Assembly: GCA_029243385.1 (NCBI GenBank)
Contig: JAQWSC010000007.1
Span: forward strand, 62,001 to 126,000
Source: Flavobacteriaceae bacterium
Lineage (GTDB): Bacteria > Bacteroidota > Bacteroidia > Flavobacteriales > Flavobacteriaceae
DNA length: 64,000 bases
Reading direction: 5' to 3'
A program made the position numbers and the translations under genes. Positions 1 to 64,000 of this stretch are shown in pieces; position 1 is the stretch's first letter, and every line of letters begins with the position of its first letter. Below the pieces are notes generated by a model. The model was given only the letters and a program-made list of their open reading frames with translations. It was not told the DNA's origin and made no database searches.

Positions 1-392
1 TTAAAACCTTCACGGAAATACAATTTGTGAGAAGCTGCATTTGCGACATAGGAATTTAACTCAAGTGCTTCACAATTTTTTGATTGTGCATGCGCTTCCA
101 ACCAAGCAATAAATGTGTTGCCTATTCCTTGACTGCGGTATTCTGATTGAATAAAAAAATGATCCAACTCACAACTTGCTCCCGAATAGTGTCGCATTTG
201 ATACCACAGACCGCAACAACCTATTAAAGTATTTTCGTTATAAATTCCTACACATTCGTAGTTTTGATCGATCATTTTTTGAAATCGTTCGAGCAATAAA
301 GCATCCGAAAATTTTCGATGGGTTAATTCTTGAATAAAAGGAAGAATGGAACTTACAGAACTCGTATCCAAAATAGAAAAATGTATATTCAT
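1..392 (-). CDS. GNAT-family N-acetyltransferase (partial, runs off the left edge)
   Basis: The frame opens at an ATG at 392 and stays open for 130 codons to the window edge, so the C-terminus is missing. The acetyl-CoA pyrophosphate loop RSQGIG lies at about residues 86-91. It is followed by NAASHKLYFREGF at about 118-130, the usual GNAT motif B region with an Asn and a Tyr near the acceptor site. GNAT enzymes move an acetyl group from acetyl-CoA to an amine; the substrate cannot be told from this fragment. The gene is divergent from another GNAT gene only 40 bp away. The two are different in sequence, so this is not an obvious recent tandem duplication. Confidence 0.8.
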   Translation of the reverse strand, partial: MNIHFSILDTSSVSSILPFIQELTHRKFSDALLLERFQKMIDQNYECVGIYNENTLIGCCGLWYQMRHYSGASCELDHFFIQSEYRSQGIGNTFIAWLEAHAQSKNCEALELNSYVANAASHKLYFREGF

Positions 393-432
393 GATTCAAA
401 AATACATTATATTTCAACATGGTCTGTAAACA

Positions 433-876
433 ATGAAAATCAGGATTGCCATCATAACAGCATTGGAAACACATAAGGTCCGTCATCCCGTACTTCGAAA
501 GGGACGCCCATTAGCTTCTTGTGCAATGGATGGAGATAATAAAAAAAGTACCGTGCATTGGGGCGCTTATTTGGAGCATACCTTGGTGGGGGTGGTTAGT
601 TTGTTCTCAACTCCAGAACATTTGGATACGCAACCAAACTGTAAACAAATTAGAGGAATGGCTGTGCTAAAAAATTACCGAAACAAAGGAATTGGAAAAG
701 CACTTATTTTATGTTTGGAAAATCATGCACAAAAAACAACTACTGCATATCTTTGGATGAATGCTCGAAAAAGATCTATTGCGTTTTATGAGGATTTAGG
801 TTATTGCAAAAAAGGAAGTTTTTTTGAAATTGAACCTATAGGAACCCATGGGTATTTATATAAATTCCTAAATTAG
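433..876 (+). CDS. GNAT-family N-acetyltransferase
   Basis: This 147-residue protein is a single GNAT domain, the usual size for the family. The acetyl-CoA binding motif RNKGIG is at residues 83-88. The C-terminal part NARKRSIAFYEDLGY at 110-124 and the end FEIEPIGTHGYLYKF are typical of small GNATs that act on small molecules. No signal peptide or membrane segment is present, so it should be cytoplasmic. It sits head to head with the partial GNAT gene on the other strand, with only 40 bp between starts, so their promoters must overlap. The substrate is not predictable. Confidence 0.85.
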   Translation: MKIRIAIITALETHKVRHPVLRKGRPLASCAMDGDNKKSTVHWGAYLEHTLVGVVSLFSTPEHLDTQPNCKQIRGMAVLKNYRNKGIGKALILCLENHAQKTTTAYLWMNARKRSIAFYEDLGYCKKGSFFEIEPIGTHGYLYKFLN

Positions 877-1046
877 TATGCTCATACAAAATCCGTTTAT
901 GAAACGAACATTAACAAATTTTAAAAATACATTCACAAAAGAGAATGTTTAAAATTTTTAATAAGAGAACAAGTACAGCGAGTGGTTGCACACGTTCTCA
1001 ATTTTATAATTATCATAAAATCAATTAATTACTAAAATTTAAACGT

Positions 1047-1796
1047 GTGAAAAAAATTGCTCCATTGTTTTGTTATTCAAAATACCAAAGACTGATTGTT
1101 TGCTTAGCAGCTTTTGTTTTGTGGAGTTGTCATCACAACGCACAACCTAGTAAAAACACTAGTCACCTACTTGGAAAAGGAAATTTGGAGCTCGCTGGAA
1201 CTACTTTCCAATTGCAAAATGAGGTCTATGAGGCATATCTAAAAATGAAATCAGCTGCTAAAGAAGATGGAATCGAGTTACTGGGCGTATCTGGATACCG
1301 CAGTTTTGAAAGACAAAAACAGATTTGGAATCGTAAATACACTCGATTTACTCAAGTCGAGGGATTGACACCGGAAAAAGCCATAGACAAAATTATTACC
1401 TATTCTACAATACCCGGAACCTCAAGGCATCATTGGGGAACCGACTTGGATGTAATAGACAATGGGGTATCGGCAACAGGGTATCTGTTAGACCCAAAAA
1501 AATATGAAGAAAAAGGACCCTTTGGAGCCCTAAAAAAATGGATGGATGAGCATGCCAATGCCTTTGGATTTTATTTGGTATATACCCAAAATCCTTCTAG
1601 GAAAGGGTTTTATTACGAGCCTTGGCACTACACCTATCGCCCACTTTCCCAACCCATGTTAAAAGAATATATGAAGCTCCATTTTCGAGAGATTTTTAAA
1701 AATGAAAACGTATTGGGTTACGAATATATGTCCGATGCTTTTATAGAAAAATACATCCAAGAAAACATCCTAGATATCAACCCATTAGTAAAGTAA
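1047..1796 (+). CDS. VanY-type D-alanyl-D-alanine carboxypeptidase lipoprotein
   Basis: This 249-residue protein starts with GTG. An N-terminal signal ends in the lipobox LWSC (Cys28), so it is a predicted lipoprotein. The peptidase M15B/VanY metal and catalytic motifs are present: SRHHWGTDLDV (H-x-x-G-x-x-x-D type zinc ligands) and EPWHYTY near the C-terminus with the last His ligand. Such enzymes trim the terminal D-Ala of peptidoglycan peptides in the periplasm. It stands alone, with 170 bp of AT-rich sequence upstream and gpmI downstream on the same strand. It is probably involved in peptidoglycan turnover; nothing suggests a vancomycin-resistance cluster. Confidence 0.88.
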   Translation: MKKIAPLFCYSKYQRLIVCLAAFVLWSCHHNAQPSKNTSHLLGKGNLELAGTTFQLQNEVYEAYLKMKSAAKEDGIELLGVSGYRSFERQKQIWNRKYTRFTQVEGLTPEKAIDKIITYSTIPGTSRHHWGTDLDVIDNGVSATGYLLDPKKYEEKGPFGALKKWMDEHANAFGFYLVYTQNPSRKGFYYEPWHYTYRPLSQPMLKEYMKLHFREIFKNENVLGYEYMSDAFIEKYIQENILDINPLVK

Positions 1797-1825
1797 TTTA
1801 CTTCGGTATTGTGCGGGATTCTATG

Positions 1826-1833
1826 TATATTTG
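1826..1833 (+). promoter_or_regulatory. -7 promoter box (TATATTTG) for gpmI
   Basis: The box matches the Bacteroidota consensus TAnnTTTG and lies 33 bp upstream of the gpmI ATG. No convincing TTG at the -33 position was found. Confidence 0.55.
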
Positions 1834-1866
1834 CGGCTAGCAAATTATCCATTATAAAACTGGAAA

Positions 1867-3384
1867 ATGACCAAAAAAGTACTCCTTATGATCCTCGACG
1901 GGTGGGGAAAATCCCCTGACCCAAAAGTATCAGCAATTGAAAGCGCAAGAACCCCATACATGGATTCTTTACTCCGAGACTACCCCGATGCAGACTTGCT
2001 TACCGATGGGGTGAGTGTTGGGCTGCCCGAAGGTCAAATGGGAAATAGTGAAGTCGGTCACATGAATTTGGGAGCCGGTAGAATTGTATATCAAGACCTT
2101 GCAAAAATCAATTTAGCTGTTCAAAATAATACACTAAAAGATGAGCCTGAACTAAACAAAGCTATTGATTACGCTCTCAAAAATAATAAAAAAATCCACC
2201 TTCTTGGACTGGTTTCTGACGGGGGTGTCCATGCGCACATCAATCATCTAAAAGGACTGGTAAAAGTCATTCACAATGCAGGAGTTTCCAAAACTTTTGT
2301 TCATGCATTTACCGATGGACGTGATGTTGATCCTAAATCTGGGAAAGCCTTATTGATGGACTTGGAAAATGAGCTAACAAACAATGGAGCTTCTATTGCC
2401 TCTGTCATTGGAAGGTATTATGCGATGGATAGAGACAAAAGATGGGAACGAGTCAAAAAAGCCTATGACTTATTGATTCACGGAACAGGAACTCCTTCAC
2501 AAAATATTGCAGCCTCCATTCAGAGCAGTTACGACAACGGAATTACAGATGAGTTTATTGACCCCATTGTTCGGGTTGATGAAAACAATCAACCAATAGC
2601 TACCATTGAGGAAGATGATGTTGTATTGTTTTTCAATTTTAGAACAGACCGAGGAAGAGAATTAACCGAAGTGTTGTCACAAAGCGATTTGACAGAATTT
2701 GGAATGAAAAAACGATCGCTATACTTTGTTACTATGACCAATTATAACGATGCCTACAAAGGAATCAAGGTGATGTATGACAAAGAAAATATCCAACAAA
2801 CATTGGGAGAAGTGCTTTCTGAGGCTGGAAAAACACAAATTCGAATTGCAGAAACAGAAAAATACCCTCACGTAACTTTTTTCTTTAATGGAGGAAAAGA
2901 AGCTCCTTTTCAAGGAGAAAAACGCATTTTGTGTCCATCTCCTAAAGTGGCCACATACGATCTTCAGCCTGAAATGAGTGCTTACGACATTCGAGACGCT
3001 ATTGTGCCAGAATTGGAAAAAGAAACAGCTGATTTTGTATGTTTAAATTTTGCAAATCCCGACATGGTAGGTCATACGGGAGATATGAATGCCGCTATCA
3101 AAGCTTGCGAAGTAGTTGACGAATGTGTTCAGTCTGTTGTAGAAACTGCCAAAAAACACAACTACTCGGTGATTGTAATTGCTGACCACGGTAACTGCGA
3201 TACCATGATTAATCCCGACGGCAGTCCAAATACAGCTCACACCACCAATCCAGTGCCTGTGATACTCGTTGATCCCGAAATCGATCACATCAAAAATGGC
3301 GTGTTAGGAGATATTGCTCCGACCATTCTTGATTTATTAGACATAAAAAAGCCTGAGAAAATGACCTGTAATTCGTTGGTATAG
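1867..3384 (+). CDS. gpmI: 2,3-bisphosphoglycerate-independent phosphoglycerate mutase
   Basis: This 505-residue protein interconverts 3- and 2-phosphoglycerate in glycolysis and gluconeogenesis using two Mn2+ ions. The N-terminal LMILDGWG supplies Asp11. The nucleophile Ser61 is in GQMGNSEVGHMNLGAGR. The phosphate-binding central domain contains FTDGRDVDP and YYAMDRDKRWERV. The C-terminal metal site has NPDMVGHTGD, ADHGNCDTM and TAHTTNPVP. Length and motif order match the bacterial iPGM family. It is cytoplasmic and has its own -7 box. Confidence 0.97.
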   Translation: MTKKVLLMILDGWGKSPDPKVSAIESARTPYMDSLLRDYPDADLLTDGVSVGLPEGQMGNSEVGHMNLGAGRIVYQDLAKINLAVQNNTLKDEPELNKAIDYALKNNKKIHLLGLVSDGGVHAHINHLKGLVKVIHNAGVSKTFVHAFTDGRDVDPKSGKALLMDLENELTNNGASIASVIGRYYAMDRDKRWERVKKAYDLLIHGTGTPSQNIAASIQSSYDNGITDEFIDPIVRVDENNQPIATIEEDDVVLFFNFRTDRGRELTEVLSQSDLTEFGMKKRSLYFVTMTNYNDAYKGIKVMYDKENIQQTLGEVLSEAGKTQIRIAETEKYPHVTFFFNGGKEAPFQGEKRILCPSPKVATYDLQPEMSAYDIRDAIVPELEKETADFVCLNFANPDMVGHTGDMNAAIKACEVVDECVQSVVETAKKHNYSVIVIADHGNCDTMINPDGSPNTAHTTNPVPVILVDPEIDHIKNGVLGDIAPTILDLLDIKKPEKMTCNSLV

Positions 3385-3436
3385 ACGTTTTATATCTCAT
3401 TGACAACCCAAATATTGAACAACCTTTAAATAACAA

Positions 3437-3991
3437 ATGATGAAATATACATGGATTTTAGTATCGGTAATTTTTTTGTTTGGTTGCAACCTTCAAAAGA
3501 AAAAAGAAACTTCTCAAAAAACAGCAATTCCGCAAATTGAAGAAGTTACCAATGATTTGATTGGAAAAATAACCCGTTCAAATTTCGAAGTACTTCCCTA
3601 TGCAGCATGGTTTACGCAAAATTACAACAACTACAATCTAGACAAACAAACAATAGCTTCATTTGAAGAAGTGTTATCTGATTATGAAATTACCATTTTT
3701 ATGGGAACATGGTGTGGCGATAGTAAAAGAGAAGTGCCTGTTTTTTATAAAATTTTAGACGAAACAGAATTTGATCCTAAAAAAATAACTCTGATTGCTG
3801 TGTCTGAATATAAAGACACCCCAGAAGGTTTCGAAAAAGGACGAAATATTACCCATGTACCCACATTTATTTTTGAAAAAAATGGAGTTGAAAGCAATCG
3901 AATTGTAGAATCACCGATTGCAACACTCGAAATGGACATCTATTCCATCTTAACTAACAAAGAGTATCAACATACTTATTCAAAGTTCTAA
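3437..3991 (+). CDS. Thioredoxin-fold lipoprotein with a single active-site cysteine
   Basis: This 184-residue protein has a signal peptide ending in the lipobox LFGC (Cys17). A thioredoxin-like domain follows, with FMGTWCGDSKREVP at 89-101 and the cis-proline motif HVPTF near residue 140. The usual CxxC is replaced by Cys93-Gly-Asp-Ser96, so a monothiol site is expected rather than a disulfide-forming pair. A start at either of two adjacent ATGs is possible. The next gene, map, begins 1 bp after its stop, so the two are probably co-transcribed. The role, perhaps thiol reduction or peroxidase-like chemistry in the periplasm, is inferred only from the fold. Confidence 0.8.
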   Translation: MMKYTWILVSVIFLFGCNLQKKKETSQKTAIPQIEEVTNDLIGKITRSNFEVLPYAAWFTQNYNNYNLDKQTIASFEEVLSDYEITIFMGTWCGDSKREVPVFYKILDETEFDPKKITLIAVSEYKDTPEGFEKGRNITHVPTFIFEKNGVESNRIVESPIATLEMDIYSILTNKEYQHTYSKF

Positions 3992-3992
3992 T

Positions 3993-4811
3993 ATGTCTTT
4001 AATAAAAACTTCAGAAGAAATTGAGCTTATCCGCGAAAGTGCTCGCATTGTTTCAAAAACATTGGGAATGCTTGCTGCAGAAATCAAACCGGGAGTAACA
4101 TCCTTACAGCTCGACGCTCTTGCAGAAACTTTTATTAGAGACCACGATGCCATCCCTGGATTTTTAGGATTGTATGATTTTCCCAATACGCTGTGTATGA
4201 GTCCCAACGCACAAGTTGTTCACGGAATTCCAAACGATACACCCTTGGAAAGCGGCGATATTATTTCAATTGATTGTGGGGCATTAAAAAACGGATTTTA
4301 TGGAGACCATGCGTTTACTTTTGAAGTAGGCGAAGTAGCTGCCCCTACTCAAAAGCTCTTACAGGTAACAAAAGAATCCTTGTACGAAGGAATCAAGGAA
4401 TTTAAAGTTGGAAACCGTGTAGGCGATGTAGGACACGCCATTCAGCAATACACAGAAGCTCACGGTTATGGTGTTGTTCGCGAATTGGTAGGACACGGAT
4501 TGGGGCAAGAAATGCATGAAAAACCAGAGATGCCCAACTATGGAAGAAAAGGTTCTGGGAAAAAATTTCAGGAAGGCATGGTAGTAGCTATCGAACCCAT
4601 GATCAATCAAGGAACTCGAAGAATCAAACAACTTCGTGATGGCTGGACTATTTTGACAGCTGATGGAAAACCCAGCGCCCATTTCGAACACAATATTGCC
4701 ATTGTAAACGGTCAACCTGAATTGCTATCCACTTTTGATTATATATACGAATCTTTGGGCATAAAAAGCGACGAGGAACTGCCTTTTCGTTCTCAAAAAA
4801 CCAACCCATGA
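3993..4811 (+). CDS. map: Type I methionine aminopeptidase
   Basis: This 272-residue cytosolic enzyme removes the N-terminal methionine from nascent proteins after deformylation. All five metal ligands of the family are visible: Asp94 and Asp105 (SIDCGALKNGFYGDHAF), His168 (GHGLGQEMHE), Glu201 (IEPM) and Glu232 (HFEHNIAI). It starts 1 bp after the thioredoxin-fold lipoprotein and overlaps the methyltransferase downstream by 4 bp (ATGA), which suggests translational coupling. Def, the preceding enzyme in the pathway, is encoded elsewhere in this window at 59346-59936. Confidence 0.96.
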   Translation: MSLIKTSEEIELIRESARIVSKTLGMLAAEIKPGVTSLQLDALAETFIRDHDAIPGFLGLYDFPNTLCMSPNAQVVHGIPNDTPLESGDIISIDCGALKNGFYGDHAFTFEVGEVAAPTQKLLQVTKESLYEGIKEFKVGNRVGDVGHAIQQYTEAHGYGVVRELVGHGLGQEMHEKPEMPNYGRKGSGKKFQEGMVVAIEPMINQGTRRIKQLRDGWTILTADGKPSAHFEHNIAIVNGQPELLSTFDYIYESLGIKSDEELPFRSQKTNP

Positions 4812-5563
4812 AATGGTTACTCAATTTTTTTCCGAGGCCCTTACTCATTCGATTGAGTCAATGGGGGCGCCCTTTTTTGGATCTTTGGTTTCGTGGTAAT
4901 CAGTTTACCGATCCTATCAATAAAAAAAGTTATCGGAAATTTTTGCCTTATGGATACGTTCGTCAGCGCAACAATGCGCTCAGTCCAGGAACTCTTTCGC
5001 TCGAACGCCATCGATTGCTTTGGCTGTACTTGGAACGAGAAACTAATTTCTTTAAAAACCGACTAAAGGTGCTTCATGTAGCTCCTGAGCAATCATTTTA
5101 CAAGATTTTTAAAAAGCTTAATAACTTAGATTATACAACTGTCGATCTTTATTCTCCTTTGGCAGATGTAAAAGCCGATATATGCGATCTTCCTTTTAAA
5201 GAAAATCAATTTGATGTTATTTTGTGCAATCATGTTTTGGAGCACATCCCTGACGATAAAAAAGCAATGGAAGAATTGTATCGAGTTCTCAAACCCGGTG
5301 GATGGGCAATACTTCAAGTTCCTCTAGACGCCCTACGGCTAAAAACATTTCAAGATGATACCATAACCGAACCTAAGGAACGGATGCGTGTTTTTGGACA
5401 ATACGATCACGTTCGTTTGTACGGAATGGACTATTTTGAAAAGCTACAAAAGAGCGGGTTTTCTACGCAAGCTATCAACTATGGAAAAGAATTAACCCGA
5501 GAAGAAATCGCTCGATTTGGGGTTGTGTCTCACGAAATTATTCCGCGTTGCTTCAAGCACTAG
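4808..5563 (+). CDS. Class I SAM-dependent methyltransferase (Methyltransf_11-like)
   Basis: This 251-residue protein has a SAM-binding region in the middle: VLHVAPEQSFYKIF (motif I, degenerate glycine loop), DLYSPLADVKADICDLPFKE, FDVILCNHVLEHIPDD (motif IV-like) and LYRVLKPGGWAILQVP. The N-terminal 60 residues are basic and unrelated to the catalytic core. The start overlaps map by 4 bp. Its 3' end overlaps apbE, on the opposite strand, by 4 bp. Methyltransferases of this type act on many substrates and the target cannot be inferred here. Confidence 0.85.
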   Translation: MKWLLNFFPRPLLIRLSQWGRPFLDLWFRGNQFTDPINKKSYRKFLPYGYVRQRNNALSPGTLSLERHRLLWLYLERETNFFKNRLKVLHVAPEQSFYKIFKKLNNLDYTTVDLYSPLADVKADICDLPFKENQFDVILCNHVLEHIPDDKKAMEELYRVLKPGGWAILQVPLDALRLKTFQDDTITEPKERMRVFGQYDHVRLYGMDYFEKLQKSGFSTQAINYGKELTREEIARFGVVSHEIIPRCFKH

Positions 5564-6576
5564 TTGAGTACTAACGATTGGAAACCCGGCGTACTGTAAG
5601 TTTCTATTGAATTCGTTGAAGAAGAAAGCACTAAAAAAGCTTCAAAATAAGGAGATTGCTCAAGGATTTTTTTACTCATTTTTAGCGGCATGGCCATCAA
5701 AGCAGTTGCCATCGCATCGGCCTCAATACAAGATGATGCCAAGACAGTGGCGCTCAAAACTCTCGATTTTACAGGCATACCAGTCATTGGATTCAAAGTA
5801 TGAACATAACGAGTTCCTGTTTGCGGATCGATTCGGTACTTTCGGTAATTCCCTGAAGTAGCCATAGCCTTATTAGTCAATGTAATGACTGCAAGGTAAG
5901 TGCGATTGTCTCCCTTTTGAAGCGGATTGTCAATTCCAACCGTCCAAGGTTTTTGAGTAATACGATTCTCACCGCGAGCCACAAGCTCTCCTCCTACCTC
6001 AACAAGATAATTATCAACACTATTTTGAGACAACAATTCTCCTAAAAGATCCACAGTATATCCTTTGGCAATAGCGTTGAAATCTAAATAAATAAATGGA
6101 TGATCTTTAACAACATTCCCATCATTGTTAATCCTCACTTTATGCATTCCTGTCAACTGTAACAGGCTATCAATATGTGTTTGTTGAATGGTATTTAATG
6201 GTTTTTTAGGGCCAAAACCATACGCATTGACTAGGTTTCCGACAGTAGGATCAAAATACCTATTGGTAAGTTGGTTGATTTTTTTTGAAACCTCAAACAC
6301 CTCTCTAAAATAAGCGTCAACCACCACGGTAGCATCTCCGCTATTGATTTTAGAAATATCTGAAGTAGGCAGGTAAGTGGATAAGGAACGATTGATTTTA
6401 AAGAAAAGAGAGTCAACTTGTATTTCTAAATCATTAACTGGAATGGGAGCATTGTATTTGATCGTATAGGTAGTTCCTAGAGCAAAGCCTGAAAGTACAT
6501 GTGATTGATCTTTAGAGCAGCTTCCCAATATAAAGAAAGCAACAAAACCCAAACTAAATTTTTTGAAGTCCATCAT
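5560..6576 (-). CDS. apbE: FAD:protein FMN transferase (ApbE), lipoprotein
   Basis: This 338-residue protein has a signal peptide and lipobox ILGSC (Cys20). ApbE attaches FMN from FAD to Thr residues of target proteins, notably NqrB and NqrC, on the periplasmic side. Family motifs are visible: YLDFNAIAKGYTVDLL, the GGE segment near residue 200, ATSGNYRKYRID, and the Mg2+-binding DADAMATALMAM near the C-terminus. It overlaps the small upstream gene (6554-6904) by 23 bp and lies downstream of the nqr operon on the same strand. This fits its role in maturing the two flavin-carrying subunits. Confidence 0.95.
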   Translation of the reverse strand: MMDFKKFSLGFVAFFILGSCSKDQSHVLSGFALGTTYTIKYNAPIPVNDLEIQVDSLFFKINRSLSTYLPTSDISKINSGDATVVVDAYFREVFEVSKKINQLTNRYFDPTVGNLVNAYGFGPKKPLNTIQQTHIDSLLQLTGMHKVRINNDGNVVKDHPFIYLDFNAIAKGYTVDLLGELLSQNSVDNYLVEVGGELVARGENRITQKPWTVGIDNPLQKGDNRTYLAVITLTNKAMATSGNYRKYRIDPQTGTRYVHTLNPMTGMPVKSRVLSATVLASSCIEADAMATALMAMPLKMSKKILEQSPYFEAFLVLSSSTNSIETYSTPGFQSLVLN

Positions 6577-6904
6577 AATTCACTGCATAAGGAGCATTTT
6601 TGGTTAGTGGCAAGTCATAACTTTCGGCATGAGCAAATCCAACTCCTGCAAAATAAGTAATCGCCTCGAAAGTATCCGCATGTTTTTTTACGGTCTGCAT
6701 CAATGAGGCGTCGAAGTCTTTGGGGTTGTTTGGATAAATGACAGCTTTTACAACTATAAAATGCAGTTGTTTGTTTTTGGTGCAAACAAATTGAGGGTCT
6801 TTTTTCAATTGACTGTTTACCGCCAAAAATTCAAAACCATCATCCTCGAGTTGCTTTCCAACAACGTTCATCGCTAAATTGTGCAGTTCTTTTGTAGTGA
6901 GCAT
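6554..6904 (-). CDS. Conserved small protein of unknown function between nqrF and apbE
   Basis: This 116-residue cytosolic protein has no signal peptide or membrane segment and no catalytic motif that I recognise. It reads as a compact alpha/beta domain with LEDDGFEFLAVNSQLKKDP and FIVVKAVIYPNN. Its 3' end overlaps apbE by 23 bp, which argues for co-translation with the flavin transferase. A terminator separates it from nqrF. Relatives sit in the same place in other flavobacteria and are often labelled as NqrF-related by context, but there is no sequence similarity to NqrF here. A role in Nqr assembly or flavinylation is inference only. Confidence 0.75.
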   Translation of the reverse strand: MLTTKELHNLAMNVVGKQLEDDGFEFLAVNSQLKKDPQFVCTKNKQLHFIVVKAVIYPNNPKDFDASLMQTVKKHADTFEAITYFAGVGFAHAESYDLPLTKNAPYAVNYDGLQKI

Positions 6905-6921
6905 ATTTATTTTTACAAAAT

Positions 6922-6950
6922 AAAAAAAATGCTGTACAAGTACAGCATTT
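6922..6950 (-). terminator. Rho-independent terminator after nqrF
   Basis: A perfect inverted repeat (ATGCTGTAC at 6929-6937 and GTACAGCAT at 6940-6948) lies 9 bp after the nqrF stop. On the minus strand a run of about eight T follows it. It closes the nqr operon before the 116-codon gene and apbE. Confidence 0.8.
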
Positions 6951-6958
6951 ATTAATTT

Positions 6959-8254
6959 TTATCCACCGAAATCATCGAATCGAACATTTTCAGGCGGCAC
7001 CCCAAAATCATCGGCCATTTTTTCAACAGCTTGGTTCATTAGCGGAGGACCACAGAAATAGACTTCGATATCTTCTGGGGTTTCGTGATGGTTTAAATAA
7101 TTATCGATTACCACTTGGTGAACAAACCCAACGAAACCGTCTCCCTCGCCATCGAGTCCGTCTTTTACTTTCCAATTGTCTTCCTCCAAAGGTTCTGACA
7201 ACGCAATGTAAAATTTGAAATTTGGAAAATCACGTTCTAGCGCTCGGAAATGTTCTGTGTAGAACAATTCTCGTTTGGAACGACCTCCGTACCAAAAAGT
7301 AACTTTTCTTCCGGTTTTGAGGGTTCTGAAAAGATGATACAAGTGCGAACGCATAGGAGCCATTCCAGCACCACCACCCACATACATCATTTCGGACTCG
7401 GAGTGATTGATGAAAAACTCTCCATAAGGTCCTGAAATAGTAACTTTATCACCGGCTTTTTTAGAGAAAATATAAGACGAAGCCACACCCGGGTTCACAT
7501 CCATCCAAGCGTTTTTGGATCGATCCCATGGCGGAGTAGCGATTCGTACGTTGAGCATAATTTCTCTTCCTTCTGCAGGATAGGAAGCCATCGAGTAGGC
7601 ACGTTCGACCGTTTCTGGGTTTTTCATTGTCAATCCCCACAAGCCAAATTTATCCCACTCCAGTTTAAATTTTTGTTGATCATCTGGATGCTCCTCTGGG
7701 TGAGCAGCGATATCAATTTCGTCATATTTTACTTCACACGGAGGAATTTCAATCTGAATATATCCACCTGCTTTGTAATCCATTTCTTCTGGGATTTCAA
7801 CAACAAATTCTTTGATAAAAGAAGCAACGTTCCAGTTTCTAACAACGGTTCCTTCCCACTTTTTGATTCCAAAAACTTCCTCGGGAACTTCAATAACCAT
7901 GTTTTCTTTTACCTTCACTTGGCAACCCAAACGCCATCCTTCGGCAATTTCTTTACGTGAGAAATGGGGTGCTTCAGTGGGTAAAATTTCTCCTCCACCT
8001 TCTGAGACAATACACTTACATTGAATGCAAGTTCCACCACCACCACAAGCGGATGGTAAAAATATTTTGTTATTCCCTAGTGTTGACAAAAGTGTGCTTC
8101 CAGAACCAACTTCTACATTTTTTTCACCATTGATGAGCAATGATACAGGTCCCGAGGGCAACAACTTCGCTTTCACTCCAAGTAGCATCCCTACAAGGAT
8201 AAAAACAACAACTAAAAAAACTATAATACTGGCAATAATTACGGTGCTATCCAT
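6959..8254 (-). CDS. nqrF: Na+-translocating NADH:quinone reductase subunit F
   Basis: NqrF is the NADH-oxidising entry subunit of the Na+ pump. The 431-residue sequence has an N-terminal membrane anchor (residues 4-26). A ferredoxin domain follows with [2Fe-2S] ligands Cys70, Cys76, Cys79 and Cys111 (SACGGGGTCIQCKC). Next is the FAD domain with RAYSMASYP and the NADH domain with GGGAGMAPMRSHL and a C-terminal YFCGPPLMNQAV. It is slightly longer than the gamma-proteobacterial form. It is the last gene of nqrABCDEF, 18 bp after nqrE, and is followed by a terminator. Confidence 0.97.
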   Translation of the reverse strand: MDSTVIIASIIVFLVVVFILVGMLLGVKAKLLPSGPVSLLINGEKNVEVGSGSTLLSTLGNNKIFLPSACGGGGTCIQCKCIVSEGGGEILPTEAPHFSRKEIAEGWRLGCQVKVKENMVIEVPEEVFGIKKWEGTVVRNWNVASFIKEFVVEIPEEMDYKAGGYIQIEIPPCEVKYDEIDIAAHPEEHPDDQQKFKLEWDKFGLWGLTMKNPETVERAYSMASYPAEGREIMLNVRIATPPWDRSKNAWMDVNPGVASSYIFSKKAGDKVTISGPYGEFFINHSESEMMYVGGGAGMAPMRSHLYHLFRTLKTGRKVTFWYGGRSKRELFYTEHFRALERDFPNFKFYIALSEPLEEDNWKVKDGLDGEGDGFVGFVHQVVIDNYLNHHETPEDIEVYFCGPPLMNQAVEKMADDFGVPPENVRFDDFGG

Positions 8255-8272
8255 ATTTCTTTTTCTATTCCG

Positions 8273-8890
8273 TTACAATTTAATTCCCATAAAACTCATA
8301 AACCCAAGAGCCATAAGTCCTGTTATAATAAACGTGATTCCCAATCCACGAAGTGGTGCAGGCACGTTTGAGTAAGCAATTTTTTCTCGAATGGCAGCAA
8401 TAGCAACAATAGCCAATAACCAGCCTATTCCTGAGCCTAAGCCATATACCGCAGATTCTCCAATTCCAGCAAAATCTTTTTGTTGCATGAATAATGATCC
8501 TCCTAAAATGGCGCAGTTTACAGCGATTAAGGGTAAAAAAATACCCAACGCACCGTAAAGTGCAGGTGCAAATTTTTCAACAATCATCTCCACCAACTGA
8601 ACCATGGATGCAATTACAGCAATAAACATAATAAAACTCAAAAAGCTAAGATCGACAGATGCGTATTCGTCACCCAACCAAGAAAGAGCTCCAGGCTTGA
8701 GTAAGTAATTGTCTAACAAAAAGTTAATCGGAACTGTAATTGCCAAAACAAAAATAACTGCAAACCCCAAACCGACGGCGGTTTTTACCGTTTTGGAAAC
8801 TGCTAAATAAGAACACATTCCTAAAAAATAGGCGAAAATCATGTTCTCAATAAAAATACTTTTTACAAATAAATTAAAATATGCTTCCAT
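8273..8890 (-). CDS. nqrE: Na+-translocating NADH:quinone reductase subunit E
   Basis: This 205-residue integral membrane protein has about six hydrophobic segments. NqrE pairs with NqrD in an inverted-topology arrangement in the Na+ pump and helps hold the intramembrane iron centre. Conserved segments include [18 protein letters not shown] and [10 protein letters not shown], each with the Cys of the iron site. It lies 6 bp from nqrD and 18 bp from nqrF in one operon. Confidence 0.96.
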
Positions 8891-8896
8891 GTCGAA

Positions 8897-9592
8897 TTAG
8901 TTTTTTTCGATGAGTTTACGGTTGCGCGCTCGCTGCACCCAAATAATGATTCCTACAGTAATCAATGCCATGGGAGACAACAACATCAAACCGTTGTTTT
9001 CGTATCCCATTTCGTAAAAGCTATCAGGAATTACTTGATACCCTAGCAACTTTCCGGAGCCTAACAACTCTCTAAAAAACGCTACTAGTATAAGGATAAA
9101 GCCATATCCCGCAGCATTTCCTATTCCATCTAAAAAAGATTTCCATACACCGTTACCCAATGCAAAGGCTTCCAATCGTCCCATTACGATACAGTTGGTA
9201 ATAATTAATCCAATAAAAATGGAAAGTTCCTTACTCACATCATACGCATAGGCTCGAAGTACTTGATCTACCAAAATTACCATGGATGCGACCACAACCA
9301 ATTGAACGATGATTCGAATACGGTTGGGTACCAAATTGCGCAGTAAGGATATAATCACGTTACTGGCTGCCATAACCGCTACCACCGAAAGACTCATTAC
9401 GATAGCTGGTTTGAGTTGGACTGTAATAGCCAGTGCTGAGCAAATTCCTAAAACTTGAACGGTAATAGGGTTGTTGTCGTCAAGAGGGTCGGAAAGTAAT
9501 GCGCGATTCTTTTTGGAAAACAACGGTTCCTTTTCCTTTGCCACGAACAAAATGACTGGATTTTTGGCAGTGTTTTTCTTTTTATTGGACAT
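8897..9592 (-). CDS. nqrD: Na+-translocating NADH:quinone reductase subunit D
   Basis: This 231-residue membrane subunit is homologous to NqrE. The core begins at LFSKKNRALLSDPLDDNNP. Conserved cysteine segments include VLGICSALAITVQLKP and TNCIVMGRLEAFA, which flank the iron site shared with NqrE. About 25 residues precede the usual family start and no internal Met offers an alternative, so the N-terminal extension appears real. The start overlaps the end of nqrC by 11 bp, indicating coupled translation. Confidence 0.96.
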   Translation of the reverse strand: MSNKKKNTAKNPVILFVAKEKEPLFSKKNRALLSDPLDDNNPITVQVLGICSALAITVQLKPAIVMSLSVVAVMAASNVIISLLRNLVPNRIRIIVQLVVVASMVILVDQVLRAYAYDVSKELSIFIGLIITNCIVMGRLEAFALGNGVWKSFLDGIGNAAGYGFILILVAFFRELLGSGKLLGYQVIPDSFYEMGYENNGLMLLSPMALITVGIIIWVQRARNRKLIEKN

Positions 9593-10334
9593 AACTCAAA
9601 TCGTTTAATGCTGTCGCAGTTTCTTTTTCTTTTTGGAAATATGGTATATAGTATTGCATGCGTTCTATAATCATATCAGTAACACCGTCTCCTGTAATGG
9701 TCGCTCCAGAAATCGCATCCACCTCATGATCATCTTTGTCAAGATTGTTAGGGTCGTTGTTGGTTTTTGAAACCGCAATTCCTTTGAGGGTTCCATCCTG
9801 GGCAAAAACTTTTTCATCAATAAATCGGTCTTGAAACCATTGTGTGGTGATCTCGGCTCCCAATCCTGCTGTTTCGGCTTTGTGGTCAAAAACTATTCCT
9901 TTGATGGTATTTTGATCCGATTTTAATGAAATATATCCCCAGATAGCATCCCAAAGACCTGCGCCACGAAGCGGAATGATGTAATATTTTTCATTTTCAA
10001 CATTGGCAACATATAATGGGAATCGTTGCTCGTCCACATCTTTTTTTACTTCAATAGCCAATTTGATATCACTAAACGCATCCACTTGAGGGTCTATCGA
10101 ACCGTCTTTTCTAAGAGAAAGTTGTGACTCGATATACTCATTAAATTTTCCTTCTGCTGCCTCGCGGTCGATTTCAATACCGATAGTAGCTAGGATGTTT
10201 TGCATTTTTTCTTTGCGTACATTTTCAGCTTGTAGATCTTGCAATGAAGTGGCTGCAAAAGCCAAAACAGAAGCAACAACAACTACCATAACAGCTGCAA
10301 ATCCGAAAGTATAAGCGTTAGAATCTCTATTCAT
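9582..10334 (-). CDS. nqrC: Na+-translocating NADH:quinone reductase subunit C (flavinylated)
   Basis: This 250-residue protein has one N-terminal membrane segment (about residues 8-30) and a periplasmic FMN-binding domain. The covalent FMN attachment motif VDAISGATITGDG is present, with the acceptor predicted as Thr212. GAGLWDAIWGY and AETAGLGAEI are typical FMN_bind motifs. It is a substrate of ApbE, which is encoded downstream. It starts 2 bp after the nqrB stop and overlaps nqrD. Confidence 0.96.
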   Translation of the reverse strand: MNRDSNAYTFGFAAVMVVVVASVLAFAATSLQDLQAENVRKEKMQNILATIGIEIDREAAEGKFNEYIESQLSLRKDGSIDPQVDAFSDIKLAIEVKKDVDEQRFPLYVANVENEKYYIIPLRGAGLWDAIWGYISLKSDQNTIKGIVFDHKAETAGLGAEITTQWFQDRFIDEKVFAQDGTLKGIAVSKTNNDPNNLDKDDHEVDAISGATITGDGVTDMIIERMQYYIPYFQKEKETATALNDLSYVQ

Positions 10335-10336
10335 TA

Positions 10337-11509
10337 TTAAGCAGTTTTGAGCGTGGCTTTTGCCAAGCGATTTTTTCTTCGTTTGATATTTGCCTCTACT
10401 ACGTAGTGGTCAATGGTAGGAGCGAATACGTTCATAAGCAATATGGCAAGCATTACTCCTTCAGGATAAGCTGGGTTGAATACTCGAATGAGAATACAAA
10501 ACACTCCAACCAAAATTCCATAAATCCATTTTCCTTGGGTAGTTTGTGCAGCTGATACAGGATCTGTGGCCATAAAGACAACTCCAAAAGCAAATCCACC
10601 CACAATCAGGTGATTTACCCAATGGAAGCTCATTAACTCATTGGCTCCCCAAAGGTTAAAAAGCATACCTACAACGGCGGCTCCTATAACTCCTCCGAGC
10701 ATAATTCTCCAACTTCCAATACCCGTAAAAATTAGGATTAAAGCTCCAACCAATACCCAAAGGGTTGAAGTTTCAGCAATTGATCCTGGAACAGATCCCA
10801 TGAACATTTCAAATATACTGTACGAAACTTCGTTACCGCTGGCTAGGGATCCCAAGATAGTTTCTCCAGAAATTCCGTCAACAGCAGAAGCTTCAGAAAC
10901 CCATACTTGATTTCCAGACATATAAGTTGGATACGCAAAAAAGGCAAATGCACGAGCAGTAAGGGCTGGATTAAGGATATTCATTCCTGTTCCTCCAAAG
11001 GCTTCTTTTCCTATAAATACTGCAAATGCTACCGAGATTGCTACCATCCAAAGAGGAATGTCAACAGGCATAATCATAGGGATTAATAGCCCTGTTACCA
11101 AATATCCTTCATTCACTTCATGTCCTCTATATACCGCAAAACCAAATTCAATAGCCAAACCAACGCCGTACGACACTGCAATCATTGGCAATATTTTCCA
11201 TGAACCGTGAATGAATGCGTCTAAATATGTAAAGGCTTCACCAGTTTGAATAAAATATTGGTAACCTGTATTATATATTCCATAAATGAGTGCGGGGACC
11301 AAAGCGATTATTACAGTAATCATGGTTCGCTTCAAATCAACGGCATCTCGTATGTGTGCTCCTTTTTGAGTAGTGTGATTGGGAACGTATAAAAAAGTAT
11401 CCAAAGCATTAATCGCCGGAGCAAAACGTTCCAGTTTTTGACCTTTTCCAAAAGGTTTTTTTATTTGATCTATGGTGTTTCTCAAATTCATAATTTTGTT
11501 TTTAACCAA
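10337..11509 (-). CDS. nqrB: Na+-translocating NADH:quinone reductase subunit B (flavinylated)
   Basis: This 390-residue multi-span membrane subunit carries covalent FMN and a riboflavin and is central to Na+ translocation. Family segments HIRDAVDLKRTM, GKEAFGGTGMNILNPALTARAF and FMATDPVSAAQTTQGKW are present. The flavinylation site reads DGISGET, with acceptor Thr217, where most ApbE targets have Ala before the Thr. The first Met overlaps the end of nqrA by 8 bp; Met7 (first base 11491) is an equally possible start. Confidence 0.96.
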   Translation of the reverse strand: MVKNKIMNLRNTIDQIKKPFGKGQKLERFAPAINALDTFLYVPNHTTQKGAHIRDAVDLKRTMITVIIALVPALIYGIYNTGYQYFIQTGEAFTYLDAFIHGSWKILPMIAVSYGVGLAIEFGFAVYRGHEVNEGYLVTGLLIPMIMPVDIPLWMVAISVAFAVFIGKEAFGGTGMNILNPALTARAFAFFAYPTYMSGNQVWVSEASAVDGISGETILGSLASGNEVSYSIFEMFMGSVPGSIAETSTLWVLVGALILIFTGIGSWRIMLGGVIGAAVVGMLFNLWGANELMSFHWVNHLIVGGFAFGVVFMATDPVSAAQTTQGKWIYGILVGVFCILIRVFNPAYPEGVMLAILLMNVFAPTIDHYVVEANIKRRKNRLAKATLKTA

Positions 11510-12857
11510 CTTCTTTTAACAATAAATCAAGGCTTTCACGGATAATTGCCTGCGCTTCGATTTTTGAAGTAGACACGTAGTCCACCAATCCAAAATCTTC
11601 GGGAGCAACTTCGTAAATCCCTAGATTTTCCATTTTTTCAATGTTTCCTGCCATACATTCTTTCAACAGTTGCATGGGTAAGATGTCCATCGGAAGTACA
11701 CGTTCCATTTCACCGGTTACCACGAGGGCACGATCTTCTCCATTGAGATTGGTTGTTGCTTCAAACTCGCGTTTACCTAACAACCACGACAAGGAGGTTC
11801 TTGACATACTGTGGATGTTGTTGTTGACAAAAGGCAACCATCCAAACATGCGGTAATGATTTCCTTCTGGAATCACAGAAATCGTATTGTTATAAAAACC
11901 GATGTAATTCGAAACAGAAACGGTTTCTCCACTAAGCACATCACCGTTAATAAATCGGTGCTTAGGCGCATTCTCAATATCTTCAGGCTGAAGCAATGAA
12001 GCGATTGTAGCGCCAATAATTGTTTTTACATAGGCTGGCTTAACAACGCCAGACCCCGCAACAGCGATGGTTCTTTGTGCGTCAAATTTTCCAGTTTGAA
12101 AAAAGCGACCTAAAATAGCCACGTCTTCAGGATTGACAACCCAAACACGTTGGCCTGCATTAATCGGATCAATGTGATGAATTTGAATACCTACATTTCC
12201 AGCAGGATGCACACCTGAAACTTTATGAATTTCTACATTTTTAACCTCGTTAAAAAAGGAGTTTGTTTCTGATTGAACTCCCAAATGAACCGATCCTTCG
12301 GTAAGTTTATTCAACACATCAACACCAACTTGAAAATCACTTTCTTGACCTGTCAAAGCAATTTGATAGTCAACCGCCAAAGGAGCCGTTGAAAATGTTG
12401 AAATGAAAATTGATTTCGGAGATTGATTTGGATCAGCAATTACATCATACGGTCGTTGCTTAATGAATGGCCAACATCCGCTAAATAATAAAATACTTTT
12501 AAGTTCGTCTGAAGAATACGCGTCTAAATCTTTTAATTTGGATGTTTTAAATGTATTCTTTGAGTCTGGCTTCACAACAACTTCAAGAATTTTTCTTTTG
12601 GCTCCACGCTTGATTTCTTGAACAATTCCGCTAACAGGCGAAACAAATCGTATAGAATCCATATACTTGGAAAAGAAAATTTCATCACCCGCCGTTACAC
12701 GATCGCCTTCTTTTACCACCATCTTGGGAGTAACCGAATGAAAGTCTGTGGGTTTGATGCAAATTGTTGGAGATACGGGTGCTTTTATAACGATATTTTC
12801 AGCAGCCCCTTTGAGCTTAATTGATAAGCCTTTTTTGATTCGAATGTCGTTGGACAT
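11502..12857 (-). CDS. nqrA: Na+-translocating NADH:quinone reductase subunit A
   Basis: This 451-residue cytoplasmic-side subunit contributes to quinone binding and is the first gene of the operon. It begins with IRIKKGLSIKLKG, as in the family, and carries SGIVQEIKRGAKRKILEVVV (a lipoyl-like barrel) in the N-terminal third, followed by the NqrA core with RPYDVIADP and HPAGNVGIQIHHIDP. It overlaps nqrB by 8 bp. A -7 box lies 32 bp upstream of the start. Confidence 0.96.
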   Translation of the reverse strand: MSNDIRIKKGLSIKLKGAAENIVIKAPVSPTICIKPTDFHSVTPKMVVKEGDRVTAGDEIFFSKYMDSIRFVSPVSGIVQEIKRGAKRKILEVVVKPDSKNTFKTSKLKDLDAYSSDELKSILLFSGCWPFIKQRPYDVIADPNQSPKSIFISTFSTAPLAVDYQIALTGQESDFQVGVDVLNKLTEGSVHLGVQSETNSFFNEVKNVEIHKVSGVHPAGNVGIQIHHIDPINAGQRVWVVNPEDVAILGRFFQTGKFDAQRTIAVAGSGVVKPAYVKTIIGATIASLLQPEDIENAPKHRFINGDVLSGETVSVSNYIGFYNNTISVIPEGNHYRMFGWLPFVNNNIHSMSRTSLSWLLGKREFEATTNLNGEDRALVVTGEMERVLPMDILPMQLLKECMAGNIEKMENLGIYEVAPEDFGLVDYVSTSKIEAQAIIRESLDLLLKEVG

Positions 12858-12888
12858 AGGTTCGTAATTGTGTTTGATAAAATCCCTG

Positions 12889-12896
12889 CAAATTTA
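12889..12896 (-). promoter_or_regulatory. -7 promoter box (TAAATTTG) for the nqr operon
   Basis: This TAnnTTTG match on the minus strand ends 31 bp from the nqrA ATG. A TTG 14 bp further upstream is closer than the usual spacing, so only the -7 element is claimed. Confidence 0.55.
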
Positions 12897-13054
12897 CCAT
12901 TTTAAAGCCTCAAGTAAAAGCCTTTTCAGTTAAAATCATTATTTATAACTGTTCTAAATAATTTGTTTAAAGTTTACTAAAATCGTATTTTGAAGTCTGT
13001 ATTTGTAAGCCCTATTTTTTCTATATATTTACAAAAAAAAGAGAACAACACCCG

Positions 13055-14302
13055 ATGCAAAATCTTAAACAAAACTTTATTTTCTTATTCATATGTATTG
13101 CTTCAAAGGGGCAGGTTTTTACGCTGCAAAAACCGCCTGTCCACATCAAAAGCATCGAGTTTCGATCAGAAAACTCTTCCGAGCCTTTTCCAGTTCTCCA
13201 ATTTAACGAAACGGCTCTTTTAAGTTTTGATGATCTGAACGCAGACGAATCGGACTATTATTATACACTACAACACTTCACCCACGATTGGAAAAAATCG
13301 GACTTGTTTGAATCAGAATACATAGAGGGTTTTGACAATCTAAGAATCCGAAATTACAAAAACTCATTCAACACATTACAACCCTATACACATTACCAAC
13401 TTCGCATTCCCAACGAACAAACTCAACTCAAACTATCAGGAAATTATGCGATTTCTATTTACAACGATTCTGACGAACTTATTTTCAACCGTAGGTTTGT
13501 AATTTATGAGAGTACAGCCACAGTAGGTGTAGAAGTGGTTCGATCCAGAGACATGGAATATATCGAAAGCTCACAATCGGTTCAGTTTTCAATCAATACG
13601 CAAGAACTCGTAGTTCGAAATCCTTCTCAGGAAATCAAACCGGTAATTTTACAAAACTATATTTGGGATTCGGCTATTAGCAATCTCCTGCCTCAGTTCA
13701 CTTTGGGGAACGTTTTGCACTACAAATACGATAAAGAAACGCGTTTTGAAGGCGGAAATGAATATTTGTATTTTGACACAAAAGACATACGCATTAGCAG
13801 TGGAAATGTATATGGAGTTCAACGAAAGGAATTGTACAACACCTACTTGTATTCAAATGAAGTAAGAGCCGGTCGGCCTTACTCGTATGCCCCAGATATC
13901 AATGGAGATTTTGTGATTCGAACACTCCAAGGAACCGACTCCACAATTGAGGCTGACTATTCAAGAGTGCATTTTTCGCTTCGAACCGAACCTCTGGCAG
14001 CATCGGCTGAAATTTTTGTAGTTGGCAGCTTCAATGATCATCAACTGGACGATCGTCATCAGCTTTATTACAACGAAATATTGGGCCAATACGAGGGAGA
14101 GGCGCTATTAAAACAAGGGTTTTACAACTATCATTTTGAATATCTAGAAGCTGGCAACACGCTCTATCCCAACCTAATTGGAGGAAGTCATTGGGAAACT
14201 GAAAACCAATACCTAGTGTTGGTATATCAGAAAAAATTTGGTCAACGACACGACAGTTTGATTGGTATTGGAACAGGAAGCTCATTAAACATTCGAAATT
14301 AG
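13055..14302 (+). CDS. Type IX secretion system plug protein (DUF5103)
   Basis: This 415-residue protein has a short hydrophobic N-terminus (FIFLFICIASKGQ) that acts as a signal peptide, followed by a DUF5103 architecture. Features include SIEFRSENSSEPFPVLQFNE, the segment HFTHDWKKSDLFESEYIEGF, and a C-terminal immunoglobulin-like beta domain with EIFVVGSFNDHQL and GFYNYHFEY. In Flavobacterium johnsoniae the related Plug protein closes the periplasmic side of the giant SprA translocon pore when no PorV-bound substrate is present. It stands apart from other T9SS genes, 60 bp ahead of apaG. Family assignment is by recognised sequence pattern; sprA itself is not in the window. Confidence 0.85.
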   Translation: MQNLKQNFIFLFICIASKGQVFTLQKPPVHIKSIEFRSENSSEPFPVLQFNETALLSFDDLNADESDYYYTLQHFTHDWKKSDLFESEYIEGFDNLRIRNYKNSFNTLQPYTHYQLRIPNEQTQLKLSGNYAISIYNDSDELIFNRRFVIYESTATVGVEVVRSRDMEYIESSQSVQFSINTQELVVRNPSQEIKPVILQNYIWDSAISNLLPQFTLGNVLHYKYDKETRFEGGNEYLYFDTKDIRISSGNVYGVQRKELYNTYLYSNEVRAGRPYSYAPDINGDFVIRTLQGTDSTIEADYSRVHFSLRTEPLAASAEIFVVGSFNDHQLDDRHQLYYNEILGQYEGEALLKQGFYNYHFEYLEAGNTLYPNLIGGSHWETENQYLVLVYQKKFGQRHDSLIGIGTGSSLNIRN

Positions 14303-14362
14303 TTTTTTAATTTTCTAAAATTCAATATCTTAGCAAGAGAAGCCTCCTAACATCGCTCTTTT

Positions 14363-14749
14363 ATGATTCATCAGGTTACACACGGCATATCTATTTCAGT
14401 TGAAACTGTTTTTAAGGGTACGTACTTTAAAAACTACCAAAGAGTATTTGCCTTTGCCTATCGAATTTCCATTCTAAATCAAAGCAAAGACTGTGTGCAA
14501 TTAAAATCCAGACATTGGAAAATATTTGATGCATTGAACGCCTTAGACATTGTAGATGGCGAGGTTGTGGTAGGAGAAAAACCCATTCTTCATCCGGGGC
14601 AACACCACTCTTACTCCTCAGGCTGTTTGTTATCATCACCTATTGGAGCCATGCGCGGCTATTTTCGTATGGTCAATTTTACAACGTCAAAAAAATTCAG
14701 AGCTTACGTGCCTGCCTTTAAGTTGAATGCTCCATTTGCTATCAACTAA
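14363..14749 (+). CDS. apaG: ApaG family protein
   Basis: This 128-residue protein is a single ApaG/DUF525 beta-sandwich domain, as in the whole family. Signature regions are YRVSI-like FAYRISILNQS, KSRHWKIFDA, VVGEKPILHPGQHHSYSSGCLL and PIGAMRGYFRM. ApaG has been linked to Co2+ resistance and Mg2+ efflux in enterobacteria and is fused to F-box proteins in eukaryotes, but its molecular role is not settled. It is preceded by the plug gene and followed by pruA. Confidence 0.92.
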   Translation: MIHQVTHGISISVETVFKGTYFKNYQRVFAFAYRISILNQSKDCVQLKSRHWKIFDALNALDIVDGEVVVGEKPILHPGQHHSYSSGCLLSSPIGAMRGYFRMVNFTTSKKFRAYVPAFKLNAPFAIN

Positions 14750-14755
14750 ATATCT

Positions 14756-14787
14756 TTGGTTTTTTCGCCTTAAGTATCCTATCTTTG
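14756..14787 (+). promoter_or_regulatory. Promoter of pruA (-33 TTG, -7 TATCTTTG)
   Basis: A TTG at 14756-14758 and TATCTTTG at 14780-14787 are separated by 21 bp, a spacing seen in Bacteroidota promoters. The -7 box ends 28 bp before the pruA ATG. Confidence 0.65.
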
Positions 14788-14815
14788 TATTACAATATTC
14801 TCAAAAAAAACAACC

Positions 14816-16444
14816 ATGGCTTCAGGATTTTTTAAAATACCGCAACCAATCAACGAACCTGTTAAAGATTACTCAATAAATTCTCCAGAACGAGAAGAGG
14901 TTTTGGCGACCTACAAGTCTTTATACAGCCAGCAAGTTCAAGTTCCTTTGTATATAGGAGATTCTAAGGTTGTTACCAAGCAGCAAAAAAATATGTTTCC
15001 TCCCCACGATCATCAACACTGTGTGGGCAGCTACTCAATCGCTGATCAAGATCATATTGAAAAAGCAATTGAAGCCTCCCTTCAAGCTCGAACTTCCTGG
15101 GCCTCTATGGATTGGGAACAACGTGCTGCAATTTTTCTAAAAGCAGCTGACTTGATTGCTGGGCCTTATCGCTCAAAAATCAATGCTGCTACAATGATTG
15201 CACAATCCAAAACCATTCACCAAGCTGAAATTGATGCGGCTTGTGAGTTTATTGATTTTCTGACTTTCAACGTACAGTTCATGTCCGAAATCTACAGCGA
15301 GCAACCCATATCTTCGGAAGGAGTTTGGAATCGACTGGAGTATCGTCCTTTGGAAGGATTTGTATATGTAGTTTCCCCTTTTAACTTTACTGCTATTGCG
15401 GGAAATTTGTGCGCCAGTGCCGCTCTTATGGGAAATGTTGTGGTATGGAAACCTAGCGATCATCAGGTCTATTCTGCACAAGTGATTATGGGAATTTTCA
15501 AAGAAGCAGGGTTGCCAGATGGTGTCATCAATATGGTGATGGGAGATCCCGAAATGATCACCAATACTGTATTGAGTAACGCCGACTTCTCAGGAATTCA
15601 CTTTACAGGATCTACGCATGTTTTTAAAAATATTTGGGGTAAAATTGGCGCCAATATTCAGCAATACAAAACATACCCTCGAATTGTAGGAGAAACAGGT
15701 GGAAAAGATTTTATTGTCGCCCATCCATCGGCAAACTCAAAGGTTGTATCGACCGCTATCGTCAGAGGTGCTTTCGAGTTTCAAGGACAAAAATGTTCTG
15801 CAGCCTCACGGGTATATCTACCTGAATCTATAGCAAATGAAGTGATTGAGAACGTCAAAAAAGATATAGCATCCATTAGAATAGGATCGCCTGAAAACTT
15901 TGAAAACTTTATCACAGCAGTAATTCATGAAGCCTCTTTTGACAAATTGACTGCGGTAATTGACCAAGTAAAACACGACAATAATGCTGAAATCGTAGCT
16001 GGAGGAACTTATGATAAGTCCCAAGGATATTTTATTTACCCTACGGTGATACTTACCAAAGATCCGCATTATTATACCATGGAAACCGAATTATTTGGTC
16101 CTGTAGTGACGATTTACATATATCCTGACAATGAGTGGGAAAAAACATTGAAATTGATAGACAACACTTCAGAATATGCACTTACGGGAGCTGTTATTTC
16201 TTCGGATCGAAGTGCTATTGCAACGGCAACAAAACTTTTGGTCAATGCAGCTGGAAATTTCTATATCAACGATAAACCAACAGGAGCCGTAGTCGGTCAA
16301 CAGCCTTTTGGCGGAGCACGAGCTTCAGGAACCAACGATAAGGCTGGATCGAAGTTAAATCTTTTGCGATGGGTTTCTCCTCGATTGCTCAAAGAAACGC
16401 TTGTTCCTCCTACTGATTATCGCTATCCTTTTTTGGGAGAATAA
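14816..16444 (+). CDS. pruA: L-glutamate gamma-semialdehyde (1-pyrroline-5-carboxylate) dehydrogenase
   Basis: This 542-residue aldehyde dehydrogenase oxidises glutamate semialdehyde to glutamate with NAD+. It matches the single-function P5CDH type. It has the general base Glu293 in VGETGGKDF, the catalytic Cys327 in FEFQGQKCSAASRVY, the NAD loop FTGSTHVFKNI, and the C-terminal GAVVGQQPFGGARASGTNDKAG motif specific to P5CDH. There is no PRODH domain, so proline dehydrogenase must be separate. RocD, encoded at 41249-42529, makes the same semialdehyde from ornithine, so the two together form an ornithine-to-glutamate route. Confidence 0.96.
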   Translation: MASGFFKIPQPINEPVKDYSINSPEREEVLATYKSLYSQQVQVPLYIGDSKVVTKQQKNMFPPHDHQHCVGSYSIADQDHIEKAIEASLQARTSWASMDWEQRAAIFLKAADLIAGPYRSKINAATMIAQSKTIHQAEIDAACEFIDFLTFNVQFMSEIYSEQPISSEGVWNRLEYRPLEGFVYVVSPFNFTAIAGNLCASAALMGNVVVWKPSDHQVYSAQVIMGIFKEAGLPDGVINMVMGDPEMITNTVLSNADFSGIHFTGSTHVFKNIWGKIGANIQQYKTYPRIVGETGGKDFIVAHPSANSKVVSTAIVRGAFEFQGQKCSAASRVYLPESIANEVIENVKKDIASIRIGSPENFENFITAVIHEASFDKLTAVIDQVKHDNNAEIVAGGTYDKSQGYFIYPTVILTKDPHYYTMETELFGPVVTIYIYPDNEWEKTLKLIDNTSEYALTGAVISSDRSAIATATKLLVNAAGNFYINDKPTGAVVGQQPFGGARASGTNDKAGSKLNLLRWVSPRLLKETLVPPTDYRYPFLGE

Positions 16445-16451
16445 ATCGGTT

Positions 16452-17069
16452 TTACAAGGACAAATGCACTACTTTTTTGGTTTCAAAAAAAGGAGCTTCG
16501 AAATAATTGTTTAAATCGTAGCTTTTGGCAGTGGGAAAAGAGGATAATTCTTCAGTCAAATCTCCTCCCTTAAGATAAAGTATTCCATTGGGTAATTCGT
16601 GCCGACTCTTTTTTTTGATTTTACCTTGAACCAAAGCAACAAAATCAGTCATGTTGGTAACGGCTCTGCTTACAACAAAGTCATAGGAACCAGCAACTCG
16701 CTCGGAACGAACGTGTTCAGATGTTGCGTTTTTCAAACCCAATTCATCGATAACTGCCTGAACTACTTTGATTTTTTTACCCAAGGCATCAATGCAGTGA
16801 AACTGAGTTTCTGGAAACAGAATAGCAAGTGGAATTCCTGGGAAACCACCTCCTGTACCTACATCCAATATTTGAGCATTGGGAAGGAACGATTGCATTT
16901 TGGCTATTCCAAGTGAGTGAAGGACATGCCGTGTGTACAACGCATCAATATCTTTTCTGGAGATCACATTGATTTGTGCATTCCAGTGCTCATAAACCTT
17001 TTGAAGTTTTTCAAACTGAAGTTGTTGAAGAGGAGTTATTTCTGGAAAGCTTTTTAAAATTGTTTGCAA
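16452..17069 (-). CDS. rsmG: 16S rRNA (guanine527-N7)-methyltransferase
   Basis: This 205-residue RsmG/GidB methylates G527 of 16S rRNA. The SAM-binding loop ILDVGTGGGFPGIPL is at 67-81, preceded by the family helix INVISRKDIDALYTRHVLHSL and followed by VVSRAVTNM. The start is TTG; the nearest upstream ATG runs directly into a stop, and the -7 box at 17091-17098 fits a transcript beginning shortly before this TTG. Its stop lies 7 bp from the end of the convergent pruA. Confidence 0.94.
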   Translation of the reverse strand: MQTILKSFPEITPLQQLQFEKLQKVYEHWNAQINVISRKDIDALYTRHVLHSLGIAKMQSFLPNAQILDVGTGGGFPGIPLAILFPETQFHCIDALGKKIKVVQAVIDELGLKNATSEHVRSERVAGSYDFVVSRAVTNMTDFVALVQGKIKKKSRHELPNGILYLKGGDLTEELSSFPTAKSYDLNNYFEAPFFETKKVVHLSL

Positions 17070-17090
17070 AATTGTCCGTTACATTTGCAA

Positions 17091-17098
17091 CAAAAATA
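17091..17098 (-). promoter_or_regulatory. -7 promoter box (TATTTTTG) for rsmG
   Basis: This minus-strand TAnnTTTG match ends 21 bp from the TTG start of rsmG. Together with the box at 17156-17163 it forms a back-to-back promoter pair with the desaturase gene. Confidence 0.5.
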
Positions 17099-17155
17099 AT
17101 TAAATTAAAAAGCATATTCATTAGAAATAACTAAAAACTATTGATTAGAAATGTA

Positions 17156-17163
17156 TATTTTTG
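17156..17163 (+). promoter_or_regulatory. -7 promoter box (TATTTTTG) for the fatty acid desaturase
   Basis: This plus-strand TAnnTTTG match ends 26 bp before the desaturase ATG. Confidence 0.5.
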
Positions 17164-17189
17164 CTGTGAATAAATAAATAGGCAAACCT

Positions 17190-18302
17190 ATGACTTCTAA
17201 AAACATTCCTACAATTAAGTTTTCTCGTAATGATGCTAAGGGATTTTTTAAAATCCTGAATAAAAGAGTCAACCAATACTTTAAAGAGCATGATATTAGC
17301 AAAACAGGTAATTGGAAATTGTATGTAAAAACATTCATTATGTTTTCAATTTATATGGTGCCTTACTTTTTAATGTTAACCATTGAGATGAATCAGTGGT
17401 TGCAATTGGGGCTCACTGTTTTGATAGGTATTGGCATGGCAGGAGTAGGAATGAATGTGATGCATGACGGAAATCACGGATCGTACTCCAAGCACTCCTG
17501 GGTAAACAAACTTATGGGATCCAGTATTTATATTTTAGCAGGAAATGTGTACAACTGGAAAGTGCAACACAATGTACTTCATCACACTTACACAAATATT
17601 CAGGGACATGATGAGGATTTGGATGCAGGAAGAATCCTTCGTTTTTCAAAAAATGCTCCATGGAAGCGATTTCATAAATTTCAACATTATTACTCGATTT
17701 TCATTTACGGGCTTCTTACATTGAACTGGGTATTAACAGCTGATTACACGCAAATGAAGCGTTACATCAAACGAAAATTGAACGGAAAAGTAGGCCCTCT
17801 TAAACCTGTTAAAGAGTGGAGCACCTTGGTGTTTACCAAAATACTTTATGTGGCTATTTGGATTGTTTTGCCTATGATTTTTATCGATGTGGCATGGTGG
17901 AAAATCCTCATTGGTTTTTTTGTAATGCACTATACAGCAGGATTGATTTTGAGTTTGATTTTTCAACTTGCACACATTACAGAAGATGTGGTAATGCCTT
18001 TACCTGACAACACAGGAACCATTAAAAATACGTGGGCAATTCATCAACTGTTTACCACTGTAAATTTTTCTACCAAAAACAAAATCATGAACTGGTTTTC
18101 GGGAGGTCTTAACCATCAGGTTGAGCACCATATTTTCCCCCATATTTGCCACATTCATTATACTCAAATCGCTAAAATTGTGAAAGAAACTGCCAAAGAG
18201 TTTAATCTTCCTTACAACGAACACAATACCACGCGAAAAGCCTTGGCCTCTCATTTTCGTTTTTTGAAGCAAATGAGTAGAAAACCCTCCGTGGCACTAT
18301 AA
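17190..18302 (+). CDS. Membrane fatty acid desaturase (acyl-CoA/lipid type)
   Basis: This 370-residue membrane enzyme introduces a double bond in a fatty acyl chain using a di-iron centre. The three histidine boxes are visible: HDGNH at 92-96, HNVLHH at 127-132 and HQVEHH at about 308-313. The H-x2-V-E-H-H form of the third box is typical of front-end/linoleoyl-CoA-like desaturases. Four hydrophobic segments flank the boxes (about 50-90 and 220-260). No fused cytochrome b5 domain is present. A role in membrane fluidity, for example in cold adaptation, is a reasonable inference. Confidence 0.92.
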   Translation: MTSKNIPTIKFSRNDAKGFFKILNKRVNQYFKEHDISKTGNWKLYVKTFIMFSIYMVPYFLMLTIEMNQWLQLGLTVLIGIGMAGVGMNVMHDGNHGSYSKHSWVNKLMGSSIYILAGNVYNWKVQHNVLHHTYTNIQGHDEDLDAGRILRFSKNAPWKRFHKFQHYYSIFIYGLLTLNWVLTADYTQMKRYIKRKLNGKVGPLKPVKEWSTLVFTKILYVAIWIVLPMIFIDVAWWKILIGFFVMHYTAGLILSLIFQLAHITEDVVMPLPDNTGTIKNTWAIHQLFTTVNFSTKNKIMNWFSGGLNHQVEHHIFPHICHIHYTQIAKIVKETAKEFNLPYNEHNTTRKALASHFRFLKQMSRKPSVAL

Positions 18303-18316
18303 ATACAAAACAACTA

Positions 18317-19504
18317 ATGAGTAACCATTTATCTGATCGAATAAACAGCTTGCCTGTTTCCGCAACCCTTGCTATGGCCGCAAAAGCCAGAGAGTTAAAA
18401 AATCAAGGGAATGACATTATTGGCTTGAGTTTGGGAGAACCCGATTTTAATACGCCTGAGTTTATCAAAGAGGCTGCCATTCAAGCCGTTCACGACAATT
18501 ACAACTCATACACCCCAGTTGATGGATATCCAGAATTGAAAGACGCGATTTGTTCCAAATTCAAACGCGATAATGGTCTTGATTATTCACCTTCTCAAAT
18601 AGTGGTCTCAACCGGCGCAAAGCAATCCATTGCCAATGCTGTTCAAGTTCTTATCAATCCGGGAGATGAGGTATTGTTACCTGCCCCTTATTGGGTAAGC
18701 TATTCAGCTATTGCGATTTTGGCAGAAGGAGTTCCTGTTGAAATTCCTTCCAGCATCGATACTGATTTTAAAATCAGCCCCGAACAACTAGCGGCTGCTA
18801 TTACTCCCAAAACCAAAATGGTTATTTTCAATTCGCCCAACAACCCTAGTGGATCTGTATATACCGAAGCGGAATATCGAGCGTTGGCTAAAGTATTGGA
18901 AAAACATCCTGACATCTATGTGTTGTCTGATGAAATATACGAGCACATCAATTATGGTGTGGGTAATTTTAGTTTTGCAGCTATCGAAAGTATGTACGAT
19001 CGAACTATCACTGTCAATGGAGTTGCAAAAGCTTTCGCAATGACAGGATGGCGCATTGGATATATCGGAGCTCCTGAATGGATCGCCAAAGCCTGTACCA
19101 AAATGCAGGGACAAATTACCAGTGGTGCCAACTGTATTGCCCAACGAGCAACTATTGCTGCATTGGAAGCACCCGTAAGCAATATCCAATACATGATTGA
19201 TGAGTTTGAATCACGAAGAGAAATGGTATTGGAACTTTTAGGAGACATCAAAGGGTTTCGACTCAATCAACCCAAAGGAGCTTTTTATGTATTTCCCGAT
19301 ATTTCGGCATTTTTTGGAAAAACCCTTCAAGGAGTAACCATCAAAAACGCGAGTGATTTTGCTTTGTTTTTATTAGAAAAAGCCCATGTAGCTACCGTAA
19401 CGGGAGAAGCCTTTGGAAGTCCAAACTGCATTCGTATTTCCTATGCAGCTTCTGTAGAAAATCTTCAAGAGGCTATTAAGCGAATTACTAAAGCTGTTGC
19501 CTAA
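18317..19504 (+). CDS. Class I pyridoxal-phosphate aminotransferase (aspartate aminotransferase type)
   Basis: This 395-residue fold-type I aminotransferase resembles the I-gamma aspartate aminotransferases. It carries SLGEPDFNTPEFIKEAA, the YTPVDGYPELKDAI motif, FNSPNNPSGSVY, SDEIYEHINY and the PLP-lysine region NGVAKAFAMTGWRIGYIG. It probably transfers amino groups between aspartate (or prephenate or aromatic acids) and 2-oxoglutarate; the exact preference is uncertain. It lies 14 bp after the desaturase and converges on trkH with 3 bp between the stops. Confidence 0.93.
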   Translation: MSNHLSDRINSLPVSATLAMAAKARELKNQGNDIIGLSLGEPDFNTPEFIKEAAIQAVHDNYNSYTPVDGYPELKDAICSKFKRDNGLDYSPSQIVVSTGAKQSIANAVQVLINPGDEVLLPAPYWVSYSAIAILAEGVPVEIPSSIDTDFKISPEQLAAAITPKTKMVIFNSPNNPSGSVYTEAEYRALAKVLEKHPDIYVLSDEIYEHINYGVGNFSFAAIESMYDRTITVNGVAKAFAMTGWRIGYIGAPEWIAKACTKMQGQITSGANCIAQRATIAALEAPVSNIQYMIDEFESRREMVLELLGDIKGFRLNQPKGAFYVFPDISAFFGKTLQGVTIKNASDFALFLLEKAHVATVTGEAFGSPNCIRISYAASVENLQEAIKRITKAVA

Positions 19505-19507
19505 AGA

Positions 19508-20998
19508 CTAACGTTTTCTCCAAAAGAAAGGGGTAATCAACATTAGAACGGTAAAAAGTTCCAGCCTACCAAGAAGCATTAGGAACGAGCACCACCATTT
19601 TCCCAAAACAGGCATTGTTGCAAAAGTACTGGAAGGTCCAAAGTCGCCCAAAGCGGGACCAACATTACCTAATGAAGATGCAGAGGCACCAATAGCATTT
19701 TCAAAATCGAGACCCATTGCAGAAAGAACTCCCGCCCCAAGAATAAACGAAATCAAATAGAAAATAAAAAATGCCAGTACATTATAAACCACTGGGCGGT
19801 CAATGGTTTTGTTGTTGTATCGAACAGGGATGATAGCGTTGGGATGCAACGAGCGTTTGAATTCTAAAAACCCATTTTTTATCATAATTAGATGACGAAT
19901 CACTTTGACACCTCCAGAAGTAGACCCGGCCGAGCCTCCCAAAAACATAAGCGAAAAGAAAAACAATGTCAAAAAGGGTGTCCATTGCGTAAAATCAGCT
20001 GACACAAAACCCGTAGTAGTTACCACTGCTACAATTTGAAACAACCCGTGTCGAAAGGCACTTTCATAGGCTCCCCAAACTTGTGGGAATTGATCGCTTT
20101 GAACAATGGTTTTATTGCTCAAAAGAACTCCCACCACAATGAATAAAAATATACCCAAAAAAGTAGCGTACCATTTGAACTCTTCGTCTTGAAGTATTTT
20201 TTGGATTCTACCTTTGAAAGCAAAGTAACTTAGCACAAAATTAGCTCCTCCCAAAAACATAAAAAGGATAATGATGTATTGAATAGCGGGTACATCGTTC
20301 CAAAAAGAAAGACTGTTGTTTTTGGTCGAAAATCCACCGGTAGCAACGGTACTCATAGCATGATTAATAGCGTCAAAAAAGGACATTCCTGCTACGGACA
20401 ACAATAGCGTCTCAGCTACCGTATATCCTACATAAATAAACCACAGGCGTTTGGCTGTGTCGCTAATTCTAGGGTGAATTTTATCACCACTAATACCTGG
20501 GGCTTCAGCAGAAAACAATTGCATTCCCCCAATTCCCAATAAGGGTAAAATTGCGATAGCCAATACAATGATTCCCATACCGCCTAGCCAGTGCGTCGTA
20601 CTTCTCCAAAACAACAATCCTTTGGGAAGCGCCTCGACATCGGTAATAACGGATGCACCCGTGGTAGTGTATCCAGAGATGGTTTCAAAAAAAACATTAG
20701 TAACCGAAGGAATTGCTCCGGTTACCAAATAGGGCATTGTTCCGGAAGCGGCAACAATAAGCCAGCCCATGGTCACTATTAAGTATCCTTCTCGCTTTTT
20801 GACTTCTTTGTGGTGATTTTTAGTCAAGAACATGACCAATCCTCCTATTCCCACAGTAAGCAATGCTGCAAGCGTTATTCCTTGAGTAGCACCGTCTTTG
20901 TATATGGCGCTTACTATGCCAGAAAAAATCATAGCGGCACCATTGAATAGAAGCAAAAGCCCCATAATGTGCACAATGATTTTATAATTTAACTTCAT
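19508..20998 (-). CDS. trkH: TrkH/KtrB-type potassium uptake membrane subunit
   Basis: This 496-residue polytopic membrane protein has four pore-loop repeats that form the K+ channel-like path. Filter-like segments are ISGYTTTGAS, MSTVATGGFSTKN, VVTTTGFVSADF and SASSLGNVGPALG. It is encoded 8 bp downstream of trkA, whose product is the cytoplasmic gating ring, and the two form a K+ uptake system. It may use the Na+ or H+ gradient, as Trk/Ktr systems do. Its 3' end is 3 bp from the convergent aminotransferase gene. Confidence 0.96.
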   Translation of the reverse strand: MKLNYKIIVHIMGLLLLFNGAAMIFSGIVSAIYKDGATQGITLAALLTVGIGGLVMFLTKNHHKEVKKREGYLIVTMGWLIVAASGTMPYLVTGAIPSVTNVFFETISGYTTTGASVITDVEALPKGLLFWRSTTHWLGGMGIIVLAIAILPLLGIGGMQLFSAEAPGISGDKIHPRISDTAKRLWFIYVGYTVAETLLLSVAGMSFFDAINHAMSTVATGGFSTKNNSLSFWNDVPAIQYIIILFMFLGGANFVLSYFAFKGRIQKILQDEEFKWYATFLGIFLFIVVGVLLSNKTIVQSDQFPQVWGAYESAFRHGLFQIVAVVTTTGFVSADFTQWTPFLTLFFFSLMFLGGSAGSTSGGVKVIRHLIMIKNGFLEFKRSLHPNAIIPVRYNNKTIDRPVVYNVLAFFIFYLISFILGAGVLSAMGLDFENAIGASASSLGNVGPALGDFGPSSTFATMPVLGKWWCSFLMLLGRLELFTVLMLITPFFWRKR

Positions 20999-21006
20999 CT
21001 AATTAG

Positions 21007-22356
21007 TTATAAAAACAAACGTTCTACACGTTTGATAGAACGAGGCAAACAACACACCAGCACTCGATCTCCGGGTAGAATTTCAAAATCCCCCAAAGCG
21101 ATAATACCTTTTCCCTCGCGAATAACTCCGCCAATAGAAGCAGAACGAGGAAATTCAAAATCTTTGATTTTTTTGCCCAACACTTTTGATTGTTCATTAA
21201 CAATAAACTCTAGAATTTCTGCATTCATATTGTGAAGCTTGGCAACATCGACCACATCTCCTCGACGAACATATCGGAATATGGAGTTGGCCGCCAATAA
21301 TTTTTTATTAATAAGGGTGTCAATTCCTATTGACTGAGAAAGCTCAAAATAATCAATATTTTCAACCAAAGCGATGGTTTTTTTAACGTTTTTGGACTTT
21401 GCCATAAGGCAAGTCATAATGTTGGTTTCTGAATTTCCAGTTACGGAAATAAAAGCATCCATGTCGGTAAGGTTTTCTTCGTTGAGTAAATCAACGTCAC
21501 GACCGTCTCCATGAATGACGAGCGTTTGTGGCAACATATCAGCGATTTCATTGGCTTTTGTTTTGTTGATTTCAACCAACTTAACGTAGTACCCTCTCTC
21601 AGACAAATCGCGGGCGGTTTTGATACCTACTCGACCGCCCCCCAAAATCATTACATTTTGGATTTTTTCTTTGGAAGATCCCATCAGGTTATACAATTCG
21701 TCAACCCCTTCAGGTAGGGTAGTAAAATATACCTGGTCGTGTTTGTTAAAAACCGTATCTCCTCTAGGAATCATGGTAAATTGTGTGCCCGAACGCTGAA
21801 TGGCAATGGGCATAAAGTGAACTCCAGGATACACTTCGGCAGCTTCTTTTACTGTTTTACCAATAAAAGGCGCTCCTTCTTGAAGTGTGGTTCCTCGCAT
21901 GGTAAGAGCTCCATCTTCAAACTCGTGACTGTTGCTAAAAGCCGACTGGTCAATAAGAAGTTGTATTTCATCGGAGGCCAATTCTTCTGGAGAAATCAAT
22001 TCATCGATTCCCAACGATTTGAAATCAATGTCACCAATACTGCTCACGTATTCGGTATTGGAAATTCGAGCCACTGTACTTTTAACTCCTAATTGTTTGG
22101 CTAATACACAGGTCGTAAAGTTGGTGGTTTCCGAGGAGGTTACAGCAATCATTAAGTCAGCCGAGGAAACCGCAGCTTCGTTAAGTACTGTGAGTGATGC
22201 AGAATTTCCTTTTACTACTTTGATATCAAGGTGGGTGTCGGCATAGGTCAAGTTTGCTTTTTCATTGTCAATCAAGGTAATATCTTGAGACTCAAAGGAA
22301 AGTAGTTTAGCCAAATGGAATCCGACTTCACCAGCACCTGCAATTATAATTTTCAT
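21007..22356 (-). CDS. trkA: Trk system potassium uptake protein TrkA
   Basis: This 449-residue cytosolic regulator contains two RCK units. Each has a Rossmann NAD-binding loop (IIAGAGEVGFHLAKLL at the N-terminus and MILGGGRVGIKTARDL at about 234) and a following TrkA-C domain. Nucleotide binding controls K+ flux through TrkH. It heads a two-gene operon with trkH and has a -7 box 22 bp upstream. Confidence 0.96.
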   Translation of the reverse strand: MKIIIAGAGEVGFHLAKLLSFESQDITLIDNEKANLTYADTHLDIKVVKGNSASLTVLNEAAVSSADLMIAVTSSETTNFTTCVLAKQLGVKSTVARISNTEYVSSIGDIDFKSLGIDELISPEELASDEIQLLIDQSAFSNSHEFEDGALTMRGTTLQEGAPFIGKTVKEAAEVYPGVHFMPIAIQRSGTQFTMIPRGDTVFNKHDQVYFTTLPEGVDELYNLMGSSKEKIQNVMILGGGRVGIKTARDLSERGYYVKLVEINKTKANEIADMLPQTLVIHGDGRDVDLLNEENLTDMDAFISVTGNSETNIMTCLMAKSKNVKKTIALVENIDYFELSQSIGIDTLINKKLLAANSIFRYVRRGDVVDVAKLHNMNAEILEFIVNEQSKVLGKKIKDFEFPRSASIGGVIREGKGIIALGDFEILPGDRVLVCCLPRSIKRVERLFL

Positions 22357-22378
22357 GTTATTCAGTTGAATACTACCG

Positions 22379-22386
22379 CAAATATA
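22379..22386 (-). promoter_or_regulatory. -7 promoter box (TATATTTG) for trkA-trkH
   Basis: This minus-strand TAnnTTTG match ends 22 bp from the trkA ATG. Confidence 0.55.
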
Positions 22387-22545
22387 TCCCTAAATTATGA
22401 ATTGCCTTGTTTTTTTTTAATCTGGCTCTTCTGAATCTAACCAAGGTAGGCTGACAAGAATTATTATTCACCGAGCACCTTGCAACTTTTACTCGATGAA
22501 TCACAACACGACCTGAAAATTTAAAAACTGTCTTTTTTTAAATCT

Positions 22546-23041
22546 TTAATTTTGATTAACCAACTCCCTCACAGCAGTTATTTTGGCCAAATCACGCCGC
22601 GGTATCGCAAGTTCTGTATTTTGATTATAAATACTTGGACCATCTGAAATTGTGGTTGTAGTTGGGGATACGTTAACAATAGGTGCAGAAGACCCAGGGT
22701 TGTATGCATGAACATAGCTTCTGATTTTTGAAGTAGCTTAATCAATAGTCTTAATTTGATTTTCTGCGGTAATTGTAGTCAAACTAGTATTGACTTCTCG
22801 AAAAAAGTTAGGTCTCCATCCGAACGGTCTCTGTCCAAGGCGCATAGCCGTCCCGTTCTACAAGTAAGTTAATAACGCCGTTTGTCAATTTTAAATCTGT
22901 GACTGGAGTTTCCAAATTCTGAATTAATATCAGACTCATAGAACATATTCCCATCAATATTAATTTTAAATTCGTGTCAAATACTGGAACTTTAGTGGCG
23001 GTGGTTACTTCTGTGGCGTTTGGAAATTTAGCCCCATTCAA
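22546..23041 (-). pseudogene. Decayed reading frame of unknown function
   Basis: The 840 bp between trkA and ubiE contain no intact gene, but the minus strand carries protein-like sequence broken by stops and a shift of frame. One frame (23041-22808) reads NGAKFPNATEVTTATKVPVF and, later, NLLVERDGYAPWTETVRMET, then stops. A second frame continues with REVNTSLTTITAENQIKTID, then a TAA at about 22741, then IRSYVHAYNPGSSAPIVNVS and RRDLAKITAVRELVNQN to a stop at 22546. A TGA directly precedes the first ATG. I do not recognise the family. It may be a remnant of an acquired or phage-like gene. The flanking sequence (22393-22545 and 23042-23212) is AT-rich and shows nothing. Confidence 0.5.
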
Positions 23042-23212
23042 ATATATATTGTAAAAAAATCAAATTTAATTGATAATTTGAATAAATATACAATTCAAAA
23101 ATATTCAAAACCAACTGCCTTTAAAGGATCGCGTTAGCAAAATCATATTGTTGTAAAATATTTTAAAAACTACTTTTTGAGAAAAATATTTATGAATGGA
23201 AATGGAATCGCT

Positions 23213-23220
23213 TATCTTTG
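23213..23220 (+). promoter_or_regulatory. -7 promoter box (TATCTTTG) for ubiE/menG
   Basis: This TAnnTTTG match ends 14 bp before the ATG at 23235. It lies downstream of the other in-frame ATG at 23196, which makes the shorter start the likely one. Confidence 0.6.
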
Positions 23221-23234
23221 ACAAAAAGAAATCT

Positions 23235-23963
23235 ATGAGCCAACCCGTAACACCTTACGATGATCAATCCCGAGGTAAAAAAGAACAAGTTACCGAAATG
23301 TTCGATACGATTTCTAACGAATATGACGGCCTCAATAGAGTCATTTCATTTGGAATTGATTTACGTTGGCGCAAAAAAGTCATTCAATGGGTCGCTTCTT
23401 TTTCTCCTGATGCAGTATTAGACATTGCAACGGGAACGGGTGATTTGGCAGTAGCCCTATGTAAAACTAGTGCAACCAAAATTGTTGGATTGGACATTTC
23501 TCCTGGAATGTTGGCCGTAGGAAAACAAAAAGTAAAACAACACAATGCAGAGAATCGCGTAACTATGATTTTGGGAGATGGAGAAAAACTCCCCTTTGAA
23601 GACGCACATTTTGATGCTGTAACCATTGCTTTTGGGGTTCGAAATTTTGAAAATCTAGATCAAGGCCTTTCGGAAGTGTATCGTGTGTTGAAAAAAAACG
23701 GAGCATTGGTTGTTTTGGAAACATCAGTCCCTACCCATCCTATTTATAAAATGGGTTATTTTATCCATACTCGTTTATTGCTTCCTCTAATTGGTCGCGT
23801 TTTTTCAAAAGACAAAGTCGCTTACTCCTATCTATCGGAATCGGCTGCAAAATTCCCTTTTGGCAATGCCTTCAACAATATTTTACAAAAAAATGGGTTT
23901 ACTCAAACAAAGCATTATCCCCAAACGATGGGAGTAGCTACTATTTATGTAGCTAGAAAATGA
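23235..23963 (+). CDS. ubiE: Demethylmenaquinone methyltransferase (UbiE/MenG)
   Basis: This 242-residue SAM-dependent enzyme performs the final C-methylation of menaquinone. Motifs include MFDTISNEYDGLNRVISFGID, LDIATGTGDLAVAL (SAM loop), DISPGMLAVGKQKV, GDGEKLPFED and TIAFGVRNFENLDQGL, all characteristic of UbiE/MenE-type methylases. The longer frame starting at 23196 contains the predicted promoter box inside its first codons, so ATG 23235 is preferred. Menaquinone is the quinone that NQR would reduce in such bacteria. porT follows 19 bp downstream. Confidence 0.94.
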   Translation: MSQPVTPYDDQSRGKKEQVTEMFDTISNEYDGLNRVISFGIDLRWRKKVIQWVASFSPDAVLDIATGTGDLAVALCKTSATKIVGLDISPGMLAVGKQKVKQHNAENRVTMILGDGEKLPFEDAHFDAVTIAFGVRNFENLDQGLSEVYRVLKKNGALVVLETSVPTHPIYKMGYFIHTRLLLPLIGRVFSKDKVAYSYLSESAAKFPFGNAFNNILQKNGFTQTKHYPQTMGVATIYVARK

Positions 23964-23982
23964 TTTTTTAATTCCCTTTTTA

Positions 23983-24687
23983 ATGAGAATTTTATTTCTT
24001 GTTTTAGCGATTTTTATTCTAGCACCAGCTGCTCATGGGCAACGTCGTTCCAAAGAGAAAGTTATCAACTTGCAAAATTTTGACAAAAAAAAACTGCGAT
24101 TTGGCTATTATATAGGAGTGAATTCTTACAATTATAAAGTCGAATACAAAAAACTATTGCCCGAAGTACTAGTAAAACCCACTACGGGTTTTAATATCGG
24201 TTTGGTTGCCGATTATCGCGTTTTTGAATATATGAACCTCCGCTTTGAACCCGGACTTTCGTCAACACAAAGAGAATTGAATTTTTTGGATCGAAGCGGC
24301 TTTACCAAAAACTCGGACACACTACGAACCGTAAAATCGACCTACATACACCTCCCCTTGCTTCTAAAATTCAGTACCAAACGGCTTAATAATATACGTC
24401 CTTATTTGCTGGGTGGAATAGCCACTTCGATTAATTTGTCCAGCAATCAAGACAGTCCCGATGACAATGTCAATAGGGTGTTTCGAACCAAAACCAATAC
24501 CTTTTATTATGAATTAGGTTTTGGAATTGATTTTTACCTGTATTATTTTAAATTTTCTCCGTCTATTCGCGGTGTTTTTGCCATCAGCGACGAACTGGTT
24601 CCTGATATTGATCCCAACAGTCCATGGACCAAAAACATCAGCGGTTTAAAAACCCGAGGCATTTTTATAAACTTTACATTTCACTAG
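23983..24687 (+). CDS. porT: PorT-family outer membrane beta-barrel protein (type IX secretion)
   Basis: This 234-residue protein has a clear signal peptide (ILFLVLAIFILAPAAHG) followed by alternating beta-strand sequence ending in FINFTFH, with an aromatic C-terminus typical of outer membrane barrels. Length, start of the mature protein and position after ubiE match PorT/SprT, a component needed for type IX secretion and gliding in flavobacteria and Porphyromonas. The 3' end overlaps the convergent RNA methyltransferase gene by 14 bp. Assignment to PorT rather than another small porin rests on pattern and synteny. Confidence 0.8.
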   Translation: MRILFLVLAIFILAPAAHGQRRSKEKVINLQNFDKKKLRFGYYIGVNSYNYKVEYKKLLPEVLVKPTTGFNIGLVADYRVFEYMNLRFEPGLSSTQRELNFLDRSGFTKNSDTLRTVKSTYIHLPLLLKFSTKRLNNIRPYLLGGIATSINLSSNQDSPDDNVNRVFRTKTNTFYYELGFGIDFYLYYFKFSPSIRGVFAISDELVPDIDPNSPWTKNISGLKTRGIFINFTFH

Positions 24688-25411
24688 CTGCCTTTCTTCG
24701 TGTTTCGCTAAGTAAAATAGCTGTTGCTGTAGCAACATTCAAACTTTCGGTTTGCTGAGTATTCCCATATCTTGGGATGGAAAGTGTTTGACTCAATCGT
24801 TTTTTTGTAGCCTCACTCAAGCCATTGGCTTCATTGCCTAACACCCAAATTCCTTGTTTAGGGATAGAAGTTTCGTAAATAGAAGTTCCATGCATATCAG
24901 CGCCCAAAACAGGAACAGGACATGTTGCTAAAAAGTTGTCAAAATCCACATAATGAACCCCGACTCTACTCAACGACCCCATGCTGGACTGCACAACTTT
25001 GGGGTTGAAGCAATCTACAGTATCTTTGGAACAAACCAAATCACGAATCCCAAACCAATCGCACAAGCGAATAATGGTTCCTAAATTTCCAGGATCGCGA
25101 ACCGAATCGAGCCCAACCAAAAAGTCATTAAATGAAACATTTTGAGGCTCAGGCAATGAAAAAATAGCAAAATGCCCCGAAGGATGGGTCAACGCACTGA
25201 TGTATTTTAGTTCATTAGATGTTATAGAAACTCCCTTTTTGATGGCTCCAAAAACTTCGAGCTGTTCTGAGTACAACACCTTTAACTCTAAAGGACTTGC
25301 TAAAAATTCCTTAATCGATTTTTCTCCCTCAACAAAAAAAGAATTTTCTTGAATTCTGTATTTTTTTTGATGCAGGCTTTTGGCCTTTTTTAATTCGTTT
25401 TTCGTAACCAT
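24674..25411 (-). CDS. TrmH/SpoU-family RNA 2'-O-methyltransferase
   Basis: This protein of 245 residues from the preferred ATG has an N-terminal substrate-binding region (RIQENSFFVEGEKSIKEF) and a C-terminal SPOUT domain. The three SPOUT motifs are visible: DSVRDPGNLGTIIRLCDWFG, WVLGNEANGLSE and TESLNVATATAILLSE. These form the SAM-binding trefoil knot. The frame is open up to 25528, but the extra N-terminal 39 codons overlap the tamL signal peptide and do not resemble the family, so the start MVTKNELKKAK at 25411 is chosen. It modifies rRNA or tRNA; the exact site is unknown. Confidence 0.9.
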   Translation of the reverse strand: MVTKNELKKAKSLHQKKYRIQENSFFVEGEKSIKEFLASPLELKVLYSEQLEVFGAIKKGVSITSNELKYISALTHPSGHFAIFSLPEPQNVSFNDFLVGLDSVRDPGNLGTIIRLCDWFGIRDLVCSKDTVDCFNPKVVQSSMGSLSRVGVHYVDFDNFLATCPVPVLGADMHGTSIYETSIPKQGIWVLGNEANGLSEATKKRLSQTLSIPRYGNTQQTESLNVATATAILLSETRRKAASEM

Positions 25412-25421
25412 CAAAATGATG

Positions 25422-25429
25422 TATTTTTG
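25422..25429 (+). promoter_or_regulatory. -7 promoter box (TATTTTTG) for tamL
   Basis: This TAnnTTTG match lies in the 43 bp between the divergent starts of the RNA methyltransferase and tamL and ends 25 bp before the tamL TTG codon. Confidence 0.5.
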
Positions 25430-25454
25430 ATTTTTATTAGTAAGCGGATCTTTT

Positions 25455-27986
25455 TTGAAACCAACCTTGACAAAAATACCATTAATTCTTATCATTCTCA
25501 CTCTCCTCACCGGATGCAGTGTTACCAATCAATTGGAGTCTAGCGAACTGCTATTGACCAAAAACAGATTGTATGTAGATGAAATTCGAGAAACCAATGA
25601 TACGCTCAAGAATTTATTACTTCAAAAACCCAACAAACGGTTTCTTGGAATCCCGACTAGAGTTCATTTGTACCAATGGGCCAATGAAGATACCGACTCT
25701 CTTTTTGAAGCGTGGCTAGATAAAAAGCCCAATCGTCGCAAACGCATGAATGCGTGGTTTTCCAAAAAACAAGTGACTGCAATTAAGAATACGAAAGTTC
25801 AGTTTCAAGATTGGAAAAAACAAACAGGAGAAGCTCCTACAGTCATTGACTCATTAGAAATTCTTCAGTCGGTAGATAATTTGATAACATTTCAAAACAA
25901 CAAAGGATATTTTAATGCCAAGGCGGATTTTGAGATTTTACCTTCAAAAAACAACAAACAGTTGGCGCAAGTTCACTACCGTGTTGATAAAGGCATTCCT
26001 TTTTATTTGGACAGTATTTCAACTTCCATTGCTTCTCCCGTCATTGATTCGATTTACCAACTCCATAAAAATAAATCGTTCCTCAAAGCAGGCAATCAAT
26101 TTGATGCGCAAGACTTTGACAATGAGCGCGACCGGCTTTATAGCTTGTTTCGAAATTCTGGTGTATTTAACTTTCAACTCAATTCGATTTTATTTGAAGT
26201 TGCTTGGGATACATTAGGAAGCGATTTTCTATTGCCTGTTTTGGTAAAAATTTCCGACTTTCAAAAAAGCGATCCCGAAACAGGAACCGTTCAAATTCCT
26301 TACCAATTACACACCATTAAAGAAGTAAACATTTTTACTGATGAACGCGCTCAATATAGAACGCTCCCATACACAGATTCGATTCATTATCGCAATCACA
26401 TTGTTTATTCCAAAGGAAAACTGCGTTACAAACCTAAAACCCTCTCTAGCGCAACCACAATAAAAAAAGGAAATTATTACAGCGATCGGGAGCGTACCGC
26501 TACATTTCAGGGTTTCAGCAGGCTACAAAGCTTCTTATACCCCTCTATAAGTTATGAGTATGCCGAAAACTCTGAATCGGATTTAATCGCAAACATACTA
26601 CTTACCCCCAAAGATCGGTACTCGTTACGATTTGGTTTTGACCTTACCCACTCCAATATTCAAGATTTGGGAATTGCTTTCGAAAACTCATTAATCAGTC
26701 GCAATGTTTTTAGAGGAGCCGAAACATTGGAAATGTCGGTAAGAGGAACCATCGGTAAATCGGGTAATGAAACTATTTCTGAAATTGGAGCTGATATACA
26801 AATTAACATTCCGCGCGTTTTATTACCTTTTAAACTAAGCACCCTAATTCCACCTTCGATGTCGCCCAGCACTCAAATTGCTTTTGGAACGAGTATTCAA
26901 GAAAATATCGGTTTGGATCGGCAAAATTTTACAGCAGGAGTTTCTCTCAACTGGAAACCAAATCCCTTTAAAACATTTCGTTTGGGATTGCTAAATTTTG
27001 AATTGGTTAACAATAGAAATACACAGAATTATTTCAATGTTTACAATAGCTCGTTCAGCGAAATAAATAGTATCTCCCAAAATACGAATACCAACTCTAG
27101 CTATTTGGATACCAACAACAACCTTATTGTTCCCATTGGAATCAATAGTTTTATAAACGATGTTCTCAATCAAACTATTTCGGTTGGAGGAGACGCCTCT
27201 GAACGCGTTCGAATTATTGATGAACGAAAAAAACGTTTAACTCAAAACAATCTGATTATCGGTTCAACTTTTAGCTACACTAGGAGTGATCGAAAAGATG
27301 TATTGGATGAAAATTATTCCCAGTTTAGAGTAAATTTTGAATTTGCAGGATCGTTGTTAAATGCATTATCTGGTCCTTTGAATCTAGAAACAGATACTGC
27401 TTCAGACCAATTGGAGCTTTTTGAAGTTGTATTTTCCCAATTTGCCAAAACAGAAATCGATTACATTCGTCATTGGAAATTATCAGAAAACAATGTTTTG
27501 GCAATGAGAAGTTTTGTGGGGCTGGCCGTTCCTTTTGGAAACTCCAATAGCATTCCTTTTTCCAAATCGTATTTTTCTGGAGGATCCAACGACAACCGCG
27601 CTTGGGATGTGTACCGATTGGGTCCTGGAAGTAGTGGCGGAATAAATGAGTTTAATGAAGCTAACTTCAAATTAGCATTTAATTTAGAATACCGATTTGG
27701 ACTTTTTGGAAGTTTGGGTGGAGCGCTTTTCACTGATATCGGAAATATTTGGAACGTGTTTGATAATGACACCGATCCAAAACGCACTTTTGGAGGGTTT
27801 GATGATCTCAGTGAATTAGCCATTGGTACTGGTTTTGGGCTGCGTTACGACTTTAATTACTTGGTTTTACGCCTCGATACTGGATTCAAAACTTACAACC
27901 CTGCACTGGAAAAATCAGCACGATGGAACACACAGTACAAATTAAAAAATGCTGTATTCAATATCGGTATCAATTATCCTTTCTAA
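25455..27986 (+). CDS. tamL: TamL: BamA/TamA-like outer membrane assembly lipoprotein
   Basis: This 843-residue protein starts with TTG and has a lipoprotein signal with lipobox LLTGC (Cys21). POTRA-like repeats follow in the N-terminal half (for example LITFQNNKGYFNAKADFEIL and FDAQDFDNERDRLYSLFRNSGVF). The C-terminal half forms an Omp85 barrel, with the conserved region FSKSYFSGGSNDNRAWDVY, the turn GGINEFNEANFKLAFNLEYRF and a terminal NIGINYPF strand. TamL is the lipidated TamA paralogue of Bacteroidota that works with a TamB-like partner in outer membrane biogenesis. The predicted promoter and start fit the lipobox position. The partner tamB is not in the window. Confidence 0.92.
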   Translation: MKPTLTKIPLILIILTLLTGCSVTNQLESSELLLTKNRLYVDEIRETNDTLKNLLLQKPNKRFLGIPTRVHLYQWANEDTDSLFEAWLDKKPNRRKRMNAWFSKKQVTAIKNTKVQFQDWKKQTGEAPTVIDSLEILQSVDNLITFQNNKGYFNAKADFEILPSKNNKQLAQVHYRVDKGIPFYLDSISTSIASPVIDSIYQLHKNKSFLKAGNQFDAQDFDNERDRLYSLFRNSGVFNFQLNSILFEVAWDTLGSDFLLPVLVKISDFQKSDPETGTVQIPYQLHTIKEVNIFTDERAQYRTLPYTDSIHYRNHIVYSKGKLRYKPKTLSSATTIKKGNYYSDRERTATFQGFSRLQSFLYPSISYEYAENSESDLIANILLTPKDRYSLRFGFDLTHSNIQDLGIAFENSLISRNVFRGAETLEMSVRGTIGKSGNETISEIGADIQINIPRVLLPFKLSTLIPPSMSPSTQIAFGTSIQENIGLDRQNFTAGVSLNWKPNPFKTFRLGLLNFELVNNRNTQNYFNVYNSSFSEINSISQNTNTNSSYLDTNNNLIVPIGINSFINDVLNQTISVGGDASERVRIIDERKKRLTQNNLIIGSTFSYTRSDRKDVLDENYSQFRVNFEFAGSLLNALSGPLNLETDTASDQLELFEVVFSQFAKTEIDYIRHWKLSENNVLAMRSFVGLAVPFGNSNSIPFSKSYFSGGSNDNRAWDVYRLGPGSSGGINEFNEANFKLAFNLEYRFGLFGSLGGALFTDIGNIWNVFDNDTDPKRTFGGFDDLSELAIGTGFGLRYDFNYLVLRLDTGFKTYNPALEKSARWNTQYKLKNAVFNIGINYPF

Positions 27987-28002
27987 GCTCATATATTCTT
28001 AT

Positions 28003-28010
28003 TATTTTTG
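28003..28010 (+). promoter_or_regulatory. -7 promoter box (TATTTTTG) for fbaA
   Basis: This TAnnTTTG match ends 29 bp before the fbaA ATG and 17 bp after the tamL stop. Confidence 0.55.
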
Positions 28011-28039
28011 CCAACGTTTAATAACCATAATCCAATAAA

Positions 28040-29107
28040 ATGAGTCATCAAATTCAACCTGGTGTTGCCACAGGAAAAGAAGTTCAAGAAATTTTTAAAC
28101 TTGCCAAAGAAAAAGGGTTTGCCTTACCTGCGGTCAATGTAATCGGGTCAAACACTATCAACGGAGTTCTCGAAACTGCTGCAGCACTCAATGCTCCTGT
28201 TATCATTCAATTTTCAAACGGAGGTGCACAATTCAACGCCGGTAAAGGACTCTCAAACGAAGGACAACAGTCTGCAATTGCTGGAGCAATTGCTGGAGCC
28301 AAACACGTACATGAAATGGCTGTCGCATACGGAGTACCTGTTATTCTTCATACCGATCACGCAGCAAAAAAATTATTACCTTGGATTGACGGTCTATTAG
28401 ATGCAAGCGAAGCGCACTTTAAAGCTACTGGAAAATCATTGTTTAGTTCTCACATGATTGATTTATCTGAAGAGCCATTGGAGGAAAATATTGAAATTTG
28501 CAAGACATACCTAGAGCGTATGAGCAAAATGGGAATGACCTTGGAAATCGAGCTGGGAATCACAGGAGGTGAAGAAGACGGCGTTGACAACAGTGATGTT
28601 GATGTTTCCAAATTATACACACAACCCGAGGAAGTTGCTTATGCTTACGAAGAGCTGTCCAAAGTAAGTGACCAATTTACCATTGCAGCTGCTTTTGGAA
28701 ACGTTCATGGAGTTTACAAACCAGGAAATGTAAAATTGACGCCAAAAATTCTTAAAAATTCACAAGAGTATATTTCCGAAAAATACAATGTAGCACACAA
28801 CACCATTGATTTTGTTTTTCACGGAGGATCAGGCTCCACTGTGGAAGAAATTAGAGAAGGGATTAGCTACGGAGTTATCAAAATGAACATTGATACAGAT
28901 ATGCAATATGCATTTATGGCTGGAGTTAGAGACTATATGGATGACAAATCTGACTACTTACAGCAGCAAATTGGAAATCCCGAAGGAAGCGATGTTCCTA
29001 ACAAAAAATATTACGATCCAAGAGTTTGGTTGAGAGCAGGTGAAAGTAGTTTTATTGCTCGTTTGAAACAAGCTTTTGAAGACTTGAACAACGTCAACAC
29101 TTTGTAG
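28040..29107 (+). CDS. fbaA: Class II fructose-bisphosphate aldolase
   Basis: This 355-residue zinc aldolase interconverts fructose 1,6-bisphosphate with dihydroxyacetone phosphate and glyceraldehyde 3-phosphate. Metal ligands are in LHTDHAAKKLLPW (catalytic Asp and His), FGNVHGVYKPGNVKL and VFHGGSGSTVEEI. The long form and the acidic ELGITGGEEDGVDNSDVD segment match the class IIA (FbaA) branch. It has its own -7 box and is followed 40 bp later by accD. Confidence 0.97.
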   Translation: MSHQIQPGVATGKEVQEIFKLAKEKGFALPAVNVIGSNTINGVLETAAALNAPVIIQFSNGGAQFNAGKGLSNEGQQSAIAGAIAGAKHVHEMAVAYGVPVILHTDHAAKKLLPWIDGLLDASEAHFKATGKSLFSSHMIDLSEEPLEENIEICKTYLERMSKMGMTLEIELGITGGEEDGVDNSDVDVSKLYTQPEEVAYAYEELSKVSDQFTIAAAFGNVHGVYKPGNVKLTPKILKNSQEYISEKYNVAHNTIDFVFHGGSGSTVEEIREGISYGVIKMNIDTDMQYAFMAGVRDYMDDKSDYLQQQIGNPEGSDVPNKKYYDPRVWLRAGESSFIARLKQAFEDLNNVNTL

Positions 29108-29147
29108 TTGTTTAAAGATTGCTATCTTTATTCTAAATTTCTAACTC

Positions 29148-29993
29148 ATGGCTTGGTTTAAAAGAACTGAAAAAGGGATTCAAACCTCCACAAAGGAAAA
29201 AAAAGACACTCCAGAAGGATTGTGGTACAAAACCCCAACTGGAAAAATTGTTGACACTGAAGAACTCTCTGAAAACGCCTATGTTTCTCCAGAAGATGAC
29301 TACCACGTCCGGATTGGCAGCAAAGAATATTTTGAGATATTGTTTGATGATGGGAAATTCAAGGAAATTGAAGAAACATTGTCATCCAAAGATCCTTTGA
29401 AATTCGTTGATACCAAGAAATACAAAGACCGTCTTCAAGCTGCTCATAAAAAAACAGGACTTAAAGACGCTATACGAGTTGGAGTTGGAAAATCTGGAGG
29501 TCATAATCTGGTCATTGCTTGTATGGACTTCGGGTTTATTGGTGGCTCTATGGGGTCTGTTGTAGGTGAAAAAATTGCTCGTGCTGCCGACTACTCTTTA
29601 AAACACAAAACCCCTTTATTGGTAATTTCCAAATCGGGTGGAGCCCGAATGATGGAGGCTGCGCTTTCGCTGATGCAAATGGCAAAAACCTCTACCAAAC
29701 TAGCACAATTAGACGACGCTAAAATACCTTACATTTCGCTGTGTACCGATCCAACCACTGGCGGAACAACGGCTTCTTTTGCCATGTTGGGAGACATTAA
29801 TATCGCTGAACCGGGTGCATTGATTGGGTTTGCGGGTCCTCGAGTTGTTAAAGACACCACCGGAAAAGATTTGCCCAAAGGGTTTCAAACTTCTGAATTT
29901 CTCAAAGAGCACGGTTTTCTTGACTTCATCGTACATCGAAAAGAATTGAAAGACAAAATCAACCTGTATTTAAACCTCATTTTAAATCGTTAA
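29148..29993 (+). CDS. accD: Acetyl-CoA carboxylase carboxyltransferase subunit beta, without zinc ribbon cysteines
   Basis: This 281-residue subunit pairs with AccA to transfer the carboxyl group from biotin to acetyl-CoA in fatty acid synthesis. Carboxyltransferase motifs include [58 protein letters not shown] and [19 protein letters not shown]. The N-terminal region where most bacteria have a four-Cys zinc ribbon reads [12 protein letters not shown] and [15 protein letters not shown]: all four cysteines are replaced. The rest of the domain is intact, so it should be active. I recall the same replacement in other Flavobacteriaceae, so this may be a family trait rather than a defect. Confidence 0.95.
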
Positions 29994-30056
29994 TTTTTCT
30001 TATCCAAAAAAAAACAATTATATTTAAATAACTTTTAATCTAAAAATCATTCCCCA

Positions 30057-30680
30057 ATGAAAACCAAATTAACCCTACTTCTATTAGCATTTATCTTTTT
30101 AACTTCCTGTTCTTCTTCAAAAGACTATTTTCAACCACGCGTATCTTATAATGATTTTGTTTCTCATTTAGATGCTGGATATGTTTACACAGAAACAGAT
30201 AAAGATCCATTAGAAAAACTAACACTTCAGAACAACGATTGCACCATTGTAAGTTTTGATGAAGATGGAAACGATTTTTTGGCTCAGCCAGGTCATCGTC
30301 CCAAAAAAGGAAGATATATGGTGTTTTATGAGTACTTAAAATACTTTCTTAAAGAAGAAAATAATGAGATTTTTAAAATTGGCATCGCCATTCGGGTAAT
30401 TGCAAAAATCCAAACAAACTCGAATGGAGTAGATTTGGGCTCTATGTCCTCTTTGGGAGAGGCTTATAAAAATTCGCAACTTACAGGTGCTTACACAATG
30501 TCGGTAGTAGGCATTGAATCGCAAGAAATTAGTAATTTAATTCCTATTTTTCCACTACGAATCAATGAGGATTCGCAGAAAATTATCGAAGAAAATGTAG
30601 CTAAGATCAAAAATTTAATATACGATGAAGCCACTGTAATTTCGCCAAGTAAAATTAGTAAGCGTTCTTCGTCTATCTAG
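30057..30680 (+). CDS. Lipoprotein of unknown function
   Basis: This 207-residue protein has a classic lipoprotein signal (LTLLLLAFIFLTSC, lipid-bearing Cys18) followed by Ser-Ser. The mature part has no catalytic motif that I recognise. It reads as a mixed alpha/beta domain with FVSHLDAGYVYTETDKDPLE and a long central segment RYMVFYEYLKYFLKEENNE. It lies alone between accD and rpsO with AT-rich flanks. A surface or periplasmic location is expected from the lipobox; no function is proposed. Confidence 0.75.
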   Translation: MKTKLTLLLLAFIFLTSCSSSKDYFQPRVSYNDFVSHLDAGYVYTETDKDPLEKLTLQNNDCTIVSFDEDGNDFLAQPGHRPKKGRYMVFYEYLKYFLKEENNEIFKIGIAIRVIAKIQTNSNGVDLGSMSSLGEAYKNSQLTGAYTMSVVGIESQEISNLIPIFPLRINEDSQKIIEENVAKIKNLIYDEATVISPSKISKRSSSI

Positions 30681-30751
30681 CTTCATGAACTATTTATCGA
30701 ATCACAAGGCACACCTCTCGACAAAATAGCGAAAGTTTCATAATTTAGTCC

Positions 30752-30759
30752 TATATTTG
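30752..30759 (+). promoter_or_regulatory. -7 promoter box (TATATTTG) for rpsO
   Basis: This TAnnTTTG match lies 55 bp before the rpsO ATG. The predicted transcription start, about 6-7 bp downstream, coincides with the start of the hairpin at 30765-30783. Confidence 0.6.
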
Positions 30760-30764
30760 CCGCT

Positions 30765-30783
30765 CCAACAGAAAATCTGTTGG
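30765..30783 (+). promoter_or_regulatory. Perfect 8-bp hairpin at the predicted 5' end of the rpsO mRNA
   Basis: CCAACAGA (30765-30772) and TCTGTTGG (30776-30783) pair perfectly around a three-base AAA loop. The element begins about 6 bp after the -7 box and ends 31 bp before the rpsO start codon. It would be the first structure in the transcript. In several bacteria S15 binds its own leader and represses translation. Whether this hairpin is such a site or simply stabilises the mRNA is unknown. Confidence 0.55.
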
Positions 30784-30814
30784 CTACATAATAATCATTT
30801 ACATAAATATTGGC

Positions 30815-31084
30815 ATGTATTTAACAAAAGAAGTTAAGGAAGAGATTTTCAAAAAACACGGAAAATCTGAAAAAGACACCGGTTCGACAGAGGGACAAAT
30901 CGCATTGTTTACCCACCGAATCAATTATTTAACAGGACACCTCAAAGAAAATCGTAAGGATTTTAATACCGAACGTTCCCTCGTAATGTTGGTAGGAAAG
31001 CGAAGAAGCCTGTTGGATTATTTAAAACGAAAGGATATCAATAGATATCGTGCGATTATCAAAGAATTGAATATAAGAAAATAA
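30815..31084 (+). CDS. rpsO: 30S ribosomal protein S15
   Basis: This 89-residue protein has the standard length for S15, a primary 16S rRNA-binding protein of the small-subunit platform. The signature is TGSTEGQIALFTHRINYLTGHLKENRKDFNTERSLVMLVGKRR-like, seen as GSTEGQIALFTHRINYLTGH followed by the SLLDYLKRKD segment. It is followed by a Rho-independent terminator and then pnp, the same gene order as in Escherichia coli. Confidence 0.97.
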   Translation: MYLTKEVKEEIFKKHGKSEKDTGSTEGQIALFTHRINYLTGHLKENRKDFNTERSLVMLVGKRRSLLDYLKRKDINRYRAIIKELNIRK

Positions 31085-31090
31085 CCAAAA

Positions 31091-31114
31091 AGAGGCCTAG
31101 TGCCTCTTTTTTTT
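31091..31114 (+). terminator. Rho-independent terminator after rpsO
   Basis: AGAGGC (31091-31096) pairs with GCCTCT (31102-31107) around a five-base loop, preceded by an A-run and followed by about seven T. It lies 6 bp after the rpsO stop and should separate rpsO from pnp at least partly. Confidence 0.85.
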
Positions 31115-31201
31115 ACTGAAAAAGCATCATAGGTTTTTCATTGGGGTATCTACGACAACAACACAACAACAACCCTTTTTTTAATTTATAAATGAAAAAA
31201 T

Positions 31202-33406
31202 ATGATACCTAAAACCTTTACTGAGTCTATAGACTTAGGCGATGGAAGAATCATTACCATCGAAACAGGAAAGCTTGCCAAGCAAGCCGACGGTTCAGCA
31301 GTCATTCGATTGGGAAATGCTATGTTATTAGCAACCGTTGTATCGGCTCGAAAAGCCAGTCCTGTCGATTTTTTACCACTTACAGTAGATTATCGCGAAA
31401 AATTTGCCTCTGCAGGAAGATTCCCAGGTGGATTCTTTAAGCGAGAAGCAAGACCTAGCAACGACGAAATATTGACCATGCGATTGGTCGATCGTGTATT
31501 GCGTCCTCTATTTCCGAAAGATTATCACGCCGAAACGCAAGTGATGATTCAACTGATGTCTCATGACGACGATGTTATGTGTGATGCCCTTGCTGGACTA
31601 GCAGCCTCCACAGTGATTCAATTGTCTGATATTCCTTTTGAATATCCTATCTCTGAAGCTCGTGTAGGAAGAATTGACGGAAAGTTTGTTATCAACCCCA
31701 GCCGAACGCAGCTTGAAGAATCAGACATCGATATTATGATCGGTGCAAGCGAAGATTCTGTTGCCATGGTAGAAGGTGAATTTGACGAAATTTCTGAAGA
31801 AGAAATGGTAGAAGCCATCAAGTTCGGCCACGAAGCTATCAAAGTTCAAATCGCTGCACAAATTCGTCTTGCGGAAGCTGTAGGTAAAAAAGCAACTCGC
31901 GAATACGAACAAGAAGAAAGCGATGATGCTATTGCTGCCAAAGTTAATGAAGCAGCCTATCAAAAGTGTTACGATATAGCCAAATCCGGTTCATCCAAAC
32001 AAGAGCGCGGCGAAAAGTTTGGTCTGGTTAAAGACGAAGTTATTGCTCTGTTTAGTGAAGAAGAGCAAGAAGAAAAAGGCCACTTAATATCTAAATATTT
32101 CAGCTCAACTCAAAAAGAAGCAGTTCGTGAAGTAGTCTTGGCCGAAGGAAAACGATTGGACGGAAGACAAACAGACGAAATCCGTCCTATTTGGTGTGAA
32201 GTTGATTATTTGCCTTCTACACACGGATCTTCAATTTTTACTCGAGGAGAAACACAAGCATTAGCGACCGTTACTTTGGGAACTTCCAGAGAAGCGAATA
32301 TTATTGATTCGCCTTCTCATCAAGGAGAAGAAAATTTTTATTTGCACTACAATTTCCCGCCGTTTTGTACGGGTGAAGCGCGCCCACTTCGTGGAACTTC
32401 ACGAAGAGAAATTGGTCATGGAAACCTGGCTCAACGTGCTCTTAAAAAAGTAATGCCTGACAATTGTCCTTATACCGTTCGTATTGTATCGGAAGTGTTA
32501 GAATCTAACGGATCGTCCTCAATGGCCACGGTTTGTTCTGGAACTATGGCACTTATGGACGCAGGAGTTCAAATTCGTAAACCTGTTTCAGGAATTGCTA
32601 TGGGATTGATTTCCGATGGAGAGCGATACGCTGTATTGTCTGATATTTTGGGAGATGAAGATCACCTTGGTGATATGGACTTTAAGGTGACCGGAACCGA
32701 AGATGGGATTACCGCATGTCAAATGGACATCAAAATCAAAGGATTGTCCTATGAAATTTTAGTAAAAGCGCTGAAACAAGCTCTTGATGGTCGTTTGCAC
32801 ATTTTGGAAAAACTAGTAGCTACTATTGCTGCACCCGCAGAAGATGTGAAGCCACATTCGCCTAAAATGGTAACTCGAAGAATTCCCAACGATTATATCG
32901 GTGCCCTAATTGGACCTGGTGGAAAAGTAATTCAAGAGTTGCAAAAAGAAACAGGATGTACGATTGTTATTAACGAGGATCCTGAAACCGAAGAAGGAAT
33001 CGTGGAAATTTTAGGAACTTCAGCTGAGGGAATTGATGCTGTGCTCGCTAAAATTGACTCGATTACGTTCAAGCCCGAAAAAGGAGCTACTTATTCTGTA
33101 AAAGTTATCAAGATGTTAGATTTTGGAGCTGTTGTGGAGTATATAGAAGCTCCTGGAAACGAAGTTTTGTTACACGTTAGTGAATTGGCATGGGAACGTA
33201 CAGAAAACGTGTCAGATGTAGTCAACATGGGAGATGTTTTCGATGTGAAGTATTTTGGAGTGGATCCGAGAACTCGCAAAGAAAAGGTATCTCGAAAAGC
33301 CTTGTTAGAAAAACCTGAAGGCTATGTTGAGCGTCCACCGCGTAGAGACAATAATAGACGCGATAACCGAGGAGGTGATCGCAATCGCAATCGAAATAGA
33401 GACTAA
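31202..33406 (+). CDS. pnp: Polyribonucleotide nucleotidyltransferase (PNPase)
   Basis: This 734-residue phosphorolytic 3'-5' exoribonuclease has two RNase PH domains (about 1-230 and 310-540), a KH domain with [20 protein letters not shown], and an S1 domain with [23 protein letters not shown]. Catalytic-core segments include [36 protein letters not shown] and [19 protein letters not shown]. The C-terminus ends in an Arg/Asp/Asn-rich tail (about the last 20 residues), probably an extra RNA-binding or interaction tail. It converges on rny across a shared terminator. Confidence 0.97.
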
Positions 33407-33430
33407 AACTCTTTTCGATTCTTAAAACAA

Positions 33431-33464
33431 AAACCATCAAATTGCGATTTGATGGTTTTTTTAT
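33431..33464. terminator. Bidirectional terminator between pnp and rny
   Basis: A 12-bp perfect stem (AAACCATCAAAT at 33431-33442 and ATTTGATGGTTT at 33447-33458) with loop TGCG is flanked by T-rich sequence on its plus-strand 3' side and A-rich sequence on its other side. It can therefore stop both the plus-strand pnp transcript and the minus-strand rny transcript. Confidence 0.85.
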
Positions 33465-33488
33465 TTGTTCTCAATGTGTATTCCTTAG

Positions 33489-35054
33489 TTACTTTGCGAT
33501 ATTTACCACACGAGTTTCACGAATCACAGTAACTTTTACTTGACCTGGATAGGTCATATCGGTTTGGATTTTTTGAGATATTTCAAAAGAAAGTTGAGCC
33601 GCAACATCATCAGAAACCTTTTCGCTTTCAACCATGACCCGAAGCTCTCTACCTGCTTGAATGGCATAGGCCTTTGTGACTCCCGTAAATTCATAAGCAA
33701 TATCTTCCATTTCTTTAAGTCGTTGGATATAACTATCTAACACCTGTCGTCGAGCTCCAGGACGAGCACCCGAAATCGCATCACAAACCTGTACAATGGG
33801 AGAGATAAGATTTTTCATTTCGATTTCATCGTGGTGCGCACCAATGGCGTTGCATACATCTTCTTTTTCTCCGTATTTTTCTGCCCATTGCATTCCCAAA
33901 ATAGCGTGAGGAGTTTCTGTTTCTTCTTCTGGTACTTTTCCAATATCGTGGAGCAGTCCTGCACGCTTGGCTACTTTGGCATTGAGACCCAATTCAGAAG
34001 CCATCACACCGCAAAGTTTTGCCACCTCGCGAGAGTGTTGCAATAAGTTTTGACCGTATGAAGATCGATACTTCATTCGACCCACAGCTTTTATAAGTTC
34101 GGGGTGAAGGCCGTGGATTCCCAAATCAATAACAGTTCGTTTTCCTACTTCAATAATTTCAGATTCAATTTGCTTGGTTGTCTTAAGAACCACTTCTTCA
34201 ATTCGAGCAGGGTGAATACGCCCATCAGTAACCAGTTTGTGTAACGATAAACGTGCAACTTCTCTTCGAACCGAATCGAAACATGAAAGAATAATTGCTT
34301 CTGGAGTATCGTCAACAACAATTTCAACACCAGTAGATGCTTCAATGGCACGAATGTTTCGACCTTCTCGACCAATAATCCGTCCTTTGACATCATCCGA
34401 TTCTAAATTAAAAACCGACACACAGTTTTCTACTGTTTCTTCTGTTCCTATTCGTTGAATGGTGCTAATAACTATTTTCTTTGCTTCTTGCTGAGCGGTT
34501 AATTTGGCTTCTTCAATAACGCTTTGGGCAAAGGCTAACGCATCGGATTTGGCTTCTTCTTTCAGTGAGCTAATGAGCTGTTGCTTGGCTTCGTCGGCTG
34601 ATAGGCCTGAAATTGATTCCAATTGGCTGACATGATTTTGATGAAGTTTTTCGAGTTCCTCTTTTTTCTTGTCAATATATTCTGACTTTTTGTTTAAACT
34701 TACCAGCTTGTCTTCAAGAGATTGATTGAGGCGCTTGTTTTTCGATATTTCATTGGACACCTGAGACTCTTTATCACGAATACGCTTTTGCGCCTCATTC
34801 ATCTTGTTCTCTTTAGAAGCCATGACCTTGTCATGTTCACTCTTAAGCTCTAAAAACTTTTCTTTTGCCTGAAAGAGTTTGTCTTTTTTAATAATTTCAC
34901 CTTCTTTTTTGGCTTCTCGAATAACTTGAGAGGCTTCTTTCTTAGCATTGGAAATTGTTTTATTTGCACTGCTTTTTTCAAGAATTTTTGAAATAATCAG
35001 TCCCAGTACAATTCCAGCAATACCAAAAGCGATGGTATAGGTATTAAATTCCAT
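33489..35054 (-). CDS. rny: Ribonuclease Y
   Basis: This 521-residue membrane-anchored endoribonuclease initiates mRNA decay. It has an N-terminal transmembrane helix (about 6-24), a long coiled coil (about 30-180), a KH domain with [20 protein letters not shown], and an HD domain with [12 protein letters not shown] and [10 protein letters not shown]. The length matches RNase Y of other phyla. It lies downstream of the 6S-like RNA and faces pnp, so two RNA-decay enzymes share one terminator. Confidence 0.96.
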
Positions 35055-35073
35055 TTTGTTTGTTTTTTTAAAT

Positions 35074-35240
35074 AAAAAAAGCCCACATCAATAAGGTTTT
35101 GTATAAACTCATATTAAACAGGTTTGAGGCTACTAAGTTGGTCAAGGATCCGTTCGAAGACGGCTTGCTTTTGCAACTTCACTCACCTCTTTTAATAGAA
35201 TTGGTGTTGAGTTTATCAAAAAATGCAATTGATGCAGGCA
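35074..35240 (-). ncRNA. 6S-like RNA (candidate 6S-Flavo) between zapA and rny
   Basis: The minus-strand RNA folds into one long rod. The closing stem pairs GCCTGCATCAAT (35239-35228) with ATTGATGTGGGC (35092-35081) over 12 bp including two G-U pairs, directly followed by seven T (35080-35074) as a terminator. Further paired blocks are ATAAACTCA with TGAGTTTAT (35216-35208 / 35111-35103), TATTAAA with TTTAATA (35197-35191 / 35118-35112), AGGT with ACCT, AAGTTG with CAACTT (35179-35174 / 35140-35135), and a terminal CAAGCCGT...ACGG...CTTG hairpin with a TTCG-containing loop. Internal bulges separate the blocks. Size (about 165 nt), rod shape and position just after zapA, as for E. coli ssrS, fit 6S RNA, which binds RNA polymerase. 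No TAnnTTTG box precedes it; TATATAAAATA at 35252-35242 may serve, or it is processed from the zapA transcript. Confidence 0.75.
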
Positions 35241-35265
35241 GTATTTTATATATGTTAATGAACGT

Positions 35266-35553
35266 TTAGGAAGTTAGCAATGTGGCTAACTCTTGATTCA
35301 AAGCTTCTATGCGACTTCCTATTTTTTTCTCTGTTAAAACTTCGCTATGGTCATCTCGAGCAGCTTGAGCAACAAGTTGAAGGGCACACATTGCCAAAAC
35401 ATCTTGCTTGTCATTCACTGCATAATTTTTTTCAAAGTGTTGAATCATGCTTTCAATTTTTTTTACGGCTTTTCTCAAAACCTCCTCTTCTTCGTTAGAA
35501 GAAACACTCAAGGGATACACCCTATTTGCGATTGTAAGCTTTATTTTCTGCAC
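35266..35553 (-). CDS. zapA: Cell division protein ZapA
   Basis: This 95-residue protein is the usual small size of ZapA, which bundles FtsZ filaments at midcell. It has the N-terminal beta region IKLTIANRVYPLSVSSNEEE followed by a long helix and coiled coil (VRKAVKKIES-like, DVLAMCALQLVAQAA). It is 15 bp downstream of a small coiled-coil gene and directly upstream of the 6S-like RNA. Confidence 0.92.
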   Translation of the reverse strand: MQKIKLTIANRVYPLSVSSNEEEEVLRKAVKKIESMIQHFEKNYAVNDKQDVLAMCALQLVAQAARDDHSEVLTEKKIGSRIEALNQELATLLTS

Positions 35554-35568
35554 TTATCAAGTTTTTTT

Positions 35569-35859
35569 TTAGGGATTTAGTTGCGCTATGCACGTATCTA
35601 TTTCCTTAATAAGATTACTTATAGTGTGTTTAACATGGGTCGTATTCTTACTACTGCCTTGCAATGTTTTTGCTATGACAAGTGACTGATATTTATCCTT
35701 CCAAAGAGTACTGTCTTTATTTTGGTCAGATACAAGCTGCTTGAGTTGATTTACTTTTTGACCCAACGACACGTTTTCTTTTTCAAGAATCTTCATTTTT
35801 TGAATCATTGTTCGAATGGTATTTTCCAACAAATCAATGGCTTGCATTGTTTCACTCAT
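35569..35859 (-). CDS. Small coiled-coil protein upstream of zapA
   Basis: This 96-residue protein is almost entirely helical with heptad-like spacing: IDLLENTIRTMIQKMKILEK and NVSLGQKVNQLKQLVSDQN. The C-terminus LIKEIDTCIAQLNP is conserved-looking. The frame is open to 35898, but a -7 box (35887-35894) lies inside that extension, so ATG 35859 is the start. Size, coiled coil and coupling to zapA suggest a ZapB-like division partner. This is inference; no sequence similarity to ZapB was established. Database labels for such genes as a phenylalanyl-tRNA synthetase subunit are not supported by the sequence. Confidence 0.75.
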   Translation of the reverse strand: MSETMQAIDLLENTIRTMIQKMKILEKENVSLGQKVNQLKQLVSDQNKDSTLWKDKYQSLVIAKTLQGSSKNTTHVKHTISNLIKEIDTCIAQLNP

Positions 35860-35886
35860 ACGATAGTAAACTTTACATATGCTCAT

Positions 35887-35917
35887 CAAAGTTAGCATTC
35901 CTAGTCCAATATTCCAA
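35887..35917 (-). promoter_or_regulatory. Promoter of the coiled-coil/zapA operon (-33 TTG, -7 TAACTTTG)
   Basis: On the minus strand a TTG (35917-35915) and TAACTTTG (35894-35887) are separated by 20 bp, the expected Bacteroidota spacing. The -7 box ends 27 bp before the ATG at 35859. Confidence 0.7.
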
Positions 35918-35953
35918 GTTGAAATTCTTATTTTAAGATTGTTTATAATTTGC

Positions 35954-35961
35954 TACTTTTG
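35954..35961 (+). promoter_or_regulatory. -7 promoter box (TACTTTTG) for the M23 peptidase gene
   Basis: This TAnnTTTG match ends only 6 bp before the ATG at 35968, which would give an almost leaderless mRNA. It may alternatively be a chance match in AT-rich sequence. Confidence 0.4.
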
Positions 35962-35967
35962 AAAGTC

Positions 35968-37659
35968 ATGAAACATTTCATATTCTTTGTATCGTCGCTA
36001 TTACTTTTTGTCGTGGTAGATGGTCATTCACAGCTTAAAGAAACTCACAAAGACTTTCAAGCTCCTTTGGACATCCCGTTACTTTTGGCAGGGACGTTTG
36101 GAGAGTTGCGTTCCAATCACTTTCATTCTGGATTGGATATAAAAACTCAGAAAAAAGAGAATTTTGAGGTACAGGCCATAGGAAGTGGATTTGTGAAACG
36201 CATCAAAATTGCTCATGGTGGATTTGGTAAAGTACTTTACATTGAGCATCCCAACGGATATACTTCGGTATATGCTCATTTGAAAAAATTTGCACCGAGC
36301 ATCGAGGCTTACGTTCAAAAACAACAATACAGTCAAGAAATGTATGAGATTGAATTGTTCCCAAAATCAAATCAAATCAAAGTCAACAAAGGCGAGTTAA
36401 TCGCTTTGTCGGGAAATACGGGAAGCTCTAGTGGCCCACATCTTCATTTCGAAATTCGAGAAACCTTGAGTCAAAAACCCGTGAATCCCTTGCTTTTTGG
36501 CTTTGATATTGCAGATCATCAACGCCCAATTATTCGGAACTTGGTTGGGTATCCGCTTTCAGAATCTAGTGTCATTAACACCTTAAACACTCCCATTCAA
36601 CTTATTTTTAAAAAAGTAAACGATTCGTTATACACTGCTGATCCTGTGCATGCCATCGGAACTATTGGTTTTGGAATCAACACCATTGACCGACAAGACT
36701 TGGCATACAATCAAAATGGGATTTTTAAAATCAGTACGCACTTAAACGGGGCGTTGCTTCAATCGTTTGAGATGAACAAGTTTTCGTTCAAAGAATCAAG
36801 TTTTATCAATACGTTTATTGATTATCCGCGAATGAAAACACACCGACAAAAAATTATTAAATTGTTTAAAACAAAAGGAAACAAGCTCGAATTCTACACA
36901 ACTTCAAATAAAGGAAGTTTTCTTGTAAAAGAAGGGCTAAATTATGTTTACAGCATCAAAGTAAGCGATTTTGAAAACAACACTGTTACCCTTCAAATTC
37001 CAATCAAAGGAGTTCAACAAACTGCTTCTAATTCGGAAGAAAAGAAACAAGGAAAAGTTATTTTAACAGACAGGGACTACTTGTACACCTTCGACAAAAG
37101 CAGTGTGTATTTCGCCAAAAACACCTTTTTTGAGGATGCAATCATTGATATTAAAGAATCTGGCGATACGCTTGTGGTCGAAAACCCATTAGTGCCTGTA
37201 TATAAAAATATCAAGATTTCATACCAGCCTGACAGCATTCAAAAAGGAGATTATTTGGGCATCGTGTCTGGAAAAAAATCCATTAACTTTGTTTCGTCAG
37301 ATCACAAAAAAGGGGTTTTCAAAGCGCGAACAAAAGCATTGGGCAAATATATTGTAGGTCGAGATACCCTACCGCCCACTATTGAACCCGTTAATTTTGA
37401 AGACGGGAAATGGATTAGTAACTACCGCAAACTTTCGTTTATTATTGATGATGCAGATACGGGAATAGGTCATTATCGAGGTACAATAGATGGGAAATGG
37501 GTGCTTTTTGAGTATGAATACAAAAAAAAGTCTTTGACTTTTACTTTTAGTGACTATCCCTTGGAAGGAACAAAACATTTTATAGAAATTACCGTTAAAG
37601 ATAAGGTTGGAAACAGCAGTCAATACAACGCCGTTTTTTATCGAAAAACTTATGAATAG
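35968..37659 (+). CDS. M23 family (LytM-type) metallopeptidase
   Basis: From ATG 35968 this is a 563-residue protein with a signal peptide (FIFFVSSLLLFVVVDGHS). The LytM/M23 domain lies in the N-terminal third. Zinc ligands are in NHFHSGLDIKT (H-x3-D) and GPHLHFEIRE (H-x-H), with GYTSVYAHL between them. The remaining 380 residues are beta-rich and of unknown role. M23 enzymes cut peptidoglycan cross-bridges or assist division and envelope integrity. Its last 8 bp overlap the TonB-dependent receptor gene, so the two are co-translated. Confidence 0.9.
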   Translation: MKHFIFFVSSLLLFVVVDGHSQLKETHKDFQAPLDIPLLLAGTFGELRSNHFHSGLDIKTQKKENFEVQAIGSGFVKRIKIAHGGFGKVLYIEHPNGYTSVYAHLKKFAPSIEAYVQKQQYSQEMYEIELFPKSNQIKVNKGELIALSGNTGSSSGPHLHFEIRETLSQKPVNPLLFGFDIADHQRPIIRNLVGYPLSESSVINTLNTPIQLIFKKVNDSLYTADPVHAIGTIGFGINTIDRQDLAYNQNGIFKISTHLNGALLQSFEMNKFSFKESSFINTFIDYPRMKTHRQKIIKLFKTKGNKLEFYTTSNKGSFLVKEGLNYVYSIKVSDFENNTVTLQIPIKGVQQTASNSEEKKQGKVILTDRDYLYTFDKSSVYFAKNTFFEDAIIDIKESGDTLVVENPLVPVYKNIKISYQPDSIQKGDYLGIVSGKKSINFVSSDHKKGVFKARTKALGKYIVGRDTLPPTIEPVNFEDGKWISNYRKLSFIIDDADTGIGHYRGTIDGKWVLFEYEYKKKSLTFTFSDYPLEGTKHFIEITVKDKVGNSSQYNAVFYRKTYE

Positions 37660-40096
37660 ATTTTTTTGTCTTTCTGTTGTTTTGATAACGGGTCTTGCAA
37701 GTGCACAAACAGCCGTTATAAAAGGGGTGGTCACTTCGGAAGATAATAACTCAGTGGCTGGAGTAAATATCAATACAAACTATGGAGGAGCTACCACAAA
37801 CAATAATGGTTTTTATGAATTATCCGTTCCTTCGAATCAATCCATCACAATTTTTTTTTCCCATATAGCATACAAAAAAGCATCTGTTACCGTAACGTTA
37901 CAACCCAATGAGGAATTTGAATTTCATCCTATTTTAAGTGAAAATATTCAACAAATTGGAGAAGTCATTGTTAAAAACAATCATAGAAAATTTGTGGAAG
38001 GGATTCAAACACTCAGCCCTCAGACTATTCGCAACTTGCCTGGTGCCAATGCAGGCGTTGAAAATTTATTGACTTCGTTACCCGGTGTAAATTCAAATAA
38101 CGAACTCAGCACTCAATATGCGGTTCGAGGCGGAAATTATGATGAAAACCTAGTTTATGTAAATGAAATTGAAATGTACCGTCCTTTTTTAGTTCGCTCA
38201 GGGCAACAAGAGGGGCTTAGTTTTTTGAATTCAGGAATGATTCAAAATGTTTCGTTTTCTGCAGGTGGATTTCAATCAAAATACGGCGATAAATTATCTT
38301 CCGTTTTGGATATTACTTATAAAAAACCCTTGGAATCAAAAGCAAACGCATCGCTTAGTTTGTTGGGAGGAAGTGTTACTTATGAAATGGTCAATGCAAA
38401 AAACACGTTGTCAGGAGTTACTGGAGTTCGTTATCGAGACAACTCTTTACTTGTAAATCAAAAAGAAACCGCAACCAATTTCAAACCTCGTTTTGCAGAC
38501 ATTCAATCGTTTTGGACATACAAGCTACATCCAAAATGGTCGCTTAATTTGCTGGCTAGTTTGTCTACAAACGAATACAATTACGAACCCTTAACACGTC
38601 AAACAAACTTTGGAACGCTACAAGAACCAAGAGCTTTGGTTGTGTATTATGAAGGTATGGAAAAAGACAAGTTCAACACCCGTTCGGCTGCTCTAAAAAC
38701 AACCTTTAAAGCAACTGAAAACCTTACATTAAAGGCTATTACATCTATTTATCATGCCCAAGAAACAGAAAATTTCGATATTTTGGCTCAGTATCTTTTG
38801 GGCGAACCAAGCACTGATATTGGAGGAGAAAATTTGGGAAATGTTGAATACACAAAAGGAGTAGGTTCCCAAATCACGCACGCTCGCAATCATTTGGACG
38901 GCATTATTGCAAAAGCAGCTTTTAAAGGAACATATCGGAAAAACGAGCATCAAATTGATGCGGGAATTTCTTTTAAGCGCGAGGATATTAAAGATAGAGT
39001 CGTAGAGTGGGAAGTTATTGACTCCGCTGGATTTTCATTACGACCTCCTCATGTAACTGTTCGTAACGATCAACCTTACACTCCCTTCTCTGGGCCTTTG
39101 GTAGCCTATCAAAATGTAAGAGCTACCAACCATTCTGTCATCGACCGAATAGAAGGTTACTTGCAATGGAGCTTTCAACAAGATTGGGGCAAACATCAAG
39201 TTTGGTATCATGCAGGGATTCGAGCACATCAATGGTCGGTTTCCGATAGCGGAAACTCACAACAAGTCCTAAGCCCTCGTTTTCAATTTGCAATCAAACC
39301 CCAATGGAAAAAAGATATGCTGTTTCGAATTTCTGTAGGGAACTACGCACAGCCTCCCATATACAAAGAACTAAGAAACCAACTTGGCGTTCTTCAACCC
39401 CAAGTAAAAGCACAGCAGTCGTGGCACTATTTGTTGGCAAACGAATACAGTTTTTTGCTATGGGGTCGTCCGTTTAAATTGATTAGCGAAGCTTATTACA
39501 AAAGCCTAACACGTGTGAATCCTTATACGTTAGAAAATGTTCGTATTCGATACAAAGCTCAAAACAATGCGGTAGCATTTGCAACTGGCCTGGACATTCG
39601 ACTGAATGGCGAGTTTGTACCTGGAACCGAATCATGGATTAGTATTGGATACCTCAACACTCAAGAAAATATTGACAATAAAGGATACATCCCCCGCCCT
39701 AGCGATCAACGGCTCAAGTTTGCGATGTTGTTTCAAGATTATGTCCCAAAAATGCCCAACTTAAAAATGAATTTAAACTTGATTTACAATACGGGACTGC
39801 CAGGAGGTTCGCCTAGTTATGCTGATCCTTATCAATATCTCCAGCGACTGAGAGATTACAAACGAGTGGATATTGGAATGTCTTATGTTTTAATCACACC
39901 CAATAGCACAAAGAAAATGAGATTCTTAAAAAACATTCGGGAAATGACTATTGGTGTTGAAATTTTTAATGTTTTTGATGTTCAAAACTCTATCACCAAT
40001 ACATGGGTTCGAGATGTATATACAAAACAGCAGTTTGGAATCCCAAACTATATGACCCCCCGTGTTTTTAATATCAAAACCACACTACAATTTTAA
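37652..40096 (+). CDS. TonB-dependent outer membrane receptor with carboxypeptidase-regulatory-like domain
   Basis: From ATG 37652 this is an 814-residue protein with a signal peptide (FFCLSVVLITGLASA). A CarboxypepD_reg-like beta-sandwich at about 20-100 (VIKGVVTSEDNNSVAGVNIN) is followed by the plug domain (ENLLTSLPGVNSNNELSTQ, YAVRGGNYDENLVYVNEIE) and a 22-strand-type barrel ending in NIKTTLQF. It transports an unknown substrate across the outer membrane. No SusD-like partner lies nearby, so it is not a canonical polysaccharide utilisation pair. Frame overlap with the M23 peptidase suggests a functional link. Confidence 0.92.
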   Translation: MNRFFCLSVVLITGLASAQTAVIKGVVTSEDNNSVAGVNINTNYGGATTNNNGFYELSVPSNQSITIFFSHIAYKKASVTVTLQPNEEFEFHPILSENIQQIGEVIVKNNHRKFVEGIQTLSPQTIRNLPGANAGVENLLTSLPGVNSNNELSTQYAVRGGNYDENLVYVNEIEMYRPFLVRSGQQEGLSFLNSGMIQNVSFSAGGFQSKYGDKLSSVLDITYKKPLESKANASLSLLGGSVTYEMVNAKNTLSGVTGVRYRDNSLLVNQKETATNFKPRFADIQSFWTYKLHPKWSLNLLASLSTNEYNYEPLTRQTNFGTLQEPRALVVYYEGMEKDKFNTRSAALKTTFKATENLTLKAITSIYHAQETENFDILAQYLLGEPSTDIGGENLGNVEYTKGVGSQITHARNHLDGIIAKAAFKGTYRKNEHQIDAGISFKREDIKDRVVEWEVIDSAGFSLRPPHVTVRNDQPYTPFSGPLVAYQNVRATNHSVIDRIEGYLQWSFQQDWGKHQVWYHAGIRAHQWSVSDSGNSQQVLSPRFQFAIKPQWKKDMLFRISVGNYAQPPIYKELRNQLGVLQPQVKAQQSWHYLLANEYSFLLWGRPFKLISEAYYKSLTRVNPYTLENVRIRYKAQNNAVAFATGLDIRLNGEFVPGTESWISIGYLNTQENIDNKGYIPRPSDQRLKFAMLFQDYVPKMPNLKMNLNLIYNTGLPGGSPSYADPYQYLQRLRDYKRVDIGMSYVLITPNSTKKMRFLKNIREMTIGVEIFNVFDVQNSITNTWVRDVYTKQQFGIPNYMTPRVFNIKTTLQF

Positions 40097-41244
40097 TTGT
40101 TGGCGTATTCTTTCAAAAACGAAACCAAACGATCTACTTCTGAATGAGAATTAAACTTTGAAAAAGAAAATCGCAACGAAGGTTTTTTAAGTTCTTCTGG
40201 AGTTAATAATTCATTAAGAACGTGAGAGCCTTGACTGGCTCCTGATTGACAAGCACTCCCTTTGGAACATTCAATACCGTTAAGATCTAAATGAAAGGAT
40301 AGCAAGTCGTTTTTTGCCGGATCAATTGGCAAACAGGCATTGAGTATGGTGTAAGAGCTGTTCTCCATATCAGCGCACTTTCCATTAAAAATGGTCCCTG
40401 GCAAGTGTTTGGTAAGCTGATTTTTACAATACTCTTTAAGATCAGTGATGTACTTTCGATCTTTTTCTAAATTCTTATATGCATTTACAAAAGCGACTTC
40501 CATTCCGGCAATGTTATGAACAGATTCTGTTCCAGCCCTAAAACCTCGCTCCTGACCTCCACCTACAATTAGGGATTGAATGTTGGTGCTTTTCCTGATA
40601 AACACAAATCCGACTCCTTTAGGACCGTGAAACTTATGAGCCGCAGCAACTAAAAAATCAATAGGAATTTTTTGACAATCCATTTTAAAATGACCTACTG
40701 ACTGAACGGTGTCTGAGTGAAATAATGCATTGTTTTCATTACAAATATCAGCTACTTTTTGAATATCTAAAAGAGTTCCTACTTCATTATTGACATGCAT
40801 CAAACTCACTATTTTTTTCGAATTGTCTTTTTGTAGCAACACTTCCAAATGCTCATAATCTGGAGTACCGCAGGGATGCAAATTCACATAATGAACATGG
40901 ACTTGCTGTTGTTTTTGAAGCAGTTCAACTGCGTATAAAACTGCGTGATGTTCGATTTTTGAAGTAATGATGGTCGTTACGTGCAAATCTCTAACGGCAC
41001 TATTCAAAACCATGTTGATAGACTCTGTCCCTCCCGATGTGAAAATGATTTCGCGTGGGCTGACATTCAGTTCGGAAGCAATTGTTTTTCGTGCCGTTTC
41101 AATAATAGTCTTTGCTTTTCTTCCGCTTTCATGAACTGACGATGGATTGCCAAAAGTAGTTGACAATACCGTCTGCATTCTCTCCACTACTTCAGGAAGT
41201 AAAGGTGTTGTGGCCGCATTATCAAAATATACAGACGAATCCAT
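40093..41244 (-). CDS. Cysteine desulfurase (NifS/IscS family)
   Basis: This 383-residue PLP enzyme takes sulfur from cysteine for Fe-S cluster or tRNA thiolation. It has YFDNAATTPLLPEV at the N-terminus, SGGTESINMVL, the PLP lysine Lys204 in AAHKFHGPKGVGF, and the persulfide Cys loop GSACQSGASQGSHVL. The short class I-like active-site loop suggests a NifS/IscS type. An upstream Met at 41259 would overlap rocD by 11 bp; the start at 41244, just after the rocD stop, matches the family better. It converges on the TonB receptor with a 4-bp overlap. Confidence 0.92.
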   Translation of the reverse strand: MDSSVYFDNAATTPLLPEVVERMQTVLSTTFGNPSSVHESGRKAKTIIETARKTIASELNVSPREIIFTSGGTESINMVLNSAVRDLHVTTIITSKIEHHAVLYAVELLQKQQQVHVHYVNLHPCGTPDYEHLEVLLQKDNSKKIVSLMHVNNEVGTLLDIQKVADICNENNALFHSDTVQSVGHFKMDCQKIPIDFLVAAAHKFHGPKGVGFVFIRKSTNIQSLIVGGGQERGFRAGTESVHNIAGMEVAFVNAYKNLEKDRKYITDLKEYCKNQLTKHLPGTIFNGKCADMENSSYTILNACLPIDPAKNDLLSFHLDLNGIECSKGSACQSGASQGSHVLNELLTPEELKKPSLRFSFSKFNSHSEVDRLVSFLKEYANN

Positions 41245-41248
41245 TGAA

Positions 41249-42529
41249 TTACGATTCAAATTGTTTTAGAGTAGTGATAATAATGGTTACACATTCTAAA
41301 AGTTGTTCTTGGGTCATAACCAAAGGAGGCGCAAATCGAATAATATTTCCATGTGTTGGTTTGGCAAGCAATCCATTGTTTTTAAGAGCAACGCATATAT
41401 CCCAAGCGGTAGAGCTTTCTTCGGTATCATTAATCAGAATAGCATTTAACAATCCTTTCCCTCTAATGGATGAAACAATGTTGCTGTTTTTAATGTAGTT
41501 ATTCATCTCAGAACGAAATAAATCTCCCAAGGCACGAGCATTTTGAGAAAGATATTCTTCGTTCACCACTTCCAAAGCTGCTATTGCAACAGCGCCAGCG
41601 ATGGGATTTCCTCCAAAAGTACTTCCATGTTGACCTGGTCCAATCACTTCCATAACAGCATCGTCAGCCAACACAGCAGACACAGGATATGCTCCTCCGC
41701 TGAGAGCTTTTCCTAAAATCAAAATATCCGGTCGTGAATACGTACTTTGGCGTTCACAATGAGCTTCACAAGTACAATTTCCACAAACGGCTAACAAAGA
41801 ACCTGTTCGTGCAATCCCAGTTTGAATTTCGTCAGCGATAAACAAAACATTGTTTTGGTTACAGATGTGCTGAACTTTCGCCATATAGTCGTCTGAAGGG
41901 GTATAAACTCCCGCTTCTCCTTGAATAGGTTCTACAAGGAACCCAACAATATTGGGGTCACTCTTAATTTGAACTTCCAACGCTTCTGGATCGTTGTAAG
42001 GAATTTTTACAAATCCAGGAGTATAAGGTCCGAAATTCTTGGACGCTACAGGATCGTTCGAAAAAGAAACTATAGTGGTGGTTCTTCCATGAAAGTTGTT
42101 TTCACAAACAACTATTTTGGCGTCGTTTTGTGCAATACCTTTTTTCTCGTATCCCCATTTTCTTGCCAATTTAATAGCAGTTTCAACAGCCTCTGCCCCT
42201 GTATTCATTGGCAATAACTTATCGAAACCAAAAAACTGAGTTGTAAAGGCTTCATACTTTCCCAATATGTCATTAAAAAAAGCTCGAGAAGTCAATGTCA
42301 AATTTTGTGCCTGCTCTGTCATTGCATCAATAATTTTGGGATGACAATGTCCTTGATTTACTGCAGAGTATGCCGATAAAAAATCGTAATACTTTTTTCC
42401 TTCTACATCCCAAACATAAACACCCTTTCCCTTACTTAAAACTACAGGCAACGGATGGTAATTGTGAGCACCGTGTTGGTGTTCTAAATCGATAAACTCT
42501 TGAGATAATTGTTGGTTCGTTGCAATCAT
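41249..42529 (-). CDS. rocD: Ornithine--oxo-acid aminotransferase with a four-cysteine insert
   Basis: This 426-residue class III aminotransferase converts ornithine and 2-oxoglutarate to glutamate semialdehyde and glutamate. Motifs include HNYHPLPVVLSKGKGVYVWD, MNTGAEAVETAIKLARKWGY, the PLP Asp233 in FIADEIQTGIARTG and Lys274 in LILGKALSGGAYPVSA. Between Asp233 and Lys274 is an insert CGNCTCEAHCER with Cys249, 252, 254 and 258, absent from the eukaryotic enzyme as I know it. The product is used by PruA, encoded at 14816-16444. It is directly followed by the cysteine desulfurase gene. Confidence 0.95.
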   Translation of the reverse strand: MIATNQQLSQEFIDLEHQHGAHNYHPLPVVLSKGKGVYVWDVEGKKYYDFLSAYSAVNQGHCHPKIIDAMTEQAQNLTLTSRAFFNDILGKYEAFTTQFFGFDKLLPMNTGAEAVETAIKLARKWGYEKKGIAQNDAKIVVCENNFHGRTTTIVSFSNDPVASKNFGPYTPGFVKIPYNDPEALEVQIKSDPNIVGFLVEPIQGEAGVYTPSDDYMAKVQHICNQNNVLFIADEIQTGIARTGSLLAVCGNCTCEAHCERQSTYSRPDILILGKALSGGAYPVSAVLADDAVMEVIGPGQHGSTFGGNPIAGAVAIAALEVVNEEYLSQNARALGDLFRSEMNNYIKNSNIVSSIRGKGLLNAILINDTEESSTAWDICVALKNNGLLAKPTHGNIIRFAPPLVMTQEQLLECVTIIITTLKQFES

Positions 42530-42625
42530 TTGACAAAGATTTTGAAAGTTGATATTGCTCTAAATTTTAGCCTGCGTAAAAGTACGAATTTAAATACTCA
42601 TAGCGGAAAAAACAATTTTCCAAAC

Positions 42626-43396
42626 TTATATATTAAACACCTCATCAATTTTGAGCAACAATTCTTTGTATTTGCTTCTTGTGATAGGAAGACGGGCGTG
42701 GTTACTCATAACACAACTGTAGGAAACATTTTTGTCAATTTCAGAAAGATGGTTCATATTAATGATATACGATCTGCTGATTTTGAAAAAAATGGATTTA
42801 TCAAGAATGGTATTTAGTTCTACCAATGATTGATTGGAATACAACACCTGATCATCAATGGTGTGATATTCGGATTTTGAACCCGGTAAAGCTTGACAGA
42901 ATACTATGTCATCTGCCTTTACAAAGTCTACTTTCGTCCTTTGAACAATTTATACGCGCTTTGGTTTGGGGCTGCCGCTATGGAATTGGTTTTTAAGAGT
43001 TCCTACAGCATCGTTAGCTGGATACGTATTGGCATTGATTTTTTTTATAACAGTGTCGGCTGTATTTATCAAGTCTTTGATTTCAATCGGTTTTAGCTGA
43101 TAGTCATGGGCTTGATATCGAAAAGCCTTTAGGGCATACTCATCATGTGCTGTACAAAACACAATTTGAGTTTGGGAATAATCAAATGCATCCAGCACAT
43201 CAAAACCACTTCCCTCATCCAATACAATGTCTAGGAATAAAATCTGCGGCGGATTGGCTTTGAGATATTTTATGGCGCTTTTTCTAGTTGAAAGCTGTGC
43301 AACAACTTCTAGTTGTGGACAATAGGATGCAATATAATATGCTAGAATTTCTAAATTTTTGTGCTCATCATCAACTATAGCAACGGTATATTTCAT
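42626..43396 (-). pseudogene. LytTR-family response regulator interrupted by an in-frame stop
   Basis: The sequence reads as one 255-residue LytR/AlgR-type response regulator in a single frame, broken by one TAA at 42950-42952. The receiver domain (residues 1-120) is intact, with Asp9/Asp10, phosphoacceptor Asp56 in ILFLDIVLDEG, Thr82 and Lys102. The frame stops after KPKRV. It continues in the same frame with IVQRTKVDFVKADDIVFCQ and a LytTR DNA-binding domain (IFFKISRSYIINMNHLSEID, ending IDEVFNI). No base shift is needed. No histidine kinase gene is adjacent. Either the gene is inactivated, or a receiver-only protein is made, or the base is a sequencing error. Confidence 0.85.
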
Positions 43397-43522
43397 AAGA
43401 ATAGGAGTCTTTGTATTTTTTTTTAAAAATATAAATTTTAAATGATTATTTTCGAAACTAACCGAAATTTAAATTATACATCTTTCTTTTTTAACTAATT
43501 TTACAGCTAAAACAATATTCCA

Positions 43523-44326
43523 TTGAAATACATAGAAAGCCCTAATAATCCTCGAATAAAGGATCTTTTAAAGCTTCAATCCAAAGCAAAAGTACGACAA
43601 GATCAACAGCAATTTGTGGTTGAAGGAGTTCGAGAAATTGGACTTGCTCTTCAAAGTGGATATACCATTGTGGAATGTTTTTATTGTGAAAACCTACTTT
43701 CGTCTGAAGCATTGTTCTCATTATTAGGAGATTATTCAAACAGTATATCTATAACCAGTCTGTCGTCAAAAGCCTATGAAAAATTGGCATATCGGGCTTC
43801 AACTGAAGGATTGATTGCGTTGATCCAGCAAAAGAATCACCGATTAGATGCTTTTGTTCTAAAAACCAAGAATCCACTGCTACTCGTTGCTGAATCACCA
43901 GAAAAACCGGGTAATATTGGTGCATTACTTCGCACTGCTGATGCCGCTTCGCTAGACGGAGTGTTAATTGCCAATCCCAAAACAGATCTTTACAATTCCA
44001 ATGTTATACGATCGAGTGTAGGCGGAATTTTTACTACGCCTGTTGCTACGGGGAGTACCTCTGACATTATTGAGTTCTTAAAACAGCGTAAAATATCTAT
44101 ATATGCAGCAAGTTTGCAATCAAGCCTCCCATATACAGACGTTTCATTTGAAGCCCCAACTGCCTTGGTAGTGGGAACAGAAGCAGAAGGCCTTACCCAT
44201 CACTGGCTCGAAAATGCCTCACAAAATATTCATATTCCCATGGAAGGAAAAATTGACTCCATGAACGTTTCGGTAGCAGCAGCCGTTTTAATTTTTGAAG
44301 CAAAAAGACAACGCAAACTTAATTGA
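43523..44326 (+). CDS. TrmH/SpoU-family RNA 2'-O-methyltransferase
   Basis: This 267-residue protein starts with TTG. It has an N-terminal substrate-binding region (IESPNNPRIKDLLKLQSKAK) and a SPOUT catalytic domain with motifs ESPEKPGNIGALLRTADAA, VVGTEAEGLTHHWL and DSMNVSVAAAVLIFEA. It is the same general family as the gene at 24674-25411, though the two are clearly diverged. The target is probably a 2'-O-ribose in rRNA or tRNA. The M48 peptidase gene follows 9 bp downstream. Confidence 0.9.
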   Translation: MKYIESPNNPRIKDLLKLQSKAKVRQDQQQFVVEGVREIGLALQSGYTIVECFYCENLLSSEALFSLLGDYSNSISITSLSSKAYEKLAYRASTEGLIALIQQKNHRLDAFVLKTKNPLLLVAESPEKPGNIGALLRTADAASLDGVLIANPKTDLYNSNVIRSSVGGIFTTPVATGSTSDIIEFLKQRKISIYAASLQSSLPYTDVSFEAPTALVVGTEAEGLTHHWLENASQNIHIPMEGKIDSMNVSVAAAVLIFEAKRQRKLN

Positions 44327-44335
44327 TACAACTCT

Positions 44336-45577
44336 ATGACTCCTACCATTCTTTTTTACATTATCATCGGAATTTTGATTACTTCATTTTGTTTTGATAC
44401 GTTTATCAATTCTTTGAATGCAAAACGATTTTCAGATCCTATTCCTAAAAAACTGAGCGATGTTTATGACAAAGAGGCTTATCATAAATCACAAACCTAC
44501 AGTCAAACTCGTTATCGGTTCTCAAAAATTTCTGGGGGATTTGGCTTTGTAGTGACACTTGCTTTTTTTCTTTTTGATGGTTTTGCATGGGTCGATTCGT
44601 TTAGTAGATCTTATTTTGAAAATCCTATTACCGTTGCTCTTTTGTTTTTTGGGATTATTTGGCTTGCCAACGAGCTCATAGGAATTCCTTTTTCATACTA
44701 CAATACATTTGTAATCGAAGATGCATTTGGGTTTAACAAAACCAATATCACAACATTTGTTACAGACAAACTAAAGGGCTGGGGGATCACAATTTTGTTT
44801 GGAGGAAGTGTTTTGGCAGGATTGGTTTGGTTTTACGAGATATCGGGACCTTTATTTTGGCTGTATGCATGGGGACTCATTACCATGATTTCTATTCTGA
44901 TAAATCGTTTTTATGCCCAGCTCATTGTGCCACTTTTTAACAAGCAAAAACCTCTTGAAGACGGTGCACTTAGACAAGCAATCGAAGTCTATTCAAAACA
45001 AGTCGGTTTTACACTTGACAATATTTTTGTTATCGACGGATCCAAACGTTCAACAAAAGCAAACGCCTATTTTTCTGGATTTGGAAAACAAAAAAGGATC
45101 ACCCTATATGATACTCTCATTGAAAAACTAACGGTCGAAGAAATCGTAGCTGTATTAGCTCACGAGGTAGGACACTACAAGAAAAAGCACATTCTGAGTA
45201 ACTTGTTTTTGTCAACAGCTCAAACAGGAATCATGTTGTTTTTGTTGTCGCTTTGTGTAAATATGCCTCTACTCTCTGGAGCCTTGCACGTATCTATTCC
45301 AAGCTTTCATGTGGGACTCATTGCATTTGTGATTCTATACACTCCTTTGTCACAAATTACCGGTTTAGGGATGAACTATCTTTCTAGAAAGTACGAATAT
45401 CAAGCCGATGCTTATGCCAAAAGCACATACGCTGCTGAACCTTTGGTGTCAGCTCTCAAAAAGTTGTCCAAAACCAGCTTGAGCAATTTAACGCCACATC
45501 CTCTTTATGTAAAATGGCACTATTCACATCCAACCCTTTTGCAACGAATTGAAAAAATGGACGCAAAGGAATCCTAA
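44336..45577 (+). CDS. M48 family metallopeptidase (Ste24/CAAX protease-like)
   Basis: This 413-residue integral membrane zinc protease has an N-terminal region with several membrane segments (about 1-20, 65-85, 95-115, 150-190), the catalytic HEVGH at 275-279, and a third ligand in YEYQADAYA. The C-terminal HPLYVKWHYSHPTLLQRI segment is typical of Ste24-like enzymes, which are longer than HtpX. Bacterial members act in membrane protein quality control. It lies in a run with the RNA methyltransferase upstream and the (p)ppGpp enzyme 29 bp downstream. Confidence 0.93.
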   Translation: MTPTILFYIIIGILITSFCFDTFINSLNAKRFSDPIPKKLSDVYDKEAYHKSQTYSQTRYRFSKISGGFGFVVTLAFFLFDGFAWVDSFSRSYFENPITVALLFFGIIWLANELIGIPFSYYNTFVIEDAFGFNKTNITTFVTDKLKGWGITILFGGSVLAGLVWFYEISGPLFWLYAWGLITMISILINRFYAQLIVPLFNKQKPLEDGALRQAIEVYSKQVGFTLDNIFVIDGSKRSTKANAYFSGFGKQKRITLYDTLIEKLTVEEIVAVLAHEVGHYKKKHILSNLFLSTAQTGIMLFLLSLCVNMPLLSGALHVSIPSFHVGLIAFVILYTPLSQITGLGMNYLSRKYEYQADAYAKSTYAAEPLVSALKKLSKTSLSNLTPHPLYVKWHYSHPTLLQRIEKMDAKES

Positions 45578-45606
45578 AAATGAAAAAAAATACCTACTTT
45601 TAGGGT

Positions 45607-47811
45607 ATGCAGGTTATTGATGTAGAAAAAGAGAATCAACTCATTGCCAAGGAGTACAAAGAACTCCTAAAGATCAGTTATCAATTGCTAACAAAAGACG
45701 ATAAAAAGTTAATTCGTTTGGCATTTGACACGGCTGTTGATGCTCATAAAGACCAACGCAGAAAATCGGGTATTCCCTATGTTTTGCACCCCATTGCTGT
45801 TGCTAAAATTGTGGCCTCAGAAATTGGTCTTGACGCCACTTCTATATGTGCTGCTCTACTTCACGATGTAGTGGAAGATTCTTCCTATACCCTTAACGAC
45901 TTGCAGCAGCTTTTTGGAGAAACTATTGCGAAAATTGTTGATGGATTAACAAAAATTTCTAGTCTAAAAAAGGATAAAGACGTTTCGCTACAAGCAGAGA
46001 ATTTTCGAAAAATGCTGCTTACTCTCAATGATGATATTCGGGTTATAATTATCAAAATTGCCGACCGTTTGCACAATATGCAAACCATGGACGCCATGCC
46101 AGAATACAAGCAGGTTAAAATTGCATCAGAAACGCTTTACATTTATGCACCTTTGGCGCATCGAATTGGGTTGTATAATATCAAAACCGAATTGGAAGAC
46201 TTGGGATTAAAACACACTGAAAAAGATGTGTACAACGATCTCTCAAATCGAGTTGCTCAAACAGAGGGAGAACAAAAAGCATACATTGCTGATTTTTCTG
46301 AACGTATCGAACAGAGCCTCCAATCGGAAAAAATTAAGTACGAAATTAAAGGAAGACCCAAATCAATTTATTCGATTCGAAATAAGATGGTTACCAAAAA
46401 CGTTTCTTTTGATCAGGTTTTTGACAAATTTGCTATTCGAATTGTGTACAAGTCGCGCGAAAAAGATGAAAAGTTTTTGGCTTGGAAAATTTACTCCATC
46501 GTAACCGATCATTACCGGCCCAATCCGCTTCGGTTGAGAGATTGGATTTCTTCTCCAAAAACTACGGGATATGAAGCGCTTCACATCACTGTCATGGGAC
46601 CCAAAGGAAAATGGGTTGAAGTACAAATTCGATCCGAAAGAATGCATGAAATTGCTGAAAAAGGGTATGCCGCTCACTTTAAATACAAGCAGGGAAATGA
46701 AGACGAAAAAGGACTTGAAATATGGCTGAATCGTTTGCAAGACGCCCTTGAAAATCCACAGCAAAATGCCGTAGATTTTGTGGAGGAATTTAAATTAAAT
46801 CTTTACTCAACTGAAATTTTTGTTTTTACTCCAAACGGAGATTTAAAATCGTTGCCTTCAGGCTCAACTCCTATTGACTTTGCATTTAGCATTCACACCG
46901 AAATAGGTATGCACACACGCGGAGCAAAAGTCAATGGTAAAATTGTACCTCTAAGTAGGGTTTTGAAAAGTGGTGATCAGGTAGAAATTATAACATCGGA
47001 AAAATCGAGACCAACCGCTAACTGGCTCGATTATAGCCAAACCGGAAGGGCACGCTCCAAAATACGTTCTTCTTTGAGCGCAGAAAAAAAACTGCTTGCA
47101 GAAGAGGGAAAAGAACAATTAAGACGGAAATTAAAACAATTAAAATTTAAACTCGATGAGAGAACCATCAACGATTTGGTAGTTTTCTTTGGGCTAAATA
47201 CCAGTTTGGATTTGTATTATAGAGTTCAAATTGGCACGATTGATAATGTGAAGTTAAAAAAATTTGCAGCGTCGAAAGGCAATCGTTTTTTAAACTTTTT
47301 TAAGAGCAGGCCCCAAGAGAAGAAAAACGTTGAACAAATTCATCGTGAGGAAATTACTGCAAATTATGACCAACTTGTATTTACCAAAAACGAAGACAAA
47401 TTGGACTATTCCTTTTCCAATTGTTGCAATCCGATTGCTGGTGACGATGTATTTGGCTTTATAACGGTAAATGAAGGAATCAAGGTCCATAAAAAACAAT
47501 GCCCCAACGCCTTGAGTTTGCAATCCAAATTTGCCTATCGTATTGTTTCTGCCAAATGGATTGATTCCTCACAAGAAAATTTTGTGGTGGATTTAAAAAT
47601 TACAGGAATTGATTATGTCGGAATGGTAAATGAAATCACTCAAATTATTTCCAATAATCTGAATGTAAACATCAAAAAAATGGCGTTTTCAACTGATGAC
47701 GGCACGTTTAAAGGGGCTTTAAGTGTTGAAGTCAAAAACAAAACTTTTCTCAAACGACTGATGAAAAACATAGAAAATATAAGTGGAGTAGAAAAAGTAG
47801 TGCGTGATTGA
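45607..47811 (+). CDS. rel: Bifunctional (p)ppGpp synthetase/hydrolase (RelA/SpoT homologue)
   Basis: This 734-residue protein controls the stringent response alarmone. The HD hydrolase domain at about 40-190 keeps its metal residues (VLHPIAVAKIV, ALLHDVVEDSSYTL, IIKIADRLHNMQ). The synthetase domain at about 240-360 carries YEALHITVMGPKGKWVEVQI and MHEIAEKGYAAHFKYK. A TGS domain (IFVFTPNGDLKSLPSGSTPI) and a C-terminal ACT domain follow. Both catalytic domains look intact, so it is likely bifunctional. fur lies 42 bp downstream with its own -7 box. Confidence 0.95.
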   Translation: MQVIDVEKENQLIAKEYKELLKISYQLLTKDDKKLIRLAFDTAVDAHKDQRRKSGIPYVLHPIAVAKIVASEIGLDATSICAALLHDVVEDSSYTLNDLQQLFGETIAKIVDGLTKISSLKKDKDVSLQAENFRKMLLTLNDDIRVIIIKIADRLHNMQTMDAMPEYKQVKIASETLYIYAPLAHRIGLYNIKTELEDLGLKHTEKDVYNDLSNRVAQTEGEQKAYIADFSERIEQSLQSEKIKYEIKGRPKSIYSIRNKMVTKNVSFDQVFDKFAIRIVYKSREKDEKFLAWKIYSIVTDHYRPNPLRLRDWISSPKTTGYEALHITVMGPKGKWVEVQIRSERMHEIAEKGYAAHFKYKQGNEDEKGLEIWLNRLQDALENPQQNAVDFVEEFKLNLYSTEIFVFTPNGDLKSLPSGSTPIDFAFSIHTEIGMHTRGAKVNGKIVPLSRVLKSGDQVEIITSEKSRPTANWLDYSQTGRARSKIRSSLSAEKKLLAEEGKEQLRRKLKQLKFKLDERTINDLVVFFGLNTSLDLYYRVQIGTIDNVKLKKFAASKGNRFLNFFKSRPQEKKNVEQIHREEITANYDQLVFTKNEDKLDYSFSNCCNPIAGDDVFGFITVNEGIKVHKKQCPNALSLQSKFAYRIVSAKWIDSSQENFVVDLKITGIDYVGMVNEITQIISNNLNVNIKKMAFSTDDGTFKGALSVEVKNKTFLKRLMKNIENISGVEKVVRD

Positions 47812-47822
47812 AAATAGATACG

Positions 47823-47830
47823 TATTTTTG
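47823..47830 (+). promoter_or_regulatory. -7 promoter box (TATTTTTG) for fur
   Basis: This TAnnTTTG match ends 23 bp before ATG 47854. It includes the only earlier in-frame start codon (GTG 47830), so the shorter start is supported. Confidence 0.6.
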
Positions 47831-47853
47831 TGGGAGAAAATATTTCGAGTGTA

Positions 47854-48300
47854 ATGAACACTTCCAAAAATCAAGAAACCGTTAAGCAAGTATTTATCCA
47901 GTTCTTGGATAATAATGGGCACCGAAAAACACCCGAACGTTTCGCAATTCTTCAAGAAATTTACAACAATAAAGATCATTTTGATATTGAATCGCTTTAT
48001 ATCAAAATGAAAAACAAAAACTATCGGGTAAGCAGAGCTACACTCTACAATACTATTGAATTGCTTCTTGAATGTGGCTTGGTTCGCAAGCATCAATTTG
48101 GGTCAAATCTGTCACAATACGAAAAATCATATTTTGACAGCCAGCACGATCATGTAATTTTAACAGATACAGGCGAAGTAAAAGAGTTTTGTGACCCTCG
48201 AATTCAAAGTATCAAAAAAACCATTGAGGATATTTTTGATATTGAAATTCACAACCATTCATTATATTTTTACGGAACCAAAAAGAAATCATCAAATTAA
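47854..48300 (+). CDS. fur: Fur-family transcriptional regulator without the CxxC zinc pair
   Basis: This 148-residue metalloregulator has an N-terminal winged helix ([40 protein letters not shown]) and a C-terminal dimerisation domain with [20 protein letters not shown] and HNHSLYFYG. Regulatory metal-site histidines are present. The C-x2-C structural zinc pair that usually follows the HDH motif is replaced (LTDTG), leaving one Cys in EFCDP. It may be Fur, PerR or Zur in function; the metal cannot be inferred safely. purA follows after 5 bp. Confidence 0.88.
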
Positions 48301-48305
48301 ATTTT

Positions 48306-49577
48306 ATGGCAGTAGATTTACTACTCGGACTACAGTGGGGCGACGAAGGAAAAGGAAAAATCGTAGATGTTCTCACTAAAAACTACGATGTCATTGCTCG
48401 CTTTCAAGGAGGCCCTAACGCAGGGCACACCCTTGAGTTTGACGGAATAAAACACGTACTACACACCATTCCTTCTGGAATTTTCCATGACAACGCCATA
48501 AACATTGTTGGAAACGGTGTCGTAATTGATCCTGTCATTTTTAAAAAGGAGTTGGAAAACTTAGAACCCTTTGATATCGACATAAAATCAAAATTATTGA
48601 TTTCACGAAAAGCACATTTAATTCTTCCTACACATCGATTATTAGACGCTGCATCGGAAGCTGCCAAAGGAAAAGCCAAAATTGGCTCAACCCTTAAAGG
48701 AATCGGACCAACTTATATGGACAAAACAGGTCGAAATGGAATCCGAGTTGGAGAACTGGAACTGAGTAGTTGGAAAAAAACATACCGCTCATTGTCCAAC
48801 AAACATGAAAAAATGATTGCTTTTTATGACGTGGATATTGAGTACGATTTAGGAAGTTTAGAAGCTGAGTTTTTTGAGGCCGTAGAATACATGAAGCAAT
48901 TGGAATTTATTGATAGCGAAGAATATTTGCATCAAGTACAAAAAAGCGGAAAGTCCATTCTTGCCGAAGGCGCTCAAGGGTCTTTATTGGATATTGATTT
49001 TGGAACCTATCCATTTGTTACCTCCTCCAACACAACAGCAGCTGGAGCTTGTACAGGCTTGGGCGTACCTCCTAACAAAATAGGAGAAGTTTTTGGAATC
49101 TTTAAGGCCTATACAACACGTGTGGGAAGCGGTCCTTTTCCTACCGAGTTGTTTGATGAAGACGGAGAAACAATGGGACGTGTAGGAAATGAATTTGGAG
49201 CTACCACTGGACGATCCAGACGATGTGGATGGCTTGATTTGGTAGCACTAAAATACGCAGTGCAAGTCAATGGAGTTACGCAACTGATGATGATGAAAGG
49301 CGATGTTTTGTCGGGCTTTGAAAAATTAAAAGTGTGTACATCCTACAATTATAACGGCAAAAAAATTGAACATTTACCGTATTCCATTCTCGAAGAAAAT
49401 GTTACTCCTTTGTATAAAGAATTTCCAGGATGGGAAGAAGATTTGACCCAACTCACTTCTGAAAGTGAGCTTCCTGAAAACTTTATGAGTTATGTTTCGT
49501 TTTTAGAAAAAGAACTGGAAGTACCTATTTCTATCATTTCTGTTGGACCGGATCGCAAACAAACCATTCACAGATAG
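48306..49577 (+). CDS. purA: Adenylosuccinate synthetase
   Basis: This 423-residue enzyme joins IMP and aspartate using GTP in AMP synthesis. It has the P-loop-like LLGLQWGDEGKGKIVD at the N-terminus, GPNAGHT, PSGIFHDN, the GSTLKGIGPTYMDKTGRNGI loop, AEGAQGSLLDIDFGTYPFVT and TTGRSRRCGWLDLVAL. Length and order are standard. It is 5 bp after fur and probably co-transcribed. Confidence 0.97.
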   Translation: MAVDLLLGLQWGDEGKGKIVDVLTKNYDVIARFQGGPNAGHTLEFDGIKHVLHTIPSGIFHDNAINIVGNGVVIDPVIFKKELENLEPFDIDIKSKLLISRKAHLILPTHRLLDAASEAAKGKAKIGSTLKGIGPTYMDKTGRNGIRVGELELSSWKKTYRSLSNKHEKMIAFYDVDIEYDLGSLEAEFFEAVEYMKQLEFIDSEEYLHQVQKSGKSILAEGAQGSLLDIDFGTYPFVTSSNTTAAGACTGLGVPPNKIGEVFGIFKAYTTRVGSGPFPTELFDEDGETMGRVGNEFGATTGRSRRCGWLDLVALKYAVQVNGVTQLMMMKGDVLSGFEKLKVCTSYNYNGKKIEHLPYSILEENVTPLYKEFPGWEEDLTQLTSESELPENFMSYVSFLEKELEVPISIISVGPDRKQTIHR

Positions 49578-49599
49578 AGAATCGCTTCACAAAAAAGTG

Positions 49600-49607
49600 T
49601 ATTTTTG
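49600..49607 (+). promoter_or_regulatory. -7 promoter box (TATTTTTG) for the OstA-like gene
   Basis: This TAnnTTTG match ends directly at the ATG at 49608. If transcription starts about 7 bp further on, translation would have to begin at a later codon such as TTG 49623, still ahead of the hydrophobic signal. Confidence 0.4.
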
Positions 49608-51296
49608 ATGAAAATAATTTCGTTGAAACCAATTCTCCTATACAGTATTTTATTCATGTTGGTCTCGAACATAACCGTCAAGGCACAAGAAACTAAAACA
49701 ATCGAAATTAAGGATGCAGGAGCATTCAATCGCGATGAAATTCGTTTTCCTGGAGCCAATATCTTAAGTAAAAACGACACCAAACGTGTCCATTTATTTC
49801 ACGAAGGAATGGATGTTTGGTCTGACAGAGCCGTGTTTTATAAGCAGCAAAATTTTTTCAAAGCATACGGAAATGTTGTTGTTAACCAGGGAGATACCAT
49901 TGAAATGTTTAGCAATTATATCGAATACGATGGAAACAAACGCTTTGCAGTTACCAAAGAGAATGTGGTTCTAAAAAATCCTGAAATGACTTTAGAGACA
50001 GATACTCTCTATTACAATCGAAACGACGAAATTGCGTTTTACGAAACTTGGGGAATTGTAAAAGACAGTGCAAGTGTTATCAAAAGTGATCGCGGTCGCT
50101 TTTATATGAAACAGAAAAAATATCGATTCTTAACAGACGTTGAAATCACCAATCCAGAATACGATATCAATTCGTTGCAACTGGATTATTATACTGATAT
50201 TGACCACTCATATTTTTATGGTCCAACAACCATCAAAGGGGAAGATTACGATATTTACTGTGAACGAGGTTTTTATGACACCAAAAACAAAAAAGGATTT
50301 TTTATAAAAAATTCTAAAATTTTGTACAACAATCGAATCATTGAAGGGGACAGTTTGTATTTTAACAATCCGCTAAATTATGCGGCAGCAACCAACAATA
50401 TTAAACTTACTGATACCGTAAACAACTCTGTTATATTGGGGCATTATGCTGAAATCTTTAAGGCGAAAGATTCTGCAATGATTACTCGAAATCCAATTGC
50501 TATCAGCTTAGTTGAAACCGACTCGTTGTATATTCATGCTGACACACTTGTCGCTATCGGCCCTCCCGAAAAAAGAATTATCAAAGGGTTTTATGACGTG
50601 CGTATCTATAAAAAAGACCTGAGTGGAAAAGCAGACTCTATCCATGTAAACAAAGAAACAGGTTTGACAAAATTGTTTCGAAAACCACTTACCAAGCGTC
50701 AGTTACAACGACTAACCCCCAATGAAATTTCAAAGAAAAATCCCATTTTATGGTCTGGAGAAAGTCAAATGACTGGCGATGTGATTCATCTTATTTCCAA
50801 TGCTAAAACTGAGGAATTGGATTCGCTAAAAATCCTCAACAACGCATTTGTAGTCGAAAAAGACACCTTGGGCGTTGATAACTACAACCAAATCAAAGGA
50901 ATCAATCTCTACGGAAAATTTATAGAAAATACCTTGAAAACAATTCATGTGATCAAAAACACAGAAATGATTTATTATCTGTACGATGACGACACGCAAG
51001 ATTTGGTTGGTATAGACAAGTCCATATGCAGCGCCCTTCAAATGGATATTGAAGAAAATGCAATAGATCAAATTACCTATTTTACGGAACCCGAAGGGAC
51101 GGTTTATCCGGAGAAAGAGTTGCCAAAAAATGCACGTCAACTTCGAGGTTTTGTTTGGAGAGGCAGTGAAAAAGTCAATTCCAAGGAAGACTTATTAAGC
51201 GAGAGCGATACAAGCATCCCATCGGTAATTATTAAAGGGGTAAACCAAGAAATTGACCCTATTGAAAAAGAAAACGCCAATATTTCAAAAGAATGA
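49608..51296 (+). CDS. OstA-like (LptA/LptD N-terminal type) envelope protein
   Basis: This 562-residue protein has a signal peptide (ILLYSILFMLVSNITVKA). Repeated OstA-like beta-jellyroll strands follow: VFYKQQNFFKAYGNVVVNQG, IEYDGNKRFAVTKENVVLKN and LYYNRNDEIAFYETWGIVKD. OstA domains carry lipopolysaccharide across the periplasm in the Lpt system; this one is longer than LptA and lacks the LptD barrel. It may be a periplasmic LPS transport component in this phylum. It overlaps the next gene, a class III aminotransferase, by 4 bp. Confidence 0.85.
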   Translation: MKIISLKPILLYSILFMLVSNITVKAQETKTIEIKDAGAFNRDEIRFPGANILSKNDTKRVHLFHEGMDVWSDRAVFYKQQNFFKAYGNVVVNQGDTIEMFSNYIEYDGNKRFAVTKENVVLKNPEMTLETDTLYYNRNDEIAFYETWGIVKDSASVIKSDRGRFYMKQKKYRFLTDVEITNPEYDINSLQLDYYTDIDHSYFYGPTTIKGEDYDIYCERGFYDTKNKKGFFIKNSKILYNNRIIEGDSLYFNNPLNYAAATNNIKLTDTVNNSVILGHYAEIFKAKDSAMITRNPIAISLVETDSLYIHADTLVAIGPPEKRIIKGFYDVRIYKKDLSGKADSIHVNKETGLTKLFRKPLTKRQLQRLTPNEISKKNPILWSGESQMTGDVIHLISNAKTEELDSLKILNNAFVVEKDTLGVDNYNQIKGINLYGKFIENTLKTIHVIKNTEMIYYLYDDDTQDLVGIDKSICSALQMDIEENAIDQITYFTEPEGTVYPEKELPKNARQLRGFVWRGSEKVNSKEDLLSESDTSIPSVIIKGVNQEIDPIEKENANISKE

Positions 51297-52477
51297 ACGC
51301 GCTTAGGGACGATTTTTTTAAATATCAGGCGCAAACCACACCCAGCCCATTGGCTATGGAAATTTCACATGCCGAAGGGAGTTATATTTTTGATATCCAT
51401 CAAAAAAAATATTTAGACTTTGTTGCTGGAGTTTCAGCTTGTAGTTTGGGACATCGTCCTCCCAGTGTAGTAGCTGCTGTAAAAGAGCAGCTTGAAAAGT
51501 ATTGGCACGTTATGGTATATGGAGAATACATACAACGTCCATCAGTGGAGCTTACCATACTTTTAGCAGCCAATCTTCCCGAATCATTATCGTGTACCTA
51601 TTTAACCAACTCAGGAACAGAAGCCATAGAAGGAGCCATGAAATTGGCAAAACGAATCACAGGGAGATCCCAATTCGTTGCAGCCAAAAACGCTTATCAC
51701 GGAAGCACACAAGGAGCCATGAGCATCATGGGATTTGAGGAACGAAAAAGTGCTTACAGACCCTTATTACCAGGAATCGAATTCATTACATTTAACTGCG
51801 ATGCTGACTTAGAAAAAATCGGCACTCAAACAGCTGCCGTTGTCTTAGAAACCATCCAAGGTGGCGCGGGTTTTATACTTCCAAAAAATCATTATTTAAA
51901 AAAAGTAAAAAAACGCTGTGAAGAAGTCGGCGCCTTATTGATTCTTGACGAAATCCAACCGGGTCTGGGTAGAACAGGTACGCTTTTTGGTTTTGAAACA
52001 TTTGGTATCGTTCCGGATATTCTTGTTATGGGTAAAGGACTTGGAGGTGGGTTTCCAATAGGTGCTTTTTCGACCTCACCCACTCTAATGAAACAACTCC
52101 AAACAGATCCGGTTTTAGGACATATTACAACTTTTGGAGGGCATCCTGTCATTGCATCTGCGGCTTTGGCAACGCTAAAAAGGATCACAGAAGGAGACTT
52201 AATGAAAAAAACGCTCAAGAAAGAACAGCTGTTTCGCCAACTATTGATTCACGATCACATTCAGGAAATTCGTGGAATAGGTCTCATGTTAGCACTGATT
52301 CTTCCCAACGCCGAAACAGCCAATCAATTGGTTTTGAGATGCATGGAAAAGGGACTGATTCTTTTCTGGCTGTTGTTTGAAAAAAAAGCGGTTCGAATTA
52401 CTCCACCCTTAACCCTATCCGAAAATGAAATTAGAGAAGGATGTGAAATTATCCTTTCGGTTCTTGATGAACTCTAG
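51293..52477 (+). CDS. Class III pyridoxal-phosphate aminotransferase
   Basis: This 394-residue enzyme is related to acetylornithine/ornithine and 4-aminobutyrate aminotransferases. It carries LTNSGTEAIEGAMKLAKRIT, AAKNAYHGSTQGAMSIMG, the PLP Asp219 in LLILDEIQPGLGRTG and Lys248 in LVMGKGLGGGFPIGAF. It overlaps the OstA-like gene by 4 bp, so the two are translationally coupled. A function in amino-sugar or envelope precursor synthesis would fit that coupling, but the substrate is not known. Confidence 0.9.
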   Translation: MNALRDDFFKYQAQTTPSPLAMEISHAEGSYIFDIHQKKYLDFVAGVSACSLGHRPPSVVAAVKEQLEKYWHVMVYGEYIQRPSVELTILLAANLPESLSCTYLTNSGTEAIEGAMKLAKRITGRSQFVAAKNAYHGSTQGAMSIMGFEERKSAYRPLLPGIEFITFNCDADLEKIGTQTAAVVLETIQGGAGFILPKNHYLKKVKKRCEEVGALLILDEIQPGLGRTGTLFGFETFGIVPDILVMGKGLGGGFPIGAFSTSPTLMKQLQTDPVLGHITTFGGHPVIASAALATLKRITEGDLMKKTLKKEQLFRQLLIHDHIQEIRGIGLMLALILPNAETANQLVLRCMEKGLILFWLLFEKKAVRITPPLTLSENEIREGCEIILSVLDEL

Positions 52478-52572
52478 TTTTGTTCATTAAATTGTTAAAA
52501 ACAAACATATCGACAGCTAAATTCCTCATTGATTTTAGTTAATTTTAAACTGTAAATGAAGTTTAATTGGAT

Positions 52573-53967
52573 ATGAATTTCAACTTTGATGAATTTTCAA
52601 ATGCCTCAATCGAGAAGTTTGAATCGATGCTCAAAACCAACGAGGTTTTATTCTTTGACGCTGTCGAATTCGAAGAAATCATTCACCACTATATTGACTT
52701 CGGAAAGCCCATTCTGGCTCAAAAGGCAATAAAAATAGCCCTAAAACAACACCCCAGCTCCACCGAAATTCAGTTGTTACAATCTGAAATTTTAGTGATG
52801 GAAGGAAATATCAAAGACGCAGAACTCATCCTGGATCGCTTGTTTGAATTGGAAACCAACAACGAGGAAGTGTATATCCAAAAAGCGAATATTTTATCCA
52901 AAAGAAAAGAACATATTCAAGCTGTTGAGTTGCTTAAAAAAGCGCTTTACTTAGCCGAAGATCCTGTTGAAATATACTCTTTATTGGGGATGGAATATTT
53001 GTTTTTAGACAACTTTTTGCTTGCCAAAGAATCTTTTTCACGTTGCTTAGACATTGATAAATACGACTATGCTTCTCTTTACAATATTGTGTATTGTTTT
53101 GATACCCTAAAGGATCACGAAGGAGCTATTGTTTTTTTAAACAACTATCTCGATAGAACGCCTTATTGCGAAATCGCTTGGCATCAGCTTGGAAAACAGT
53201 ACACCTACAAAGAAATGTATCCTGAGGCCTTAACCGCCTTTGACTTCGCAATCATTTGTGACGAACAATTTGTGGGAGCATATTTGGAAACCGGAAAAGT
53301 TTTGGAAAAACTGGGCAAACTCAATGAGGCCATTCAAAATTATGAATTGACACTTTCATTAGAAGATCCTACGTCGTTTGCTTATTTAAGAATGGGTAAG
53401 TGCCATCTTGCCTTAGGAAACGAAGAGCTCGCTTTAAGCTTGTTCAAAAAAACCGTTCATAACGACCCTTTGCTCGATAAAGGCTGGATTTCATTGGCTG
53501 ATTTTTACATCCAAAAAAGAAAATACAAAAAAGCGCTCTGCTATCTTAAAAAGGCACTTCAAATAGATACTAGCAACATTGTCATTTGGAAACAATACGT
53601 TTTGGTCAATGAAAAACTACTTTGTTATGAAGAAGCGAGTTTGGGATACAAAGAAATTGTAAGTCTGGGGAATTACGAATTAGAAATTTGGATTAACTGG
53701 GCTCGAGTCCTACATAAATTAGGCGATTTTGACCAAGCAGTCACCACTTTGTTACAAGGTGCAGAGTTTTACCCCGAAGCTGCGGAAATCAATTACCTGC
53801 TTGCGGGAATGTACTTTTTATTAATGCAAGAACACAAGGGATTGTTTTATTTGAAAAACGCCTACCGATCGAATCCCAGAAAGTACCGCATTTTTCTCAA
53901 AGAATTTCCTACTCTTAGCAATTCAAAACTGATTAAAGAGTCACTTCCTTCATCAGAAAAGAACTAG
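52573..53967 (+). CDS. Tetratricopeptide repeat protein
   Basis: This 464-residue soluble protein is built from about a dozen TPR-like helical pairs, for example IDFGKPILAQKAIKIALKQH, AIVFLNNYLDRTPYCEIAWHQ, YPEALTAFDFAIICDEQFVG, ALSLFKKTVHNDPLLDKGW and KALCYLKKALQIDTSNIVIW. No signal peptide is present. A TTG 6 bp upstream is a possible alternative start. TPR proteins scaffold complexes; the partner is unknown. It lies upstream of the two DUF368 genes on the same strand. Confidence 0.88.
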   Translation: MNFNFDEFSNASIEKFESMLKTNEVLFFDAVEFEEIIHHYIDFGKPILAQKAIKIALKQHPSSTEIQLLQSEILVMEGNIKDAELILDRLFELETNNEEVYIQKANILSKRKEHIQAVELLKKALYLAEDPVEIYSLLGMEYLFLDNFLLAKESFSRCLDIDKYDYASLYNIVYCFDTLKDHEGAIVFLNNYLDRTPYCEIAWHQLGKQYTYKEMYPEALTAFDFAIICDEQFVGAYLETGKVLEKLGKLNEAIQNYELTLSLEDPTSFAYLRMGKCHLALGNEELALSLFKKTVHNDPLLDKGWISLADFYIQKRKYKKALCYLKKALQIDTSNIVIWKQYVLVNEKLLCYEEASLGYKEIVSLGNYELEIWINWARVLHKLGDFDQAVTTLLQGAEFYPEAAEINYLLAGMYFLLMQEHKGLFYLKNAYRSNPRKYRIFLKEFPTLSNSKLIKESLPSSEKN

Positions 53968-53973
53968 GTTTCG

Positions 53974-53981
53974 TATCTTTG
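53974..53981 (+). promoter_or_regulatory. -7 promoter box (TATCTTTG) for the DUF368/aroE genes
   Basis: This TAnnTTTG match ends 9 bp before ATG 53991 and includes the earlier in-frame TTG at 53979, so the shorter start is favoured. It should drive the two DUF368 genes and aroE, which overlap one another. Confidence 0.55.
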
Positions 53982-53990
53982 AAAAAAGTT

Positions 53991-54905
53991 ATGGCAATGA
54001 AGTCTAGCAAGTATTTTATATTGTATTTCAAGGGAGTTGCCATGGGAATGGCAGATATCATTCCGGGTGTTTCAGGAGGCACCATTGCACTAATTTCTGG
54101 AATTTATCAAGAGCTCATAGCAAGCATTGATAAAATTGACGGAGCATTTCTAAAATCCCTTTTTTCAAAACAATTTACAACCACTTGGAAAGAATACAAT
54201 CTCACGTTTTTATTGACTTTGTTTGCAGGAATAGCAACAAGCGTTCTAGCGCTAAGCCATTTTTTATATCGATTAATTGAAGAACAACCCATTGCTTTAT
54301 GGGCTTTCTTTTTTGGATTAATCGTCATCAGTGCGTTTCATATCAGTCGTCAAATTACATCCAAACACTGGAAAATTTGGTTGAGTTGTATGGTTGGGAT
54401 TGCAATTGCATACGGTATTTCTGTCCTAACTCCCTCGGGATCAGAACACGGACTTATGTATTTGTTTTTTTGTGGCATGTTTGCCATTATCGCCATGATT
54501 TTACCGGGTGTTTCGGGAGCGTTCATTTTGGTTTTATTAGGCGCTTACGAAATTACATTGGAAACCTTAGACAGGGCACAACGTCTAGACCCTGATGCCT
54601 TTGTTACTTTGTTGGTAATGGGACTGGGAGCCCTTGTTGGATTGAAGTTGTTCTCAAGAATACTGAATTGGATGTTTGATCACCACAAAAATACGACCCT
54701 TGCTACCTTAGTAGGATTTATGATTGGGTCGTTGCATAAAATTTGGCCCTGGAAACAACAAATCGCAGAGACAGAACAGTCAATAAATGTATTGCCTAAT
54801 GCGTATGACGGAGACCCACAAATTGGGGTTGCCATTGGTATGGCCGTTTTGGGGATTGGTATCATTTTGTTGTTGGAACAAATTGCTAAAAAAATTACTC
54901 CATGA
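53991..54905 (+). CDS. DUF368 membrane protein (polyprenyl-phosphate transporter family), first copy
   Basis: This 304-residue polytopic membrane protein (304 aa from ATG 53991; ATG 53997 is also possible) has the DUF368 signature GVAMGMADIIPGVSGGTIAL near the N-terminus and a second copy of it, GMFAIIAMILPGVSGAFILV, in the middle. This internal repeat is a family hallmark. DUF368 proteins of other bacteria have been shown to return undecaprenyl phosphate across the inner membrane for cell envelope synthesis. It overlaps the second DUF368 gene by 4 bp. Confidence 0.9.
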   Translation: MAMKSSKYFILYFKGVAMGMADIIPGVSGGTIALISGIYQELIASIDKIDGAFLKSLFSKQFTTTWKEYNLTFLLTLFAGIATSVLALSHFLYRLIEEQPIALWAFFFGLIVISAFHISRQITSKHWKIWLSCMVGIAIAYGISVLTPSGSEHGLMYLFFCGMFAIIAMILPGVSGAFILVLLGAYEITLETLDRAQRLDPDAFVTLLVMGLGALVGLKLFSRILNWMFDHHKNTTLATLVGFMIGSLHKIWPWKQQIAETEQSINVLPNAYDGDPQIGVAIGMAVLGIGIILLLEQIAKKITP

Positions 54906-55918
54906 TCCCCCAGACTCGAACCATACAGGATCGAATACTTCTGGTCATTAAGGGATTGGTGATGGGCGCCGCCAATAAAGTCCCAGGAGTTTCTGGAGGG
55001 ATTGTTGCTATTGTCGCTGGGTTTTATGAAGAATTTATTGGCTCCCTAAAAAAGTTTGACACAAAAGCGTTTCAACACCTAAAAAAACTTCAATTTTCGA
55101 AATTTTTCAACCATGTAAATGGTGGTTTTCTGGGGTTGTTGTTTTTGGGAATGATCATTAGCTATTTTAGCATTTCTCGTTTGTTGGATTTGGCATTGAT
55201 ACACTACGAAATTCAAGTTTGGGGGTTGTTTTTCGGAATGATTTTAGGCTCTGCTTATATTTTATTGAAAGATTTTGGCAAATGGAATCGAAGTACCGTT
55301 GCATTTGCTGTTATGGGGTTGGTAACAGGTTTAACACTGAGTTTTATTGAGCCCGCAAAAGGCAATGATCATTTGTTGTTTGTGTTCGTGTGTGGCGTAA
55401 TTGGCGTTACAGGTATGACGTTACCCGGACTGTCGGGCTCCTTTTTGGTGCTGCTCCTAGGTAATTATGTGCTATTGCTTGTTGACTCAGTGAATGCTCT
55501 TTTTGAAACAATCACCAGCCTTCTTCGCGGAGATTTTGATAGCGCTTTTTCCTCAAAACAAGTGTACTATTTAAAAATCATTACTTCGTTTTCGTTAGGC
55601 TCATTAACGGGGCTTATCAGCCTATCGCATTTACTGCATTATCTTTTAAAAAACTTTAAAAACAACACTAACGCTATTTTGATAGGGTTTATTTCGGGTT
55701 CCTTGGGAGTGGTTTGGCCATGGAAAGAAACCCTTTACAGACTCGGAGTCAATCAAGAAGTACTGTTAAATTCTGGAGGGAAGCCCGTAGTAAGTAATTA
55801 TGTTCGCTACCTTCCTGAAATTGAAAACAGCACCACTTGGTGGACAATTCTTTGTATTATTGTAGGAGCAATCATTGTCGTTGTATTGGAATATTATGGA
55901 CACAAAAAAAGAACTTAA
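54902..55918 (+). CDS. DUF368 membrane protein (polyprenyl-phosphate transporter family), second copy
   Basis: This 338-residue paralogue of the preceding gene has the repeated signatures GLVMGAANKVPGVSGGIVAI and GVIGVTGMTLPGLSGSFLVL, with about eight membrane segments. It starts within the stop of the first copy (ATGA) and ends overlapping aroE by 23 bp. The two copies differ at many positions, including charged residues around the signature, so they may form a heteromer or have different lipid or ion preferences. That is inference. Confidence 0.9.
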   Translation: MIPQTRTIQDRILLVIKGLVMGAANKVPGVSGGIVAIVAGFYEEFIGSLKKFDTKAFQHLKKLQFSKFFNHVNGGFLGLLFLGMIISYFSISRLLDLALIHYEIQVWGLFFGMILGSAYILLKDFGKWNRSTVAFAVMGLVTGLTLSFIEPAKGNDHLLFVFVCGVIGVTGMTLPGLSGSFLVLLLGNYVLLLVDSVNALFETITSLLRGDFDSAFSSKQVYYLKIITSFSLGSLTGLISLSHLLHYLLKNFKNNTNAILIGFISGSLGVVWPWKETLYRLGVNQEVLLNSGGKPVVSNYVRYLPEIENSTTWWTILCIIVGAIIVVVLEYYGHKKRT

Positions 55919-56645
55919 GCTTTTTGGTTTGCTTGGAAGGAACATCAGTTATTCCTTTTCCAAAGGGTATTTTGAAAAAAAATTCGAAACACTAAAACTA
56001 GAAAATTACGACTATATTAATTTTGATATTTCCTCAATAGAAGAATTCAGTTCGTTGTGGAAAAAACACACTATATCCGGAATGAATGTAACCATTCCTT
56101 ATAAAGAAGAAGTGATATCAAAATTGGACTCCCTAGATGCAACGGCTGCCGCAATAGGAGCTGTAAACACCATCAAACTTTTGTCGGATGGGACGTTACG
56201 CGGATACAATACCGATTGTGTTGGGTTTAGAGACAGCCTAGAGCCCCTACTCGATTCCCATCATCAGAAGGCGTTGCTTTTAGGAACTGGAGGTGCTTCA
56301 AAAGCTGTCGCTTATGTATTGGAACAATTAGGAATTGAGTACCAATACGTCTCTCGAAAAAAATCAAAATCTCAGTTGACCTATAACGAACTTACCGAAT
56401 CTGTCATGGTCGATCACGCTGTCATTATCAACTGTTCGCCTCTGGGAACATTTCCAAAAATCGAGGAAAAACCGGATATTCCCTTCGAATTTCTTACAGC
56501 GAATCACTTGTTGTTTGATCTCATTTACAATCCTTCGAAAACAACATTTTTAAAAATAGGCGAAGAAAAAGGATGTAAAATTCAGAACGGTTATGACATG
56601 TTGGTAGGTCAGGCTGAAGCTTCTTGGGACTTGTGGTCTTCATAA
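55896..56645 (+). CDS. aroE: Shikimate dehydrogenase
   Basis: This 249-residue NADP-dependent enzyme reduces 3-dehydroshikimate in aromatic amino acid synthesis. It has FGLLGRNISYSFSKGYF, GMNVTIPYKEEVISKLD with the catalytic Lys, GAVNTIK, GYNTDCVGF, the Rossmann loop LLGTGGASKAVAYVL and GYDMLVGQAEASW. The start at 55896 is chosen because the seven upstream codons belong to the overlapping DUF368 gene. A 23-bp overlap implies coupled translation. Confidence 0.95.
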   Translation: MDTKKELKLFGLLGRNISYSFSKGYFEKKFETLKLENYDYINFDISSIEEFSSLWKKHTISGMNVTIPYKEEVISKLDSLDATAAAIGAVNTIKLLSDGTLRGYNTDCVGFRDSLEPLLDSHHQKALLLGTGGASKAVAYVLEQLGIEYQYVSRKKSKSQLTYNELTESVMVDHAVIINCSPLGTFPKIEEKPDIPFEFLTANHLLFDLIYNPSKTTFLKIGEEKGCKIQNGYDMLVGQAEASWDLWSS

Positions 56646-56716
56646 CTCAAATTCTTTTTCATCTAAAAAGGAATCCTTATATTAGAGGTTGAATTCAATT
56701 TCTAAATGACTTACTT

Positions 56717-58564
56717 ATGGTGGATATCGACCAAAACGAACTGCAACCAGCAGCCGACGAACCAACGAACCTTGAACCCAAAAAGGCCTCTTATAGCGAA
56801 ACAAAACAAGTAAATAAAGCTGTTCAAACATCGGATGAAAAGACTACTGATGCGCTTCCAAAAAATTATTCAGAAAAGAGCTTTGAAGAACTTATTTTGC
56901 TTTTTGAAAAACTCCTCAAAGCAGATAAAATTTCATCTGTCAAAGAAGATGCTGAACTCATACGGTCTACTTTCAACCAAAAGTACAGTGATATTTTTGA
57001 AGAAAAAAAGGCCGCATTCCTCAAAGAGGGTGGTAATGAAATAGACTTTGAATATCAAATAAGAGAGAAAAGAACTTTTGACAAACTTTTTCAAGAATAC
57101 AAAAGAAAACGCACGGATCATTACAAATCCGTAGAACAAAATCTTAAAGAAAATTTAGAAAAACGAAAAGCACTTATTGAAGAACTCAAAAGTCTAATAG
57201 GTATTGATCAAAGTATTAATACTACCTATCAACAATTCAAAAAACTTCAAGAATCGTGGAGAAACGTTGGAGCCATTCCTAGAACCGAAGCCAATAATAT
57301 CTGGAAGACCTACCACCACCATGTTGAGCGTTTTTATGATTTCTTACACCTCAATCGGGAATTAAGAGAATTGGATTTTAAGTTCAATTTTGAGCAAAAA
57401 ACAATGCTCATCGAGCAAGCTGAAAAATTAATAGAACATCCCGATCCTTCGAGGAGTTTTAGGGATTTACAGCGTCTTCACAGGCGGTGGAAAGATGAAT
57501 TGGGGCCTGTGGCCAAAGAACACAAAGACGCCTTGTGGGAACGGTTTAGTGCTGCTACCAAAAAAGTGCATGCCAACCGACAATTTTACCTCGAAAACCA
57601 AGAAATTATTTTCAAAGAAAACCTTGCAAAAAAAAATGCGCTCATTGGTGAAATGGAACAAATGCTTTCCCAAAATCCAACATCTCACCGCGAGTGGAGT
57701 CAATTATCAAAATCGTTTGAGGAATTACGAGAAACTTTCTTTACCACCGGAAAAGTTCCTAAATCTGAAAACAGCAACATATGGGGAAAGTTCAAAGAAT
57801 TGCTTCGCGCTTTTAATAAAAAAAGAAATGTTTTTTACAAATATATCAAAAAAGAATCTGCGAAAAACTTAGAGTTAAAAAGAGCCTTGATTGCAAAAGT
57901 TGACGAATTGAAGGACAGCAAAGACTTTAAAACCACTACACCTCTTATCATCCAACTACAAAAAGACTGGAAAGAAATTGGCGCTGTAGATCGTAAACAC
58001 AGGGAAAAAGTTTGGAAGCAATTTAAAGCGGCATGCAACCACTATTTCAATCAAATGGATGCCAGTCGCAATCAAGAGTCGCAAGAGCATTTGGATAATT
58101 TGGAAAAGAAACAAGCTATTCTTGATGCACTCACTAAATTGACAGAAAATGAGGAGGACTCAAAAAAAATGAAAGTTGCCATTGAAGAGTATATAAACGA
58201 TTGGAAACAAATCGGTGATGTTCCCCGAAAAAACAACAACATCCAAAATCACTTCAACACCTTACTCAAAAAATGTTATGAGAAGTCTGGAGTCAAAAAA
58301 TCAGAGGTTGCCAAAATAATGTATGATAACAAACTTCAATTGATTGAAGGCAATCAAAACGCTATTAATAAAGAACTCATCTCGATTCAGAAAAAAATAG
58401 ATGATACTAAAAATGAATTGAATCAACTGGAAAACAATCTTCAATTCTTTGCCGATGGCTCAGAAGACAGTCCTTTGGTCAAAAAAGTTCATGCGGATAT
58501 TAAAAAACATCAGAAAAACTTAGAAATACTAAGCCGGAAGAAAAGCCAGCTTAAGGGAATTTGA
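56717..58564 (+). CDS. DUF349 repeat protein
   Basis: This 615-residue, highly charged, mostly helical protein has an acidic N-terminus (about 1-60) without a signal. It contains about five DUF349 repeats, recognisable by W-x2-[IV]G-x-[IV]-x-[RK] patterns: LQESWRNVGAIPRTEANNIW, RRWKDELGPVAKEHKDALW, FFTTGKVPKSENSNIWGKF, KDWKEIGAVDRKHREKVW and NDWKQIGDVPRKNNNIQNHF. A coiled coil ends the protein. The role of DUF349 proteins is unknown. It lies between aroE and the convergent mazG with 1 bp between the stops. Confidence 0.88.
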   Translation: MVDIDQNELQPAADEPTNLEPKKASYSETKQVNKAVQTSDEKTTDALPKNYSEKSFEELILLFEKLLKADKISSVKEDAELIRSTFNQKYSDIFEEKKAAFLKEGGNEIDFEYQIREKRTFDKLFQEYKRKRTDHYKSVEQNLKENLEKRKALIEELKSLIGIDQSINTTYQQFKKLQESWRNVGAIPRTEANNIWKTYHHHVERFYDFLHLNRELRELDFKFNFEQKTMLIEQAEKLIEHPDPSRSFRDLQRLHRRWKDELGPVAKEHKDALWERFSAATKKVHANRQFYLENQEIIFKENLAKKNALIGEMEQMLSQNPTSHREWSQLSKSFEELRETFFTTGKVPKSENSNIWGKFKELLRAFNKKRNVFYKYIKKESAKNLELKRALIAKVDELKDSKDFKTTTPLIIQLQKDWKEIGAVDRKHREKVWKQFKAACNHYFNQMDASRNQESQEHLDNLEKKQAILDALTKLTENEEDSKKMKVAIEEYINDWKQIGDVPRKNNNIQNHFNTLLKKCYEKSGVKKSEVAKIMYDNKLQLIEGNQNAINKELISIQKKIDDTKNELNQLENNLQFFADGSEDSPLVKKVHADIKKHQKNLEILSRKKSQLKGI

Positions 58565-58565
58565 A

Positions 58566-59345
58566 TCAACTCTTGGTTTTTGACTGTTGCCAAAGACTTT
58601 CCATTTCTTCTAAAGAAAGTTCATCAATCGTTTTTCCTTTTTTGTGTACTTGGTTTTCCATAAAATGAAACCGTTTTAAAAACTTTTTATTAGTGCGTTC
58701 TAGTGCATCTTCGGCATTGATTCCTAAAAATCGGGCGTAGTTAATCATAGAAAACAGCACGTCTCCAAACTCCGCTTCTTGACGGGCAAGGGATCCTGTC
58801 ATTACTTCACTGTGAAGTTCGTCTAACTCCTCATCCAATTTGCTTTTAACATCTTTGATATGTTTCCAATCAAAACCTACTCCAACAGCTTTGTCCTGAA
58901 TTCTACTCGCTTTGACCAATGCGGGTAAACTCTTGGGAACTCCATCAAAAACACTTTTTTTGCCTTCTTTTAATTTCAATTTTTCCCAGTTTTTTTTAAC
59001 TGTTTCTTCGTCGGTGGCAGAAACATCACCATATACATGAGGATGTCTAAAAATAAGTTTTTTAGAAATCGCTTCAGCTACATCCGAAATATCAAAATCA
59101 TTCGTTTCACTTGCAATTTTGGAGTAAAAAATAATATGGAGAAGCAAATCACCCAACTCGCCTTTTATCCCTTCCAAATCTTTGTCCAAAATAGCATCGC
59201 CAAGCTCGTAGGTTTCTTCAATTGTCAAATGACGAAGACTTTCAAAGGTTTGCTTTTGATCCCAAGGACACTTTTCGCGAAGTTCGTCCATAATGGTTAG
59301 CAATTTATCAAGTGATGCTAACTGTTTTTTACGATCAGAAGTCAT
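58566..59345 (-). CDS. mazG: Nucleoside triphosphate pyrophosphohydrolase MazG
   Basis: This 259-residue all-alpha NTP-PPase hydrolyses nucleoside triphosphates, cleaning the pool of non-canonical or excess nucleotides. It has tandem MazG domains: LREKCPWDQKQTFESLRHLT with EETYELGDAI and GELGDLLLHIIFYSKIA in the first, and GVGFDWKHIKDVKSKLDEEL with AEFGDVLFSMINYARFLG in the second. The glutamate-rich E-x2-E...E-x2-D metal sites are visible. It begins next to the def stop in a mazG-def-ruvX operon. Confidence 0.95.
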   Translation of the reverse strand: MTSDRKKQLASLDKLLTIMDELREKCPWDQKQTFESLRHLTIEETYELGDAILDKDLEGIKGELGDLLLHIIFYSKIASETNDFDISDVAEAISKKLIFRHPHVYGDVSATDEETVKKNWEKLKLKEGKKSVFDGVPKSLPALVKASRIQDKAVGVGFDWKHIKDVKSKLDEELDELHSEVMTGSLARQEAEFGDVLFSMINYARFLGINAEDALERTNKKFLKRFHFMENQVHKKGKTIDELSLEEMESLWQQSKTKS

Positions 59346-59936
59346 TTACAGCTGTATTTTTTTGGATGGAAATCGCATGAGATAATCTACTTTTACTTTT
59401 CCTTTGGAAATGTTAACCAATCGATTTTTAATCAATCGTTTTTTAAGAGGGCTGAGTTTATCCGTAAACAAAATCCCTTCGATATGATCGTATTCATGCT
59501 GAACCACTCGAGCCGATATCCCATTCAATTCCAACTCTTGTTTTTCAAAATTTTCGTCTAAAAACTCAATTGTAATATCAAACAATCTATCGACATCTTC
59601 ACGCACATTGGGGATACTCAAGCAACCTTCATTGAAAGATTCTGTGATTCCAAATCGAGAGGTAATTACTGGATTGATGAATACTTTTTTAAAGGATCGC
59701 AATTCTTTTTGTTCGATAGGATCCAAATCGGGATCAGCGGCAAACGGTTGCGCATCTACTAAAAATAATCGGATGGGCAATCCAATTTGAGGTGCAGCAA
59801 GCCCAACACCTTGAGCAGCATACATCGTCTCCCACATATTGTCAATAAGGGTGGTCAACTCGGGATAATTGGCGTCAATATCTTTTGCTTTGGCTCTAAG
59901 AACAGGGTCGCCGTATGCGACTATCGGTAAAATCAT
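59346..59936 (-). CDS. def: Peptide deformylase
   Basis: This 196-residue enzyme removes the formyl group from nascent polypeptides before Map acts. All three motifs are present: GVGLAAPQIG (Gln50), EGCLS (metal Cys105) and QHEYDH (His147, catalytic Glu148, His151). It overlaps the upstream ruvX by 4 bp, and its stop codon is directly adjacent to the mazG ATG. Confidence 0.97.
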   Translation of the reverse strand: MILPIVAYGDPVLRAKAKDIDANYPELTTLIDNMWETMYAAQGVGLAAPQIGLPIRLFLVDAQPFAADPDLDPIEQKELRSFKKVFINPVITSRFGITESFNEGCLSIPNVREDVDRLFDITIEFLDENFEKQELELNGISARVVQHEYDHIEGILFTDKLSPLKKRLIKNRLVNISKGKVKVDYLMRFPSKKIQL

Positions 59937-60358
59937 TTCAATGGTGTTTTTTGTTGATCTAAATAGCTTTGTAAAATTAGAGTTGCACTAATTTCATCAA
60001 TCGCTTCTTTTTGTTTTCGGTGCTTTTTTTTTGCGCCACTGTCAATAAGCGATTGTTTTGCCATTTTGGAGGTAAAGCGTTCATCTACTCTAGTTAGAGC
60101 AATTTGGGGAAACAAGTGGCTCAATCGTTCTAAAAAAGAAGCAATATACGGCTCACTTTCAGAGTCTTGAAAATTCATTTGATAGGGTTTTCCTATTACA
60201 AAGCCCACAACTTTTTCTTTGGAAACGTATTCTTTCAAAAAATCTTCTAGTTGATGCGTTTGAACCGTTGTAAGTCCAGAAGCTATCAGCTGCATCGGAT
60301 CTGTAACCGCTATTCCGCATCGCTTAAGTCCAAAATCAATCGCAAGGATTTGCCCCAT
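59933..60358 (-). CDS. ruvX: Holliday junction resolvase-like / rRNA maturation nuclease RuvX (YqgF)
   Basis: This 141-residue RNase H-fold protein has LAIDFGLKRCGIAVTDPMQL at the N-terminus (first catalytic Asp), FVIGKPYQMNF and VDERFTSKMAKQSL. YqgF is thought to process pre-16S rRNA and resembles Holliday junction resolvases. It is the first gene of the ruvX-def-mazG run, and its stop overlaps the def start. Its -7 box ends 7 bp before the ATG, so the mRNA may be nearly leaderless. Confidence 0.94.
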   Translation of the reverse strand: MGQILAIDFGLKRCGIAVTDPMQLIASGLTTVQTHQLEDFLKEYVSKEKVVGFVIGKPYQMNFQDSESEPYIASFLERLSHLFPQIALTRVDERFTSKMAKQSLIDSGAKKKHRKQKEAIDEISATLILQSYLDQQKTPLK

Positions 60359-60365
60359 AGTTATA

Positions 60366-60373
60366 CAAAAATA
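60366..60373 (-). promoter_or_regulatory. -7 promoter box (TATTTTTG) for ruvX-def-mazG
   Basis: This minus-strand TAnnTTTG match ends 7 bp from the ruvX ATG, which implies a very short or absent 5' leader. Confidence 0.5.
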
Positions 60374-60450
60374 AGATTAAAATTGTTACATTTCTATATT
60401 CCATTCCGTTATTTGAGGGAAGGCTGTATCTTTAGCAAAAAATATTTCGA

Positions 60451-61266
60451 ATGTCATCATTACAATTTACCATAGAGGCCGCTTGGGACAACCGCGAACT
60501 ACTAAAAACTGAAGAAACACAAACTGCAATTCGTTCCGTAATTTCGGAATTGGACGAAGGGAAACTCCGCGTGGCCGAACCCACTACCGATGGTTGGAAA
60601 GTCAATGAATGGGTGAAAAAAGCCGTAGTACTATATTTTCCTATTCAACAAATGGAAACTATCGAAGCCGGACCCATGGAATTTCACGATAAAATCCCTT
60701 TAAAAAGAAATTATGCTGAAAAAGGAATTCGAGTCGTTCCCCATGCAGTAGCGCGTCACGGTGCTTATATTTCAAAAGGAGTCATTCTGATGCCTAGCTA
60801 TGTAAATATCGGTGCGTATGTTGACGAAGGAAGCATGGTTGATACTTGGGCAACAGTTGGTAGCTGTGCTCAAATTGGAAAAAATGTTCATCTCAGTGGA
60901 GGGGTTGGAATTGGTGGTGTCTTAGAACCATTACAAGCAGCTCCTGTTATCATTGGAGACAATGCCTTTATAGGTTCGCGATGTATTGTTGTAGAAGGAG
61001 TCCGTGTTGGAGAAGAAGCCGTATTGGGAGCCAATGTGGTACTTACAGCTTCTACAAAAATTATTGATGTTACAGGTGAAAAACCAATTGAAGTCAAAGG
61101 ATATGTTCCCCCTCGTTCTGTGGTAATTCCAGGCAGTTACACCAAGACGTTTAAAGCAGGAGATTTTCAAGTTCCATGTGCTTTAATCATTGGAACTCGC
61201 AAAGAAAGCACCAACAAAAAGACTTCATTAAACGATGCTTTAAGAGAATACAACGTTTCGGCTTAA
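60451..61266 (+). CDS. dapD: 2,3,4,5-tetrahydropyridine-2,6-dicarboxylate N-succinyltransferase
   Basis: This 271-residue enzyme is in the succinylase branch of lysine/diaminopimelate synthesis. It has a helical N-terminus and a left-handed beta-helix of hexapeptide repeats: GVILMPSYVNIGAYVDEGSM, WATVGSCAQIGKNVHLSGGV, PVIIGDNAFIGSRCIVVEGV and RVGEEAVLGANVVLTAST. The length and C-terminal KESTNKKTSLNDALREYNV match DapD. Diaminopimelate is needed for peptidoglycan. Confidence 0.96.
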   Translation: MSSLQFTIEAAWDNRELLKTEETQTAIRSVISELDEGKLRVAEPTTDGWKVNEWVKKAVVLYFPIQQMETIEAGPMEFHDKIPLKRNYAEKGIRVVPHAVARHGAYISKGVILMPSYVNIGAYVDEGSMVDTWATVGSCAQIGKNVHLSGGVGIGGVLEPLQAAPVIIGDNAFIGSRCIVVEGVRVGEEAVLGANVVLTASTKIIDVTGEKPIEVKGYVPPRSVVIPGSYTKTFKAGDFQVPCALIIGTRKESTNKKTSLNDALREYNVSA

Positions 61267-61306
61267 TTAAGTTTGGAGCCAGTGTTTTTATTCCGCAAAT
61301 TATCGA

Positions 61307-61314
61307 TAGTTTTG
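61307..61314 (+). promoter_or_regulatory. -7 promoter box (TAGTTTTG) for the fused glycosyltransferase
   Basis: This TAnnTTTG match lies 41 bp after the dapD stop and 51 bp before the TTG start. No clear -33 TTG at the expected spacing was found. Confidence 0.4.
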
Positions 61315-61365
61315 TTTGTATTGATTTTTATACATTTCAGTTTTAACTAAATTAAAATCAACCTT

Positions 61366-63270
61366 TTGAAGAAGATTAACAAACTATCAGTACTATTAAT
61401 CACCTACAACGAAATCGATAACATCAAACGGTGTATTGAAAGCATCTCGTTTGCCGATGAAATTGTAGTTGTAGATTCTTATAGTACAGACGGAACTTGG
61501 GAATTTTTACAGTCTCAAAAAAGCATACGTTGCTTTCAAAATCCTTTTGAAAATTTTACACAACAAAAGTCCTATACCCTTTCATTAGCTACTTACGATT
61601 GGGTGTACTTTATTGACGCTGATGAAGAAATAACTGCTTCTTTACAAAAAGAGATACAAACTACTATCAATAACTCTCAAGATATTGCTGCCTATTGGAA
61701 CTATCGTGAATTTATGTTTGATAAAAAACCCCTCAGGTTCGGTGGGTGTCAAAACGATAAAATTCAGCGACTTTTCAAAAAAAGTGCGTGCTATTTTGAT
61801 CCCAACCTGACTGTTCACGAAAAACTTATTGTCAACGGAAAAGAAGGAACACTAAGCCATAAAATCATTCATTATTGTTATAAAAACTACGATGATTTTA
61901 AAGACAAAACCATCAAGTACGGTCGAATGAGTGCTGTTGATCGGTATAAAAAAGGTACTCGGTATCATTTTATATTAGCAAAAGTCAAACCTGTATGGAA
62001 GTTCATCACTCGATATATATTTAAGTTCGGGATTTTGGATGGGAAAAATGGAGTAATTTTCGCCTACTTGAGTGCTGTCGGAATTACCGAACGGTACAAA
62101 GAATTAAAAAAACTATCCTTACAACAAGACACAAGCGAAACATTAAAAATGGGTTATGAGGCTAAGCGTATTTTTCATAATAAAAGCGGATTAGGAAATT
62201 ACAGTCGAAACTTGGTTTCAAAACTTAGCAGTTACTTTCCTGGTCACTCATATTTTTTATACAATCCAAAAAAATCATCCAGCATCCTTTTTAAGACTAA
62301 CAATCAAAATGTATTTGAAAAAATGCCAACTTCGGCTATTTACAGGTTTTTTTACAACTACTGGAGGCAAAAAGGCATTGTTAAAGACCTTGTCAAGGAT
62401 GGCATTCACGTATATCATGGATTGTCGGGTGAGCTTCCGGCGGGGCTTAAAAAAAACAACATAAAAAGTGTCGTTACCATTCATGACTTGATTTTTTTAA
62501 ACCTTCCCAAATTATATCCTTTTATTGATAGAAAAATTTACACTTACAAAAGTAAAAAAGCGGCTAAAAATGCAGACTTGATAATTGCCATAAGCAAACA
62601 AACCAAAAATGACATTGTTAAATTTTATGGGGTTAATTCCTCCAAAATAAAAGTAATTTATCAAGGTTGTGATCCTGTTTTTGACGGAAAATTTAGCGCA
62701 AAAGAATGTGAAAACACACTCTCAAAGTACAATCTTCCCAAAAACTATATACTAAACGTAGGCACTATTGAGGAGCGAAAAAATCTTTTAGTAATTGTCA
62801 AAGCAATTTCAAGCCTAGACACTCATTTGGTTGTGGTAGGAAAGGAAACTCCGTACACTAAAATCGTCAAAGATTATATTATAAAATACAATATGGAAAG
62901 CAAAGTGCATTTTGTAAAAAATATTGAATCGAATGAGCTCGCAATTTTATATCAATGCGCTAAAATATTTGTTTATCCTTCTATATACGAAGGATTTGGG
63001 ATTCCTATAATCGAATCAATGATGTCCAAAACACCTGTAATTACTTCAAAAGGAGGTGTTTTTGAAGAAGTTGGAGGGCAACATTCTGTATATGTAAATC
63101 CTTTCGACGCTGATGAACTCCGAGTTGCAATTCAAAAACTATTGACAGATTCCGAAACTTGTAAAAAAATGATTGATGAAGGATCCAAACACGTTCAGAA
63201 GTTTGATAATAAAAAAGTAACTCGAGAAGTTTTTGAATGCTATAAGGAACTCTTAAGCAATCCCGAATAA
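61366..63270 (+). CDS. Fused glycosyltransferase: GT2 (WaaE/KdtX-like) plus GT4
   Basis: This 634-residue protein starts with TTG. Residues 1 to about 250 form a GT2 (GT-A) domain: LLITYNEIDNIKRCIESISF, VVVDSYSTDGTWEF and the D-x-D site YFIDADEE at 81-88, with a WaaE/KdtX-like C-terminal helix (KFGILDGKNGVIFAYLSA). From Met262 a complete GT4 (GT-B) domain follows: MGYEAKRIFHNKSGLGNYSR, VTIHDLIFLNLPKLYPF, YILNVGTIEERKNLL and the E-x7-E motif YEGFGIPIIESMMSK near residue 545. The GT4 part begins exactly where such proteins usually start, indicating fusion of two genes. Probably both domains act on LPS or capsule sugars. Confidence 0.88.
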   Translation: MKKINKLSVLLITYNEIDNIKRCIESISFADEIVVVDSYSTDGTWEFLQSQKSIRCFQNPFENFTQQKSYTLSLATYDWVYFIDADEEITASLQKEIQTTINNSQDIAAYWNYREFMFDKKPLRFGGCQNDKIQRLFKKSACYFDPNLTVHEKLIVNGKEGTLSHKIIHYCYKNYDDFKDKTIKYGRMSAVDRYKKGTRYHFILAKVKPVWKFITRYIFKFGILDGKNGVIFAYLSAVGITERYKELKKLSLQQDTSETLKMGYEAKRIFHNKSGLGNYSRNLVSKLSSYFPGHSYFLYNPKKSSSILFKTNNQNVFEKMPTSAIYRFFYNYWRQKGIVKDLVKDGIHVYHGLSGELPAGLKKNNIKSVVTIHDLIFLNLPKLYPFIDRKIYTYKSKKAAKNADLIIAISKQTKNDIVKFYGVNSSKIKVIYQGCDPVFDGKFSAKECENTLSKYNLPKNYILNVGTIEERKNLLVIVKAISSLDTHLVVVGKETPYTKIVKDYIIKYNMESKVHFVKNIESNELAILYQCAKIFVYPSIYEGFGIPIIESMMSKTPVITSKGGVFEEVGGQHSVYVNPFDADELRVAIQKLLTDSETCKKMIDEGSKHVQKFDNKKVTREVFECYKELLSNPE

Positions 63271-63273
63271 TCA

Positions 63274-64000
63274 CTAAAAACTCTTATACAATTCAATATA
63301 TTTTTTAGCCGCTTTGTCCCAGTCAAAGTTACTCGCATGACTTTGGATTTTATCCTGGTGAGCTTGACGATCGGCATTGTACGTTTGAAGACCTTTAGTA
63401 ATTTTCAATTTCATGCTCTTTTTGTCAAAATTTTCGAAATAAAAAGCCGCATCACCTCCTATTTCCAATAAAGAAGTAAACTTACTCAAAAAAACAGGCT
63501 TCCCCAATTTCATGGCCTCAACAGCAGGCATCCCAAATCCTTCGGCAAGAGAAGGAAAAAGAAATGCTGCGCAGTTTGCATACAGCCATGATTTTTCCTC
63601 ATTGGAAATTGGTCCACTCAAAACAATTCGATCCGTCAACCCTTTTTGTTGAATAATTTCTTTGCACTGATTGCCATAAGCTGTGTCGTTGAATCCACTT
63701 ATAATTAAATGATAATCAGGAAATTCTGTCATCATATCTATAAGTACTTCCCAGTTTTTTTTGGCGGAAAAATATCCGATTGAAAAAAAGAATTTTTTGT
63801 CGGAAGCCCATTGTGGACGACATGGAGCAAATTTGGCAGGAGACTCCACTCCGTTGTATATCACATGAACCTTTTTTCCATGCAATGCAATGTGTTGCTC
63901 AATCAAAGATTTTGTATAATACGAAATCGAGGTAATTGCGTCAGCTCGATCTACTTTATTCTGTAGTTTTTTTAAATACGTAACGCGCTTTTTTGGCTTT
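63274..64000 (-). CDS. GT4-family glycosyltransferase (5' end beyond the window)
   Basis: The reading frame is open from the right edge to a stop at 63274, giving 241 visible codons of the C-terminal part. Upstream codons read RADAITSISYYTKSLIEQHI, so the ORF start at an internal TTG (63906) is not the real one. GT4 features are VHVIYNGVES, FFFSIGYFSAKKNWEVLIDM and the E-x7-E motif LAEGFGMPAVEAMKLGKPVF. The gene is tail to tail with the fused glycosyltransferase, 3 bp between stops. The N-terminal GT-B half lies outside the window. Likely a polysaccharide or LPS locus starts here. Confidence 0.9.
   Translation of the reverse strand, partial: KPKKRVTYLKKLQNKVDRADAITSISYYTKSLIEQHIALHGKKVHVIYNGVESPAKFAPCRPQWASDKKFFFSIGYFSAKKNWEVLIDMMTEFPDYHLIISGFNDTAYGNQCKEIIQQKGLTDRIVLSGPISNEEKSWLYANCAAFLFPSLAEGFGMPAVEAMKLGKPVFLSKFTSLLEIGGDAAFYFENFDKKSMKLKITKGLQTYNADRQAHQDKIQSHASNFDWDKAAKKYIELYKSF

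Follow-up and report, generated by a model that had tools for sequence, protein, structure and literature searches.

A probable single-copy 6S RNA gene of the 6S-Flavo class between zapA and rny in a small-genome Flavobacteriaceae bacterium

In the 6S RNA family, a closing stem, a bubble and an apical arm mimic the open promoter complex, and synthesis of a short product RNA (pRNA) on the 6S template frees the polymerase. The 6S-Flavo class, represented by the Rfam model RF01685, reportedly goes back to Weinberg et al. 2010, and the Bacteroidales-1 RNA (RF01693) carries the Rfam annotation "suggested 6S-Bacteroidales". 6S-Flavo has been named as an expansion of 6S (PMC2864571), the RNAs found in Flavobacterium psychrophilum include a 6S RNA (PMC9723704), and the 6S RNA of Bacteroides thetaiotaomicron has been detected together with pRNAs (PMC7366714).

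Here, we describe an RNA that is very probably encoded by a single-copy 6S RNA gene of the 6S-Flavo class (RF01685), located in a 64,000-nucleotide stretch of DNA (the window) from a small-genome Flavobacteriaceae bacterium. The host genome is 1.69 Mb in size; its RNase Y is about 80% identical to those of Sediminicola and Maribacter, and the nearest named relatives of this protein are from Flavobacteriaceae. The RNA at 35074-35239 is a routine member of an already catalogued family, and the gene itself is not new. What is new here, modestly, is an extended covariance model, a tie between 6S families, and the short distance between the 6S terminator and rny. The parts of the locus, in window coordinates, are as follows.

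35266-35553, minus strand: zapA, encoding cell division protein ZapA, the upstream neighbour (Pfam PF05164, E 2.9e-14)
35255-35265, minus strand: conserved element ACGTTCATTAA, directly past the zapA stop codon and upstream of the RNA
35074-35239, minus strand: 6S-Flavo RNA gene (closing stem through terminator, about 166 nt), supported by the fold and the full-length model R1
35228-35239, minus strand: 5' arm of the 12-bp closing stem
35208-35221, minus strand: 5' arm of the second stem (TTTTGATAAACTCA), partner of 35111-35097
35198-35207, minus strand: 5' side of the central bubble (ACACCAATTC), unpaired in the fold and left open by RNAalifold
35126-35189, minus strand: apical arm, composed of four helices
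35189-35185 with 35130-35126, minus strand: apical arm helix
35179-35174 with 35140-35135, minus strand: apical arm helix
35170-35168 with 35146-35144, minus strand: apical arm helix
35163-35160 with 35153-35150, minus strand: apical arm helix
35112-35125, minus strand: 3' side of the central bubble, consisting of AAACCTG and TTTAATA, the latter able to pair with 35197-35191
35097-35111, minus strand: 3' arm of the second stem, counted on the alignment of 90 relatives
35081-35092, minus strand: 3' arm of the closing stem, which doubles as the intrinsic terminator stem
35074-35080, minus strand: T7 run of the terminator, directly 3' of the closing stem
33489-35054, minus strand: rny, encoding RNase Y, the downstream neighbour (Pfam RNase_Y_N, 7.5e-36, with HD and KH_1)

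A preliminary description of this region had reported an extended, rod-like hairpin on the minus strand between zapA and rny, and its coordinates and description proved accurate. The minus strand from 35260 to 35060 folds with an energy of -48.1 kcal/mol, compared with a mean of -30.5 (sd 3.8) for 200 dinucleotide shuffles, none of which reached native stability (z -4.65). As had been claimed, the closing stem comprises exactly 12 bp, pairing 35239-35228 with 35092-35081, and the T-run described directly after the 3' arm is present as seven consecutive T residues. A conserved ACTGCC on the 5' side of the RNA begins at 35242 on the minus strand, and the 5' end of the RNA is approximate.

The proposed membership in the 6S-Flavo class was borne out by the Rfam model RF01685, which matches 35212-35105 (minus strand) over its complete length, model positions 1-108, with 105.2 bits (cut-off 85, E 1.5e-17). 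A scan of the whole window with Rfam yielded two matches above cut-off. Elsewhere in the window, an S15-Flavobacteria ribosomal protein leader (RF03161) lies at 30752-30817 on the plus strand (74.5 bits, cut-off 46.5) and is followed by a pnp-like open reading frame at 31202-33406. RF01685 has a single match in the genome of the window; across 120 genomes of the family, that one among them, it matches 118, with one copy in each. The RNA scores above the class cut-off and is present across the flavobacterial family. The general 6S model RF00013, also suggested as a check, failed to match: at thresholds as permissive as E 10 it gave nothing on the window copy (cut-off 46.4 bits), and among 20 flavobacterial loci nothing was found at E 0.05. 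RF01693 aligned end to end with the window RNA at just 20.4 bits (E 0.28), far below its cut-off of 60.

Conservation of the structure was assessed on an alignment of 90 relatives spanning the full rod and its flanks. Of the 34 consensus pairs predicted by RNAalifold from these 90 sequences, 29 showed at least one compensatory change; the sequences are distinct but related, so that such counts are not independent events. When the window fold was counted on the alignment, 87.3% of cells were paired for the whole structure as against 79.8% in shuffles, and 368 cells carried double changes as against 101, a value reached by none of 500 shuffles. The window fold exceeded all 500 shuffles on each measure, and when the partners were displaced by 1-3 columns, pairing fell from 87% to 36-50%. 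Compensatory changes among relatives, which the preliminary description had proposed to look for in zapA-rny spacers, are abundant and exceed both the shuffled and all of the slid controls. In the closing stem 97.9% of cells are paired and both sides have changed in 11 of the 12 pairs. The adjoining second stem is paired in 88.9% of cells, and in the alignment GATAAACTC/GAGTTTATAC is replaced by GACAAACTC/GAGTTTGTAC in relatives; the three apical helices of the apical arm are paired in 95-98% of cells and show compensatory changes. A rod with a closing stem, a central open region and an apical arm, maintained by compensatory changes, is the architecture of 6S RNA generally. The Rfam model, 108 nt long, leaves out the closing stem and the terminator, whereas both are part of the RNA here; the covariation seen in these two elements favours adding them to the 6S-Flavo model.

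The further paired blocks between these helices had been described correctly in that they are present, but their conservation is uneven. The helix adjacent to the bulge, TATTAAA/TTTAATA, is paired in just 70.8% of cells and is absent from the RNAalifold consensus; it is unlikely to be a fixed feature. The GAGGT/GCCTC block is real, with a register shifted by one alignment column in most relatives. The large asymmetric 5' bulge ACACCAATTC, suggested earlier as the open-promoter mimic, is present at 35207-35198, but since the helix next to it is weakly conserved, the open region is probably larger than this bulge.

The zapA, RNA and rny genes all lie on the minus strand, and Pfam confirmed both neighbours that had been named from the sequence. 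The same pair of genes flanks the RNA in nearly all of 112 RF01685 loci, which constituted the search set at that point and included two genomes fetched twice; for a few short fetches among them one neighbour went undetected. The main exception, the sole class-level match to RF01685 (L052, 38 bits), has neither zapA nor rny and was treated as a chance match. In distant members of the phylum, eight loci that match the canonical model RF00013 (L116-L123, of which just L116 scores above cut-off) have rny directly downstream in every case. Upstream, ZapA was confirmed by Pfam in the two loci checked, L116 and L119, and inspection showed similar small proteins in the others. The likeness to the position of E. 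coli ssrS, noted previously, holds for the zapA neighbourhood, which is common to both; in E. coli, ssrS follows zapA and is succeeded by fau rather than rny. Other families of the class contributed 27 rny loci; all 27 have a ZapA-like open reading frame upstream, and the intervening spacers include some with a long rod and terminator and others that are short and without a rod. At L216, L221, L223, L226, L227, L229, L235, L237-L239 and L241 the spacer is about 30-150 nt long and holds no 6S-like rod, and 6S has therefore moved or been lost there. Upstream of zapA in the window, at 35569-35898 (minus strand), is a gene for a 109-amino-acid coiled-coil-like protein with no Pfam match above cut-off and a weak one to ZapB (E 0.03); L116 and L119 have a small coiled-coil-like open reading frame at the same place.

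A full-length covariance model of 168 positions, designated R1, was built from 61 flavobacterial sequences. It scores 163.5 bits on the window copy, which is part of its training set, at 35242-35075. Within the class, R1 found matches in many families beyond that of the window, where RF01685 found one and RF01693 none, a comparison between genome samples that differ. Because R1 carries no information on flanking genes, the zapA-rny context of its matches provides an independent check. Both genes were detected at 19 of 21 R1 loci (L252-L272), two of these with a weak piece of rny; at the R1 matches L265 and L269 neither gene was detected alongside. L265 is a true Bacteroidales-1 RNA, scoring 90.3 bits with RF01693 against a cut-off of 60, and because this R1 match passes the RF01693 cut-off, the two models recognise the same RNA. 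At three further loci (L038, L050 and L051), RF01685 and RF01693 both match one RNA. Neither E. coli ssrS nor any of the canonical 6S loci L116-L123 was matched by R1, and the tie to canonical 6S RNA therefore rests on synteny, on overall shape and on one sub-threshold match, that of RF00013 to the Sediminicola luteus copy (L125), which extends end to end with 37.5 bits (E 1.5e-4) and falls below cut-off.

The transcription of the RNA and of rny may be linked. A search for an exact TAnnTTTG promoter for 6S or rny on the minus strand between 35055 and 35700, from the rny start to beyond zapA, found none, in agreement with the absence of this box remarked upon earlier. The rny ATG lies 19 nt past the T-run of the RNA in the window (35054-35080, minus strand), and at 97 loci the median distance from T-run to rny start is 20 nt, with fewer than 60 nt at 89 of the 97 and no TAnnTTTG in the gap. 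Because rny starts so close to the 6S terminator, the two genes may be transcriptionally coupled, and the short gap suggests either read-through from the 6S gene into rny or a start of rny transcription inside the 6S gene. Upstream of the RNA, GTTC[AT]TT occurs in 86 of 108 family loci where base shuffles predict 0.9; inspection shows that in several other families of the class, too, it lies close to the stop codon of zapA, while its spacing from the RNA varies. The longer form ACGTTCWTTAA has 8 matches genome-wide, of which one lies between two tRNA genes, one just before an apparent ribosomal-protein gene and, on inspection, several inside coding sequence. A role of GTTC[AT]TT as a general promoter of stable RNAs is not supported by these matches.

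The same spacing, with a gap free of TAnnTTTG, would fit a cis-acting leader or attenuator, in which the rod is the 5' UTR of rny, its terminator sets the amount of RNase Y, and there is no free 6S function. We consider this very unlikely: the RF01685 match lies above cut-off, rny and the RNA come apart both in those class members whose zapA-rny spacer lacks a rod and at L265, which is not beside rny, and E. coli 6S precedes fau. Related RNAs have, moreover, been detected as 6S in F. psychrophilum (PMC9723704) and B. thetaiotaomicron (PMC7366714). A broader proposal keeps the 6S function and adds to it: the 6S gene would in Flavobacteriaceae also be the leader of rny, which has hardly any space for its own promoter, with read-through of the 6S terminator linking the levels of 6S and RNase Y and possibly the processing of 6S by RNase Y, and RF01685, RF01693 and part of RF00013 would form one vertical lineage whose ancestral site is between zapA and rny. 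Taken as a whole, this proposal is speculative and we regard it as doubtful.

For the 6S reading itself, the functional steps that we infer in the host organism are all drawn from described 6S RNAs. By this homology, the RNA most probably restrains RNA polymerase by mimicking an open promoter. It would accumulate as growth slows and bind the polymerase bearing the primary sigma factor, with the rod standing in for the open complex: closing stem as downstream duplex, central bubble as melted start site, apical arm as upstream promoter duplex. Sequestration of the enzyme would hold back transcription from ordinary promoters. When nucleotides return, the polymerase would start on the 5' side of the bubble and, moving toward the closing stem, synthesise a short product RNA, so that ACACCAATTC is the proposed template side of the mimic and the pRNA start would lie inside the bubble, near CAACACCAATTC; this synthesis would refold the rod and release the enzyme. 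The idea that the bubble's 3' strand imitates the Bacteroidota -7 box (TAnnTTTG) was also considered and was rejected, as the candidate could not be distinguished from background. The commonest family sequence, TAAACTTG, fits TAnnTTTG at 5 of the 6 fixed positions and the window copy at 3 of 6, and a median of 12.5 8-mers per RNA, TAAACTTG included, fit equally well or better.

A rod shape by itself cannot separate a 6S RNA from Ms1 RNA, described in PMC9130861 as structurally related to 6S and binding core polymerase. An Ms1-type RNA, which would bind the core enzyme instead of the sigma-bearing holoenzyme, is nevertheless a highly improbable reading of this locus: the Bacteroides homologue gives product RNAs, which fits a 6S of the holoenzyme type (PMC7366714), the synteny is shared with canonical 6S, and the general Rfam scan of the window, which constitutes the entire sequence comparison with Ms1, contained no Ms1 match. 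That the rod is no more than a chance hairpin or a strong and elongated intrinsic terminator belonging to zapA, devoid of any function in trans, would account for its place after that gene and its terminal T-run, but merits almost no credence given the bubbles and sequence blocks conserved in 118 of 120 genomes and the covariation along the whole rod, for which a plain terminator has no need.

Identification of this RNA as 6S confirms that a flavobacterium with a small genome has this global regulator of transcription. Beyond this locus, the full-length model reaches families of the class in which RF01685 and RF01693 gave few or no matches among the genomes searched, and the findings suggest that 6S-Flavo and Bacteroidales-1 may be treated as a single 6S family. 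Of wider interest, and open to testing, is one point: the possible coupling of 6S and RNase Y.

Among known systems, the 6S RNAs of the RF00013 family, such as E. coli ssrS and B. subtilis 6S-1, resemble the window RNA in being rods with a closing stem, a central bubble and an apical arm, although the window sequence has diverged too far to be matched by the RF00013 model. The Bacteroidales-1 RNA (RF01693) is alike in overall layout and aligns with the window RNA end to end; its copy at L265, unlike the window RNA, does not lie between zapA and rny. The closest counterpart is 6S-Flavo (RF01685), which comes from the same lineage, matches the window RNA over all 108 positions and shows no difference in kind.
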